Shown here: one piece after another, positions 1 to 40,734 of the stretch
Numbering within the stretch: position 1 is the stretch's first letter
Layout: each line of letters opens with the position of its first letter
NCBI GenBank assembly: GCA_027622555.1
Contig: JAQBYJ010000050.1
Location: 1-40,734 of the forward strand
DNA from: Verrucomicrobiota bacterium
GTDB taxonomy: Bacteria > Verrucomicrobiota > Verrucomicrobiia > Opitutales > UBA2995
Direction of reading: 5' to 3'
DNA: 40,734 bases
Notes under the pieces: model-generated
What the model was told of the DNA's origin: nothing
Databases searched by the model: none
The model's input: the letters and a program-made list of their open reading frames with translations, nothing else
Program-made: the position numbers and the translations under genes

Positions 1-92
1 TCAATTGGCAGTTCACCAACGAAAAAGCCCGAATCAAACTGACTCGCCTTTATCCGAATTTATAGATGGTACAGGGTACTAGTGGATATAGG

Positions 93-497
93 TCATTCAT
101 GGTTATCGCCTTTCACCGGCTCAGCTCGTTCTGAAATCAACTGCTTGATTTCATCCAACTCTTCCCTGCTTATTTTCTCAGATTCAACCAGGTGCGAGAC
201 GATGGGACTCGAGGCACCATCCAATAGCGTGACCAACTCATCTATCATTCGGCTTACGATGCTGTTTCTTTCCACCGCCGCTTCAAACAACCAGGCATTG
301 CCCAGTTTCTTTGTCTTTTTAAGGGCTCCCTTTTTCTCAAGCCGACCGGCAATCGTTTGGACAGACGAGTATCCTGGATCATTCTCATTTTTCGACAGGA
401 TCTCGGCTGCTTCCCGCACGGTTAGCTTACCTTTGGTCCAGAACGGCCGCATGACCTGCAACTCGAGTTTCGATAAGGTTTGGTTTTTTCGCTTCAT
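93..497 (-). CDS. BlaI/MecI/CopY-family transcriptional repressor
   Basis: This 134-residue protein matches the penicillinase-repressor family in length and layout. An N-terminal winged helix (about residues 8-75, opening LSKLELQVMRPFW and including VREAAEILS and TIAGRLEKKGAL) is followed by a helical dimerisation tail (about 85-130). Such proteins repress beta-lactamase or copper-type promoters and are usually inactivated by a linked M56 (BlaR/MecR) membrane protease. The start at 497 is fixed by a good N-terminus and lies inside a perfect palindrome that is probably its own operator. The stop is at 93. The remaining 92 bases to the window edge show no convincing start for an M56 partner, so one may lie just outside. 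The family call is firm; the regulated target is unknown. Confidence 0.9.
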   Translation of the reverse strand: MKRKNQTLSKLELQVMRPFWTKGKLTVREAAEILSKNENDPGYSSVQTIAGRLEKKGALKKTKKLGNAWLFEAAVERNSIVSRMIDELVTLLDGASSPIVSHLVESEKISREELDEIKQLISERAEPVKGDNHE

Positions 498-534
498 ACA
501 ACAATTGTTGTAATCAATAACAACAAACGTTGTA
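497..534. promoter_or_regulatory. Two BlaI-type operator palindromes upstream of the repressor
   Basis: Positions 497-512 read TACAACAATTGTTGTA, a perfect 16-bp palindrome that shares its first base with the start codon. Positions 519-534 carry AACAACAAACGTTGTA, the same ACAAC-N4-GTTGT pattern with one outer mismatch. The two centres are 22 bp apart, about two helical turns. BlaI/MecI-family repressors bind TACA/TGTA-type dyads, so autoregulation by two dimers on one DNA face is the natural reading. A site touching the start codon implies a very short leader. Confidence 0.7.
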
Positions 535-549
535 TTTCAAGAAAAATAT

Positions 550-1064
550 TTAGTTTACGGAAAAAACGTCACGCTTCCAGATACCCAAATAGGCCGGATC
601 CATTTCGGTGCAGTTGGTCAGAAGCAATAAGGGCCCTGGCTCAGATTTCGGGAATGGCCTTTTTCGATGGGACAAGTCAGGCACAGTCCGACAGCCCGGC
701 CCTTATGGTCTTTGACGACCTCCACTTCCAGGAGACGGGCGGCGGCGCAATACTTGCCCGGCCAGCGTCCGATCCGCCGTTCCTGTTTATCCGTGTCTAT
801 GGTTTTGTTTTTGTGCCCGCGCAATGCCGTGTCGATAGTGACCAGTTTCTCTGTCAGACGGTTCATTTGGCGCTCCCAAAAACAGCTCTGTTTCGCACTC
901 GACGCACGTCCTACCAATAACGCCTCGATGTCCTCGTCGGTGAGTTTTCCCAGGGAGGCGACAACGCGCTGGCGGGGTCCGCGCCCGGTGCGAAAGCTCT
1001 CGCACAGAGTCCAATACTCATAGACTTTTCCATCCATGCGCTGGCGATTCTTGCGAAGAAACAT
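550..1064 (-). pseudogene. IS1634-type transposase, N-terminal remnant with frameshift
   Basis: The opening (MFLRKNRQR, then a Tyr-rich stretch and GRGPRQRVVASLGKL at about residues 27-41) is the characteristic N-terminus of IS1634/IS4-superfamily transposases. It is followed by an RIGRW...AAARLLEVEVV stretch and a KGRAVGL motif, also typical. The reading frame ends at 618, but the expected continuation (LLLTNCTEMDPAYLGIW) is present in another frame down to about 550, so there is a frameshift near 620-640. Nothing of the DDE catalytic core remains; full-length members are about 450-600 residues. No inverted repeats could be placed. It is an inactive fragment marking an old insertion between blaI and the next gene. 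Confidence 0.75.
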
Positions 1065-1184
1065 GCACGCAATTTAGCACAAAGAATTACCACCCGAAAA
1101 GAGGCTGTTCTCCACTACAAGTGCTCAAACCCTCTCCACACCAGACAATCCCAGCTTTCAAAGAGTGGACCCAAGCCATAACGC

Positions 1185-1490
1185 TTGAAAAAACCTTTTT
1201 TTCAAGACAACTGCGGAACTTGGGCTAAAAATGGAATGGTGGATTGCACTATTTGCGAGGGGGATACTTACCTGGATCATTGCCTTTTCTGTAACGGAGA
1301 TTCCGATGGAGTTTGTTCTGAATGCAAAGGGAGCGGAGAGTATTTTATCGGTGAAATATGCACTTCTTGTTTAGGTTCCGGAAAGTGTTTCATGTGCTCA
1401 GGAACAAAAATGATGATGTGCCTGGTTTGTAATGATGGAACTATTGATCTGGCACTGCCACCGCATTACGAATCCATAAAGCTTTTTTAA
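1185..1490 (+). CDS. Small CxxC-repeat (DnaJ-type) zinc-finger protein
   Basis: This 101-residue protein is built from six CxxC pairs: CTIC, CLFC, CSEC, CTSC, CFMC and CLVC. Several are followed by Gly-rich turns such as CKGSGEY and CLGSGKC. That is the pattern of the DnaJ/Hsp40 central zinc-binding domain, which binds two zinc ions and helps hold unfolded substrates or supports disulfide chemistry. There is no J-domain and no C-terminal DnaJ domain, so it is a stand-alone finger. The start is uncertain: position 1185 is TTG, and the next usable start is the ATG near 1233, just before the first CxxC. It sits alone between two pseudogenes, so it could itself be a remnant. Its function is unknown. 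Confidence 0.6.
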   Translation: MKKPFFQDNCGTWAKNGMVDCTICEGDTYLDHCLFCNGDSDGVCSECKGSGEYFIGEICTSCLGSGKCFMCSGTKMMMCLVCNDGTIDLALPPHYESIKLF

Positions 1491-1557
1491 TCGCTGATAA
1501 AAAATTCGATCAGATTTCTATCACCATAGAAAGTAGCAGCTCTAGCCTGCGGTGGAT

Positions 1558-2687
1558 CTATCGAATTATTACACTAAACAAGTCGCTAAAATCATCGGTC
1601 CACACAATCAGGTTTTTATATGCGGGAAAGGGAGTCAGTGAACGAAGAACATCCTCATCGAGGACAAAGGGCTTGTTGTCCGTCATAAGGATCCAATCCG
1701 AGGAGTAAGCACCGAACTGATCGTCATCTTCGTTGACTACAAAGACTGCAAATTTCTCTAGCTCCTTGGTCAACCCCATAACGACAGGTTTCAAATCCAA
1801 ATGCCGATTAGATACGTGGATGGCCAGAATGCCGTCAGGATTCAGATGACGTAAATAGAGCTGGAAAGCTTCGACAGTCAACAGATGCACAGGAATGGCG
1901 TCGCCACTGAATGCGTCCAAAACCAACACATCAAAATTCTGTGGCTGTTCATTTTCCAGACTGGTACGGGCGTCACCGATACTGTATTCCAACTCGGCCT
2001 TACTGTTTTTCAAATAAGCGAAATGGATTTCCGCTATTGTTTTTACGTCGGAATCAATTTCATAAAACCGCATGACGTCCTATTCCCATCCATAGGTAGC
2101 AATTGTACCAATACCCATTCCGATGACGCCTATGCGCATCCCAGGAGCGGCGGTGTTTCCGTCCTCACGGGCTAGCCGTTTGGGATGATGACGAATCGAA
2201 AAATCCACCCCGCTCCCCAGGCTATAGTATGTCGTCGGACGATACCGACGTTTCAGAGTATGAAACTGTAACCCATGCACAATATCGCCATGATAGAGCT
2301 CGTTTCGATGGGTCGGAGCACCGGACTCGAGGCAGACAAAACCAGATACGGCAGACAGATCGTAACGAACAGCAACAGGAGAAGCCGAGTAGTTGGAGCG
2401 TCGCCGCCTACCGGCTTCCATGATTCGGTGGGCGTAATCGGGAGAAAGAAAAAAGCCGCAACAATCAGGGCAAAATGAAGAAAAGCAAAGTTTCGAACCG
2501 ACATTTTTCGCGAGACGAAATGCGCGTAGGCATAGCCAGCTACAAGCATCATCTGGAAAAAAAGCATACAAGTAGTCCAAACCGATGGACTACCCCCAAA
2601 CCATGGCAAGATTGCCTTACTGATGATCGGCTGTACCTGAAAAATCAGAAAGGCACTTAAGAAAATAGTTATCCCGTAGCGCGCCAT
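1558..2687 (-). pseudogene. Broken spermidine-synthase-like integral membrane protein
   Basis: Three pieces of one family are visible on the minus strand. The N-terminal piece from 2687 has membrane helices and the family opening FQVQPIISKAILPWFGGSP, running to about 2330. A middle piece in another frame (from about 2320 to 2080) contains LYHGDIVHGLQF, YYSLGSGV and MRIGVIGMGIGTIATYG, the entry to the methyltransferase-like fold. The C-terminal piece (2073-1558) contains RFYEID, DVLVLDAFSGDAIPVHLLT and a complete end. Family members are about 700-850 residues with many membrane helices. Most of the helical middle is missing here, which indicates an internal deletion with a frame change near 2320. 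The second and third pieces share a frame and are separated only by an in-frame TAG at 2080-2082. Confidence 0.8.
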
Positions 2688-2962
2688 CGTTTACGTTGAA
2701 GCCTTCAAGACAGTGCAACATTTCTGGAGGAAAGCGAAAGTCGACTTTCCCGGCGACCGTTCTATCAAGCCGAACCTGGCGGTTCGTCTCGAAAATAAAT
2801 CTGAAAAAGTGAATACGCCTGAACCAGGGACAAAAAGATTGGCCGGAATAGTCACAGCTCCAAGCTCACTCGGAAACGTGCAAATCATTGCGGCCATAAA
2901 TGAAGAGCAACAAACAAATGGCAAAAACAAACCTGCCATACCATGAGCCAATCTGCGTACTC

Positions 2963-3790
2963 TCAGGGGAGCCAAGGGAACTTTTCAAAAGCAGGTTTTC
3001 TTTTCTCAAGAAAAGCCTGTTTTCCTTCTGAACCCTCCTCGTTCATGTAGTAAAGTAAGGTTGCATTGCCAGCCAGTTCCTGAATCCCTGCCTGTCCATC
3101 AAGTGCTGCATTGAAGGCAGACTTCAGACAACGAATAGCAAGCGGACTTTTTTCCAAAATTTCTCTGGACCATTGAACACCCTCAGCTTCGAGTTCTTCA
3201 ATTGGCACGACCTTGTTTACCAGGCCCATATCAAGCGCCTCTTGAGCATTATACTGACGACATAAATACCAGATCTCTCGAGCTTTCTTCTGTCCAACGA
3301 TACTCGCCAGATAACTCGACCCAAATCCACCGTCAAAACTCCCTACCTTGGGTCCGGTCTGCCCGAAGATTGCATTGTCGGCAGCAATTGTCAGATCGCA
3401 GATCACATGCAATACGTGCCCACCCCCGATAGCGTAACCGGCAACCAGGGCAATAACCACTTTAGGCATGGAGCGAATAAGCCTTTGCAGATCCAGCACA
3501 TTCAAACGTGGCACGCCAACTTTATCGATATACCCGGCCTTCCCACGGATGCCCTGATCGCCGCCCGAGCAGAATGCAAACTTTCCATCCGTGTGTGGTC
3601 CAGCTCCTGTGAGTAAGACTACACCAACCTTGGGATCTTCCCGGGCATCGGAAAAGGCTTCGTACATTTCAAAAACGGTGGTCGGCGTAAATGCATTCCT
3701 CCGGTGAGGACGATTGATCGTCACCTTGGCAATGCCATCGGCCTTTTCGTAAATAATATCTTCGAAGTCTTTAACACGTTTCCAGTTCAT
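2963..3790 (-). CDS. menB: 1,4-dihydroxy-2-naphthoyl-CoA synthase
   Basis: MenB is the crotonase-fold enzyme that closes the naphthoquinone ring of menaquinone from o-succinylbenzoyl-CoA. The 275-residue length is normal. CSGGDQ (residues 74-79) and GGGH (122-125) form the oxyanion/CoA region. [12 protein letters not shown] (144-155) contains the Gly of bicarbonate-dependent type-I enzymes and Asp153, equivalent to the catalytic Asp163 of E. coli. The C-terminus FPWLP is family-typical. It is the last gene of a metG-menF-menD-menB run, with 27 bp separating it from menD. menC, menE and menA are not in the window. Confidence 0.97.
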
Positions 3791-3817
3791 GATTAGTAAA
3801 AGGTGGGATTAATTTTG

Positions 3818-5542
3818 TTACAAAGAGGCACTGATAGTTTTAAAAAGCTCTAGACGGAATTCAGAATCTTTTTTTCGATTAGTTTCAATTTCAATAACTC
3901 TAATTCCCGAATCAGGGAGTAGATCTAGATGATCCTTCAGCTCGGTGATAGACGATAATTTTTTGTAAGTGCAACCTGTGCTTTCAACCAAGGGCTTGAA
4001 ATCGACTTCCTGCGGGGTGGCAAAAAACTCTTCGAACGGAGGTTCAAATTGCGAAATGGGAAGATGATTAAAAATTCCCCCACCCTGGTTATTTATCATT
4101 ATTACAGTTAAGTGCCCTTTAAACTTAGGTCGAATTAGCAAACCATTGGAATCGTGCAGAAATGCCAGATCTCCGGTGAGAAGAATCGACGGTTTGTTCT
4201 CATAAGCTACACCCAAGGCGGTGGATAAGGTACCATCAATGCCGTTCGCACCCCGGGATGCATACACTTGGAACTGTTTATCGTTTGCAGACCAGAAGTA
4301 TTCTACATCCCGTACCGGCATACTGCTGGCGACAAATATTGGAGTATTGTTTGGCAGCAATTGCGGGAGTAACCAGGCGACGACGCCTTCAAAATCCTTC
4401 GCGACGGGCTGACCAACGGTGTTATCAAAAGCCATCCGGATCTTAAAATCAGCGCTGAGCCAATTATCTGAATAATCCGAACTCTCAGACTTTATAAAAT
4501 TGAAACACGCATTCACATCTGAAACGGGCACATCAAATACGCGCTCAACCGTTCCTGTTGGATCAAGGTTCTTGCCCGTACGATGAATATGATACATTGA
4601 AGCCTTCGATTCGGTTAACCAGGCACGGAGCACTTTACTGGTTGGCAAAGGACCGAGAGCGATTACCTGTTCGGGCCTTAATGAATTCCTTAAATCTGTG
4701 TTTCGCAGCAAAAGGTCATAGGTAGTTACCAGGCGACTTTGTAAGCTTGCAAAATTCCTTACCGACGAAAGTCCATCTGCCAACACGGGCCAGCCAGAGG
4801 CTTCACTCAATTGAGCTACTGCCTCGCAATAAGCCAATGGATTTTCGGGAGTATCAGTTCCACAAATGATAATTCCGCGATTTGTAGAAACCTGAATGGC
4901 TTCGACTTTAGATCGAGGCGGCCGTGGTGAAACACAAATACCGTCAAAAAAAGATTCTTCAATTTCAACAGCACACGCAGAACCATCTTCGATGGGCGGA
5001 AGAGGATCTCTGAAGGGACAATTCAGATGGACCGGGCCCTTGAGAGCTTCAGAAAAAGCATGAGCCAATTCTATTTTCATCGAATTCAAATCTTCTAAAT
5101 CCGGGGATGGAATTTCCATTTCCGTCTGAAAAACCGGAAAGTCTCCATAGAGGCGGATCTGATTAATAGTTTGTCCCGCGCCACAATTTCTAAGCTCTGG
5201 TGGCCTATCGGCGGTAAGTACTATTAAAGGAACACCCGCTTCCGAGGCCTCAATGAAAGCCGGAAAATAATTCGCACCAGCGGTACCCGAAGTGCAAACA
5301 AGAGCAACAGGCTTGTGAGTCTTCTTGGCTATCCCCAATGCAAAAAAACCGGCTGACCGCTCATCAAGAATGGGGATGGCATCTATTCCTTCGTGGGCTG
5401 CAAATGCCACTGTTAAAGGAGTAGATCGCGAACCTGGCGATATGACGACATGCCGAAGACCGCAGCGATACAAAGTTTCAACCAAAACGGAAGACCACAG
5501 AGTATTTGTATTCGCTGAGTTGATGCTCGTCATATTAATCAA
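3818..5542 (-). CDS. menD: 2-succinyl-5-enolpyruvyl-6-hydroxy-3-cyclohexene-1-carboxylate synthase
   Basis: MenD is a thiamin-diphosphate enzyme that joins isochorismate and 2-oxoglutarate (with loss of CO2) in menaquinone synthesis. The 574 residues show the three-domain ThDP layout: SPGSRSTPL (35-43) and catalytic Glu61 in LDERSAG at the N-terminus, and GDLAFLHDSNGL (from 457) with the paired Asn484-Asn485 closing the ThDP/Mg site at the C-terminus. The start codon lies inside the end of menF (4-bp overlap), which implies translational coupling so that isochorismate is passed on directly. An internal ATG three codons in (5533) is an alternative start. Confidence 0.97.
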   Translation of the reverse strand: MINMTSINSANTNTLWSSVLVETLYRCGLRHVVISPGSRSTPLTVAFAAHEGIDAIPILDERSAGFFALGIAKKTHKPVALVCTSGTAGANYFPAFIEASEAGVPLIVLTADRPPELRNCGAGQTINQIRLYGDFPVFQTEMEIPSPDLEDLNSMKIELAHAFSEALKGPVHLNCPFRDPLPPIEDGSACAVEIEESFFDGICVSPRPPRSKVEAIQVSTNRGIIICGTDTPENPLAYCEAVAQLSEASGWPVLADGLSSVRNFASLQSRLVTTYDLLLRNTDLRNSLRPEQVIALGPLPTSKVLRAWLTESKASMYHIHRTGKNLDPTGTVERVFDVPVSDVNACFNFIKSESSDYSDNWLSADFKIRMAFDNTVGQPVAKDFEGVVAWLLPQLLPNNTPIFVASSMPVRDVEYFWSANDKQFQVYASRGANGIDGTLSTALGVAYENKPSILLTGDLAFLHDSNGLLIRPKFKGHLTVIMINNQGGGIFNHLPISQFEPPFEEFFATPQEVDFKPLVESTGCTYKKLSSITELKDHLDLLPDSGIRVIEIETNRKKDSEFRLELFKTISASL

Positions 5543-6966
5543 TCCATCGTTTGACGCATCGCATTAAACTTAAGATCCGTTTCATCTTTTTCGCTTTTGG
5601 GTTCTGATCCACGGACAATCCCTGCTCCCGAGAATAATCGCAAGGTGTTCTCCCTTAAAATTCCTGAGCGAATCCCCACAATAAATTCACCATCACCTAG
5701 TGCATCGAACCAACCAACCGGTCCGGCATAGGGCCCACGCACAAACGATTCATAATCACTTATTTTCCCACAGGCACGTTCACGTGGAGTTCCACCAACA
5801 GCTGGCGTCGGGTGAAGTACTTTAATCACATCAAGAATATGCAATTCTTTTGGCAAGGACGCCTCAATGGGCGTAAAGAGGTGCTGAACATTGGGCAACT
5901 TGAGTAAACGCGGACGGTTTGGAACTTCGGGCTCAAGCCCAAGACTTTGCAGCCGATTGGTAATGGAAGTAACCACGGATTGATGCTCCCGCGCATCCTT
6001 GTCGTCCTTAAGCAAATCCGCACCCAAGGCAGCATCGATCGTTGCGGAATCACCCCGACCTCGAGAACCAGCGATAGCATCGGCTCTTAAGCGACCATCC
6101 TTAACTCTAATTAATAACTCTGGAGTTGAACCGAGAAATGTTCCTTCCACACCGGCTGAATAAGAAAAGGTGTAACAACTCTGGAAACGATTCCGCAGCC
6201 GTTCAAGAAAACGCATGGGATTGAGATTTTCCTCACTCTTAAAATCCAATGCACGGGCTAAAACGATCTTTTCGAATTCTCCTTCTCTTATAGCCTCCGT
6301 TGCCTTGAATACCGACAGTTCAAAGGAGTCACTTCCTCCTGCTTCGGCATTCAGTTTTATTTCAATCTTGGTCGGCTTGGAATCAATGCCCCTATTCTGA
6401 TAGGGAAATGAGGCAAAACGCTGATGCGCTCCCAGGATCTTTTTAGCGATCATCTCGACCGGGGTATCTGCATCGATCATACAGTTGGCAATAGCCAAAC
6501 TGTATTGGTCTTTCTTACTCACCTGCCAAATAGGAACGAAAGCCTGAGCGGCAGGAAAGCCTGTCACATCCTGACCTTCATCAAAGAAATTAAAGGCACA
6601 GAAAAAGTGGATACCACAGTAAGGAGAGTCCGTATTTCCCGTAAAAATAGTTTGGTCCAACAATCCCGTAGCCCAGTCCTTTATGGCTTCAAAACGTCCA
6701 GGACCTTCCGCGGTTGTCTGCATGACCTGTTCGATGGCAGCAATCGATTCATCCAACCCTGGGTTTTCTAAAAAGAAATGCTGACTCGCCGACTCATAAA
6801 CCGCCTCCAAAACGGCGAGCGGATCGATGTGGAATACGTCGAGCGAAATATTTACCAGTTGCGGTTTACCAACTTCGATCGAGCGCTTTTGACAGTCTTT
6901 CAAGAATGTTACCAAACCTGCGGGGTTATCCTGCCCCCCGTAATTACTTATCGGTAGATACTCCAT
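5539..6966 (-). CDS. menF: Isochorismate synthase (menaquinone-type)
   Basis: This converts chorismate to isochorismate, the committed step into menaquinone. The 475-residue protein has the chorismate-binding fold in its C-terminal two thirds: FLGSTPELL, AIAGSRGRG, DAREHQSVV, LHPTPAVGGTPRE, GPYAGPVGW and GAGIVRGSEPKSEKDETDL, all diagnostic of MenF/EntC/DhbC/anthranilate-synthase-like enzymes. Its place directly before menD favours MenF over a siderophore (EntC) role. The start lies 9 bp after the metG stop, so it is probably co-transcribed with metG. Confidence 0.95.
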   Translation of the reverse strand: MEYLPISNYGGQDNPAGLVTFLKDCQKRSIEVGKPQLVNISLDVFHIDPLAVLEAVYESASQHFFLENPGLDESIAAIEQVMQTTAEGPGRFEAIKDWATGLLDQTIFTGNTDSPYCGIHFFCAFNFFDEGQDVTGFPAAQAFVPIWQVSKKDQYSLAIANCMIDADTPVEMIAKKILGAHQRFASFPYQNRGIDSKPTKIEIKLNAEAGGSDSFELSVFKATEAIREGEFEKIVLARALDFKSEENLNPMRFLERLRNRFQSCYTFSYSAGVEGTFLGSTPELLIRVKDGRLRADAIAGSRGRGDSATIDAALGADLLKDDKDAREHQSVVTSITNRLQSLGLEPEVPNRPRLLKLPNVQHLFTPIEASLPKELHILDVIKVLHPTPAVGGTPRERACGKISDYESFVRGPYAGPVGWFDALGDGEFIVGIRSGILRENTLRLFSGAGIVRGSEPKSEKDETDLKFNAMRQTMD

Positions 6967-6975
6967 GCACGCGGA

Positions 6976-8505
6976 CTACTTTTCAGGTCGAGGAAAAAGG
7001 ATGGTCTTTTCACCAACCGACTTACCTTCCAGTCGAAAATCCCAAACGAGGTTTCCTTCAAAAACGTCTACGGGATCAGAACCCAACAACTCAAGAATCC
7101 TCGCACTGATACTTGGCATAACCGGGCTGAGGACGATCGATGCAAGACGAAGCCCTTCTGAAATAACTGCCAACGACGTTTGTAACAAGGCCTTGTCCGC
7201 GGCTTCTTCCGATTTGGCAAGTTTCCAGGGAGCTCTTTGCTCGATGTAGCGATTGATTGCGCGAATAAATTGAAACGTCTCTTCCAGGGACTGGTGAAAC
7301 TGAAAACCTTCGCCCAAATTGAGAACTTTAATTGCCGTTTCCGCCCAGAGTTCCTTCAATTCTTTTTCTTCAACTTCTTCAACTTCCGCCGTAGGGATCA
7401 GGCCGCAGTTGTAGCGCGTTACCATATTCTGGATACGACTAACCAGGTTGCCGAGGTCATTGCCCAGATCACTTGTGTACCTCCTCAAATATTGTTCTTC
7501 AGAAAAATCACTATCCTGCCCAACATTCATTTCGCGGGTTACAAAATAACGAAAAGAATCCACGCCAAACTTTTCGGCCAGATCCAGGGCATTCACCGTG
7601 TTGCCTGTAGACTTGGACATTTTCGAACCGGAACTCGTCCAAAATCCGTGCACCAACAAATGTCTGGGCAAGGGAATATCGCAGGCCTTTAACATAATTG
7701 GCCAGTAGATACTATGAGCCGGTATAAGAATGTCCTTACCAATAACATGATAGTCCGCAGGCCAACGCGATGTGTCGCCTTCCATAAAGTTGGAAGCTGT
7801 TAAATAGTTTATCAGTGCATCGAACCACACATAGGTAACGTAGTCTTCATCAAATGGGATGGGAATCCCCCACTCCAACCGAGACTTGGGCCTGGAAATG
7901 CAAAGGTCATTCAGGGGCTCTTTAAGAAACTCAAGAACTTGCTTTTGCCTAAATTTCGGGAAGATGAAGTCTTCATTTTCCTGCAAGAACCCAACCAGCC
8001 AATCCTGGTACTGGCTCAGTTTAAAGTAGTAATTCTCTTCAGCAATTTCTGAGACTTCACCAAATATTTCCGGCCAGCTCCCGTCTTCGTTTCGGTCCTT
8101 TTCCTGTAAAAATTGCTCCTGCCGAGCACTGTAGAAACCATTATATTCGCCTTTGTATATTTCACCTTTGTCGAAGAGCAATTGCTGGATATCACGAACC
8201 ACTTGCTTGTGATGGTCCTGAGTAGTACGAATGTAAGCGTCATTTGAGATATTCAGATTCTCACAAAGAAGCTGAAACTCGCTGGCAACGGAATCTACAA
8301 ACGCCTGAGGCGAAACCCCTTGTTTCGCAGCACTTTGTTGCACTTTTTGCCCGTGTTCATCCAATCCGGTAAGGAAATAAACCGAATCACCTTGTGCCCG
8401 GCGAAAGCGAGCCACCACGTCGGTCAAAACCTTTTCATAGGCATGACCCAGGTGAGGAGAGCCATTGGCGTAATCAATAGCGGTAGTAATGTAGAACGAT
8501 TTCAT
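6976..8505 (-). CDS. metG: Methionyl-tRNA synthetase (zinc-less, short form)
   Basis: A class-I aminoacyl-tRNA synthetase charging tRNA-Met. HLGH (residues 18-21) and KMSKS (295-299) form the ATP site, and TGLDEHGQKV (46-55) is typical of MetRS. At 509 residues it lacks the C-terminal EMAP-like tRNA-binding domain. In the connective peptide the usual CxxC zinc knuckle is replaced by YSARQEQF (125-132), so no zinc site is visible, as in other short MetRS subgroups. It is the first gene of the operon leading into menF-menD-menB, divergent from ispH across about 230 bp (8506-8735). That gap holds only the candidate ispH promoter. Confidence 0.96.
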   Translation of the reverse strand: MKSFYITTAIDYANGSPHLGHAYEKVLTDVVARFRRAQGDSVYFLTGLDEHGQKVQQSAAKQGVSPQAFVDSVASEFQLLCENLNISNDAYIRTTQDHHKQVVRDIQQLLFDKGEIYKGEYNGFYSARQEQFLQEKDRNEDGSWPEIFGEVSEIAEENYYFKLSQYQDWLVGFLQENEDFIFPKFRQKQVLEFLKEPLNDLCISRPKSRLEWGIPIPFDEDYVTYVWFDALINYLTASNFMEGDTSRWPADYHVIGKDILIPAHSIYWPIMLKACDIPLPRHLLVHGFWTSSGSKMSKSTGNTVNALDLAEKFGVDSFRYFVTREMNVGQDSDFSEEQYLRRYTSDLGNDLGNLVSRIQNMVTRYNCGLIPTAEVEEVEEKELKELWAETAIKVLNLGEGFQFHQSLEETFQFIRAINRYIEQRAPWKLAKSEEAADKALLQTSLAVISEGLRLASIVLSPVMPSISARILELLGSDPVDVFEGNLVWDFRLEGKSVGEKTILFPRPEK

Positions 8506-8699
8506 GAATGCAGGAAAAGGGTAGCAGAGTACGGTAAGATCAAGGAAAGGAAACTGAAAAACAGGCTATGTAAAGCGCCCTCTTTGAAATCCGTAAACTG
8601 ATTGTTTAAGCCTCTCAGAGAAATTCTGGCACGCCTGCAATCCTTCTTCCTATGCTTTCTCGTCTTGAGGCCCTACCCTGAGTCATTCGACGGAGGTCG

Positions 8700-8728
8700 T
8701 TGACAATTTGAAACTGCATCCCAATAAG
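8700..8728 (+). promoter_or_regulatory. Candidate sigma-70-like promoter of ispH
   Basis: TTGACA at 8700-8705, a 17-bp spacer, then AATAAG at 8723-8728 (4 of 6 matches to TATAAT). The predicted transcript start would fall almost on the ispH ATG at 8736, implying a very short or leaderless mRNA; only GGGG lies just before the start. The perfect -35 and correct spacing support it, the weak -10 argues against it. Confidence 0.3.
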
Positions 8729-8735
8729 TGGGGAA

Positions 8736-9602
8736 ATGAAAGTAATTCGATCACAAAGCGCCGGTTTCTGCTGGGGAGTGGAGCGCGCCATCGACATTGC
8801 CGCCAAATTTGCAGATGAGGGGCGACACCCTGTGTATACAGACGGTCCGCTGATCCATAATAAGCAAATGATGGAAAAACTCACCCAAAAGGGTATTCGT
8901 GAGGTTGGAGATTACCAGAGTACTACTGCCGTAAAAGTCTCTCACAAGGAGGAGGACGAACCTATCATGGTTGTTCGTGCGCACGGCATTTCTCCAGAAC
9001 GTCGTAAATACCTGAAAAGCCTCGACATGGAATTTCGCGACGCCACTTGCCCGGATGTGGGAATCATTGCCGGAAAGATTCGCATGCACGCAAAAAAAGA
9101 TTTTTCCACCGTGATTTTTGGCGATCCAAAGCACCCGGAAGTCATGGGGCTTATGGGTTATACCGAAGGCAAGGGACACGTGATTCAGTCAACTGAAGAC
9201 ATCGACCAACTTCCAACCATGGATAAAGTCTGTCTGGTTTCCCAATCGACAATGTTCACGCATGAATTTCACGAACTCTCCGTTTACTTAAAGGGTAATT
9301 ATCCCGATGCGGTTGTCATCGATACCATATGTGGAGCAACTAAAGAACGCCAAACGGGTGTTGTCGAACTTGCAGCACAAGGAGCCGAGGCGATTGTTGT
9401 TATTGGTGGTAAGCACTCTGCCAATACACGAAAACTCGCCCTACTGGCAAAACAACAGAAGCTTCCAACCTACCATATCGAAACGTGGGATGATTTGGAT
9501 ATCGAAGAGATCATGAATTTTCAAACCGTAGGAGTAACAGCGGGAGCTTCCACACCAGACTTCATCATTGACGACGTCTGCACAAAGCTGGAAGCGGTTT
9601 AA
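8736..9602 (+). CDS. ispH: 4-hydroxy-3-methylbut-2-enyl diphosphate reductase
   Basis: IspH (LytB) is the last enzyme of the MEP pathway. It reduces HMBPP to IPP and DMAPP with a [4Fe-4S] cluster. The three cluster cysteines are Cys12 (GFCWGV), Cys105 (DATCPDV) and Cys199 (DTICGAT). Substrate-site residues are also present: His41 (IHN), His133-Glu135 (HPEV) and a C-terminal GASTPDF. The 288-residue length is typical of the compact form. Its last 4 bases overlap the end of the convergent rdgB. Isoprenoids made here would feed the prenyl tail of menaquinone. Confidence 0.97.
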   Translation: MKVIRSQSAGFCWGVERAIDIAAKFADEGRHPVYTDGPLIHNKQMMEKLTQKGIREVGDYQSTTAVKVSHKEEDEPIMVVRAHGISPERRKYLKSLDMEFRDATCPDVGIIAGKIRMHAKKDFSTVIFGDPKHPEVMGLMGYTEGKGHVIQSTEDIDQLPTMDKVCLVSQSTMFTHEFHELSVYLKGNYPDAVVIDTICGATKERQTGVVELAAQGAEAIVVIGGKHSANTRKLALLAKQQKLPTYHIETWDDLDIEEIMNFQTVGVTAGASTPDFIIDDVCTKLEAV

Positions 9603-10204
9603 AGATTATCTTTCAGCCAACTGACTAATTGTTGCAGTGCTTTTGCGCGGTGACTGATTCTTGATTTCACTGACCAATCAAGTTCTCCGAATGTCTCGTC
9701 ATAACCCTCAGGAATAAAGGCAGGATCATAGCCAAATCCCCTTTCTCCACGGGATTCAGGAATCAATCTTCCGCGACAAATATCCGAGAATGAAAACCGC
9801 TCACCCTTTGCATTTACCAACACCAGGCTACAGGCAAACTGCGCACCTCGATTATTCTCAGGGACCTGAGAAATTAAAATCAACAGCTTGGCAAGATTGG
9901 CTCCATCCGATGCACTTGCGCCTGCAAAACGAGCTGAATAAATACCGGGAGCTCCATCCAGGACATCTACCTCGATTCCACTATCATCAGCCAATGCATA
10001 CTCACCTTCACCAAGACGATCCGCCAGGGCCATCACCTTCAAAGTGGCGTTCCCTACAAACGTGCTTTCGGTTTCTTCAACCTCAGGCATACCTCCAATT
10101 CCAACGGCACTTTTCACCGTTACGGGAAGATTCTCTCTTTCAAACATAGCCGAAAGTTCCTCAACTTTATGCGCATTGTTTGTCGCTAAATAAATGGTAC
10201 TCAT
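9599..10204 (-). CDS. rdgB: dITP/XTP pyrophosphatase (RdgB/HAM1)
   Basis: A house-cleaning nucleotidase hydrolysing dITP, ITP and XTP to the monophosphate, keeping deaminated purines out of DNA. The 201 residues carry the signature pieces: ATNNAHKVEEL at the N-terminus, ALADDSGIEVDVLDGAPG, YSARFAG, GFGYDPAF, and SHRAKAL near the C-terminus. The start codon overlaps the ribD stop by 4 bp, so the two genes are translationally coupled. The stop overlaps that of convergent ispH by 4 bp. Confidence 0.96.
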   Translation of the reverse strand: MSTIYLATNNAHKVEELSAMFERENLPVTVKSAVGIGGMPEVEETESTFVGNATLKVMALADRLGEGEYALADDSGIEVDVLDGAPGIYSARFAGASASDGANLAKLLILISQVPENNRGAQFACSLVLVNAKGERFSFSDICRGRLIPESRGERGFGYDPAFIPEGYDETFGELDWSVKSRISHRAKALQQLVSWLKDNL

Positions 10205-11307
10205 TCTTCCGGGTATTTAAGAAATCCTCGCATTAATTGGTCGTCCCCAAACAGGGCATGCTGCACCTGGCTGAGTGAATAAGCAGCTTCCATTATTGCA
10301 ATTTCCTGCCCTTCAACAAACGAAGGTGCTTTTGCATCTCCCAAAAACTTTGGAGCACGGTAGGCGAAAAGATAATGCAACTGGCGGTTGAGCAGAAGAT
10401 CGCTCAAAAGCCCAGGTCCTCCTTCAAAATAGACTCCCGAAATTTTTTCCTGGATACACCGGGTATTGAAAGCCTTCCAAAACTCGTTGGCTTCCTTCGG
10501 TAGAGTCCAAATGGAAACCCCATGCGCCAGGAGCTCTTTCGAACCTTCTACATCATCATGCGTAACGACTATCGTTTTCTCTTTAAATTCATCGTTGTAA
10601 ACCTTGAGATCCCTTAGACCAGAAAGAGTCGTTAACCTACGATCGAAAATGAGTCTCTTCGAACATGAAACAACATCTCCAATCCGAATTGTCAGACTTG
10701 GATTATCGGCCAAAACGGTACCAGCCCCCACTGCAATTGCCGGGAAATAGCGGCGCCACAGCATAACATCCGTGCGCGCATTTTCACCGGTGATCCACTT
10801 TGAGTTTCCCGTACGCGTGGCTACCTTTCCATCAAGGGTTGTCGCTGTTTTCCCTGCCAGAAAGGGTCCCTCATGCGTAGCAGTATGATTAAAGATTAAG
10901 TTTAAATCCTCACAGGCTTCCTTTAGAATACCAGTTGTAACATCCAGCCCTGCTTCCCGAATTAGGGCTACGCCACGTCCACGATGTCTCTGATCAGGGT
11001 CAATAGCACCAATCACAATTTTCTGTATACCACTTTCAAGAATTACACTCGTGCATGGACCCGTTTTGCCAGTACTGCTGCAAGGTTCGAGAGTAACATA
11101 CATGACCGCATCTTCAGCTGGTTTTCGCTCCAGGTTTTTTAGTGCATTTACTTCTGCATGGGGTCCTCCGAAAAATTCATGATGTCCGCGACTAACGATT
11201 TCCTCCCCCTCAACAATCACGGCTCCGACCATCGGATTTGCTCCAACATTGCCCCAACCTTTCCTGGCCTCGACCAGGGCAGCTTCCATGAAATGAGAAT
11301 CGGTCAT
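10201..11307 (-). CDS. ribD: Riboflavin biosynthesis deaminase/reductase
   Basis: A bifunctional enzyme carrying out the deamination and reduction steps after GTP cyclohydrolase II. The N-terminal cytidine-deaminase-like domain has the zinc site GPHAEVNAL (His50, Glu52) and PCSSTGKTGPC (Cys76, Cys85). The C-terminal RibD_C reductase domain (about 145-360) shows TTLDGKVATRTGNSKWIT, a VGAGTVLADNPSL motif and EGGPGLLSDLL. The 368-residue length is standard. It sits between an MBL hydrolase and rdgB with 4-bp overlaps on both sides. Other rib genes are not in the window. Confidence 0.96.
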   Translation of the reverse strand: MTDSHFMEAALVEARKGWGNVGANPMVGAVIVEGEEIVSRGHHEFFGGPHAEVNALKNLERKPAEDAVMYVTLEPCSSTGKTGPCTSVILESGIQKIVIGAIDPDQRHRGRGVALIREAGLDVTTGILKEACEDLNLIFNHTATHEGPFLAGKTATTLDGKVATRTGNSKWITGENARTDVMLWRRYFPAIAVGAGTVLADNPSLTIRIGDVVSCSKRLIFDRRLTTLSGLRDLKVYNDEFKEKTIVVTHDDVEGSKELLAHGVSIWTLPKEANEFWKAFNTRCIQEKISGVYFEGGPGLLSDLLLNRQLHYLFAYRAPKFLGDAKAPSFVEGQEIAIMEAAYSLSQVQHALFGDDQLMRGFLKYPEE

Positions 11308-11951
11308 AACAAGCGTCGTACGTAGGGATTTGAAACTTTTTCCCGCCCCACGGTCGTAACAGGACCATGGCCTGACAACAGTTGAGTGTGGTCGGGCAAG
11401 GTATAAATTTGAGTACGAATTGAGTTTTCTAAAACCTTCATACTTCCTCCGGGTAAATCGGTCCTTCCAATGCTCCCGGCGAAAATCGCATCTCCAACCA
11501 CAGCCAGTTCTAATTCGGCGATATAAAATAATACATTACCAGCGCAATGGCCTGGAACATGACGGACTTCCGTTGATTTACCAAGTAGGGTCAAAGATGA
11601 ACCGAGTTCCAACCAATGATCGATTTTTACGGAACGAAGATCCAGGTCACCAAACAAAAATGATTTTTGAACTTCGGCATCTTCAAAAAGAGCCTGATCG
11701 TCTTTGTGACCGTAAACAGGCACGCCGGCCTCAGAAAACCTCCAGGCATCATACATATGGTCCCAGTGGCCATGAGTAAGATAAAGCGCTTCCAAATCGA
11801 AGGGTGTTTCTTTTCGAATATGTTCCACCACATCAAACGCCCTTTCCGGCGCATCGAACACAATCGCTTTACCGGTATCCTCATCGAGAAAGAGATACAT
11901 ATTCGTTGCGGCCATGCCCAACTCTTGGCTGAAAAACTTCATTCCTGCCAC
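11304..11951 (-). CDS. Metallo-beta-lactamase-fold hydrolase (glyoxalase II-like)
   Basis: A 215-residue cytoplasmic MBL-fold protein. THGHWDH (His60, His62, Asp64, His65) is the binuclear metal motif. [10 protein letters not shown] supplies a further His, VVGDAIFAG the bridging Asp, and SGHGP the last His. The size and order resemble the short YcbL/GloB-like hydrolases acting on thioesters or related small molecules. The substrate cannot be read from sequence. It is the first gene of the MBL-ribD-rdgB unit. The start may be the ATG at 11951 or the one three codons in (MKFF, 11942). Confidence 0.85.
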
Positions 11952-12082
11952 ATTGTGGACGGAAGTGCCTGAATCAATTTAAAAGCTGTCCTGGCTCTTA
12001 TCTATTATGGAGTAATTCCTTGATTTCGTTTTCGGAACTTGCGAGGGTCCCACGCTTTTCCAAAAAGACACTTACAAATCCT

Positions 12083-13183
12083 ATGAGTACTCTCAAATTT
12101 GCCGTACTAGCTGGCGATGGCATTGGCCCCGAAGTCATGCAAGTCGCCTTAAACGTGCTACAAGTCGTAGCCGAGAAACACCAGTTAAAGCTGGACTTTG
12201 AACAGGCAGACGTAGGCGGAATCGCCATCGACAACCACGGCGAGGCTCTGCCGAACTCGACTTTGGAAATTTGTAAAAGAGCCGATGCCATTCTTTTCGG
12301 ATCCGTGGGTGGACCCAAGTGGGAGTCATTACCTCCGAAGGAGCAGCCTGAGCGGGCGGCTCTGCTACCTCTTCGAAAAGCGTTCTCTCTTTTTGCCAAC
12401 ATTCGTCCAGGCCTCCTTTACTCCGAACTTACCGAAGCCTCACCCTTGAAGACGGAACGCATTCCCAACGGGATCGATATCGTATGCATCCGGGAACTTA
12501 CAGGAGGTATCTATTTCGGACAACCCAAGGAAACGGTGACTCTCGAGGACGGTGACATTCAGGCGATTGACACTATGGTTTACAAAAAATCTGAGATCGA
12601 ACGCATTACTGACGTGGCAATCGCAACCGCACGATCAAGAGCCAAGCGTCTCTGTTCAGTCGATAAGGCCAATGTTTTGGAGACCTCTGTGCTTTGGCGG
12701 AAAACAGTCACTGAGTATGTGGCAGCCAATGCACCCGAACTCGAACTCTCCCACATGTACGTGGACAACGCCGCCATGCAATTGGCTCGAGATCCAAACC
12801 AGTTCGACGTGCTCTTCACTGAAAACATGTTTGGAGACATTCTTTCAGATGAAATGGCGGTAATTTGCGGCTCATTGGGTATGTTGGCATCCGCCAGTCT
12901 AGGGGCAGGGAAAAACAGTTTAGGCAATCCATTTGGACTATTTGAACCAGCGGGTGGAACTGCACCCGATATCGCGGGTAAAAACTTGGCCAATCCCTGT
13001 GCTCAGATCTTAAGCGCGGCATTGATGCTGCGCTACAGCTTTGGACTCGATGCCATAGCCACCGAAATTGAAAAAGCCGTCGAAACCGCCGTAAAAGGAG
13101 GCACGCGGACAGGCGACATCTCTTTTGGAGCCAAGCCAGCTTCAACTTCGGAAATGGAAGCCGCGATCCTTGCCGCTTTTTAA
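12083..13183 (+). CDS. leuB: 3-isopropylmalate dehydrogenase
   Basis: This oxidises and decarboxylates 3-isopropylmalate in leucine synthesis using NAD. The 366-residue reading from ATG 12083 starts [19 protein letters not shown], exactly where the family starts. An in-frame TTG at 12020 would add 21 unrelated residues and is rejected. Later features are [15 protein letters not shown]-type substrate residues ([12 protein letters not shown]), [12 protein letters not shown] (the metal/NAD region) and a GSAPD-like [13 protein letters not shown] motif. It stands alone on the plus strand before alaS; leuA and leuCD are not nearby. Confidence 0.95.
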
Positions 13184-13289
13184 AAAAATACTAAACCTTT
13201 GCTCCAGGCTCTCAATCTCCCGAGGCGCTAAAATAATGTTGTCCTCATGCTCGGTCTAAATCTGAGTTGCCAGGTCAATTGCAGCTAAC

Positions 13290-15941
13290 ATGACATCTTC
13301 AGAAATTCGCCAGTCATTCCTCGATTTCTTTCAATCCAAAGGGCACGAGATAGTTCCTTCGGCACCCTTGCTACCGACAGCACCGAATTTGTTGTTCACC
13401 AATGCGGGCATGAACCCGTTTGTCCCTTACTTCCTCGGTGAAAGAACCGCTGTGCATACACGCATTGCGGACAGCCAAAAGTGCATTCGTGCCGGCGGAA
13501 AACACAATGACCTGGAGGACGTCGGATTCGACACTTACCACCAGACCTTCTTTGAAATGCTTGGCAACTGGTCGTTCGGCGATTATTTTAAAGAAAAAGC
13601 AATCACCTGGGCCTGGGAATTATTGACCGAGGTTTGGAAATTTCCAAAGGAACGTCTTTACGCTTCCGTTTACAAACCCGGTGAAGATGAGCCTGCTAAT
13701 TTCGATCAGGAAGCTTACAATTACTGGAAAGCTATTTTTGAAAAGGAGGGATTGGATCCCGAGGTCCACATTGTCTACGGCGACAAAAAAGATAATTTCT
13801 GGATGATGGGTGAAACCGGACCTTGCGGACCCTGCAGCGAAATCCACATAGACCTAACTCCCAACGCGGATACCAAGGGGAGCTTGGTAAATAAAGATTC
13901 TCCCCTTTGCATAGAGATTTGGAACCTGGTTTTTATACAATTCAACGCCACCCCTTTAGGAACCTTCATTCCTCTCTCTTCAAAGCATGTAGATACGGGC
14001 ATGGGATTCGAACGGGTCTGTGGTATCATGGGGACGACCAAGAATTTCACGGACTTTTCCCAACCACCGGCAAATTATAACTGCGATCTTTTCCTCGATG
14101 TATTTGTCGCACTGACTGAATTATCCGGGAAAGTTTACCAAGCCACCATTCCAGTTTCTCCGCAAAAAATGACGGAGCAGGAATCCATAGATGTGGCATT
14201 TCGAGTGATCGCTGATCATATCCGGACTTTGTCCTGCTCGATCGCCGATGGAATCCTTCCAGGCAATGAAGGTCGCAACTACGTGCTACGTCGCATTTTA
14301 CGGCGGGCGATCATGTTTGGTAATCAACTGGGACTAAGGACTGGCTTCTTCGAAAAACTGGTTACACCGGTAGTCGAGAAACTGGGACCGGTTTATCCAG
14401 AATTGGTCGAGCAAAAGGAAATCATCGAAAGGATCATTCGCTCTGAAGAAGAATCCTTCGGAAAAACACTGGATCGAGGTTTGGCTTTATTAGATCGGGT
14501 TACCCGGGATGGCTCGGGTGTTATAACTGGAAAAGCCGCGTTCACTTTATACGACACCTACGGATTTCCACTCGATCTCACGCAGCTAATTGCACGTGAA
14601 AGAGGACTGGAAGTGGATATTCCCGGTTTTGAAAAAGCGATGAAAGAACAGCGCAAGCGGTCGCAGGATGCGCAAAAGAAAAGCATTATCGAAGTGGCCG
14701 GTAACTCGGATGAAGACGCTACTGATTTTGTTGGATACGACATCAAAAATTTAAACGACTACGAAACCACGGTTCAGAAAATTATCTCCCAGGATGGCGA
14801 CTCAACCATTCTTCTGGCACGTACACCGTTCTACGCCGAAATGGGGGGACAAGTCGGCGACATTGGAATTCTAAAAGCAGGACCCAAAACATTTAAAATT
14901 GTCGACACTACCAGAGACGCTCATGGACACATCCTTCACAAGATCGAAGGAGAGGTGAATTTTATTCAGGATGAGCAAGTAATCGTATCTGTGGATGCTG
15001 AACGTCGCCTGGCTATTCAGCGCAATCACTCCGCGACCCATTTAATGCACCATGCGCTCCGGGAAGTGCTGGGCACCCATATCCGCCAAGCAGGATCTCT
15101 AGTAGAACCGAATCGCTTGCGTTTTGATTTTAACCACTTCGAAGCTGTAACCGCTGATCAATTACATGAGGTCGAACGGATTGTAAATGAGCTGGTCTAC
15201 AAGAACAGCCTCATTAATTGGTACGAGGTTCCCTTTGATGATAAACCGGAAAACGTTATCGCTCAATTCGGTGAAAAGTATGGCGATATTGTTCGGGTTG
15301 TAGATATCGGCCAATACTCCCTGGAACTTTGCGCAGGAACCCATGCACGTGCCACGGGTGAAGTAGGCTTTTTCAAAATCCTTTCGGAATCCGCCATTGC
15401 TGCCGGAACGCGCAGAATCGAGGCCATCGTAGGCGAGGCATCCTTTAACTTTATCGAAGAACAAATTGGTTCGCTGTCCGAAGTATCGCAAAAGCTGTCC
15501 TGCCCTCCGGCTGAAATTAATCAACGACTCGAAAATCTACTGAAAGAAAAAGCAGCTCTGGAAAAGGAGCTTAAGAAATTTCAGCAAAAAGCATCGGCCA
15601 ATAAAGCAACTGATTTGGCCGATAATGCCACGGATCGTGATGGCCTTAAATGGGTCGTCAAAAAAGTCCAGGCAGGGAATCCTAATGATATGCGGACTTT
15701 AGCGGTGCAAATTTCCAAATCCATTGGAGAAGGCGTAGTCGTGCTTGCGGGCGTATTTGGTGACAAGATCACTATCCTCGCACTCAGTACTCCTCAGGCC
15801 ATTGAGGCGGGCCATAAAGCCGGCGACATCGTTATGGCCCTAACCGGACAACTCGGAGGCTCAGGCGGAGGAAAACCCGACTTTGCGATGGGTGGAGCGA
15901 AAGATATCGAGGGACTGGATGCTGCTTTGAGCAGTATCTAG
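13290..15941 (+). CDS. alaS: Alanyl-tRNA synthetase
   Basis: A full-length 883-residue AlaRS. Order: class-II aminoacylation domain (1-about 430, with FTNAGMNPFVPYFLG, ETGPCGPCSEIH and GNEGRNYVLRRILRRA), tRNA-recognition region, then an editing domain with the zinc site His580-x3-His584 (HSATH) and Cys681-x3-His685 (CAGTH). After that come a coiled-coil linker rich in Lys/Glu (about 720-770) and the Gly-rich C-Ala domain (GGSGGGKPDFAMGG). The start fits the family opening (SSEIRQSFLDFF). The stop is 3 bp from the stop of the convergent FmdB-like gene, so there is no room for a separate terminator. Confidence 0.98.
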   Translation: MTSSEIRQSFLDFFQSKGHEIVPSAPLLPTAPNLLFTNAGMNPFVPYFLGERTAVHTRIADSQKCIRAGGKHNDLEDVGFDTYHQTFFEMLGNWSFGDYFKEKAITWAWELLTEVWKFPKERLYASVYKPGEDEPANFDQEAYNYWKAIFEKEGLDPEVHIVYGDKKDNFWMMGETGPCGPCSEIHIDLTPNADTKGSLVNKDSPLCIEIWNLVFIQFNATPLGTFIPLSSKHVDTGMGFERVCGIMGTTKNFTDFSQPPANYNCDLFLDVFVALTELSGKVYQATIPVSPQKMTEQESIDVAFRVIADHIRTLSCSIADGILPGNEGRNYVLRRILRRAIMFGNQLGLRTGFFEKLVTPVVEKLGPVYPELVEQKEIIERIIRSEEESFGKTLDRGLALLDRVTRDGSGVITGKAAFTLYDTYGFPLDLTQLIARERGLEVDIPGFEKAMKEQRKRSQDAQKKSIIEVAGNSDEDATDFVGYDIKNLNDYETTVQKIISQDGDSTILLARTPFYAEMGGQVGDIGILKAGPKTFKIVDTTRDAHGHILHKIEGEVNFIQDEQVIVSVDAERRLAIQRNHSATHLMHHALREVLGTHIRQAGSLVEPNRLRFDFNHFEAVTADQLHEVERIVNELVYKNSLINWYEVPFDDKPENVIAQFGEKYGDIVRVVDIGQYSLELCAGTHARATGEVGFFKILSESAIAAGTRRIEAIVGEASFNFIEEQIGSLSEVSQKLSCPPAEINQRLENLLKEKAALEKELKKFQQKASANKATDLADNATDRDGLKWVVKKVQAGNPNDMRTLAVQISKSIGEGVVVLAGVFGDKITILALSTPQAIEAGHKAGDIVMALTGQLGGSGGGKPDFAMGGAKDIEGLDAALSSI

Positions 15942-15944
15942 ATG

Positions 15945-16271
15945 CTACCCCAAATTCTGCCGAATCGTATTTGTATTTAAGGTCGAGGGCAGATTCTTAT
16001 TCGTGCCCGCTGTCTTATGGTACTTTCCGGTGAGCTTGTCTTTTTCGTATTTGGTAAACCCGGCTTTTTCGACATTTTTGTTGTCGAGTTTTTTCTCTGT
16101 ACCGCCGGTGGTGTGTTTGATGCCCAAATTCGGAGCGCTCATGACTTTAATCGCTTTCTCTCCAGTAACAGGATGCGTATCCAGGGCGGGTTCGGACATG
16201 GAATGCTCCACTTCGAAATATTCTCCCTTGGACCCGTCCTCATGGATGACTCGGTAGGTGTAAACTGGCAT
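15945..16271 (-). CDS. FmdB-family-like protein lacking the zinc-ribbon cysteines
   Basis: A 108-residue protein opening MPVYTYRVIHEDGSKGEYFE, with HPVTGEKAIKVM, a basic segment, and VEKAGFTKYEKDKLTGKYHK near the C-terminus. The opening and the 'HPVTGE' turn fit FmdB-type putative regulatory proteins. The two CxxC knuckles that normally follow the opening are absent, and the protein contains no cysteine at all, so it cannot form that zinc ribbon. It lies 18 bp downstream of cobW on the same strand and is probably co-transcribed. Its role is unknown. Confidence 0.65.
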   Translation of the reverse strand: MPVYTYRVIHEDGSKGEYFEVEHSMSEPALDTHPVTGEKAIKVMSAPNLGIKHTTGGTEKKLDNKNVEKAGFTKYEKDKLTGKYHKTAGTNKNLPSTLNTNTIRQNLG

Positions 16272-16289
16272 AGGTTGTAAGGTTGATTT

Positions 16290-17528
16290 CTAGGAAAAAT
16301 CTTCAGCCTGCAGTTGGCATGCGTCAAGTCCACTCCTGAGTGCCTCTTCATCCATCCCAATACCAATAAATACAATTTCTTGACGTCTGTCCCCAAATGG
16401 CTCCTCCCAACTTCGCTCAACCTCCTCAGGGAATTGATCGCGCTTCACTTGCCCTTTTTCAAAACGTGTGGCCCACCAGTCACCAATAAAATCACAGCGA
16501 TTCACGTCCCCGGCGATTGAAACCAAGGCAACCTGCTCCGCTCGCTCAGCAATCCAGGCAAACCCTTTCACTCTGAGCACTCCCGGATGGGTTTGCTCCA
16601 AAAAAGGACTCAGTTTGGTTGCTTTAAATGGAATTCGACTTCGATAAATGAAAGTTTTCAGACCGTACTTACTGGTGAAATCCGTTTCAGGTTCTTTAGC
16701 CGACGGAGACAAAGTATCAGGAACTATCTTGGGGGAATGACTACTCGCAGGTTGAAAGCGCGAAGAAGGTTCCTTACTTTCCTGCTCGAGCTCCTGCATC
16801 CACCGGGGGGCACCGATGGTATCTTCCATCTTAAAGGCCCGGCTATTCAAAAGAGCAGAAATATCCGTTCCGCTTTGTGTAACCAAAAGACATTGAGCCC
16901 GGGGATTTAGGCCGGAAACAATTCCCAATAGCTGAGCACCCTCTTCCTCGGTCAGTAAATCCTTTTTATTAAGCAAAACAAAATCGGCACACTCTATCTG
17001 CTCAACCATCAATTCAAACACAGGCTGTTCCTCAGTAGGCCTTAAAAGCCCCGCCGACGTAGTTGAACTATGTATTCGTTTCCATTCCTTGATTAAAAGA
17101 GGAGCATCAATCACGGTTACTAAAGCGTTTATGGGCGCGATTTCGACCACAGATTTACCAAACAAATCGTGGGCATAGAATGCTTGAAGCACCTGCGTTG
17201 GCTCAGCAACCCCACTGGCTTCGATAACGATATGGTCGGCACCACTCGTTTTCACCAGTTCTTCAACAGCTTCAGAAAGATCCCCCGAACTGGAGCAACA
17301 AATACAGCCGTTGGAAAGCTCCACCATTTGAGTTGCAGAATCATCGAGCTCCCTCAGTTGTGTTTTAACCAGCGCAGCATCCACATTGATCTCACCAACG
17401 TCGTTGACCAAGAGGGCAAGTTTCATGTCACCGCACTCGGATAGCATGCGGTTGAGCAAAGTAGTTTTCCCGGATCCAAGAAATCCGGATAAAAGGGTAA
17501 CAGGAACAGGTTCGATTTTAGAATTCAT
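16290..17528 (-). CDS. CobW/COG0523 (G3E) GTPase, putative metallochaperone
   Basis: G3E-family GTPases deliver or insert metals such as zinc or cobalt. From ATG 17528 (412 residues) the Walker A is GFLGSGKT (15-22) and the metal-binding CxCC motif is NGCICCSSSG (Cys75, Cys77, Cys78). An ASGVAEP motif and NKKD for guanine recognition follow. The CobW C-terminal domain begins at about residue 300 (GLKTFIYRSRIPF) and reaches the end. A linker of about 40 residues between the two domains is Ser/Pro-rich and probably disordered. An in-frame start 15 codons upstream (17573) is less likely. No Zur-type operator was recognised upstream. The metal is not predictable from sequence alone. Confidence 0.9.
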   Translation of the reverse strand: MNSKIEPVPVTLLSGFLGSGKTTLLNRMLSECGDMKLALLVNDVGEINVDAALVKTQLRELDDSATQMVELSNGCICCSSSGDLSEAVEELVKTSGADHIVIEASGVAEPTQVLQAFYAHDLFGKSVVEIAPINALVTVIDAPLLIKEWKRIHSSTTSAGLLRPTEEQPVFELMVEQIECADFVLLNKKDLLTEEEGAQLLGIVSGLNPRAQCLLVTQSGTDISALLNSRAFKMEDTIGAPRWMQELEQESKEPSSRFQPASSHSPKIVPDTLSPSAKEPETDFTSKYGLKTFIYRSRIPFKATKLSPFLEQTHPGVLRVKGFAWIAERAEQVALVSIAGDVNRCDFIGDWWATRFEKGQVKRDQFPEEVERSWEEPFGDRRQEIVFIGIGMDEEALRSGLDACQLQAEDFS

Positions 17529-17873
17529 GTGCGGAGGTGAACAGTGATAGGAAACACAAACCACAAACGTCAATGGCTATGGGAAATAATTACCTGAGCA
17601 TTTTCAATTAGCGAACCAGGTTGGGAATAATTTACCAAATCCGACGATCGAAAATTTCTAAAATACCTAACCCATTGTTAGACCTTCAGATAGAAACCTG
17701 TTTTTTTGGCAAGAAATATGCATAGCCAAAAATGGAGTTTTTATAAATTCCACAAAAATAGATGCCGGTCCAACGTGGAGGACCGGCATCGCCTTTTAGC
17801 ATTCAAATTGATTGTTTAATCAGTCTTCAGGGAGTTAGGGTGATTTCCTAATCCTAATTCCTGACTATCTCTT
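17529..17873. other. Divergent intergenic region with two hairpins
   Basis: This 345-bp AT-rich gap separates divergent cobW and the Nudix gene. It contains a perfect 11-bp inverted repeat, GATGCCGGTCC (17761-17771) and GGACCGGCATC (17780-17790), with an 8-nt loop. On the minus strand it is followed by TATTTTTG, on the plus strand by GCCTTTTAG. A second, imperfect dyad (17827-17839 with 17847-17864) lies just before the Nudix start. A strong terminator-like stem where both neighbours transcribe away is unexpected; it could end a small RNA or act in the Nudix leader. No ORF stands out. Confidence 0.6.
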
Positions 17874-18428
17874 ATGGATAAAAAAACAAAGTACGAAGGC
17901 AAATGGCTCAGTTTTCATGAAGTCAGTTTCACAAATTCTCGTGGGGAACCACGTATTTGGGAATACGCTGCTCGAACAGGAACGGTCGGCGCAGCTGCCA
18001 TAATAGCCATAGAGGAAGGCGAAATTCCCAAGCTTATTGTGGTTAAGCAATTTCGACCGGCGATCGATAATTTCTCATTAGAGTTTCCTGCGGGATTGGT
18101 AGATCCGGGGGAATCAATTCAAGCAGCCGCACTACGTGAGTTAGAAGAAGAAACAGGATACATCGGGCAGGTGACTCATGAGAGTGCCCCGGTATATAGT
18201 TCTCCGGGTTTAACGGACGAACAGGTTTCATTAGTAACCGTAAAAATTATTGGCAAAACCGAAACCAAACTTGAATCGGACGAGTCGATCGAGGTGATTA
18301 CTTTACCAATCAATAACTTGATGGATGAACTAATTCGTATTCAGGACACAGGACCTGTAATCGACGCAAAGCTTTGGACTTTTGCCCAGGGCCTCAGATT
18401 GAAGATTCAAGCTCAAGCAGGAAGGTGA
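17874..18428 (+). CDS. Nudix hydrolase, ADP-ribose pyrophosphatase-like
   Basis: A 184-residue Nudix protein resembling NudF-type ADP-sugar pyrophosphatases. The Nudix box spans residues 74-96 (starting GLVDPGE, with RELEEETG at 88-95) and matches GX5EX7REUXEEXGU. VVKQFRPA before the box and SPGLTDE after it are typical of the ADP-ribose/ADP-sugar subgroup. Likely action: hydrolysis of ADP-ribose or a similar nucleoside diphosphate derivative. Its last 16 bases overlap the 3' end of trpF on the other strand. Confidence 0.85.
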   Translation: MDKKTKYEGKWLSFHEVSFTNSRGEPRIWEYAARTGTVGAAAIIAIEEGEIPKLIVVKQFRPAIDNFSLEFPAGLVDPGESIQAAALRELEEETGYIGQVTHESAPVYSSPGLTDEQVSLVTVKIIGKTETKLESDESIEVITLPINNLMDELIRIQDTGPVIDAKLWTFAQGLRLKIQAQAGR

Positions 18429-19051
18429 CTAAAAAACGCCCGTAATTTTTCGGAACTCTTTATTCCTGGACTCAGCTCAACACCGCTACTGGCATCGACT
18501 ATTTTAGGATCTGCCAATATTAATGCCGCACCCATATTTTCGGGATTAAGTCCACCGGCCAAAATCCAGCATTTTTCCGGATAGTCGATATTCAGTTGTT
18601 TAAAAGCGGCCCAATCTCCGGTTTCCCCACTCCCACCAAAACCTCCGGCGTGGTAAGTATCGATCAAAAATGTGTCCGCGTATTGAAACAGAGATTCTGG
18701 AAATAACATATCCGGTGGAAGTTTTGGAGCTAACCAAAGTCGATCCCGACCAACCGTCTCGGACAATTCCAATAAATAGGCACTATCGTGGATCTCTGAA
18801 AAGTGGACCTGAAAAAAATCGAAACCTGCGGACATCTGCTTTTTAATTTCTTCGATACTCGGTCGAACATCCACAGCGACTCTGAAACTATCGGGCAGGG
18901 TTTGTTTGAGTGCTTCAAAATCATCCAGGGAGATGCCGCGTGGGGATTTTGGATACAAGATGAATCCCAGGTAGGTGGCTCCTAAAGAAACTGCAAGTCG
19001 CGCATCCTCTCCACGGGTTATTCCACAAATCTTTACTCGCGGTGAGCTCAT
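18413..19051 (-). CDS. trpF: Phosphoribosylanthranilate isomerase
   Basis: This (beta/alpha)8 enzyme catalyses the Amadori rearrangement of N-(5'-phosphoribosyl)anthranilate in tryptophan synthesis. KICGIT (7-12, catalytic Cys9) opens the protein. The catalytic Asp lies in LIDTYHAGGFGGSGETGDW, and phosphate-binding loops are LAGGLNPEN and DASSGVELSPGIKS. The 212-residue length is normal. Its start overlaps the degT stop by 4 bp (19048-19051), so it is coupled to a gene outside tryptophan metabolism. No other trp gene is in the window. Confidence 0.95.
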   Translation of the reverse strand: MSSPRVKICGITRGEDARLAVSLGATYLGFILYPKSPRGISLDDFEALKQTLPDSFRVAVDVRPSIEEIKKQMSAGFDFFQVHFSEIHDSAYLLELSETVGRDRLWLAPKLPPDMLFPESLFQYADTFLIDTYHAGGFGGSGETGDWAAFKQLNIDYPEKCWILAGGLNPENMGAALILADPKIVDASSGVELSPGIKSSEKLRAFFSHLPA

Positions 19052-20148
19052 CCTCTGAAGCTGTTACAACTTTCAATAATGAAATCAACCTGCTCGTCTT
19101 CCAGTTCGGCGTAGATCGGAAGATTAATGATCTCTCTACAGGTACGTTCGGCGACCGGAAAACTTCCATCTTTGTGACCCAGATTTTCATACACAGGCTG
19201 CAAATGCAGGGGCCTGGGATAAAACAGCCCGGTAGCCACACTACAGTCATTTAAATGAGTAACCAAAGCATCGCGATTCGGATGACAAACGGAAAACTGA
19301 TGATATACACTGGGAGCGTTTCCAAAAACGGGAGGCAAACGAAGCCCTTCGAGATTTAGACCAGACAAATATTTGGCGGCGATCGCTTGCCGACGTTCAG
19401 TCCAGGCAGTAAGATATTTTAATTTCACTTTTAAAAGCGCACCACAGATACCTTCCATCCGATAGTTGTAGCCGACATCCGAATACGTATAACGATCAGG
19501 CATGGCATGGTTGCGCAATAAACGAATCTTGTCCGAAATGCCCTTATCCTTCGACACACACAATCCACCTTCCGTCAAGCCACCCAAGTTCTTGGTAGGG
19601 TAAAACGAAAGAGCTCCGCAATCTCCAAACAGCCCGGTAGATTTCCCATTAAACGTCGCAAGGTGGGATTGAGCACAGTCTTCGATTAACTTCAGATTGT
19701 ATTTTTTTGCCAATGCGACAAAGTCATCCATAGGAGCGGACTGACCGAATAGATGAACCACAATTATCGCTTTGGTCTTCTCGGTGATCGCCGCTTCAAC
19801 TTTTTCAGGATCCAGAATATAAGTCGATGGATCGATGTCGGCAAAGACCGGCACGGCTTTCTCGTAACTGATACACCAGGACGAAGCCATAAACGTGAAA
19901 GGGGTCGTAATAACTTCATCGCCAGGAAGAATCCCACACGCTCGCACACAAAGATGCAAAGCAGAGGTACCATTATTTATTCCAACCACTTCTTCAGCAC
20001 CCATCAACTCAGCATAGGCCTTTTCAAACTCGGCAACCTGGTTACCCAGAATAAATTGACCTGAATCCAGTGTTTCTTCAAACGCCGCCAAAAAGTCGGG
20101 TTTTAACTTTTGATGCGTTTCGTGAAAATTTAAAAATGGAACATTCAT
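19048..20148 (-). CDS. DegT/DnrJ/EryC1-type PLP aminotransferase
   Basis: A fold-type-I PLP enzyme (366 residues from ATG 20148, MNVPFLNF), of the sugar aminotransferase family that modifies nucleotide sugars for surface polysaccharides. Visible features: NGTSALHLCVRACGI, GDEVITTPFTFMA, IEDCAQSHLA, the PLP-lysine segment SFYPTKNLGG, and GYNYRMEGI. A longer in-frame start at 20235 would add 29 residues read from an intergenic inverted repeat and is rejected. The product sugar cannot be assigned. It follows cobA/hemD on the same strand and overlaps trpF. Confidence 0.9.
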   Translation of the reverse strand: MNVPFLNFHETHQKLKPDFLAAFEETLDSGQFILGNQVAEFEKAYAELMGAEEVVGINNGTSALHLCVRACGILPGDEVITTPFTFMASSWCISYEKAVPVFADIDPSTYILDPEKVEAAITEKTKAIIVVHLFGQSAPMDDFVALAKKYNLKLIEDCAQSHLATFNGKSTGLFGDCGALSFYPTKNLGGLTEGGLCVSKDKGISDKIRLLRNHAMPDRYTYSDVGYNYRMEGICGALLKVKLKYLTAWTERRQAIAAKYLSGLNLEGLRLPPVFGNAPSVYHQFSVCHPNRDALVTHLNDCSVATGLFYPRPLHLQPVYENLGHKDGSFPVAERTCREIINLPIYAELEDEQVDFIIESCNSFRG

Positions 20149-20181
20149 TGAAATAGTAGCGCTAATTCTTGACCACAGATG

Positions 20182-20268
20182 ACCACAGATGAACACAGAT
20201 TCACGTAGATAAATCCTGATTTGATTTTCCCGCAATTTGATTTGTGTGAATCTGTGTTCATCTGTGGT
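20182..20268. repeat. 23-bp perfect inverted repeat (dispersed 'CATCTGTGG' type)
   Basis: Positions 20182-20204 and 20246-20268 are perfect reverse complements (23 bp) around a 41-bp spacer. The left arm is preceded by a partial tandem copy (GACCACAGAT repeated at 20171 and 20181). Elements with the words CCACAGATGAACACAGATTCAC / GTGAATCTGTGTTCATCTGTGG recur between genes of many environmental bacteria, by general knowledge of such genomes; only one copy is seen here. It lies between cobA/hemD and degT and would form a large RNA stem in the operon transcript. Confidence 0.8.
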
Positions 20269-20288
20269 TAAACTAAAAAGGGTTTGTT

Positions 20289-21818
20289 CTAACTTTTATT
20301 ACCTAGTTCCTCCACGATCGCGTCAATCAATCCATCCAGCGAGGATTTCCTAGCTTCTTTATCAAGTGGAATATGGACTTCTTTCATTACTTTGCTTGTC
20401 TGAGGACCCATACTAAACGTCTTGGGTCTTACCGCCCCGTCCGCCAATTGAAACGCCTTGGCTTGCTTGACAAAGGACCGAGCTGTAGAGCCGCTGGTGA
20501 ATGTGATACCATGAGCACCAAGCTCTCGAAACTTGCCTGCAGCTTCATTCACAGAAAGATCGGTTGGCTCTGTCTTGTAGACTTCGAATCGATCCACAAT
20601 AGCCCATTGATCTTCAAGTGGTTTAATCATGTCCTCAGTCCCAAGGTTACCTTTAACAACCAAAACTTTTGCATGCTCTATGCTTCCTGTCTCGAGAAGG
20701 GCTTTTGCCAACTCAGGCCCTGTGTGGATTTCAGGCATGATCTCTACTTCTAGGCGAAACTTTTCAATTTCTTTAACCGTGGCAGGGCCAACCGCAGCAA
20801 TCCGCATAAAGCCCATGGAGCGCACATCCTTGAATTCATTAAAAAACGCCTCGAAAAAGAACCTTACACCGTTGGGACTCGAAAAAATAATCCAGTCATA
20901 CGATCCAAGTTCTGCAAAGATTTCTTTTTTAACTGCTTCGTTAACAGCTGAGCTCACCTGAATAAGTGGAAGCTCCAACACTTCAGCCCCCAGACGAATA
21001 AGGCGGCGCATCAACTCACTCGATTGCTCCCGGGTGCGGGTAATTGCGATTCGTTTCCCAAACAGCGGTTGTCGCTCAAACCAGGAATGTTTGGGCGCGT
21101 CCTTTACGACATCTCCAACTATAATCATTGCAGGTGGTTTTATTCCTGTCTCCTTTACCGTTTTTGAAATAGTGCCCAATTTACCGATACAGCTTTCCTG
21201 ATTTGGCAAAGTCGCCCAGCGGATAATGGCAACGGGAGTTTCGGGGCTCATTCCTGCTTTAAGTAATTCGGCAGATATGTGATCAATCTTGGTCAACCCC
21301 ATATATATGCAGAGGGTAGCATTTAGTTTAGCGTAATGCTTCCAATTAACAAAGGTATCGGGTTTCTCAGGATCTTCGTGGCCAGTAACCAATACGATGG
21401 CGGAGCTATTGTGTCGGTGAGAAAGCGGAATACCCATGGAAGCTGCTGCTCCCATGGATGCAGTTACACCAGGAATAATCTCAAAAGTAATACCAGCGTT
21501 TGAAAGCGCATCGGCCTCTTCTCCTCCCCGACCAAAGATAAGAGGATCTCCACCCTTAAGCCGCACGACCATCATACCTTCCCTGGCATAGTTTATGAGC
21601 AGTTTCTCAATATCTTCTTGAGGCTTGGAGTGGTAACCGGACCGCTTCCCAACATAGATCTTTACACAATCGGGCTTCGTCCAGTTCAACAGCTCATCGT
21701 AAACCAGGTAGTCATAAACCAAGGCATCACATTGTTTGATAAGCTCTTTGCCACGAACTGTAACAAGATCGGAAGCACCGGGCCCTGCGCCTACCAAATA
21801 GACCATGCCATTACTCAT
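20289..21818 (-). CDS. Uroporphyrinogen-III C-methyltransferase / uroporphyrinogen-III synthase fusion
   Basis: A 509-residue two-domain fusion. Residues 1-about 245 are CobA/SUMT: VYLVGAGPGASDLVTVRG, VVRLKGGDPLIFGRGGEE, GVTASMGAAASMGIPLSHR and a VVGDV-like end. They convert uroporphyrinogen III to precorrin-2 with SAM, the siroheme/cobalamin branch. Residues about 255-505 are HemD (KRIAITRTREQSSEL, FSSPNGVRFFF, TFTSGSTARSF), which cyclises hydroxymethylbilane to uroporphyrinogen III. Fusing the two puts the maker and one consumer of uroporphyrinogen III in one chain. The start overlaps the hemC stop by 4 bp, placing the three reactions in order. In other genomes the fusion is annotated cobA/hemD. 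Confidence 0.95.
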   Translation of the reverse strand: MSNGMVYLVGAGPGASDLVTVRGKELIKQCDALVYDYLVYDELLNWTKPDCVKIYVGKRSGYHSKPQEDIEKLLINYAREGMMVVRLKGGDPLIFGRGGEEADALSNAGITFEIIPGVTASMGAAASMGIPLSHRHNSSAIVLVTGHEDPEKPDTFVNWKHYAKLNATLCIYMGLTKIDHISAELLKAGMSPETPVAIIRWATLPNQESCIGKLGTISKTVKETGIKPPAMIIVGDVVKDAPKHSWFERQPLFGKRIAITRTREQSSELMRRLIRLGAEVLELPLIQVSSAVNEAVKKEIFAELGSYDWIIFSSPNGVRFFFEAFFNEFKDVRSMGFMRIAAVGPATVKEIEKFRLEVEIMPEIHTGPELAKALLETGSIEHAKVLVVKGNLGTEDMIKPLEDQWAIVDRFEVYKTEPTDLSVNEAAGKFRELGAHGITFTSGSTARSFVKQAKAFQLADGAVRPKTFSMGPQTSKVMKEVHIPLDKEARKSSLDGLIDAIVEELGNKS

Positions 21819-22669
21819 AATCGAAACTCTCCCAAAACGGTTTTGATGGCCTGGCGAATTTCATCCATATCCAATGAATTGAAGGAGAGGGTAAAGCGAC
21901 CGGCGGACTCATGGAAGGCAAGCAAGGTATTATCCATGAAGTGAGCGGCAAATGCAGTCTGACAACCTCCATCAACCAAGGTAAGAAACTCGCGCTCGAT
22001 GCAAACCGCTTGATTCGTAACGGGATCGGTTAACGCTCTAAAACGTTCTTCTTCTCCTGCCCGGCATTGCAATGCAATAGCGCCCTGCCCTACCGCCGGA
22101 ATCATTTGATTCAGGCTGAGATATTCAAATTCGAGGCCTTCCCATTCGCTTATCCCCAAGCGTTTTAATCCCGCGGAGGCCAAGATGGTTGCATCCGCCT
22201 CACCTGACTGAATCTTACTGAGCCGCGTACCTACATTACCACGAATCTCAACGAACTCGGCGTCGGGTAAAAACAATTTTGCCTGGGCCCTTCGCCTAGG
22301 ACTACCTGTAGCGAGTTTGCTGATGCTTTCTATACCAACCCTCTTTACCAAAACATCCTCCACCGTCTCACGCGGAAGGAAGCCGACAATAACCAAACCT
22401 GGTTCCATTTCAGTGGGCATGTCTTTGGCAGAATGAACGGCTAAGTCAGCTCGACCTTCCAACATGGCTATTTCCAACTCCTTGGTAAAAAGACCTTTCC
22501 CGCCTTTTTCTTCCAAAGACCACGCCAAGCGCTGATCCCCCGTAGTCGTCATTGGATCCTGAACAACCTTTGTCCCGGGAAACGCCTTAAGAATGGCCGA
22601 TTCAACCAGTAAGGTTTGCGCCAACGCCAGAGGACTCTTTCGAGTAGCTAATGTGATAGTTTGAGACAC
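21815..22669 (-). CDS. hemC: Hydroxymethylbilane synthase (porphobilinogen deaminase)
   Basis: This polymerises four porphobilinogens to hydroxymethylbilane. The 284-residue protein has LATRKSPLALAQ at the N-terminus, VHSAKDMPT with catalytic Asp83, TGSPRRRAQ, IRGNVGTRL, and the dipyrromethane cofactor cysteine Cys236 in DGGCQTAFA. It is somewhat short at the C-terminus (usual about 300-315), affecting only the third domain. It leads the hemC-cobA/hemD-degT-trpF unit. Only 36 bp separate its start from the ilvC terminator stem, leaving little room for a separate promoter. Confidence 0.96.
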   Translation of the reverse strand: MSQTITLATRKSPLALAQTLLVESAILKAFPGTKVVQDPMTTTGDQRLAWSLEEKGGKGLFTKELEIAMLEGRADLAVHSAKDMPTEMEPGLVIVGFLPRETVEDVLVKRVGIESISKLATGSPRRRAQAKLFLPDAEFVEIRGNVGTRLSKIQSGEADATILASAGLKRLGISEWEGLEFEYLSLNQMIPAVGQGAIALQCRAGEEERFRALTDPVTNQAVCIEREFLTLVDGGCQTAFAAHFMDNTLLAFHESAGRFTLSFNSLDMDEIRQAIKTVLGEFRL

Positions 22670-22689
22670 GTGAATAGCAGTAGGGTAGC

Positions 22690-22733
22690 TTGAAGAAAAA
22701 GAAAAGCGCGAAGACCTTTGAGAGTCTCCGCGC
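22690..22733 (-). terminator. Rho-independent terminator after ilvC
   Basis: On the minus strand a 10-bp stem (GCGCGGAGAC pairing with GTCTTCGCGC, one G-T pair; 22706-22733) is followed by TTTTCTTTTTCTTC. It begins 27 bp after the ilvC stop and ends the ilvN-ilvC unit. Confidence 0.8.
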
Positions 22734-22760
22734 CAGTATTAAAAAAACTAAAGAAAGACC

Positions 22761-23789
<1,029 letters not shown>

Positions 23790-23825
23790 TTACAGAGGCT
23801 GTAAGTTGCTTTTTATTAACCGGGA

Positions 23826-24320
23826 TTATTGTACCGGAGGATTATTTCTTGCTCGTTCCAACGCTAGTTTTCCTGTGCGGGAAAGTTCTAGAATTTCAAA
23901 CTGTTCGATCATATCGAGAAAGGCGCGGACTTTACCTTCATCACCTGTTAGCTCAAGAATCATAGAATCCTTGTGCGCGTTGATGATCTTGGCCCGAAAA
24001 ATGTCACAAATCTGGATAATCTCAGAACGGTTTTCGGAGTCGGCGGCGAGCTTTACTAAAAGCAATTCCCGCTCAACTGCTTCGTCCCGTTTGAAATCGG
24101 TAACTCGAATAACATTAATGAGCTTATTAAGTTGTTTGATAATTTGATCCAGCACCAAGTCGTCGCCAACAGCCACGACGGTAATTCGTGAAAGGGAGCT
24201 ATCATGGGTGGGAGCAACATTAAGTGAATGAATGTTGAAACCGCGGCCACTGAACATGCCTGCCACTCGGGCCAGCACTCCAAATTTGTTTTCAACTAGG
24301 ACCGATATTGTGTGTTTCAT
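23826..24320 (-). CDS. ilvN: Acetolactate synthase small (regulatory) subunit
   Basis: The regulatory subunit that binds valine and controls acetolactate synthase. From ATG 24320 (164 residues, MKHTISVLVENKFGVLARVA) an ACT domain spans about residues 1-75 and includes GRGFNIHSLNV. The conserved C-terminal ALS small-subunit domain (EIIQICDIFRAKIINA, then LTGDEGKVRAFLDMI) reaches about residue 150. An upstream TTG (24329) is less likely. The large subunit ilvB, usually adjacent, is not in this window. A valine tRNA lies 18 bp upstream on the same strand. Confidence 0.94.
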   Translation of the reverse strand: MKHTISVLVENKFGVLARVAGMFSGRGFNIHSLNVAPTHDSSLSRITVVAVGDDLVLDQIIKQLNKLINVIRVTDFKRDEAVERELLLVKLAADSENRSEIIQICDIFRAKIINAHKDSMILELTGDEGKVRAFLDMIEQFEILELSRTGKLALERARNNPPVQ

Positions 24321-24338
24321 GAAGTTCAATTTTGGGGA

Positions 24339-24416
<78 letters not shown>

Positions 24417-24519
24417 CCATAAAGGGTGGATAGGAAGCCATCTGTGCTATGGGTAATCAAGCACTAAATCCAAAAAACTGACGACCCTGGAAAGAGACAG
24501 ATTTCACAACAAAATTCAC

Positions 24520-25548
24520 TCAGCGGTTACCCCTTACCCAACCACGTTCATGGAGAAGCTCTGCAATCTGAACAGCGTTCAATGCAGCACCTTTCCAGAG
24601 TTGGTCTCCACTGACCCAAAGCGAGAGTCCGTTATCAAATGCGGTATCCTTTCGAATTCGCCCAACACCGCAATTTACTTTGCCGGAATAGTCGATGGGC
24701 ATAGGATAGTGAAGGTTCTCAACATCGTCACATAGTTCACTTCCAGGGAAGGCATCCACAGCGGCTTTGGCTTCGGCGACGTCCACCGGTTTTTCAAATT
24801 CAGCCTGAATTGAGACGGAATGCGCACGATAGACTGGAACGCGGACACAGGTACAACTTACTCTTACATCCGGAAGGCTCATTATCTTTCGACCTTCATT
24901 CTGCATTTTCATTTCCTCTTTCGTATAGCCATTATCCAAAAATACATCCACATGCGGCAGAACATTGAATGCGATTTGGTGAGGGTATACGTTTTTTTCA
25001 ACCGGTTCCCCGGCCACAAGGGCCTTAACCTGGTTCTCCAACTCGATGATCGCCGCCGCACCTGTACCCGAGACAGCCTGATAGGTAGAAGCGAAAAATC
25101 GCATTAATCCAAATTTCAAATGGAGCGGATATAATGCCATCAACGCGACGATAGTGGAACAATTGGGGTTGGCGATAATGCCTTTGTGATCGCCAGCTGC
25201 ATCTGGATTGATCTCAGGGATGACTAAGGGAACATCCGGATCCAAGCGAAAGGCAGAGCTATTGTCTACCACAACACAGCCTCGACGGGCCGCTTCCGGA
25301 GCCAGAATCTTGGTAGTACTCGCACCTGCGCTAAACAAGGCAATGTCCAAGCCGTCAAATGCCTCGGGAGTAGCTTCTTCAACGATCCAGGAATGGTCCT
25401 TATAACTTATAGTTTTACCTTTCGAACGAGCCGAAGCCATAAGCTTGAGTTCCTTGATCGGAAATTGACGTTCGTACAACAGGTGTATCAGTTCCTGACC
25501 CACTGCACCTGTAGCTCCCACAATACCGATAGAATATCTATTAACCAT
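24520..25548 (-). CDS. asd: Aspartate-semialdehyde dehydrogenase
   Basis: This reduces aspartyl phosphate to the semialdehyde for lysine, threonine, methionine and diaminopimelate. From ATG 25548 (342 residues, MVNRYSIGIVGATGAVGQEL) the N-terminal NADP-binding motif is GATGAVG. The catalytic Cys is in IANPNCSTIV, and the active-site His segment is RVPVYRAHSVS. The C-terminus WVSGDQLWKGAALNAVQIAE is family-typical. A longer in-frame start at 25611 adds 21 unconserved residues and is rejected. It lies about 100 bp upstream of tRNA-Val. Confidence 0.95.
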   Translation of the reverse strand: MVNRYSIGIVGATGAVGQELIHLLYERQFPIKELKLMASARSKGKTISYKDHSWIVEEATPEAFDGLDIALFSAGASTTKILAPEAARRGCVVVDNSSAFRLDPDVPLVIPEINPDAAGDHKGIIANPNCSTIVALMALYPLHLKFGLMRFFASTYQAVSGTGAAAIIELENQVKALVAGEPVEKNVYPHQIAFNVLPHVDVFLDNGYTKEEMKMQNEGRKIMSLPDVRVSCTCVRVPVYRAHSVSIQAEFEKPVDVAEAKAAVDAFPGSELCDDVENLHYPMPIDYSGKVNCGVGRIRKDTAFDNGLSLWVSGDQLWKGAALNAVQIAELLHERGWVRGNR

Positions 25549-25942
25549 AGCTGAAAAATTAACCGTGAGAAATTGGTCATTAGTCCACCAGAAAGCAAGC
25601 GAGGATTCCAAACTGTGTTCAGCGGAAAAATCTACCCAAACTTAGTCTCCAAGTCATTTAATCCAAAATTCTACCCATTCTCGTTTACACCACATAAATG
25701 CGCTGAAAAATCAATTTAATTGAACAAAATCTGTTTTTCCCCATTTGAATAGAGTGCAATTACGATGGTTCCTTTAGGGGAAACCACTAAAAGTATCCAG
25801 GAAACGCCTTTATACGAAAGAAGGCGTTACATCTCAATTAATTTAGTATCCATTGTGAATTACCTTACTGCTTTTGAGATCCGCAAAATCTCACCCAACG
25901 ACAGAGACGCTACCAAGTCTTACCACTCAATCCTTACCAACC
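25549..25942. other. AT-rich divergent intergenic region
   Basis: About 390 bp between divergent asd and the histidine kinase. It holds an 8-bp perfect stem, AACGCCTT (25803-25810) with AAGGCGTT (25821-25828) around a 10-nt loop, and a GGTTCCTTTAGGGGAAACC dyad near 25769. No protein family was recognised in the short ORFs here, and no clear -35/-10 pair was found. Confidence 0.4.
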
Positions 25943-27103
25943 ATGTCCCTACCACCTGTGTTAACTCGTGGCACTACCGGAATAGAATTCTTTACGAATT
26001 CTTCCGCATCTTTGGTTTCAAACTTGCCGGATCCTTATTTAAACGGACTGCCTGACCCTGTTTTTTTGCTACGGCGAGACGGCCGAATACTAAAGGCAAA
26101 TGCGCGGGCTCTCAGTTGGCTCAACAGGCAATTCAATTCTCAAGTTGAAGGTTATTACCTGCACCAACTTATCAAGGCTCACGAATGGCAGGGCTGCATT
26201 GGCTCAATTGAAGGCAAATTATTGAGTCACTTTTTCGGTACGGGTATTTTACCAAGAAATGTCAACTTGCATCTTGGGATCCAAGGCGAATGCGAATACA
26301 TGGATCACGAGGATCACAGTCACGTGTTAAAAGTTTCTCTGAAAAAGATCTTCTCGGAAAATCAGACACAACTCATGCTAACGATTGAGGAGATCACAGA
26401 AGCCAAAAAAAAGGAACTCTTGCAGAACCTCTTCATGCATGATTTGGCAAATCGTGTTACTGAAGTCATCGCCAATTCAGAGTTACTCAATCAGTTTTGC
26501 AAAAAAGGCGAGAACGAGCCAGAGAAGCTGACTCGTTGGACAGAAAACATTAGTATGATTTCCAGAGAACTCGGACTGGAGGTGTCGGCTCAACAAGCAG
26601 TCGCTTCCATGGAAATGAAAAAAATGTCAGCGAAACCAACCGAGGTAAACGCTCTAACAGAAGTGGAAAAACTGGCAGCTCACTTTTACCCGGTTGAAAA
26701 AGATCATGGCGTAAAGCTCGAGATCAGCGAAGACGCCACGGAAATTATCCTGTTTACAGATCCGGTTTTACTTCGTCGGGTTCTAACTAATCTGGTCAAA
26801 AATGCCATTGAAGCATCCAAACCAGGCCAAGTAATCACCTTAGGTTGTCGACTTGGAAAGAGGTCCGGACAGGTAGAATTCTGGATTCACAACCCGGGTT
26901 ACATAGAAGAAGAAATAAGAGCCCATTTATTTAAGCCCTATTTCTCGACTAAAAACAGCATGCGAGGGCTAGGCACCTACAGTATTAAGTTTCTGACCGA
27001 ATTCTTTTTAAAAGGAACCGTCGAGGTGCAATCAAGCAAGGAAGCAGGCACCTGTTTTAAAGTTACTTATCCCGTTTCCTTGGAGACAAAACTGTCCGCA
27101 TAA
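25943..27103 (+). CDS. PAS-domain sensor histidine kinase with atypical ATP site
   Basis: About 386 residues from ATG 25943 (an in-frame TTG at 25874 is the alternative), with no membrane helices, so probably cytoplasmic. A PAS-like sensor covers about residues 35-150 (GLPDPVFLLRRDGRILKAN). The H-box is FMHDLANRV with His166. The ATPase domain has an N-box (LTNLVKNAIEAS, Asn287), an F-box-like FKPYFSTK and a G2 box RGLGTYSIKFL. The usual DxGxG of the G1 box is replaced by HNPG (316-319), as in a known kinase subgroup whose members are annotated active. No response regulator lies nearby, so the kinase is orphan. The signal is unknown. Confidence 0.8.
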   Translation: MSLPPVLTRGTTGIEFFTNSSASLVSNLPDPYLNGLPDPVFLLRRDGRILKANARALSWLNRQFNSQVEGYYLHQLIKAHEWQGCIGSIEGKLLSHFFGTGILPRNVNLHLGIQGECEYMDHEDHSHVLKVSLKKIFSENQTQLMLTIEEITEAKKKELLQNLFMHDLANRVTEVIANSELLNQFCKKGENEPEKLTRWTENISMISRELGLEVSAQQAVASMEMKKMSAKPTEVNALTEVEKLAAHFYPVEKDHGVKLEISEDATEIILFTDPVLLRRVLTNLVKNAIEASKPGQVITLGCRLGKRSGQVEFWIHNPGYIEEEIRAHLFKPYFSTKNSMRGLGTYSIKFLTEFFLKGTVEVQSSKEAGTCFKVTYPVSLETKLSA

Positions 27104-27117
27104 ACTTCCAAACAGAC

Positions 27118-27504
27118 CTACTCTTCAATTACCTTACTAATACTTTTAGCAGTAGGTACTTCAAAAGTGTAATCTTCGAAATGAATTTGGTGGATGCACG
27201 CACGTTTCGTACAGGAGGGTAACGCTTTAAGTGAAACATCGCAGTCAATTTCTATGCTACCAGGCAAACACTGCCGAGGCTGACTCTTACTGTAGCAAAG
27301 ATTCGCAGTTGAAGCAAAATCCAGCACCCAACTCTCATACTTCTCATTGAGGCATAAGGTACGTGTAACGGTATCGGACTTATTCGAAGAATCAGGCTTA
27401 GCCTGGAGGACAAAGGTAAGCTGAAAGCACTCCGAATGCGGATTGAATACCAATCCGATCCACGAAGATTCGTATAAGCCAGGTCCTAGGTTTCCAATAT
27501 CCAT
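27118..27504 (-). CDS. Hypothetical protein
   Basis: A 128-residue ORF convergent with the histidine kinase (14 bp between stops), family not recognised. It has no signal peptide or membrane segment. It contains eight cysteines spread through the sequence and beta-rich text (SWIGLVFNP, FQLTFVLQAKP, CIHQIHFEDYTFEVPT). Placement next to the orphan kinase might indicate a related role, but that is only positional. Confidence 0.45.
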   Translation of the reverse strand: MDIGNLGPGLYESSWIGLVFNPHSECFQLTFVLQAKPDSSNKSDTVTRTLCLNEKYESWVLDFASTANLCYSKSQPRQCLPGSIEIDCDVSLKALPSCTKRACIHQIHFEDYTFEVPTAKSISKVIEE

Positions 27505-28073
27505 AAATACTTAGGACATTGAAAGCCCCTTCCAATTTCCAAGTCAATGCAAGGCAAAGATTATTTTTATAAATCGGTGAGCTGACAATTTTACCCTTAG
27601 CTGAATTGATCGCACAGTTAATACGGAGAATTTTTTAAATAAGCTCGATTTAACGAAAATCTATCTACTGGATTGCGTGATTTGGACTGCTGAATACACA
27701 TTATTACTGAGAATGTACCTTAAGAATCGCAAAATAGTTATTCTTCATAAAACGACGCAGAAAACTTTCAATGATACAAAACTGATAAATTTGTTACGAC
27801 AGCATTGGGTAAAGGCTGGAGCTGACATTGAAGATCTTTTTGGTACAGACACTTTCGTTCCGGCAGACTTGGTGATTGTCCATGTGGATCTCTCCGTTGT
27901 TCCAACCGAATACCAAAAGTTTGCGGCTCGATATCCAAGCCAAATAAATGCTAATATCTTCGACATTCGTAAATCTAAAGTTTGCAAACATTTACTTTCA
28001 CAAGAGGACGTATATAATGAGCCGGTGATTGTAAAAACGGATCTAAATTTCGCTGGGATTCCAGACCCACTAG

Positions 28074-29022
28074 TGTCCAGTTAAGGACAGTTTTAAAATA
28101 TGTAAGTTAATGTTATAGAGTATAAAAGGAGATTTTTTGCATGTCACGCATTTGAATTTGGTTTTGCTGAATTGGAGTCTTATTGAGACTAGCCAATATG
28201 AATATTGGCCATCTTGTCTTTTCTCAAATTACAGACATTCTCGGCCGGAAGCAGTTTGATCGTTGCGTATCCAAATATCCCATGCCTAGAAAAAGCAGAA
28301 GCTTCACACTATGATAGACCTGCGGGGCTCCATCCCCGTATTCATAGCCATCACCGAGGGAAAGGTTCACGACGTCAACGCTCTGGATTGGATCGTCTTG
28401 GAGGCCGGAGCCTTCTATGTAATGGATCGTGGATACGTCGATTTCAGGCGGCTCGATCGGATCCGCTCGGCATTGGCTTTCTTCGTGACCAGAGCCAAAT
28501 CCAACATGAGCTATTATGTCAAGGAGTCCCCAGCGGTGGACAAATCCATTGGTTTGAGGTGCGATCAAACGATCCGTCTCAACGATCCGAAAAGCAAGAG
28601 GCACTATCCACGCGACCTCAGACGAATTAGCTTTTTCGAAACAGAGACGAGCAAACTGCTCGTGTTCGTAACCAACAACTTCGAAGTCGACGCCATCGTG
28701 ATAGCGAAGATCTACAAAGCTCGATGGCAGATCGAACTCTTCTTCAAATGGATCAAGCAAAACTTGAGAATCAAGGCGTTTTACGGGCTTAGCGAGAACG
28801 CGGTGAAGACCCAGATATGGACTGCTACGTGTGTTTATCTGATGGTGTCCTGTCTCAATAAGACACTTGGAATTGACCAAAGCATGAGCCGAATCCTGCA
28901 AGTGATCAGCGTTAACGTGTTTTCTAAAGATCCTCTCCAACAACTATTTATGAATAATGATACAAGCAATCACGGTTATTACAACCCTAACCAGTTGATA
29001 CTCAACGACTTTTAACTGGACG
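28074..29022 (+). mobile_element. Internally deleted IS4-superfamily element (949 bp) with CTAG target duplication
   Basis: The ends are TGTCCAGTTAA (28074-28084) and TTAACTGGACG (29012-29022), inverted repeats matching at 10 of 11 positions. CTAG flanks both sides (28070-28073 and 29023-29026), a 4-bp direct repeat. The transposase inside lacks about a third of its N-terminal half, so the copy cannot move by itself but could be mobilised in trans. It interrupts the ATP-grasp gene. The subgroup is not assigned; a YTAR-type 4-bp duplication is known for IS701-like members. Confidence 0.85.
28198..29015 (+). pseudogene. IS4-superfamily transposase with internal deletion
   Basis: The N-terminal piece from ATG 28198 (MNIGHLVFSQITDILG, through RKQFDRCVSKYPMPRKSRSF) is typical of transposases starting with a DUF4372-type domain. 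At 28299-28310 the frame switches to KLHT-MIDLRGSIPVF, which belongs about 100 residues further on in full-length relatives. The join lies in the word AAGCTTCAC, suggesting deletion across a short repeat. The C-terminal piece retains YVMDRGYVDF (second catalytic Asp region) and the Y-(2)-R-(3)-E-(6)-K motif as YKARWQIELFFKWIK. The first catalytic Asp is lost with the deletion. The C-terminus (NPNQLILNDF) is intact. Confidence 0.85.
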
Positions 29023-29586
29023 CTAGTGGTAACGACCGATTAAAAATTCGAAGCGGAATCCAGGGCTTCCCTCCAATAAATTACATTTTTAGAAAACTCC
29101 AAGGCCTCAAGAGACGTTTATCTAAACACCCGGATATAGAATCAAAATACCAATATCAGGTTTTCGAAAATCTCAACAAGGTCCCCAAAAAATATTTCAA
29201 AAATGGATTGGTGGTGCAAAAGTTTTTACCCGAACGCTTAGGCGAATATTATGTCGTCCGTGAGTGCTACTTTCTCGGTAATCGTTACTACATTAACGTA
29301 GAATCTAGTTTCGAACCTGTATTCACTACGGGAACCCAAATTGAGTTTGGTCCAGGAACTCCTCCAACAGAGATAGTTGAGATTAGGAATGCAATGCATC
29401 TGAATTATGGCAAAATCGACTATGCAATATGTAATGGAGAAACAGTAATTTTCGATATTAATAAAACCGTTGGAACCATTTCTGATCAATCAATTGCAGC
29501 TGGTAAAATCGCAGAATACTTAGCCCCGGCAATCGAACAATTCTTAAACTCAGAGGATTGATTCCAATAATCTCCTGAATGTGGAA

Positions 29587-30177
29587 TTAAGAATTCAACG
29601 CCAGTTTTAATAGCCGCTGAGCGTTATCAGATAGAATCAAAAATGAAGCTATTTTTTTCGCTTTGTCCGACATTTTATTCCACGTCTTTTGCAGAATTGA
29701 AATCATCTTTTCGTCAGTAGTTTTCGCAATTAGATCATCAAACTGGTTTTCAATAAAAATCAGACACAGCGCATCTTCAATCACTTGCACTTCGGGATCA
29801 CTCTCGAGGTTTTTTTTGAGATTAATATCACGCACACGGTCGATGGTTGATTGGTCGAATCCAACTTCTTTGAGCACTTCAGCACTCTTTCCGGCATGAA
29901 ACGATTTTAGATTTTTTCTCCAATTGAGATACCCTACTCTCCCTTCCGGATAACTTGATCGAGGAATTTCCCAGCGACAAAGGTGCTGACAACGAGCAGC
30001 CAAACGTACCACTTCCGATGCATTTGAATCCAATTGAAATACCCAATCGGTCATCTTGTTCGCAAAGAACAATTCGAACGGAACAGCTTCACCATCAACA
30101 AGGCGATGATTCGGATCCTGCGCGTTTAGCATATCGAATTGAGCAATTGCTCTGTTAAAACGATCTGGTTCATTCAT
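29587..30177 (-). CDS. DUF4202-family protein
   Basis: A 196-residue protein (ATG 30177, MNEPDRFNRAIAQFD) matching the DUF4202 family. Diagnostic parts are AIAQFDMLNAQDPN, RLAARCQHLCRWEIPRSSYP, GYLNWRKNLKSFHA, a DPEVQVIEDALCLIFIE segment and a LQKTWNKMS end. Conserved His, Arg and Glu residues with an all-helical outline recall HD-like hydrolases, but no activity is established for the family. It is intact, unlike its neighbours on both sides. A start four codons upstream (30189) is possible. Confidence 0.85.
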   Translation of the reverse strand: MNEPDRFNRAIAQFDMLNAQDPNHRLVDGEAVPFELFFANKMTDWVFQLDSNASEVVRLAARCQHLCRWEIPRSSYPEGRVGYLNWRKNLKSFHAGKSAEVLKEVGFDQSTIDRVRDINLKKNLESDPEVQVIEDALCLIFIENQFDDLIAKTTDEKMISILQKTWNKMSDKAKKIASFLILSDNAQRLLKLALNS

Positions 30178-30209
30178 TCTACAAGACAAACACCACCTTT
30201 CATCCGTGA

Positions 30210-30554
30210 CACGAAGAAAATCGTACTGCTCGATTATTGGAATGGTATGGGAAACCTAATTCGGAGTTTCTGGAGTCAGTAAAAGAGGCCACACCCAACG
30301 TCTATGGAGTTAGAGCTTTGCATGGCTACACGTGGGAATGGGTTCGTGATTTCAACAATTCTATGGTTACCGGCGAGTCTCGTGCAGATTCCGGTTTGGA
30401 CCGGGCACTCTATTGTGCAGGAGGAGCCCTTGGCACTGCCGACCCACACAATTATGCCGCATTCATGCGCTATGCATTTCGTTCAAGCCTGAAAGGAAAC
30501 TATGCCGTTTCAAATCTTGGTTTTCGAGGGGCACGCAGCATCGAAAGCAATTAG
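30210..30554 (+). pseudogene. FGE-sulfatase (SUMF1-like) protein, C-terminal stub
   Basis: About 115 residues of the C-terminal half of a formylglycine-generating-enzyme-like fold: NVYGVRALHGYTWEWVRDF, the tail GDxGLDR-like SGLDRALYCAGGAL, then NYAAFMRYAFRSSLK and a final LGFRGAR. Members are usually 250-320 residues. The frame is closed by a stop at 30207-30209 and no start ATG or upstream half exists, so the N-terminal two thirds are gone. It lies 9 bp before the SCO gene. This FGE variant next to SCO often accompanies copper nitrite reductase clusters (general knowledge); nirK is not in the window. Confidence 0.75.
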
Positions 30555-30563
30555 ACACTCGCC

Positions 30564-31175
30564 ATGAAATCATTATTCTTTTTTGCTCTAACGTTAGCAG
30601 TAATGACCTGTTCTTTCGCTGAGAATTTGCTTCTGACACTGCCACCGGCTCAAGCTTTGGAAGGCTCACTTTACGACCTCGAATCCAAATGGTGGACCCA
30701 GGATAACAAACCCATCAAGTTGAGCGATTTAAAAGGGAAAGTGCGCGTGGTGGCTATGGGTTATACCTCGTGTCAGTATGCCTGCCCACGTATTATTGCA
30801 GACCTCAGGCGAATCGAAGCCGAACTCAAAGGTCCAGAACAAGATCCCGATAAGGTAAGTTTCTCATTCATCTCAATTGATCCGAAGAACGACACGCCAG
30901 AACGAATGAAGAGCTTGGAACAAAACTATGGATTCAATCCAGACCGATGGCTACTTCTCACAGGCGATGAGGACGGTGTACTCGAACTGGCTGTTTCACT
31001 TGGGATGAAATACCGAAAAACCTCCGCTATGGATTTTGCCCACTCTAACATTATCACCATCCTCGCATCGGATGGCAGAATCGCCTATCAAACATCACAA
31101 ATTGGAGCAGATATATCCAACGCGCTTGCAGCGATCGGTGCATGCCTTCAATCTCTTGAGGCCGAGGCAAATTGA
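30564..31175 (+). CDS. SCO1/SenC-family copper chaperone
   Basis: A 203-residue exported thioredoxin-fold protein. Residues 1-19 form a signal peptide (MKSLFFFALTLAVMTCSFA). The copper ligands are Cys70 and Cys74 (TSCQYACPRI) and His160 (DFAHSNII). SFISIDPKNDTPERM and the remaining fold are standard. SCO proteins load copper into the CuA site of cytochrome oxidase or into other copper enzymes. It is intact although the gene in front is a stub, so it may still serve an oxidase elsewhere. Confidence 0.93.
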   Translation: MKSLFFFALTLAVMTCSFAENLLLTLPPAQALEGSLYDLESKWWTQDNKPIKLSDLKGKVRVVAMGYTSCQYACPRIIADLRRIEAELKGPEQDPDKVSFSFISIDPKNDTPERMKSLEQNYGFNPDRWLLLTGDEDGVLELAVSLGMKYRKTSAMDFAHSNIITILASDGRIAYQTSQIGADISNALAAIGACLQSLEAEAN

Positions 31176-31222
31176 CCTGATAAACCAATAGACTGTTTAC
31201 CGATGATTTTAAAAAAGCCCCC

Positions 31223-31622
31223 ATGTTCGATTCCATAGTCAACCCAGACGAAGCTTCTCATTGTGCATTTCAGCGAATCCGTGGATTACTCGTAGTCGGA
31301 ACAATGTTATCAGCTTGTTGAGTCCATTATCGAAGGCACTAAACCGGGATTTACGGTGATCACCGATCTTGGTAAATTGAGACACATGGACTATGAATGC
31401 GCTCATTTTGTCAGTGCCATTATGGACCTATGTAATAAGGCTCAGGTGGCACATGTTTATCGCGTTATCCCGAATGCTCAAATTGACATCGGTTGGAACA
31501 TCATGTCCAAATTTCACTACGATACCAGCAAGGTTCACATAGAAACCTTCCCAACATTTTTTTTGGCCATAAAGAAATTCTTAGTCGAAAAGTCCATGGC
31601 ATTTGCTCCAAAAAACTATTGA
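31223..31622 (+). pseudogene. Small STAS/SpoIIAA-like gene with stop codon and frameshift
   Basis: The intact part from GTG 31356 reads VITDLGKLRHMDYECAHFVS... to AIKKFLVEK. The same frame continues upstream as HFSESVDYS, TAG (31293), SEQCYQLVESIIEGTKPGF, showing an in-frame nonsense codon. A plausible start (ATG 31223, MFDSIVNPDE) is in another frame that must shift near 31245-31255 to reach KLLIVHF. The 'TVITDL...C...IMDLC' pattern with a short alpha/beta outline suggests a STAS/SpoIIAA-like domain, but the family was not firmly identified. Confidence 0.5.
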
Positions 31623-31781
31623 GTTTTTTTGATCTGAAAAGGTTGTGGTCTAAACGCGGTTTCTCAGGATCTGATTCGAATAGACGGATCATTAATCGAG
31701 ATTTTGAATCCAGAAAAGTTGAAGTTGTACATGGATGGTTAAATTTTTTCGGAAATATTTTTCCAGTTTTTAATCCGTAAG

Positions 31782-32984
31782 TTAAAACGTAAAGTCAGCT
31801 TCCAGCCAAAGCTTGTCGCTTCCGGGTATGCCGCCACCCCCCTGGTAGAAGGCGGCCTTGGCAATAAACTTGAGCTGCTTGTTGACCGGCAATACGGCTA
31901 ATACATCAATCTCACTGCCAAAGTCCGTTCCTCCTTTGTCCGCAGAAAAGTTGTGATACACAGCTGTTAGTGCAACCTTATCCACATTGGTTCCTACTGA
32001 GAAATACAAGTCTTCCAGTCCCGCACCCGGAGTTCCAAGAAACGCATCGGCCCAACCATTAAAGGCATGAAGCGTGGCAAGAGGAGTCTTAAACCCCACT
32101 CCATTGTCGCTTCCCAACACTTCGTAGCCTCCTTTGAAGGTGAATCCTTCGTAGGAAGTTCCAAGAATGAGGTGCAGGTAGTCGGTATTATAGCTCGGTG
32201 AGATCTCACCCGCATCATTCTGAACCGCATATTCAGCATGGTAGGTAAAATCGAAACCATCCTCTACTTCACTCACCCCAGAAACGTTGAAGCCATAGGT
32301 ATCGGTAGAATTGGGATGCGAATTGGAAAAATCCAGAAGGTAGGCATACGCACCCAATTTTACTCCACTTTCCAGCAATAAAGAACCATTAAACAAATGG
32401 GAGTCGGACTTAAACTCACGCATCGCAAGAGCTGGTGCGTCGTCTCCGAATATTCGCTGAACCTTGTCGATGTATCCATAGAATCCGGTTAATCCACTTT
32501 CAGTGTCAGCGTATTTGAGCGTAAACGCATCATACGTTTGTTCGTTTTGCCTCCAGCCGACATTGCCAACAAATCGGGCATTATCGAGAATGATTCGCTG
32601 CCGTCCAACGATGCCCGTAAATCCATTTTCTGAGTATGAAATTTGAGCGCGATTCAGCTCAGTTCCTACAGGATCAGCGATCACCGTTTTTCCAGCAACC
32701 GGATAAGGGTTGTAGTCGTCTTCGTCCAAAGCGCGGACATCCTCGCCTTCGATAAAGAATTTAATTCCATTAAGATCGACAGATTCAAAACCAACTCGAG
32801 ATCGAAGGGTAAAAGCTTCAGAGGATTCACGCCCATCCTGGTCAGCGGTTTCAAGTCGAGCCCGAAAGTCGCCCACGAATTTTCCCACCTCCTCAATGTC
32901 CTGAGCATTCAGACCGTTTGACAAAATAGCCAGGGAAAGACCGGCAAAAGAGATAGCGTTAAGGTAGTTATTTTTCAGCTTCAT
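31782..32984 (-). CDS. Outer-membrane beta-barrel porin (alginate-export-like)
   Basis: A 400-residue outer-membrane protein. Residues 1-about 28 are a signal peptide (MKLKNNYLNAISFAGLSLAI..., cut after GLNAQ). The body alternates beta strands: FRARLETADQDGRESSEAFTL, FFIEGEDVRAL, IVGRQRIILDNARFVGNVGWRQ, repeating outward to the C-terminal aromatic LWLEADFTF that targets barrels. GRQRI...RFVGNVGWRQNEQT is typical of the alginate-export/OprD-like barrels. The substrate is unknown. The start at 32984 is preferred over one 20 codons upstream (33044), because the longer N-terminus would mask the signal peptide. Confidence 0.85.
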   Translation of the reverse strand: MKLKNNYLNAISFAGLSLAILSNGLNAQDIEEVGKFVGDFRARLETADQDGRESSEAFTLRSRVGFESVDLNGIKFFIEGEDVRALDEDDYNPYPVAGKTVIADPVGTELNRAQISYSENGFTGIVGRQRIILDNARFVGNVGWRQNEQTYDAFTLKYADTESGLTGFYGYIDKVQRIFGDDAPALAMREFKSDSHLFNGSLLLESGVKLGAYAYLLDFSNSHPNSTDTYGFNVSGVSEVEDGFDFTYHAEYAVQNDAGEISPSYNTDYLHLILGTSYEGFTFKGGYEVLGSDNGVGFKTPLATLHAFNGWADAFLGTPGAGLEDLYFSVGTNVDKVALTAVYHNFSADKGGTDFGSEIDVLAVLPVNKQLKFIAKAAFYQGGGGIPGSDKLWLEADFTF

Positions 32985-33083
32985 AGTTCCAAGGTTAAAA
33001 AGTTTTTCGAAAGCATTCCTGCAGATGAGATGCCACCAATGCAACTTTGACCATAAACAAACCCGGTATTTTTAATTAAGTAC

Positions 33084-33215
33084 ATGAGTCAATTTCATCC
33101 ACCTCCGCATAACCGTGTACGCACCAAAGTTAGCGAATTATGGATTGAATATACTTACTTTACTCCCGACCGCCTTGACTCATATCAAGAACAGAAGGGA
33201 ACATTTGAACTTTAA
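33084..33215 (+). CDS. Possible 43-residue small protein
   Basis: An ATG-started ORF of 43 codons opens MSQFHPPPHNRVRTKVSELW and ends GTFEL. It occupies most of the 227-bp gap between the porin and MOSC genes and overlaps the MOSC stop by 4 bp on the opposite strand. Composition looks protein-like (WIEYTYFTPDRLDSY), and an open frame fills this gap without a stop. No family or ribosome-binding site was recognised. It could be a chance ORF. Confidence 0.3.
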   Translation: MSQFHPPPHNRVRTKVSELWIEYTYFTPDRLDSYQEQKGTFEL

Positions 33216-33691
33216 TCCAATATAAGTAAATCTGACTCGCCTAGCTCAAGCGTACCAGAGGTCAGGATACGCGCTCGCAATCCACCCTTTCCTTTAAGGA
33301 AGCCATGGGCATCCGGTGCCACGGCTGTTTCCATCCAAACACAGGGAGTCGCTTCTTGAGTACCCTCAAATTCAACAGAGCCGATTTTGAACCGTTTACC
33401 GATCAGGCTGTTTAAATCCACTCCACGGGTAATGATGTTTCTACGAAACGCGGAATTATCAAAAGGAGAATGCTCCAAAGTTTCTCGAAGAGAATCTGCC
33501 ACTTCTGCAGCAAAGAAGGTCACTTGACCTTTAAAATTTTCCTGGTAATCGAAGAAACGATCGCCTTCGATTCCTTTTCCGGCGACGCAATTTGCGGTAG
33601 CGGGTGCCTGTACGCCATGGTTCAATCGCTCCATTCCAAAACGACCAAAAAAATCATGCCCGGGAGATATGTAAATCGCTTCAATTTCCAT
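33212..33691 (-). CDS. MOSC-domain protein
   Basis: A stand-alone 159-residue MOSC protein, the sulfur-carrier domain shared with molybdenum-cofactor sulfurases and YiiM/mARC proteins. The motifs are GKGIEGDRFFDY, FRRNIITRGVDLNSLIGKRF, the conserved Cys in ATPCVWMET (near residue 118) and GKGGLRARILTSG. It may handle sulfur or Moco-dependent substrates; the exact role is unknown. It lies 15 bp after the inositol-monophosphatase gene on the same strand. Confidence 0.9.
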   Translation of the reverse strand: MEIEAIYISPGHDFFGRFGMERLNHGVQAPATANCVAGKGIEGDRFFDYQENFKGQVTFFAAEVADSLRETLEHSPFDNSAFRRNIITRGVDLNSLIGKRFKIGSVEFEGTQEATPCVWMETAVAPDAHGFLKGKGGLRARILTSGTLELGESDLLILD

Positions 33692-33706
33692 GATTCAAGT
33701 TGATCT

Positions 33707-34534
33707 CTATATAGTTGAGGGAAAAACGCCGGCTTCATTCCATATTCGCTCCACCATTCTGCAAAAATGAGAGGTACCCGCATAGTAATAAAGTTTAGGA
33801 GCTTTTAAATTGAATTCCTTCATTGGAAATATCGGGGAATCGAAAAAATGGAACTCGGTTCCCACCGCTTCACATAACGCATAGGACGCAGCAATGTCCC
33901 AAACACTTACCCGGTTGCTAAAAGAACCATCCATCAACCCATTTGCGGTGTAGGCGAGGTGCAGGGTACCGGTACCCATGTTGCGCATTTTAAGGCCCCT
34001 CCCTTTTAGCGCTGCAAGCAACTTGAACAATCGTTCAGCCGAAAACCCATCAAATGCCGCAAAAAGCTCATTCGATTCTGTTCGAGTACTCGGCCGCATC
34101 TCTGCCTCGCCTTCAAACGCACCCCGATTTTTTCCTCCATGCATGATCAATCTCCTCGAGGCGTCATAGATGATTCCATAAACCGGCACACCGTTTTGAA
34201 GCAGTCCCAAAGAGATGGCACACATCGACATACCCAGAGCAAAGTTGTTGGTACCGTCCACGGGATCGATAATCCATACAAACTCCGAGTCCATCGGCAC
34301 CGGCTCGGTTTGGTCCTGCGTTTCTTCCGAAAAAAACTGGTCATCCGGAAAAGCTTCCAGGATACGAGCTTCCGTCTTACGCGAAATAGTTAAGTCAGCT
34401 TCCGTCACCCTTGATCGATCGGCCTTCCATTCACTGTCGACCTTCCCAAACAAACGTTGAAAGAGCGGAATCTGCTCCTCGACCGCCGCAATCCCCACAG
34501 TGATCCGCTTTTGTATACCTTCCTCCCCATGCAT
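33707..34534 (-). CDS. Inositol-monophosphatase-family phosphatase
   Basis: A 275-residue Mg-dependent phosphatase of the SuhB/CysQ/HisN fold. Metal-site motifs are FFSEETQ (Glu) and WIIDPVDGTNNFALG. A C-terminal SVWDIAASYALCEAVG supplies the last Asp. Substrate could be inositol phosphate, histidinol phosphate, or 3'-phosphoadenosine phosphate; sequence does not decide. The start at 34534 gives a normal N-terminus. It probably forms an operon with the MOSC gene. Confidence 0.88.
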   Translation of the reverse strand: MHGEEGIQKRITVGIAAVEEQIPLFQRLFGKVDSEWKADRSRVTEADLTISRKTEARILEAFPDDQFFSEETQDQTEPVPMDSEFVWIIDPVDGTNNFALGMSMCAISLGLLQNGVPVYGIIYDASRRLIMHGGKNRGAFEGEAEMRPSTRTESNELFAAFDGFSAERLFKLLAALKGRGLKMRNMGTGTLHLAYTANGLMDGSFSNRVSVWDIAASYALCEAVGTEFHFFDSPIFPMKEFNLKAPKLYYYAGTSHFCRMVERIWNEAGVFPSTI

Positions 34535-34682
34535 GATCGCAGTGCAATTGGGTTCATTTCCAAGGTCAAGTGCAAGCTGCCCAAGTTTTAGCTATTCCCC
34601 GATCTCTACCTTCAACAAACCTGCACCATGGAAAGTTCATAACTCCCGTATCAAAATCGATTAAAGAATGATTGATAATAGT

Positions 34683-34696
34683 GAACATATGTATAC
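34683..34696 (+). promoter_or_regulatory. Weak LexA-like dyad upstream of dinB
   Basis: GAACATATGTATAC at 34683-34696 resembles a GAAC-N4-GTTC LexA box with two mismatches in the right half, about 38 bp before the dinB ATG. DinB genes are commonly SOS-controlled, which motivated the search, but the match is poor. Confidence 0.2.
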
Positions 34697-34733
34697 TTAT
34701 TTACATTTTTCCAAAACTTTTGGACAACACAAA

Positions 34734-35930
34734 ATGACACCGTTCGTACATCTAGATGCCGACGCCTTCTTCGCGTCGGTCGAGCAGGCTGCCGACCCGC
34801 GCCTGCGCGGCATCCCCATGGCCGTAGGCGGACGCAAACGTGGCATTATCGCCGCAGCTTCCTACGAAGCACGGCGGCTCGGTGTCTATACGCCCATGCC
34901 AACTCAGCGAGCGCTGCAGGTTTGCCCGGAGCTGGTCGTTGTACCCGGCAACTTTGAGTTGTATGAACAATTTTCCGACTGGATCTTTGGTATGTGCGAG
35001 GAGCTTACTCCCCTGGTTGAGCGCTGCTCCATAGATGAGGGCTACATGGATTTATCCGGCACCTGGAACCTATCGCAAGAGGGTATGATCACTCAGGTTC
35101 AGAAACTTGATAAGGAAATCCACTCCTGGCTAAAGATCACTCTCTCCGAAGGATTGGCCACCAACAAAATCGTGTCCTCTGTAGCCAGCAAGCTGCACAA
35201 GCCCAACGGTTTTCTCGTCGTCCCGGAAGGGTCAGAAGCCGAGTTCATGGGTGCCCTCCCCCTAGGTCGTATGCCTGGTATCGGCCCACGCACTGAAGAA
35301 GCGCTTCGGGCTATTGGAGCCCGTCGTATTAAAGACTTGATTACTCTGGGTGCAGAACGTCTCCACCCCTTCCTCGGAAAGACCACTGACTCCTTTCTTC
35401 AACTTGCACGCGGTGTTGATGATCGGCGCATCGTACTCGAACGCGAACCGGCCAAGTCTTACTCCCAACAACACACCTTCAAACAGGATATCGGTGACGA
35501 TGACGAAATCATCCGACACCTGAAAACCATGATAGACGACGAAATGATCCGTATGCGTGATGACGGAAAACAAGCCCGGACCCTCAGCATCAAGATTCGT
35601 TACACCGACATGGAAGAAAGCGAATCCTCTCGTAGCCTGCACGAACCCAGTAGCCTGGAAAACGATTTCTATCCCTTCGTCGAACCCATGGTCAAAAACC
35701 TCTGGCAACGCCGAGTTCACCTGCGCCTCGTCGCCGTCCGTTTCTCTCGCCTCTACGACGCTTACGAACAACTGGAGTTCTTCGACCGTAAACGTCAGCG
35801 CCTCCGACAACTCAGCCACGTTATCGATAAGGTCAACGAAGACTACGGCAAATACACCGTGCAGCGCGCTTATCGTTTAGGCCTGACCAGCCGCGGAGGA
35901 GGCAAACGCAAAACACCGTTTAATCCTTAG
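34734..35930 (+). CDS. dinB: DNA polymerase IV (Y-family)
   Basis: A translesion polymerase of 398 residues from ATG 34734 (MTPFVHLDADAFFASVEQ), preferred over in-frame upstream starts such as 34668 that precede the conserved opening. The catalytic acids are Asp8 (HLDAD) and Asp101-Glu102 in CSIDEGYMDLSG. The steric gate is the Phe-Phe of DAFF. The thumb shows SVASKLHKPNGFL and MPGIGPRTEEALRAIG; the little-finger domain follows to about residue 370. The tail (RGGGKRKTPFNP) is basic. The first 250 bp are visibly richer in GC than flanking genes, which may point to transfer. Confidence 0.95.
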   Translation: MTPFVHLDADAFFASVEQAADPRLRGIPMAVGGRKRGIIAAASYEARRLGVYTPMPTQRALQVCPELVVVPGNFELYEQFSDWIFGMCEELTPLVERCSIDEGYMDLSGTWNLSQEGMITQVQKLDKEIHSWLKITLSEGLATNKIVSSVASKLHKPNGFLVVPEGSEAEFMGALPLGRMPGIGPRTEEALRAIGARRIKDLITLGAERLHPFLGKTTDSFLQLARGVDDRRIVLEREPAKSYSQQHTFKQDIGDDDEIIRHLKTMIDDEMIRMRDDGKQARTLSIKIRYTDMEESESSRSLHEPSSLENDFYPFVEPMVKNLWQRRVHLRLVAVRFSRLYDAYEQLEFFDRKRQRLRQLSHVIDKVNEDYGKYTVQRAYRLGLTSRGGGKRKTPFNP

Positions 35931-35974
35931 GAAAGAATTGAAGGAATTTCAGGCTATTCGCAGTTTACTATTAA

Positions 35975-37267
35975 TCAATGAGAGTTCTTCCCAAGCTCAA
36001 AAATAGCGGAACCAATTGCAGAAAGCTGTTCTTGAGTTAGCGCATGATTTTCTAGAGCCGAACTAACTTCCGACTGAAGAGCCGATAGATCCTTCAGCGC
36101 TTCTCCCCGCCGTAACTCAAATACCAAGCGATTAATCCGTCCACTGATTCGACCAAGCGCAGGACGGAGCTCTTCGACCAGATCGGGCGGATCGGTCATC
36201 GTAGCTGGGCCTTCGAGCGTTTTGAATTGGATCGCCTTGGCCGCCTCGATCTGTGCTTTGAAAAAAGCCTCCACTGCGGAAGTATCGGGCGGACCCACGC
36301 TCTGACGCTGGGATTCTTCGATTACGCCCTTCACAGCCGCCTCAATGACACGTGCTTCCTGGGCCAGGTCCTCGACAGGTTTTCCAAGAACGCGTTTACT
36401 TTCGGCCACCGCGACCATCAAAGACAGGCGCTCATCCATGGCGGCAAGTAATGCGGGTAGCGGAGTTGCGGTTTTGAATTCGTTGCCGGGAGGAAGATAG
36501 GCTTGCCGGAGATTCCCCAAGGTTCCATCCGCTTCTTTGGCCAGCAACCAGGCATCCAATTGATCGGCCAGTTCGACCTTCTCCGGGTGAACGAGCCAGG
36601 CCTTGTTATCCCGGGAGAATGGAGCCAAAGCTGTTGCATCCGGCAACCGTCGCAACCAGTGAGGCGCTTCCATGGTATCGGTTACTATGGCATCTACCTT
36701 GTTCTCAGTTAACAGGACCGGGACCCTTTGGTTGTCATTGGAAGTTACAATGAACGCATTTGGAAATGTCTTGCGGGTAACCCGTTCCAGATGGCCGCCG
36801 TGATTTACCCCAATCCGAATTCCCGGATGGTTGAAAGATTCAAGTGGTGGATTTTTCCCACGCTCACCCACAATGACCACGGCACCGCTTCTTGCGATGG
36901 GGACGGTAAACCGACCGACCATAGACCTGTCTTCCCTCACGGTTACACCACTCATAGCCACATCAAATTTTCCCGTTTCCAGGTCTTTCAAAAGATCAAC
37001 CCACTGGAAGATCACGAATTCCACATCCATCCGGCGATCGGCAGCAAAAGCTTTCGCCAATTCGATTTCGAATCCTTCCAATTTGTCATTCTCCTTGGTT
37101 GAACTGAAGGGAGCGTAGTCACCGGACATTCCAACCCTTAGGATCTTTGTGGCTTCAAGGTCGGTTCCAAGGAGGCCATCGCTCAAGCCAACGAGTAGAC
37201 TAGAAAGCAAAAATAATCGCGTAACGAAACTAAAGCACTTCGATATTAATCGACAGGGTTTGGACAT
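35975..37267 (-). CDS. Exported cyclohexadienyl dehydratase / chorismate mutase (PheC-AroQ gamma) fusion
   Basis: A 430-residue periplasmic protein. A signal peptide covers residues 1-about 33. A solute-binding-fold domain (42-265) resembles cyclohexadienyl dehydratase: RVGMSGDYAPFSS, GFEIELAKAFA, IGVNHGGHLERV (153-163) and VTDTMEAPHW (195-204) match PheC more than amino-acid-binding proteins. A helical AroQ-gamma chorismate mutase (about 270-385) has LLAAMDERLSLM (Arg280), SKRVLGKPVED and FFKAQIEAAKAIQ (335-347). Together they would turn chorismate to prephenate, then to phenylpyruvate or phenylalanine, outside the cytoplasm. In the PIEDLTREQ-type motif the conserved Arg is Gln302-303 (DLAQEA), which may weaken mutase activity. 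Confidence 0.75.
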   Translation of the reverse strand: MSKPCRLISKCFSFVTRLFLLSSLLVGLSDGLLGTDLEATKILRVGMSGDYAPFSSTKENDKLEGFEIELAKAFAADRRMDVEFVIFQWVDLLKDLETGKFDVAMSGVTVREDRSMVGRFTVPIARSGAVVIVGERGKNPPLESFNHPGIRIGVNHGGHLERVTRKTFPNAFIVTSNDNQRVPVLLTENKVDAIVTDTMEAPHWLRRLPDATALAPFSRDNKAWLVHPEKVELADQLDAWLLAKEADGTLGNLRQAYLPPGNEFKTATPLPALLAAMDERLSLMVAVAESKRVLGKPVEDLAQEARVIEAAVKGVIEESQRQSVGPPDTSAVEAFFKAQIEAAKAIQFKTLEGPATMTDPPDLVEELRPALGRISGRINRLVFELRRGEALKDLSALQSEVSSALENHALTQEQLSAIGSAIFELGKNSH

Positions 37268-37366
37268 GGAGTAAAATTCTCTTCATCAGACCGTGCAGTC
37301 TAGTCTTTATTTTCGGACTAATTTTCGTAGGGTGTAACTAACTATGCGGGGAATATTGAAAGTAGC

Positions 37367-37470
37367 CGTAGGGCCAGTTGCTTGCAACTCGGCCTACGCG
37401 GTGCACAACGGTCCCGGACAAGGCGTCGATGTATGCCGTAGCGTCAGTTGCTTGCAACTCGACCTCTGCG
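37367..37470. repeat. Two REP-like palindromes, 70 bp apart
   Basis: Copy one (37367-37398) is an imperfect stem, CGTAGGGCCAGTTGC-TT-GCAACTCGGCCTACG. Copy two (37437-37470) repeats CGTAG..CAGTTGCTTGCAACTCG..CTC.GCG with drift. Both centre on AGTTGCTTGCAACT and are offset by exactly 70 bp. They lie between the PheC-AroQ gene and the CWC gene. Such stems are characteristic of REP/BIME-type dispersed elements; only this pair is seen here. Confidence 0.7.
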
Positions 37471-37630
37471 AGTCCCCCGACACCTTCGACAAAGGCATCG
37501 ATGCGAGCATCGAGCCCTACGACGGGTGGATTTGTATTCCGGAAATTGGAACGCACAATGGATTTCCGAGGTTACCCGTGGAAAAAATAAAACCGAATTT
37601 CGTAATCTCAGACACTTCTTCCATTCCGTT

Positions 37631-37849
37631 GTGACCTTCACTCAAATATGCCCCCGCTGTAAAAGCCCGAACGCATGCGGTTTTACCGAGGACCCGTCTA
37701 TCTCGGGATGTTGGTGCACGAAAATTAACATGCCAGCGGCGGTATTGAATTTTATCCAAAAAGAATACAGAGAAACCAGTTGCCTTTGCAAAGCATGCCT
37801 CCTCGATTTGATCGCCGACCTCGACAAGGAAGCCGCTGGTCAAAAATGA
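37631..37849 (+). CDS. Cysteine-rich CWC-type small protein
   Basis: A 72-residue protein starting at GTG 37631 (VTFTQICPRC). The pattern CPRC, CGF, GCWC, CLCKAC with about 20 residues between the CWC and the final cysteines matches the cysteine-rich CWC family, presumed to bind zinc through paired cysteines. A longer ORF upstream runs through the REP palindromes, so the shorter start is preferred. No function is established. It ends 2 bp before a hairpin. Confidence 0.75.
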   Translation: MTFTQICPRCKSPNACGFTEDPSISGCWCTKINMPAAVLNFIQKEYRETSCLCKACLLDLIADLDKEAAGQK

Positions 37850-37851
37850 AA

Positions 37852-37904
37852 AGGCCTGCTCGCTTTGCAACGAACAGGCCTAGTAAAATCCGCTAATATT
37901 TAAG
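37852..37904 (-). terminator. Terminator of the Gly-rich surface protein gene
   Basis: On the minus strand the stem AGGCCTGTTCG (37881-37871) pairs with CGAGCAGGCCT (37862-37852), one mismatch, and is followed by TTTTCATTTTTG (37851 downward). It begins about 28 bp after the surface-protein stop. On the plus strand the same stem follows the CWC stop closely, but no T-run follows it. Confidence 0.75.
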
Positions 37905-37908
37905 GTCT

Positions 37909-39114
37909 TTAAGCGTCCGGACGAGTCCAGACAAAGACCTTGGTTTGGGTATTGAGTGGGAAAACAACATTCACCGCCTTGGACGCGGGATTATTGCTTG
38001 AGGAGTTATCGATACTGTCTTCGTAAATGATGCGATCGCCATTCACAGGTTGTAATACAACAGCAATATTCACCACCTTGTTAAAGTTCTCGGCACGAAC
38101 CGTAACTGTCTTGTTTGGATCTTCATTAAAATCTAAGAGCACAAACTCAGATGTTGTTGTATCCAATGCCACATTTGTCCCAGCAACCTCCGTAATATCC
38201 AAACGCGGTGTAGGAGTGGGAAATACAACCAGATTTGAACCCACACTGGTGAAAGCAGAAGGATCAAAAGTAATGCTGATACCGGACCGATCAATAGTAT
38301 CCACACGGATTCGACCAAACCCTGCAAAGCTATTCCCCAAAGCAGCATAATCATTTCTGAGGCTTTCTGCTCTTATTGCCCCTGAGCCAAAAACATGGGG
38401 CGCGACTAGACGAACCGCGCCGCCACTACCTCCGTTATAAGCACCAGCAAAAAATCTACCTCCCTGAGCTAAAATTACCCCTGTCGAAGCGAGCTCAACC
38501 TGTGTATTGGAAGCGATCAATAGAGCACCACCTCCACCGCCTCCTCCATTTCCCGGAGTTCCAGAGGTACCACCCCCTCCCGATCCGCCAGTCAAGGGTA
38601 TCAACAGAGGCGAACCGTAGACAGCTCCTTCACCAGTACTGGAACCACTTACAGATTGATCCCCGTAACTTCCAGATCCCGCTCCTGTGCTACCAGTACT
38701 ATTGCCGCCCGCTTTTCCTCCACCAGGACCTAAACCGTCTCCGGGAGACACCCCGGCACTTCCAGGAGCTCCACCATCGAAACCACCAGGACCAGGTTGG
38801 CCACCTACACTAGTGCTTCCCTCTCCTCCTGATACATTGATAGTTCCGGCAATCGTTACATTACCGGTCGCCAAGAGATACACCGGGGTGTTGAACTCAT
38901 TTTTCGTGAATGCAAGAGTGAAACCTGCGGCAACGTCTATGGTCGTGGCATGTATGATACCATCAGGAGGTAAAACCATAGTTGTGTTTGAGGTAATATT
39001 AATTGCACCATCACTCTCGTCACTTCCTGAATCAAAGTTGATCTGGGCAAGAACTTGCGCCATGCAGAGAATTAATGAACTCCCTGTAAGAATTATTGTT
39101 TTATAGGTTTTCAT
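37909..39114 (-). CDS. Secreted glycine-rich surface protein
   Basis: A 401-residue exported protein of unrecognised family. Residues 1-23 are a signal peptide (MKTYKTIILTGSSLILCMAQ, cut after VLAQ). Residues about 55-100 look like an extracellular beta-solenoid or adhesin start (DGIIHATTIDVAAGFTLAF, VTIAGTINVSGG). Residues 100-200 are Gly/Ser-rich (GPGGFDGGAPGSAG, GGGGGGGALLI), probably flexible. The rest is beta-rich (VILAQGGRF, GAIRAESLRNDY) to the end. It sits 43 bp after the adjacent repeat protein on the same strand. Likely a cell-surface or matrix protein. Confidence 0.6.
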   Translation of the reverse strand: MKTYKTIILTGSSLILCMAQVLAQINFDSGSDESDGAINITSNTTMVLPPDGIIHATTIDVAAGFTLAFTKNEFNTPVYLLATGNVTIAGTINVSGGEGSTSVGGQPGPGGFDGGAPGSAGVSPGDGLGPGGGKAGGNSTGSTGAGSGSYGDQSVSGSSTGEGAVYGSPLLIPLTGGSGGGGTSGTPGNGGGGGGGALLIASNTQVELASTGVILAQGGRFFAGAYNGGSGGAVRLVAPHVFGSGAIRAESLRNDYAALGNSFAGFGRIRVDTIDRSGISITFDPSAFTSVGSNLVVFPTPTPRLDITEVAGTNVALDTTTSEFVLLDFNEDPNKTVTVRAENFNKVVNIAVVLQPVNGDRIIYEDSIDNSSSNNPASKAVNVVFPLNTQTKVFVWTRPDA

Positions 39115-39157
39115 ATTATTAGCGGATTTGAATTAAAAACATTTATTGAAGTTAAGA

Positions 39158-40734
39158 TCAGGGTTCAACGGGATCGGTTACTTCCACAGGTGGATTAGCC
39201 AAGGTGACTCCAGAAGAAAGATCTCCTGAAACGGAACTGTAGAGCATGACACTCGCCGGAGGATGAGCCACAGTTACGCCAGGAGGCAGATCCCCCGTAT
39301 CAGCCGATAAGGTCAATACACTCACGGGCGGTCGGGCCAATGTTACGTTCGCCGCCAAATCCCCGAGCCCGGCAGAGACGAAAAGCATCACACTGGTCCG
39401 TGGATTTGCCAGGGTGACTCCAGAAGAAAGATCTCCGTTATTGGATGACAATGTAAGTACTGAAACCGGTGGTCGGGCCAGGGTAATTCCAGGGGACTGG
39501 ACTCCAACGTTAGAACTTAAGGCCAGAACGTTTACTGGAGGATTCGCAAACACCATTTGGAATGGTATCGCATTAGAATCGATGGGACTGCTGCCAGAAA
39601 TAAACTCAGCTTCATCTGAGAATCCATCTCCATCGGAATCAATTAAATTGATATTTGTTCCCGCCAGCACTTCGCGGAAATCGGGAAGACCATCCATATC
39701 GGCGTCTTCGAGGTTGTCATTAATACCGTCCATATCAGAATCCTTCTCACCCAGATTAAATCCCAGGAAGGCTTCCACATCGTTTGTCACTCCGTCACCA
39801 TCAATATCCTCTTTACCATCAGAAATTCCGTCATCATCTGAATCGGGATCGTTCGGATCGAGCCCGACGTTCAATTCGATCACATCGCTCAGACCATCCT
39901 GATCCGTATCGGCATCACCCAAAGCGAGAAAAACCGAAACAAACTTTTGCCTGAGGGCATTTCCAATATTGTCTGTAACAGAAGTTTCAACAGTGATGCG
40001 GAAATATCCAGAATCGAGCACCTCGTCCAAAAGGTAGCTGATAATGCTACCATCTTCACTGAAGGAGAAAAGACCACCGGTAAATAGTAGATCATCAGGT
40101 GTGTTAAATAATCCATCCTCGCCCACTCCAATCAGATAAGCGCTTAACTCATCAATTGTGTTAGGATCAATCGCCTCAGAGAAAAAGAGAGTAAACCCAT
40201 TGGTATCACCTATGATGGCATTTTGGGATGGAAGTACTGAATTTACCCTTGGAGGCGTTGAATCAGGGGTAAGGTTCAGAGTAATCGGATCGGAAAACGA
40301 GGCGTTCCCACCCGTATCACTGGCCCGGGCAATTACTTCAATTGAGTTCGTCACATCCAAAGAGCCAGCAGGTAAAGTCACTTCAAAGGGAAAATTGCCA
40401 TCGGTTTTGATCAGTTGATCATCCACATAGAACTCAACATTACGCACCTGGACATCGTCTTGCACATCTACGCGCACCAAGAAAAGAGATCCTTCTTCGA
40501 TTGATGCTCCATCTTCAGGTTCTACAATCGTAACGGTCGGTGGCTGACCTAGACTGTCAAAAGCGAGATAGTTCACGACATGCAGTCCAGCGGTGTGGTC
40601 CGCCACATAGCCAATGCCGTTATAGATAGACCCTGTTCGAAAAGCCTTCCGGAAGGAAGGTTTTCTTTTTTTGGTTCGTAGTTCAGGCTTGAGGACTCTC
40701 CGGGAGAGGTTTGAGAAGGAGTCGAAAGCTGTCG
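39158..40734 (-). CDS. Surface protein with Ig-like, TSP3 and C-terminal tandem repeats (5'-partial)
   Basis: The frame is open to the right window edge, so the N-terminus is outside. From about 40636 to 40570 an LVIVD-type propeller end is seen (GIGYVADHTAGLHVVNYLAF). Then come a bacterial Ig-like domain (PPTVTIVEPEDGASIEEG to about residue 110 of the GTG-40606 reading), a second Ig/Big_5-like domain (about 115-225), Ca-binding thrombospondin type-3 repeats (230-345: DTDQDGLSD, DPDSDDDGISDG, DSDMDGIND, DSDGDGFSD) and 5.5 tandem repeats at the C-terminus. No sorting signal is visible. The basic stretch before 40637 is unlike the rest and may not be genuine coding sequence. Confidence 0.7.
   Translation of the reverse strand, partial: TAFDSFSNLSRRVLKPELRTKKRKPSFRKAFRTGSIYNGIGYVADHTAGLHVVNYLAFDSLGQPPTVTIVEPEDGASIEEGSLFLVRVDVQDDVQVRNVEFYVDDQLIKTDGNFPFEVTLPAGSLDVTNSIEVIARASDTGGNASFSDPITLNLTPDSTPPRVNSVLPSQNAIIGDTNGFTLFFSEAIDPNTIDELSAYLIGVGEDGLFNTPDDLLFTGGLFSFSEDGSIISYLLDEVLDSGYFRITVETSVTDNIGNALRQKFVSVFLALGDADTDQDGLSDVIELNVGLDPNDPDSDDDGISDGKEDIDGDGVTNDVEAFLGFNLGEKDSDMDGINDNLEDADMDGLPDFREVLAGTNINLIDSDGDGFSDEAEFISGSSPIDSNAIPFQMVFANPPVNVLALSSNVGVQSPGITLARPPVSVLTLSSNNGDLSSGVTLANPRTSVMLFVSAGLGDLAANVTLARPPVSVLTLSADTGDLPPGVTVAHPPASVMLYSSVSGDLSSGVTLANPPVEVTDPVEP
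39161..39554 (-). repeat. 5.5 tandem repeats of about 23 residues in the surface protein
   Basis: The unit is (A/R)PPVSVLTLSS..GDLSSGVTLA. Successive copies start NPPVNVLAL, RPPVSVLTL, NPRTSVMLF, RPPVSVLTL, HPPASVMLY and NPPVEV. At DNA level, copies share long stretches (for example the segments at 39192 and 39408 share the text GCCA..GTGACTCCAGAAGAAAG), which favours recent duplication. Copies 2/4 and 3/5 resemble each other most, suggesting a two-unit period. Confidence 0.85.
40639..40673 (+). terminator. Terminator-like hairpin at the surface-gene 5' boundary
   Basis: On the plus strand GAAAA-g-CCTTCC (40639-40650), the GNRA-type loop GGAA, GGAAGG and TTTTC (40655-40665) form a stem followed by TTTTTTT, a classic intrinsic terminator. 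Nearby CTCTC-CGG-GAGAG (40696-40708) is a second small stem. Both fall in the frame of the surface protein, suggesting that the DNA here was intergenic before a rearrangement. Confidence 0.5.

What the first reader, a model, noticed from the sequence alone, without database searches (positions are those of the whole stretch)
35975..37267. Exported PheC-AroQ gamma fusion with a substituted mutase residue
The gene joins a signal peptide, a cyclohexadienyl-dehydratase-like domain and a gamma-class chorismate mutase. That would give a two-step phenylalanine route from chorismate in the periplasm. Fusions of this kind exist but are uncommon and their purpose is unknown. In this copy the conserved Arg of the REQ motif is replaced (QEA), a single transition from CGG to CAG, so the mutase may be impaired or altered.
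Basis: partly seen in the sequence, partly recalled or inferred. Interest (0 to 1): 0.6.

Follow-up and report, generated by a model that had tools for sequence, protein, structure and literature searches.

The report
Rewired exported chorismate-processing fusion enzyme
This gene encodes an exported two-part enzyme that probably rearranges and then dehydrates the shikimate-pathway compound chorismate outside the cytoplasm, and its unusual active-site residues are a stable trait shared by a small family found in two bacterial phyla rather than damage to one copy.

Summary
The fusion is real: an intact 430-residue ORF with a signal-like N-terminus, a cyclohexadienyl-dehydratase (CDT) domain and an AroQ-gamma chorismate mutase (CM) domain. 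Its best solved relatives are the characterised exported CDT-CM enzymes 8CQ4 and 8CQ6 (E 8e-44, 7e-42). The Arg-to-Gln change at the CM Arg72 position is also real, but it is not private damage. All 17 full-length members of one clade (3 Opitutales, 14 Myxococcales) carry Gln72 with Arg/Lys at position 75. The same pair occurs outside the clade in 3 of 37 AroQ-gamma rows, including Yersinia pestis 2GBB. Domain trees favour a fusion separate from the published beta-proteobacterial one. 16 of 17 members show a lipobox pattern; the window copy does not. The genome keeps a cytosolic PheA. Most likely this is an exported, usually lipid-anchored chorismate-to-prephenate enzyme with a retuned second domain: a new variant of a known kind. 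Activity and physiological role are untested.

The parts
35975..37267 (-). Exported CDT-CM fusion gene, 430 aa
   Evidence: Intact ORF; best PDB match 8cq4 over residues 22-403
37160..37267 (-). Signal-peptide-like N-terminus, residues 1-36 (end of signal not determined): basic n-region, hydrophobic stretch, no lipobox Cys
   Evidence: Hydropathy; 16 of 17 clade members match a lipobox pattern here, this copy does not
36494..37141 (-). Cyclohexadienyl-dehydratase-like (type-3 solute-binding fold) domain, residues 43-258
   Evidence: Pfam SBP_bac_3; CDT structures among best hits
36881..36883 (-). Ala129 at the PaCDT Lys100 position
   Evidence: A in 17 of 17 clade members; P in L110; K in 10 of 11 other Glu173-bearing rows
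36788..36793 (-). His159-Leu160 at the PaCDT Thr132-Asn133 positions (GGHLE motif)
   Evidence: H-L in 17 of 17; I-L in L110; T-N in 10 of 11 other Glu173-bearing rows
36668..36670 (-). Glu200 at the PaCDT general-acid Glu173 position
   Evidence: Kept in 17 of 17; Glu173 essential per PMC10520331 section 13
35984..36469 (-). AroQ-gamma chorismate mutase domain, residues 267-428
   Evidence: Pfam CM_2 at 273-347; VIA-align Z 20.7 to 8pnj over 267-428
36395..36397 (-). Lys291 at the catalytic Lys60 position (JbCDTCM Lys287)
   Evidence: Lys in 49 of 49 aligned rows
36359..36361 (-). Gln303 at the Arg72 position (codon CAG)
36350..36352 (-). Arg306 at position 75 (codon CGT), proposed stand-in for Arg72
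   Evidence: R/K in 17 of 17 clade members and in 3 of 3 outside rows with Gln72; stand-in role is inference

Best explanation
The gene makes an exported two-domain enzyme of the CDT-CM type. It belongs to a lineage, probably fused independently of the published ones, found so far in one Opitutales genus and in Myxococcota, where it is usually a predicted lipoprotein. Its C-terminal AroQ-gamma domain most likely still converts chorismate to prephenate (inferred): Arg280, Lys291, Lys344, Gln347 and Arg373/Arg377 are present, and the charge lost at position 72 is supplied from about one helical turn on by Arg306. The N-terminal CDT-derived domain keeps the general acid Glu200 (Glu173), the ring-binding Tyr and Trp, Asn128 and Asn152. 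It has a rebuilt side-chain-carboxylate end (Lys100 to Ala, Thr132 to His, Asn133 to Leu), so it is probably a dehydratase with altered rate or substrate preference. Acting outside the cytoplasm, the protein would consume chorismate released by lysed neighbours or leaked by the cell, for scavenging or sensing; housekeeping phenylalanine synthesis is left to the cytosolic PheA. Shown: intact ORF, domain identity by sequence, conservation of both sets of changes, the trees, presence of PheA. Inferred: export, all catalysis and the role.
For: Domain identity. Q72 plus R/K75 in 17 of 17 members from two phyla, with CAG/CAA and CGN/AAG codons. dN/dS 0.16-0.22 (CDT) and 0.14-0.44 (CM) in six partly overlapping Myxococcales pairs. 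Outside the clade Q72 occurs in 3 of 37 AroQ-gamma rows, all with K/R75, against 4 of 33 R72 rows, Fisher p 0.005; collapsed to lineages, the clade counted once, p 0.007-0.03. Those three lie elsewhere in the CM tree. CDT triple change in 17 of 17 with Glu173 kept. CDT clade 98/96 and CM clade 100/99. Lipobox pattern in 16 of 17. Cytosolic PheA present. All six published fusions assayed in vitro had both activities and chorismate Km below 7 uM (PMC10520331 section 7).
Against: No activity was measured for any clade member. That the Q72 precedent 2GBB is active rests on a figure legend; its kinetic values were not seen. The stand-in role of Arg306 is unproven: no coordinates could be inspected, and one outside row (L074) has His72 with Val75, so a lost Arg72 is not always paired with a basic 75. 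AlphaFold confidence was low (pLDDT 62, pTM 0.42). Lys100, Thr132 and Asn133 are conserved in all nine published fusions, so losing all three could abolish prephenate dehydration. No gene neighbour is shared by more than 3 of 19 stretches, which gives no support to sensing or scavenging.
Confidence: 0.55

Rival explanations
1. The N-terminal domain has lost dehydratase activity and works as a ligand-binding or sensing domain fused to a working chorismate mutase; the mutase makes a ligand that the solute-binding fold holds.
For: Lys100, Thr132 and Asn133 replaced in 17 of 17. Two non-CDT binding proteins also have Ala at the Lys100 position (L118, L119). Asp170 becomes Asn and the JbCDTCM Lys225 position becomes Val in 14 of 14 Myxococcales members. 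In G004 and G007 the gene lies beside what reads as a two-component system. Stocker et al. also favour signalling.
Against: The general acid Glu173 and Asn128 are kept in 17 of 17 and Gly131 too; a pure binding domain has no evident need of Glu173. Apart from G004 and G007, no transporter or receptor gene recurs beside it in the 19 stretches compared.
Confidence: 0.25
2. Ordinary exported CDT-CM enzyme: both domains work on chorismate and prephenate much as in JbCDTCM and give phenylpyruvate; the substitutions are neutral alternatives.
For: Same domain order and near full-length match to 8cq4. Six of nine PaCDT residues are kept in the window copy.
Against: Three pocket residues fully conserved in the published fusions (PMC10520331 section 5) are replaced in every member. 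Both domain trees place the clade apart from JbCDTCM and DsCDTCM.
Confidence: 0.17
3. The window copy is a decaying gene with an impaired mutase, as the R-to-Q change was first read.
For: The window copy lacks the lipobox Cys. One Myxococcales copy, L035, is truncated.
Against: Intact ORF, 49-50 % identical to two congeners that carry the same residues. The motif is present in 17 of 17 with synonymous codon changes. dN below dS was measured only in Myxococcales pairs; pairs with the window copy are saturated.
Confidence: 0.03

Closest known systems
Exported CDTCM enzymes of beta-Proteobacteria (JbCDTCM 8CQ4, DsCDTCM 8CQ6; PMC10520331)
   Same: Domain order CDT then CM, export signal, a cytosolic PheA-type enzyme in the same organism, Val76/Lys106/Gln109 pattern in the CM site, Glu173 in the CDT site
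   Different: CM Arg72 to Gln with Arg75; CDT Lys100 to Ala, Thr132 to His, Asn133 to Leu; no WLxxxW linker and no Cys in the mature part of this copy; relatives are predicted lipoproteins; other phyla; domains branch apart in both trees
Exported CMCDT enzymes of gamma-Proteobacteria (AfCMCDT 8CQ3)
   Same: Both domains in one exported chain; Ala at the Thr105 position; the AfCMCDT CM domain is the top structural match to the CM model (Z 20.7/20.3)
   Different: Opposite domain order; Arg72 in AfCMCDT and canonical CDT site
Y. pestis secreted AroQ-gamma chorismate mutase (2GBB)
   Same: Gln at position 72 with Lys at 75, Val76, Ala105, Lys106, Gln109; Z 18.6 to the CM model
   Different: No CDT domain; lies in another part of the CM tree
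P. aeruginosa PheC (PaCDT, 5HPQ/3KBR)
   Same: Tyr22, Trp60, Asn128, Asn152, Thr169 and Glu173 equivalents in the window copy
   Different: Monofunctional; Lys100, Thr132 and Asn133 are replaced here

Membership tests
Exported bifunctional CDT-CM fusion | CDT and AroQ-gamma CM domains in one chain | tested here: met
   Pfam and PDB matches to both domains
Exported bifunctional CDT-CM fusion | N-terminal export signal | tested here: inconclusive
   Basic then hydrophobic N-terminus and a lipobox pattern in 16 of 17 relatives fit export; no signal-peptide predictor was available
[quoted passage not shown]
   6 of 9 kept; Lys100, Thr132 and Asn133 replaced
Exported bifunctional CDT-CM fusion | CM Arg72 equivalent present (as in JbCDTCM, DsCDTCM and AfCMCDT; for the other published fusions not seen) | tested here: not met
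   Gln303 here, Arg in those three
Exported bifunctional CDT-CM fusion | CM and CDT activity | not testable with these tools
   Needs enzyme assays
AroQ-gamma chorismate mutase | Fold and family profile | tested here: met
   CM_2 above Pfam cut-off; Z 13.4-20.7 to AroQ-gamma structures
AroQ-gamma chorismate mutase | NCBIfam TIGR01806 curated cut-off (74.15 bits) | tested here: not met
   56.8 bits, E 2.3e-15
AroQ-gamma chorismate mutase | Catalytic Lys60 and Arg49 | tested here: met
   Lys291, Arg280
Cyclohexadienyl dehydratase (PheC) | General acid Glu173 | tested here: met
   Glu200
Plain amino-acid-binding protein | Residues of the non-catalytic AncCDT-1: Gln128, Thr131, Val173 | tested here: not met
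   Asn, Gly and Glu here

The most novel reading that the evidence does not exclude
Both domains were retuned together for a different substrate pair: an exported, lipid-anchored enzyme line that makes and aromatises a prephenate-like compound with another side chain (for example an arogenate-type or 4-amino compound), or that turns chorismate from lysed prey into a ligand its own CDT-derived domain captures, as a chorismate sensor in myxobacteria and their neighbours.
Probability: 0.2. Interest if true: 0.75.

Novelty: new variant of a known kind. Interest (0 to 1): 0.5.

Why it matters
Why bacteria export chorismate-processing enzymes is an open question. The published survey found nine fusion species, all Proteobacteria, with one domain order per class (PMC10520331, abstract and sections 4 and 16). 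This lineage adds two phyla, a probably separate fusion event, predicted lipid anchoring and fixed changes in both active sites. It therefore gives a natural test of which residues the exported function needs. The Gln72 plus Arg/Lys75 pair also suggests that one of the listed AroQ active-site cations can be replaced more than once in evolution, with a basic residue about one helical turn on.

Tried and rejected
Decay of this copy: rejected, because relatives share the residues. Plain binding protein or unrelated helical domain: rejected. Gene neighbourhood as a clue to function: 19 stretches were compared with a simple ORF picker of my own, not a gene finder. Apart from the fusion family itself, no family was shared by more than 3 of them. 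G004 and G007 share the genes on both sides of the fusion; I named these two-component and RND efflux genes by reading the sequences, not by a family search. In two stretches (L133, L009) the picker chose another frame over the fusion, and in L136 my motif filter did not flag it. AlphaFold from a three-row alignment gave pLDDT 62 and pTM 0.42. Foldseek ranked 8cq4 and 8cq6 first but with TM about 0.3 and rmsd near 14. In the second look the CM half superposes at rmsd 1.9-3.3, while the CDT half as a whole does not (rmsd about 9-11); one of its lobes does (6gpm, 90 residues, rmsd 2.4). No coordinates were available to measure whether Arg306 reaches the active site. Plasmid records: 21 with CDT/SBP-part matches, 0 covering 80 % of the query. 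The genus-mate search also matched a binding protein in G006 (E 5e-4), and the order search matched single-domain binding proteins in G138, G230 and G1201 without a CM domain. Literature: the FEBS J 2008 paper on 2GBB and the Genome Biology 2001 paper are not held. Searches for the fusion outside the known paper showed none among the titles and abstract starts listed (7 of 7, 20 of 26, 20 of 59 and 20 of 1,318 papers); this is no proof that none is in print.

Dropped before counts: L035 (truncated, lacks the CM motif region) and L021 (same gene as L009). L012 and L004_G006 were aligned but are not CDT-like; L004_G006 was left out of the CDT tree, while L012, L118 and L119 were kept in it as binding-protein rows. 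The lipobox was judged by a text pattern, and the motifs of L110-L114 were read by a text pattern, not from the alignment.

Full report
Observation. The ORF at 35975-37267 on the minus strand is intact and 430 residues long. Pfam assigns SBP_bac_3 (43-258) and CM_2 (273-347). Three NCBIfam chorismate mutase models match at E 6e-16 to 2e-15, below their equivalog cut-offs. Against the PDB the protein hits the bifunctional enzymes 8cq4 (Janthinobacterium, E 8.4e-44, residues 22-403) and 8cq6 (Duganella by its structure title; E 7.2e-42), then stand-alone and ancestral CDTs. It has one match in its 6.0-Mb genome, itself. The same genome has a 360-residue CM-prephenate dehydratase of the cytosolic PheA kind whose CM domain keeps Arg in a REAEV motif.

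What is known of the kind. Stocker et al. 2023 (PMC10520331; abstract and sections 4, 5, 7, 10, 13, 15, 16 and 19 read) describe exported CM-CDT and CDT-CM fusions in nine proteobacterial species. Both activities were shown in vitro for the six soluble enzymes of the seven made. CM Km is below 7 uM; channelling was not seen, and feedback inhibition was absent in the two enzymes tested (abstract and Discussion). The nine PaCDT active-site residues are fully conserved in the fusions they aligned, but only half of the ten CM residues are; the text I read does not name Arg72 as changed. The role is unknown and signalling is suggested. Their search considered only hits classified to species level.

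The substituted mutase residue. Residue numbers were fixed through JbCDTCM; the 12 JbCDTCM positions named in sections 10 and 13 held the expected letters. Lys287 equals Lys60, which puts Arg299 at Arg72 and Val303 at Gln76. In the window protein the Arg72 position is Gln303 and position 75 is Arg306; Arg280 (49), Lys291 (60), Asp300 (69), Lys344 (106), Gln347 (109) and Arg373/Arg377 are present. The same Gln72 plus basic 75 is in 17 of 17 full-length clade members: the window, two congeners (G004, G007) and 14 Myxococcales. Gln is CAG or CAA and residue 75 is CGN or, once, AAG. dN/dS in six partly overlapping Myxococcales pairs is 0.14-0.44 in the CM part and 0.16-0.22 in the CDT part; the two Opitutales pairs tried are saturated or nearly so at synonymous sites. 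Nine members, all Myxococcales, also have Val at Asp69.

Controls for that residue. I compared 37 AroQ-gamma rows outside the clade. They are the hits over the TIGR01806 cut-off in 16 of 398 Pseudomonadota genomes and in 10 of 387 genomes of the window's own phylum; four further rows from the order of G887, where 7 of 197 genomes matched and three of those rows were already held; one Saprospiraceae row (L019); L110; and five PDB rows. Arg72 is in 33, Gln in 3 and His in 1 (L074, with Val at 75). All three Gln72 rows (2GBB of Y. pestis, L042, L048) have Lys or Arg at 75, against 4 of 33 Arg72 rows (Fisher p 0.005; 0.007-0.03 with related rows collapsed and the clade counted once). Relatedness makes these p-values approximate. 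In the CM tree the 17-member clade is supported 100/99, and the three Gln72 rows sit in another group of five rows (98/98) together with two Arg72 rows; the simplest reading is that the pair arose at least twice. *YpCM (2GBB) is named in the legend of a figure comparing kcat/Km of natural CMs (PMC7762937, passage; values not seen; the FEBS J paper is not held). The AroQ site is described as dominated by four cationic residues (PMC9910054, passages). That Arg306 replaces the lost charge is my inference from helix spacing and this covariation.

In the CDT domain 17 of 17 clade members have Ala for Lys100, His for Thr132 and Leu for Asn133, in a GGHLE motif. Tyr22, Trp60, Asn128, Asn152 and Glu173 are kept in 17 of 17, and Thr169 is Thr or Ser. 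Of 11 rows outside the clade and L110 with Glu at 173, 10 have Lys, Thr and Asn; the exception, L012, a single-domain binding protein, also lacks Asn128 and Asn152. L110 has Pro, Ile and Leu there and groups with the clade. In JbCDTCM the Thr132 equivalent contacts, and the Lys100 equivalent contacts through water, the sulfonate of bound MES, which resembles the product but did not inhibit. So the change lies at the side-chain carboxylate end, while the leaving-group end is kept. Against non-catalytic AncCDT-1 (PMC7683729, passages) the protein keeps the CDT-type Asn128, Gly131 and Glu173, so the domain probably derives from a CDT rather than from a plain binding protein.

Origin and distribution. 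A pattern scan of 84,980 species' genomes, made from two conserved peptides of the three Opitutales proteins, gave 5 loci. Two are fusions, in an uncultured Opitutales bacterium and in Hyalangium versicolor (Myxococcota, Myxococcales), and three are single-domain; it missed 13 Myxococcales members found later. Whole-genome searches found the clade in 3 of 8 genomes of the window's own family (3 of 6 of its genus) and 3 of 243 of its order, all in its genus (7 of 243 matched at E 1e-20; the other four are the inverted fusion of G167 and three single-domain proteins). In a phylum sample of 387 only the window genome matched at E 1e-30. In Myxococcota, 15 of 145 genomes of the Hyalangium order matched, one with a truncated copy, and L110 lies in a genome outside that order (15 of 195 matched at E 1e-40). 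In the CDT tree the clade with L110 is supported 98/96, while JbCDTCM and DsCDTCM group with a stand-alone Phyllobacterium CDT (95/92). In the CM tree JbCDTCM and DsCDTCM fall with 15 monofunctional rows, apart from the clade, but that split is weaker (92/89), and L110's CM domain groups with that of the inverted fusion L073 (99/86). Separate fusion is the simpler reading. The program warned of long branches, and one early fusion with later splits is not excluded. Patchy presence in two phyla suggests horizontal transfer (inference). A second surprise is L073, an inverted CM-CDT fusion of 433 residues with Arg72 and canonical CDT residues in another Opitutales family. So domain order is not tied to proteobacterial class.

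Export. 16 of 17 members match a lipobox pattern before the CDT domain, so they are predicted lipoproteins; the window copy has a hydrophobic signal-like N-terminus without one. No signal-peptide predictor was at hand.

Structure. AlphaFold from three sequences gave pLDDT 62 and pTM 0.42. The CM half aligns with 8pnj/8cq3 (Z 20.7/20.3), 2gbb (18.6) and M. tuberculosis 2fp2 (16.6) at rmsd 1.9-2.7. The CDT half is poorly modelled (rmsd about 9-11 as a whole), so its identity rests on sequence.

Context. In the window the gene runs towards Pol IV (34668-35930, +) on one side; on the other, about 640 bases upstream, is a protein without Pfam match on the same strand (37909-39114). In G004 and G007 it lies on one strand between what read as a response regulator-kinase pair and RND efflux genes. 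No neighbour family was shared by more than 3 of 19 stretches.

Verdict. The fusion is confirmed and is a variant of a known kind. The mutase substitution is a fixed lineage trait with a likely compensating charge, not damage to one copy. The dehydratase site is more altered than the mutase site. I put about 0.7 on chorismate mutase activity and about 0.5 on some cyclohexadienyl dehydratase activity; the role outside the cytoplasm remains inferred.

Noticed in passing
L073 (genome G167, match at C38:36238-36567; 433 aa open frame): An inverted CM-CDT fusion with Arg72, Lys100, Thr132 and Asn133 in another family of the window's order, although that domain order was reported only from gamma-Proteobacteria.
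   Followed up: partly
L110 (genome G953, contig C190:2919-3866): A CDT-CM fusion from Myxococcota outside the Hyalangium order, with GGILE in the CDT site and Arg72; its CM domain groups with the inverted fusion L073 while its CDT groups with the clade, suggesting domain exchange.
   Followed up: partly
L035 (genome G443, contig C176:23698-24018): A truncated Myxococcales copy lacking the CM motif region, a pseudogene or an assembly break.
   Followed up: no
window 37365-37400 and 37435-37470: Two copies of a 36-nt element with a near-palindromic core (AGTTGCTTGCAACT) upstream of the gene; 2 pattern matches in the window, none in 100 shuffles.
   Followed up: no
   Followed up: partly
window 39158-40606 (-): Protein with Ig-like and TSP3-repeat matches running to near the window end, beside a glycine-rich protein at 37909-39114 (-) without Pfam match.
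   Followed up: no
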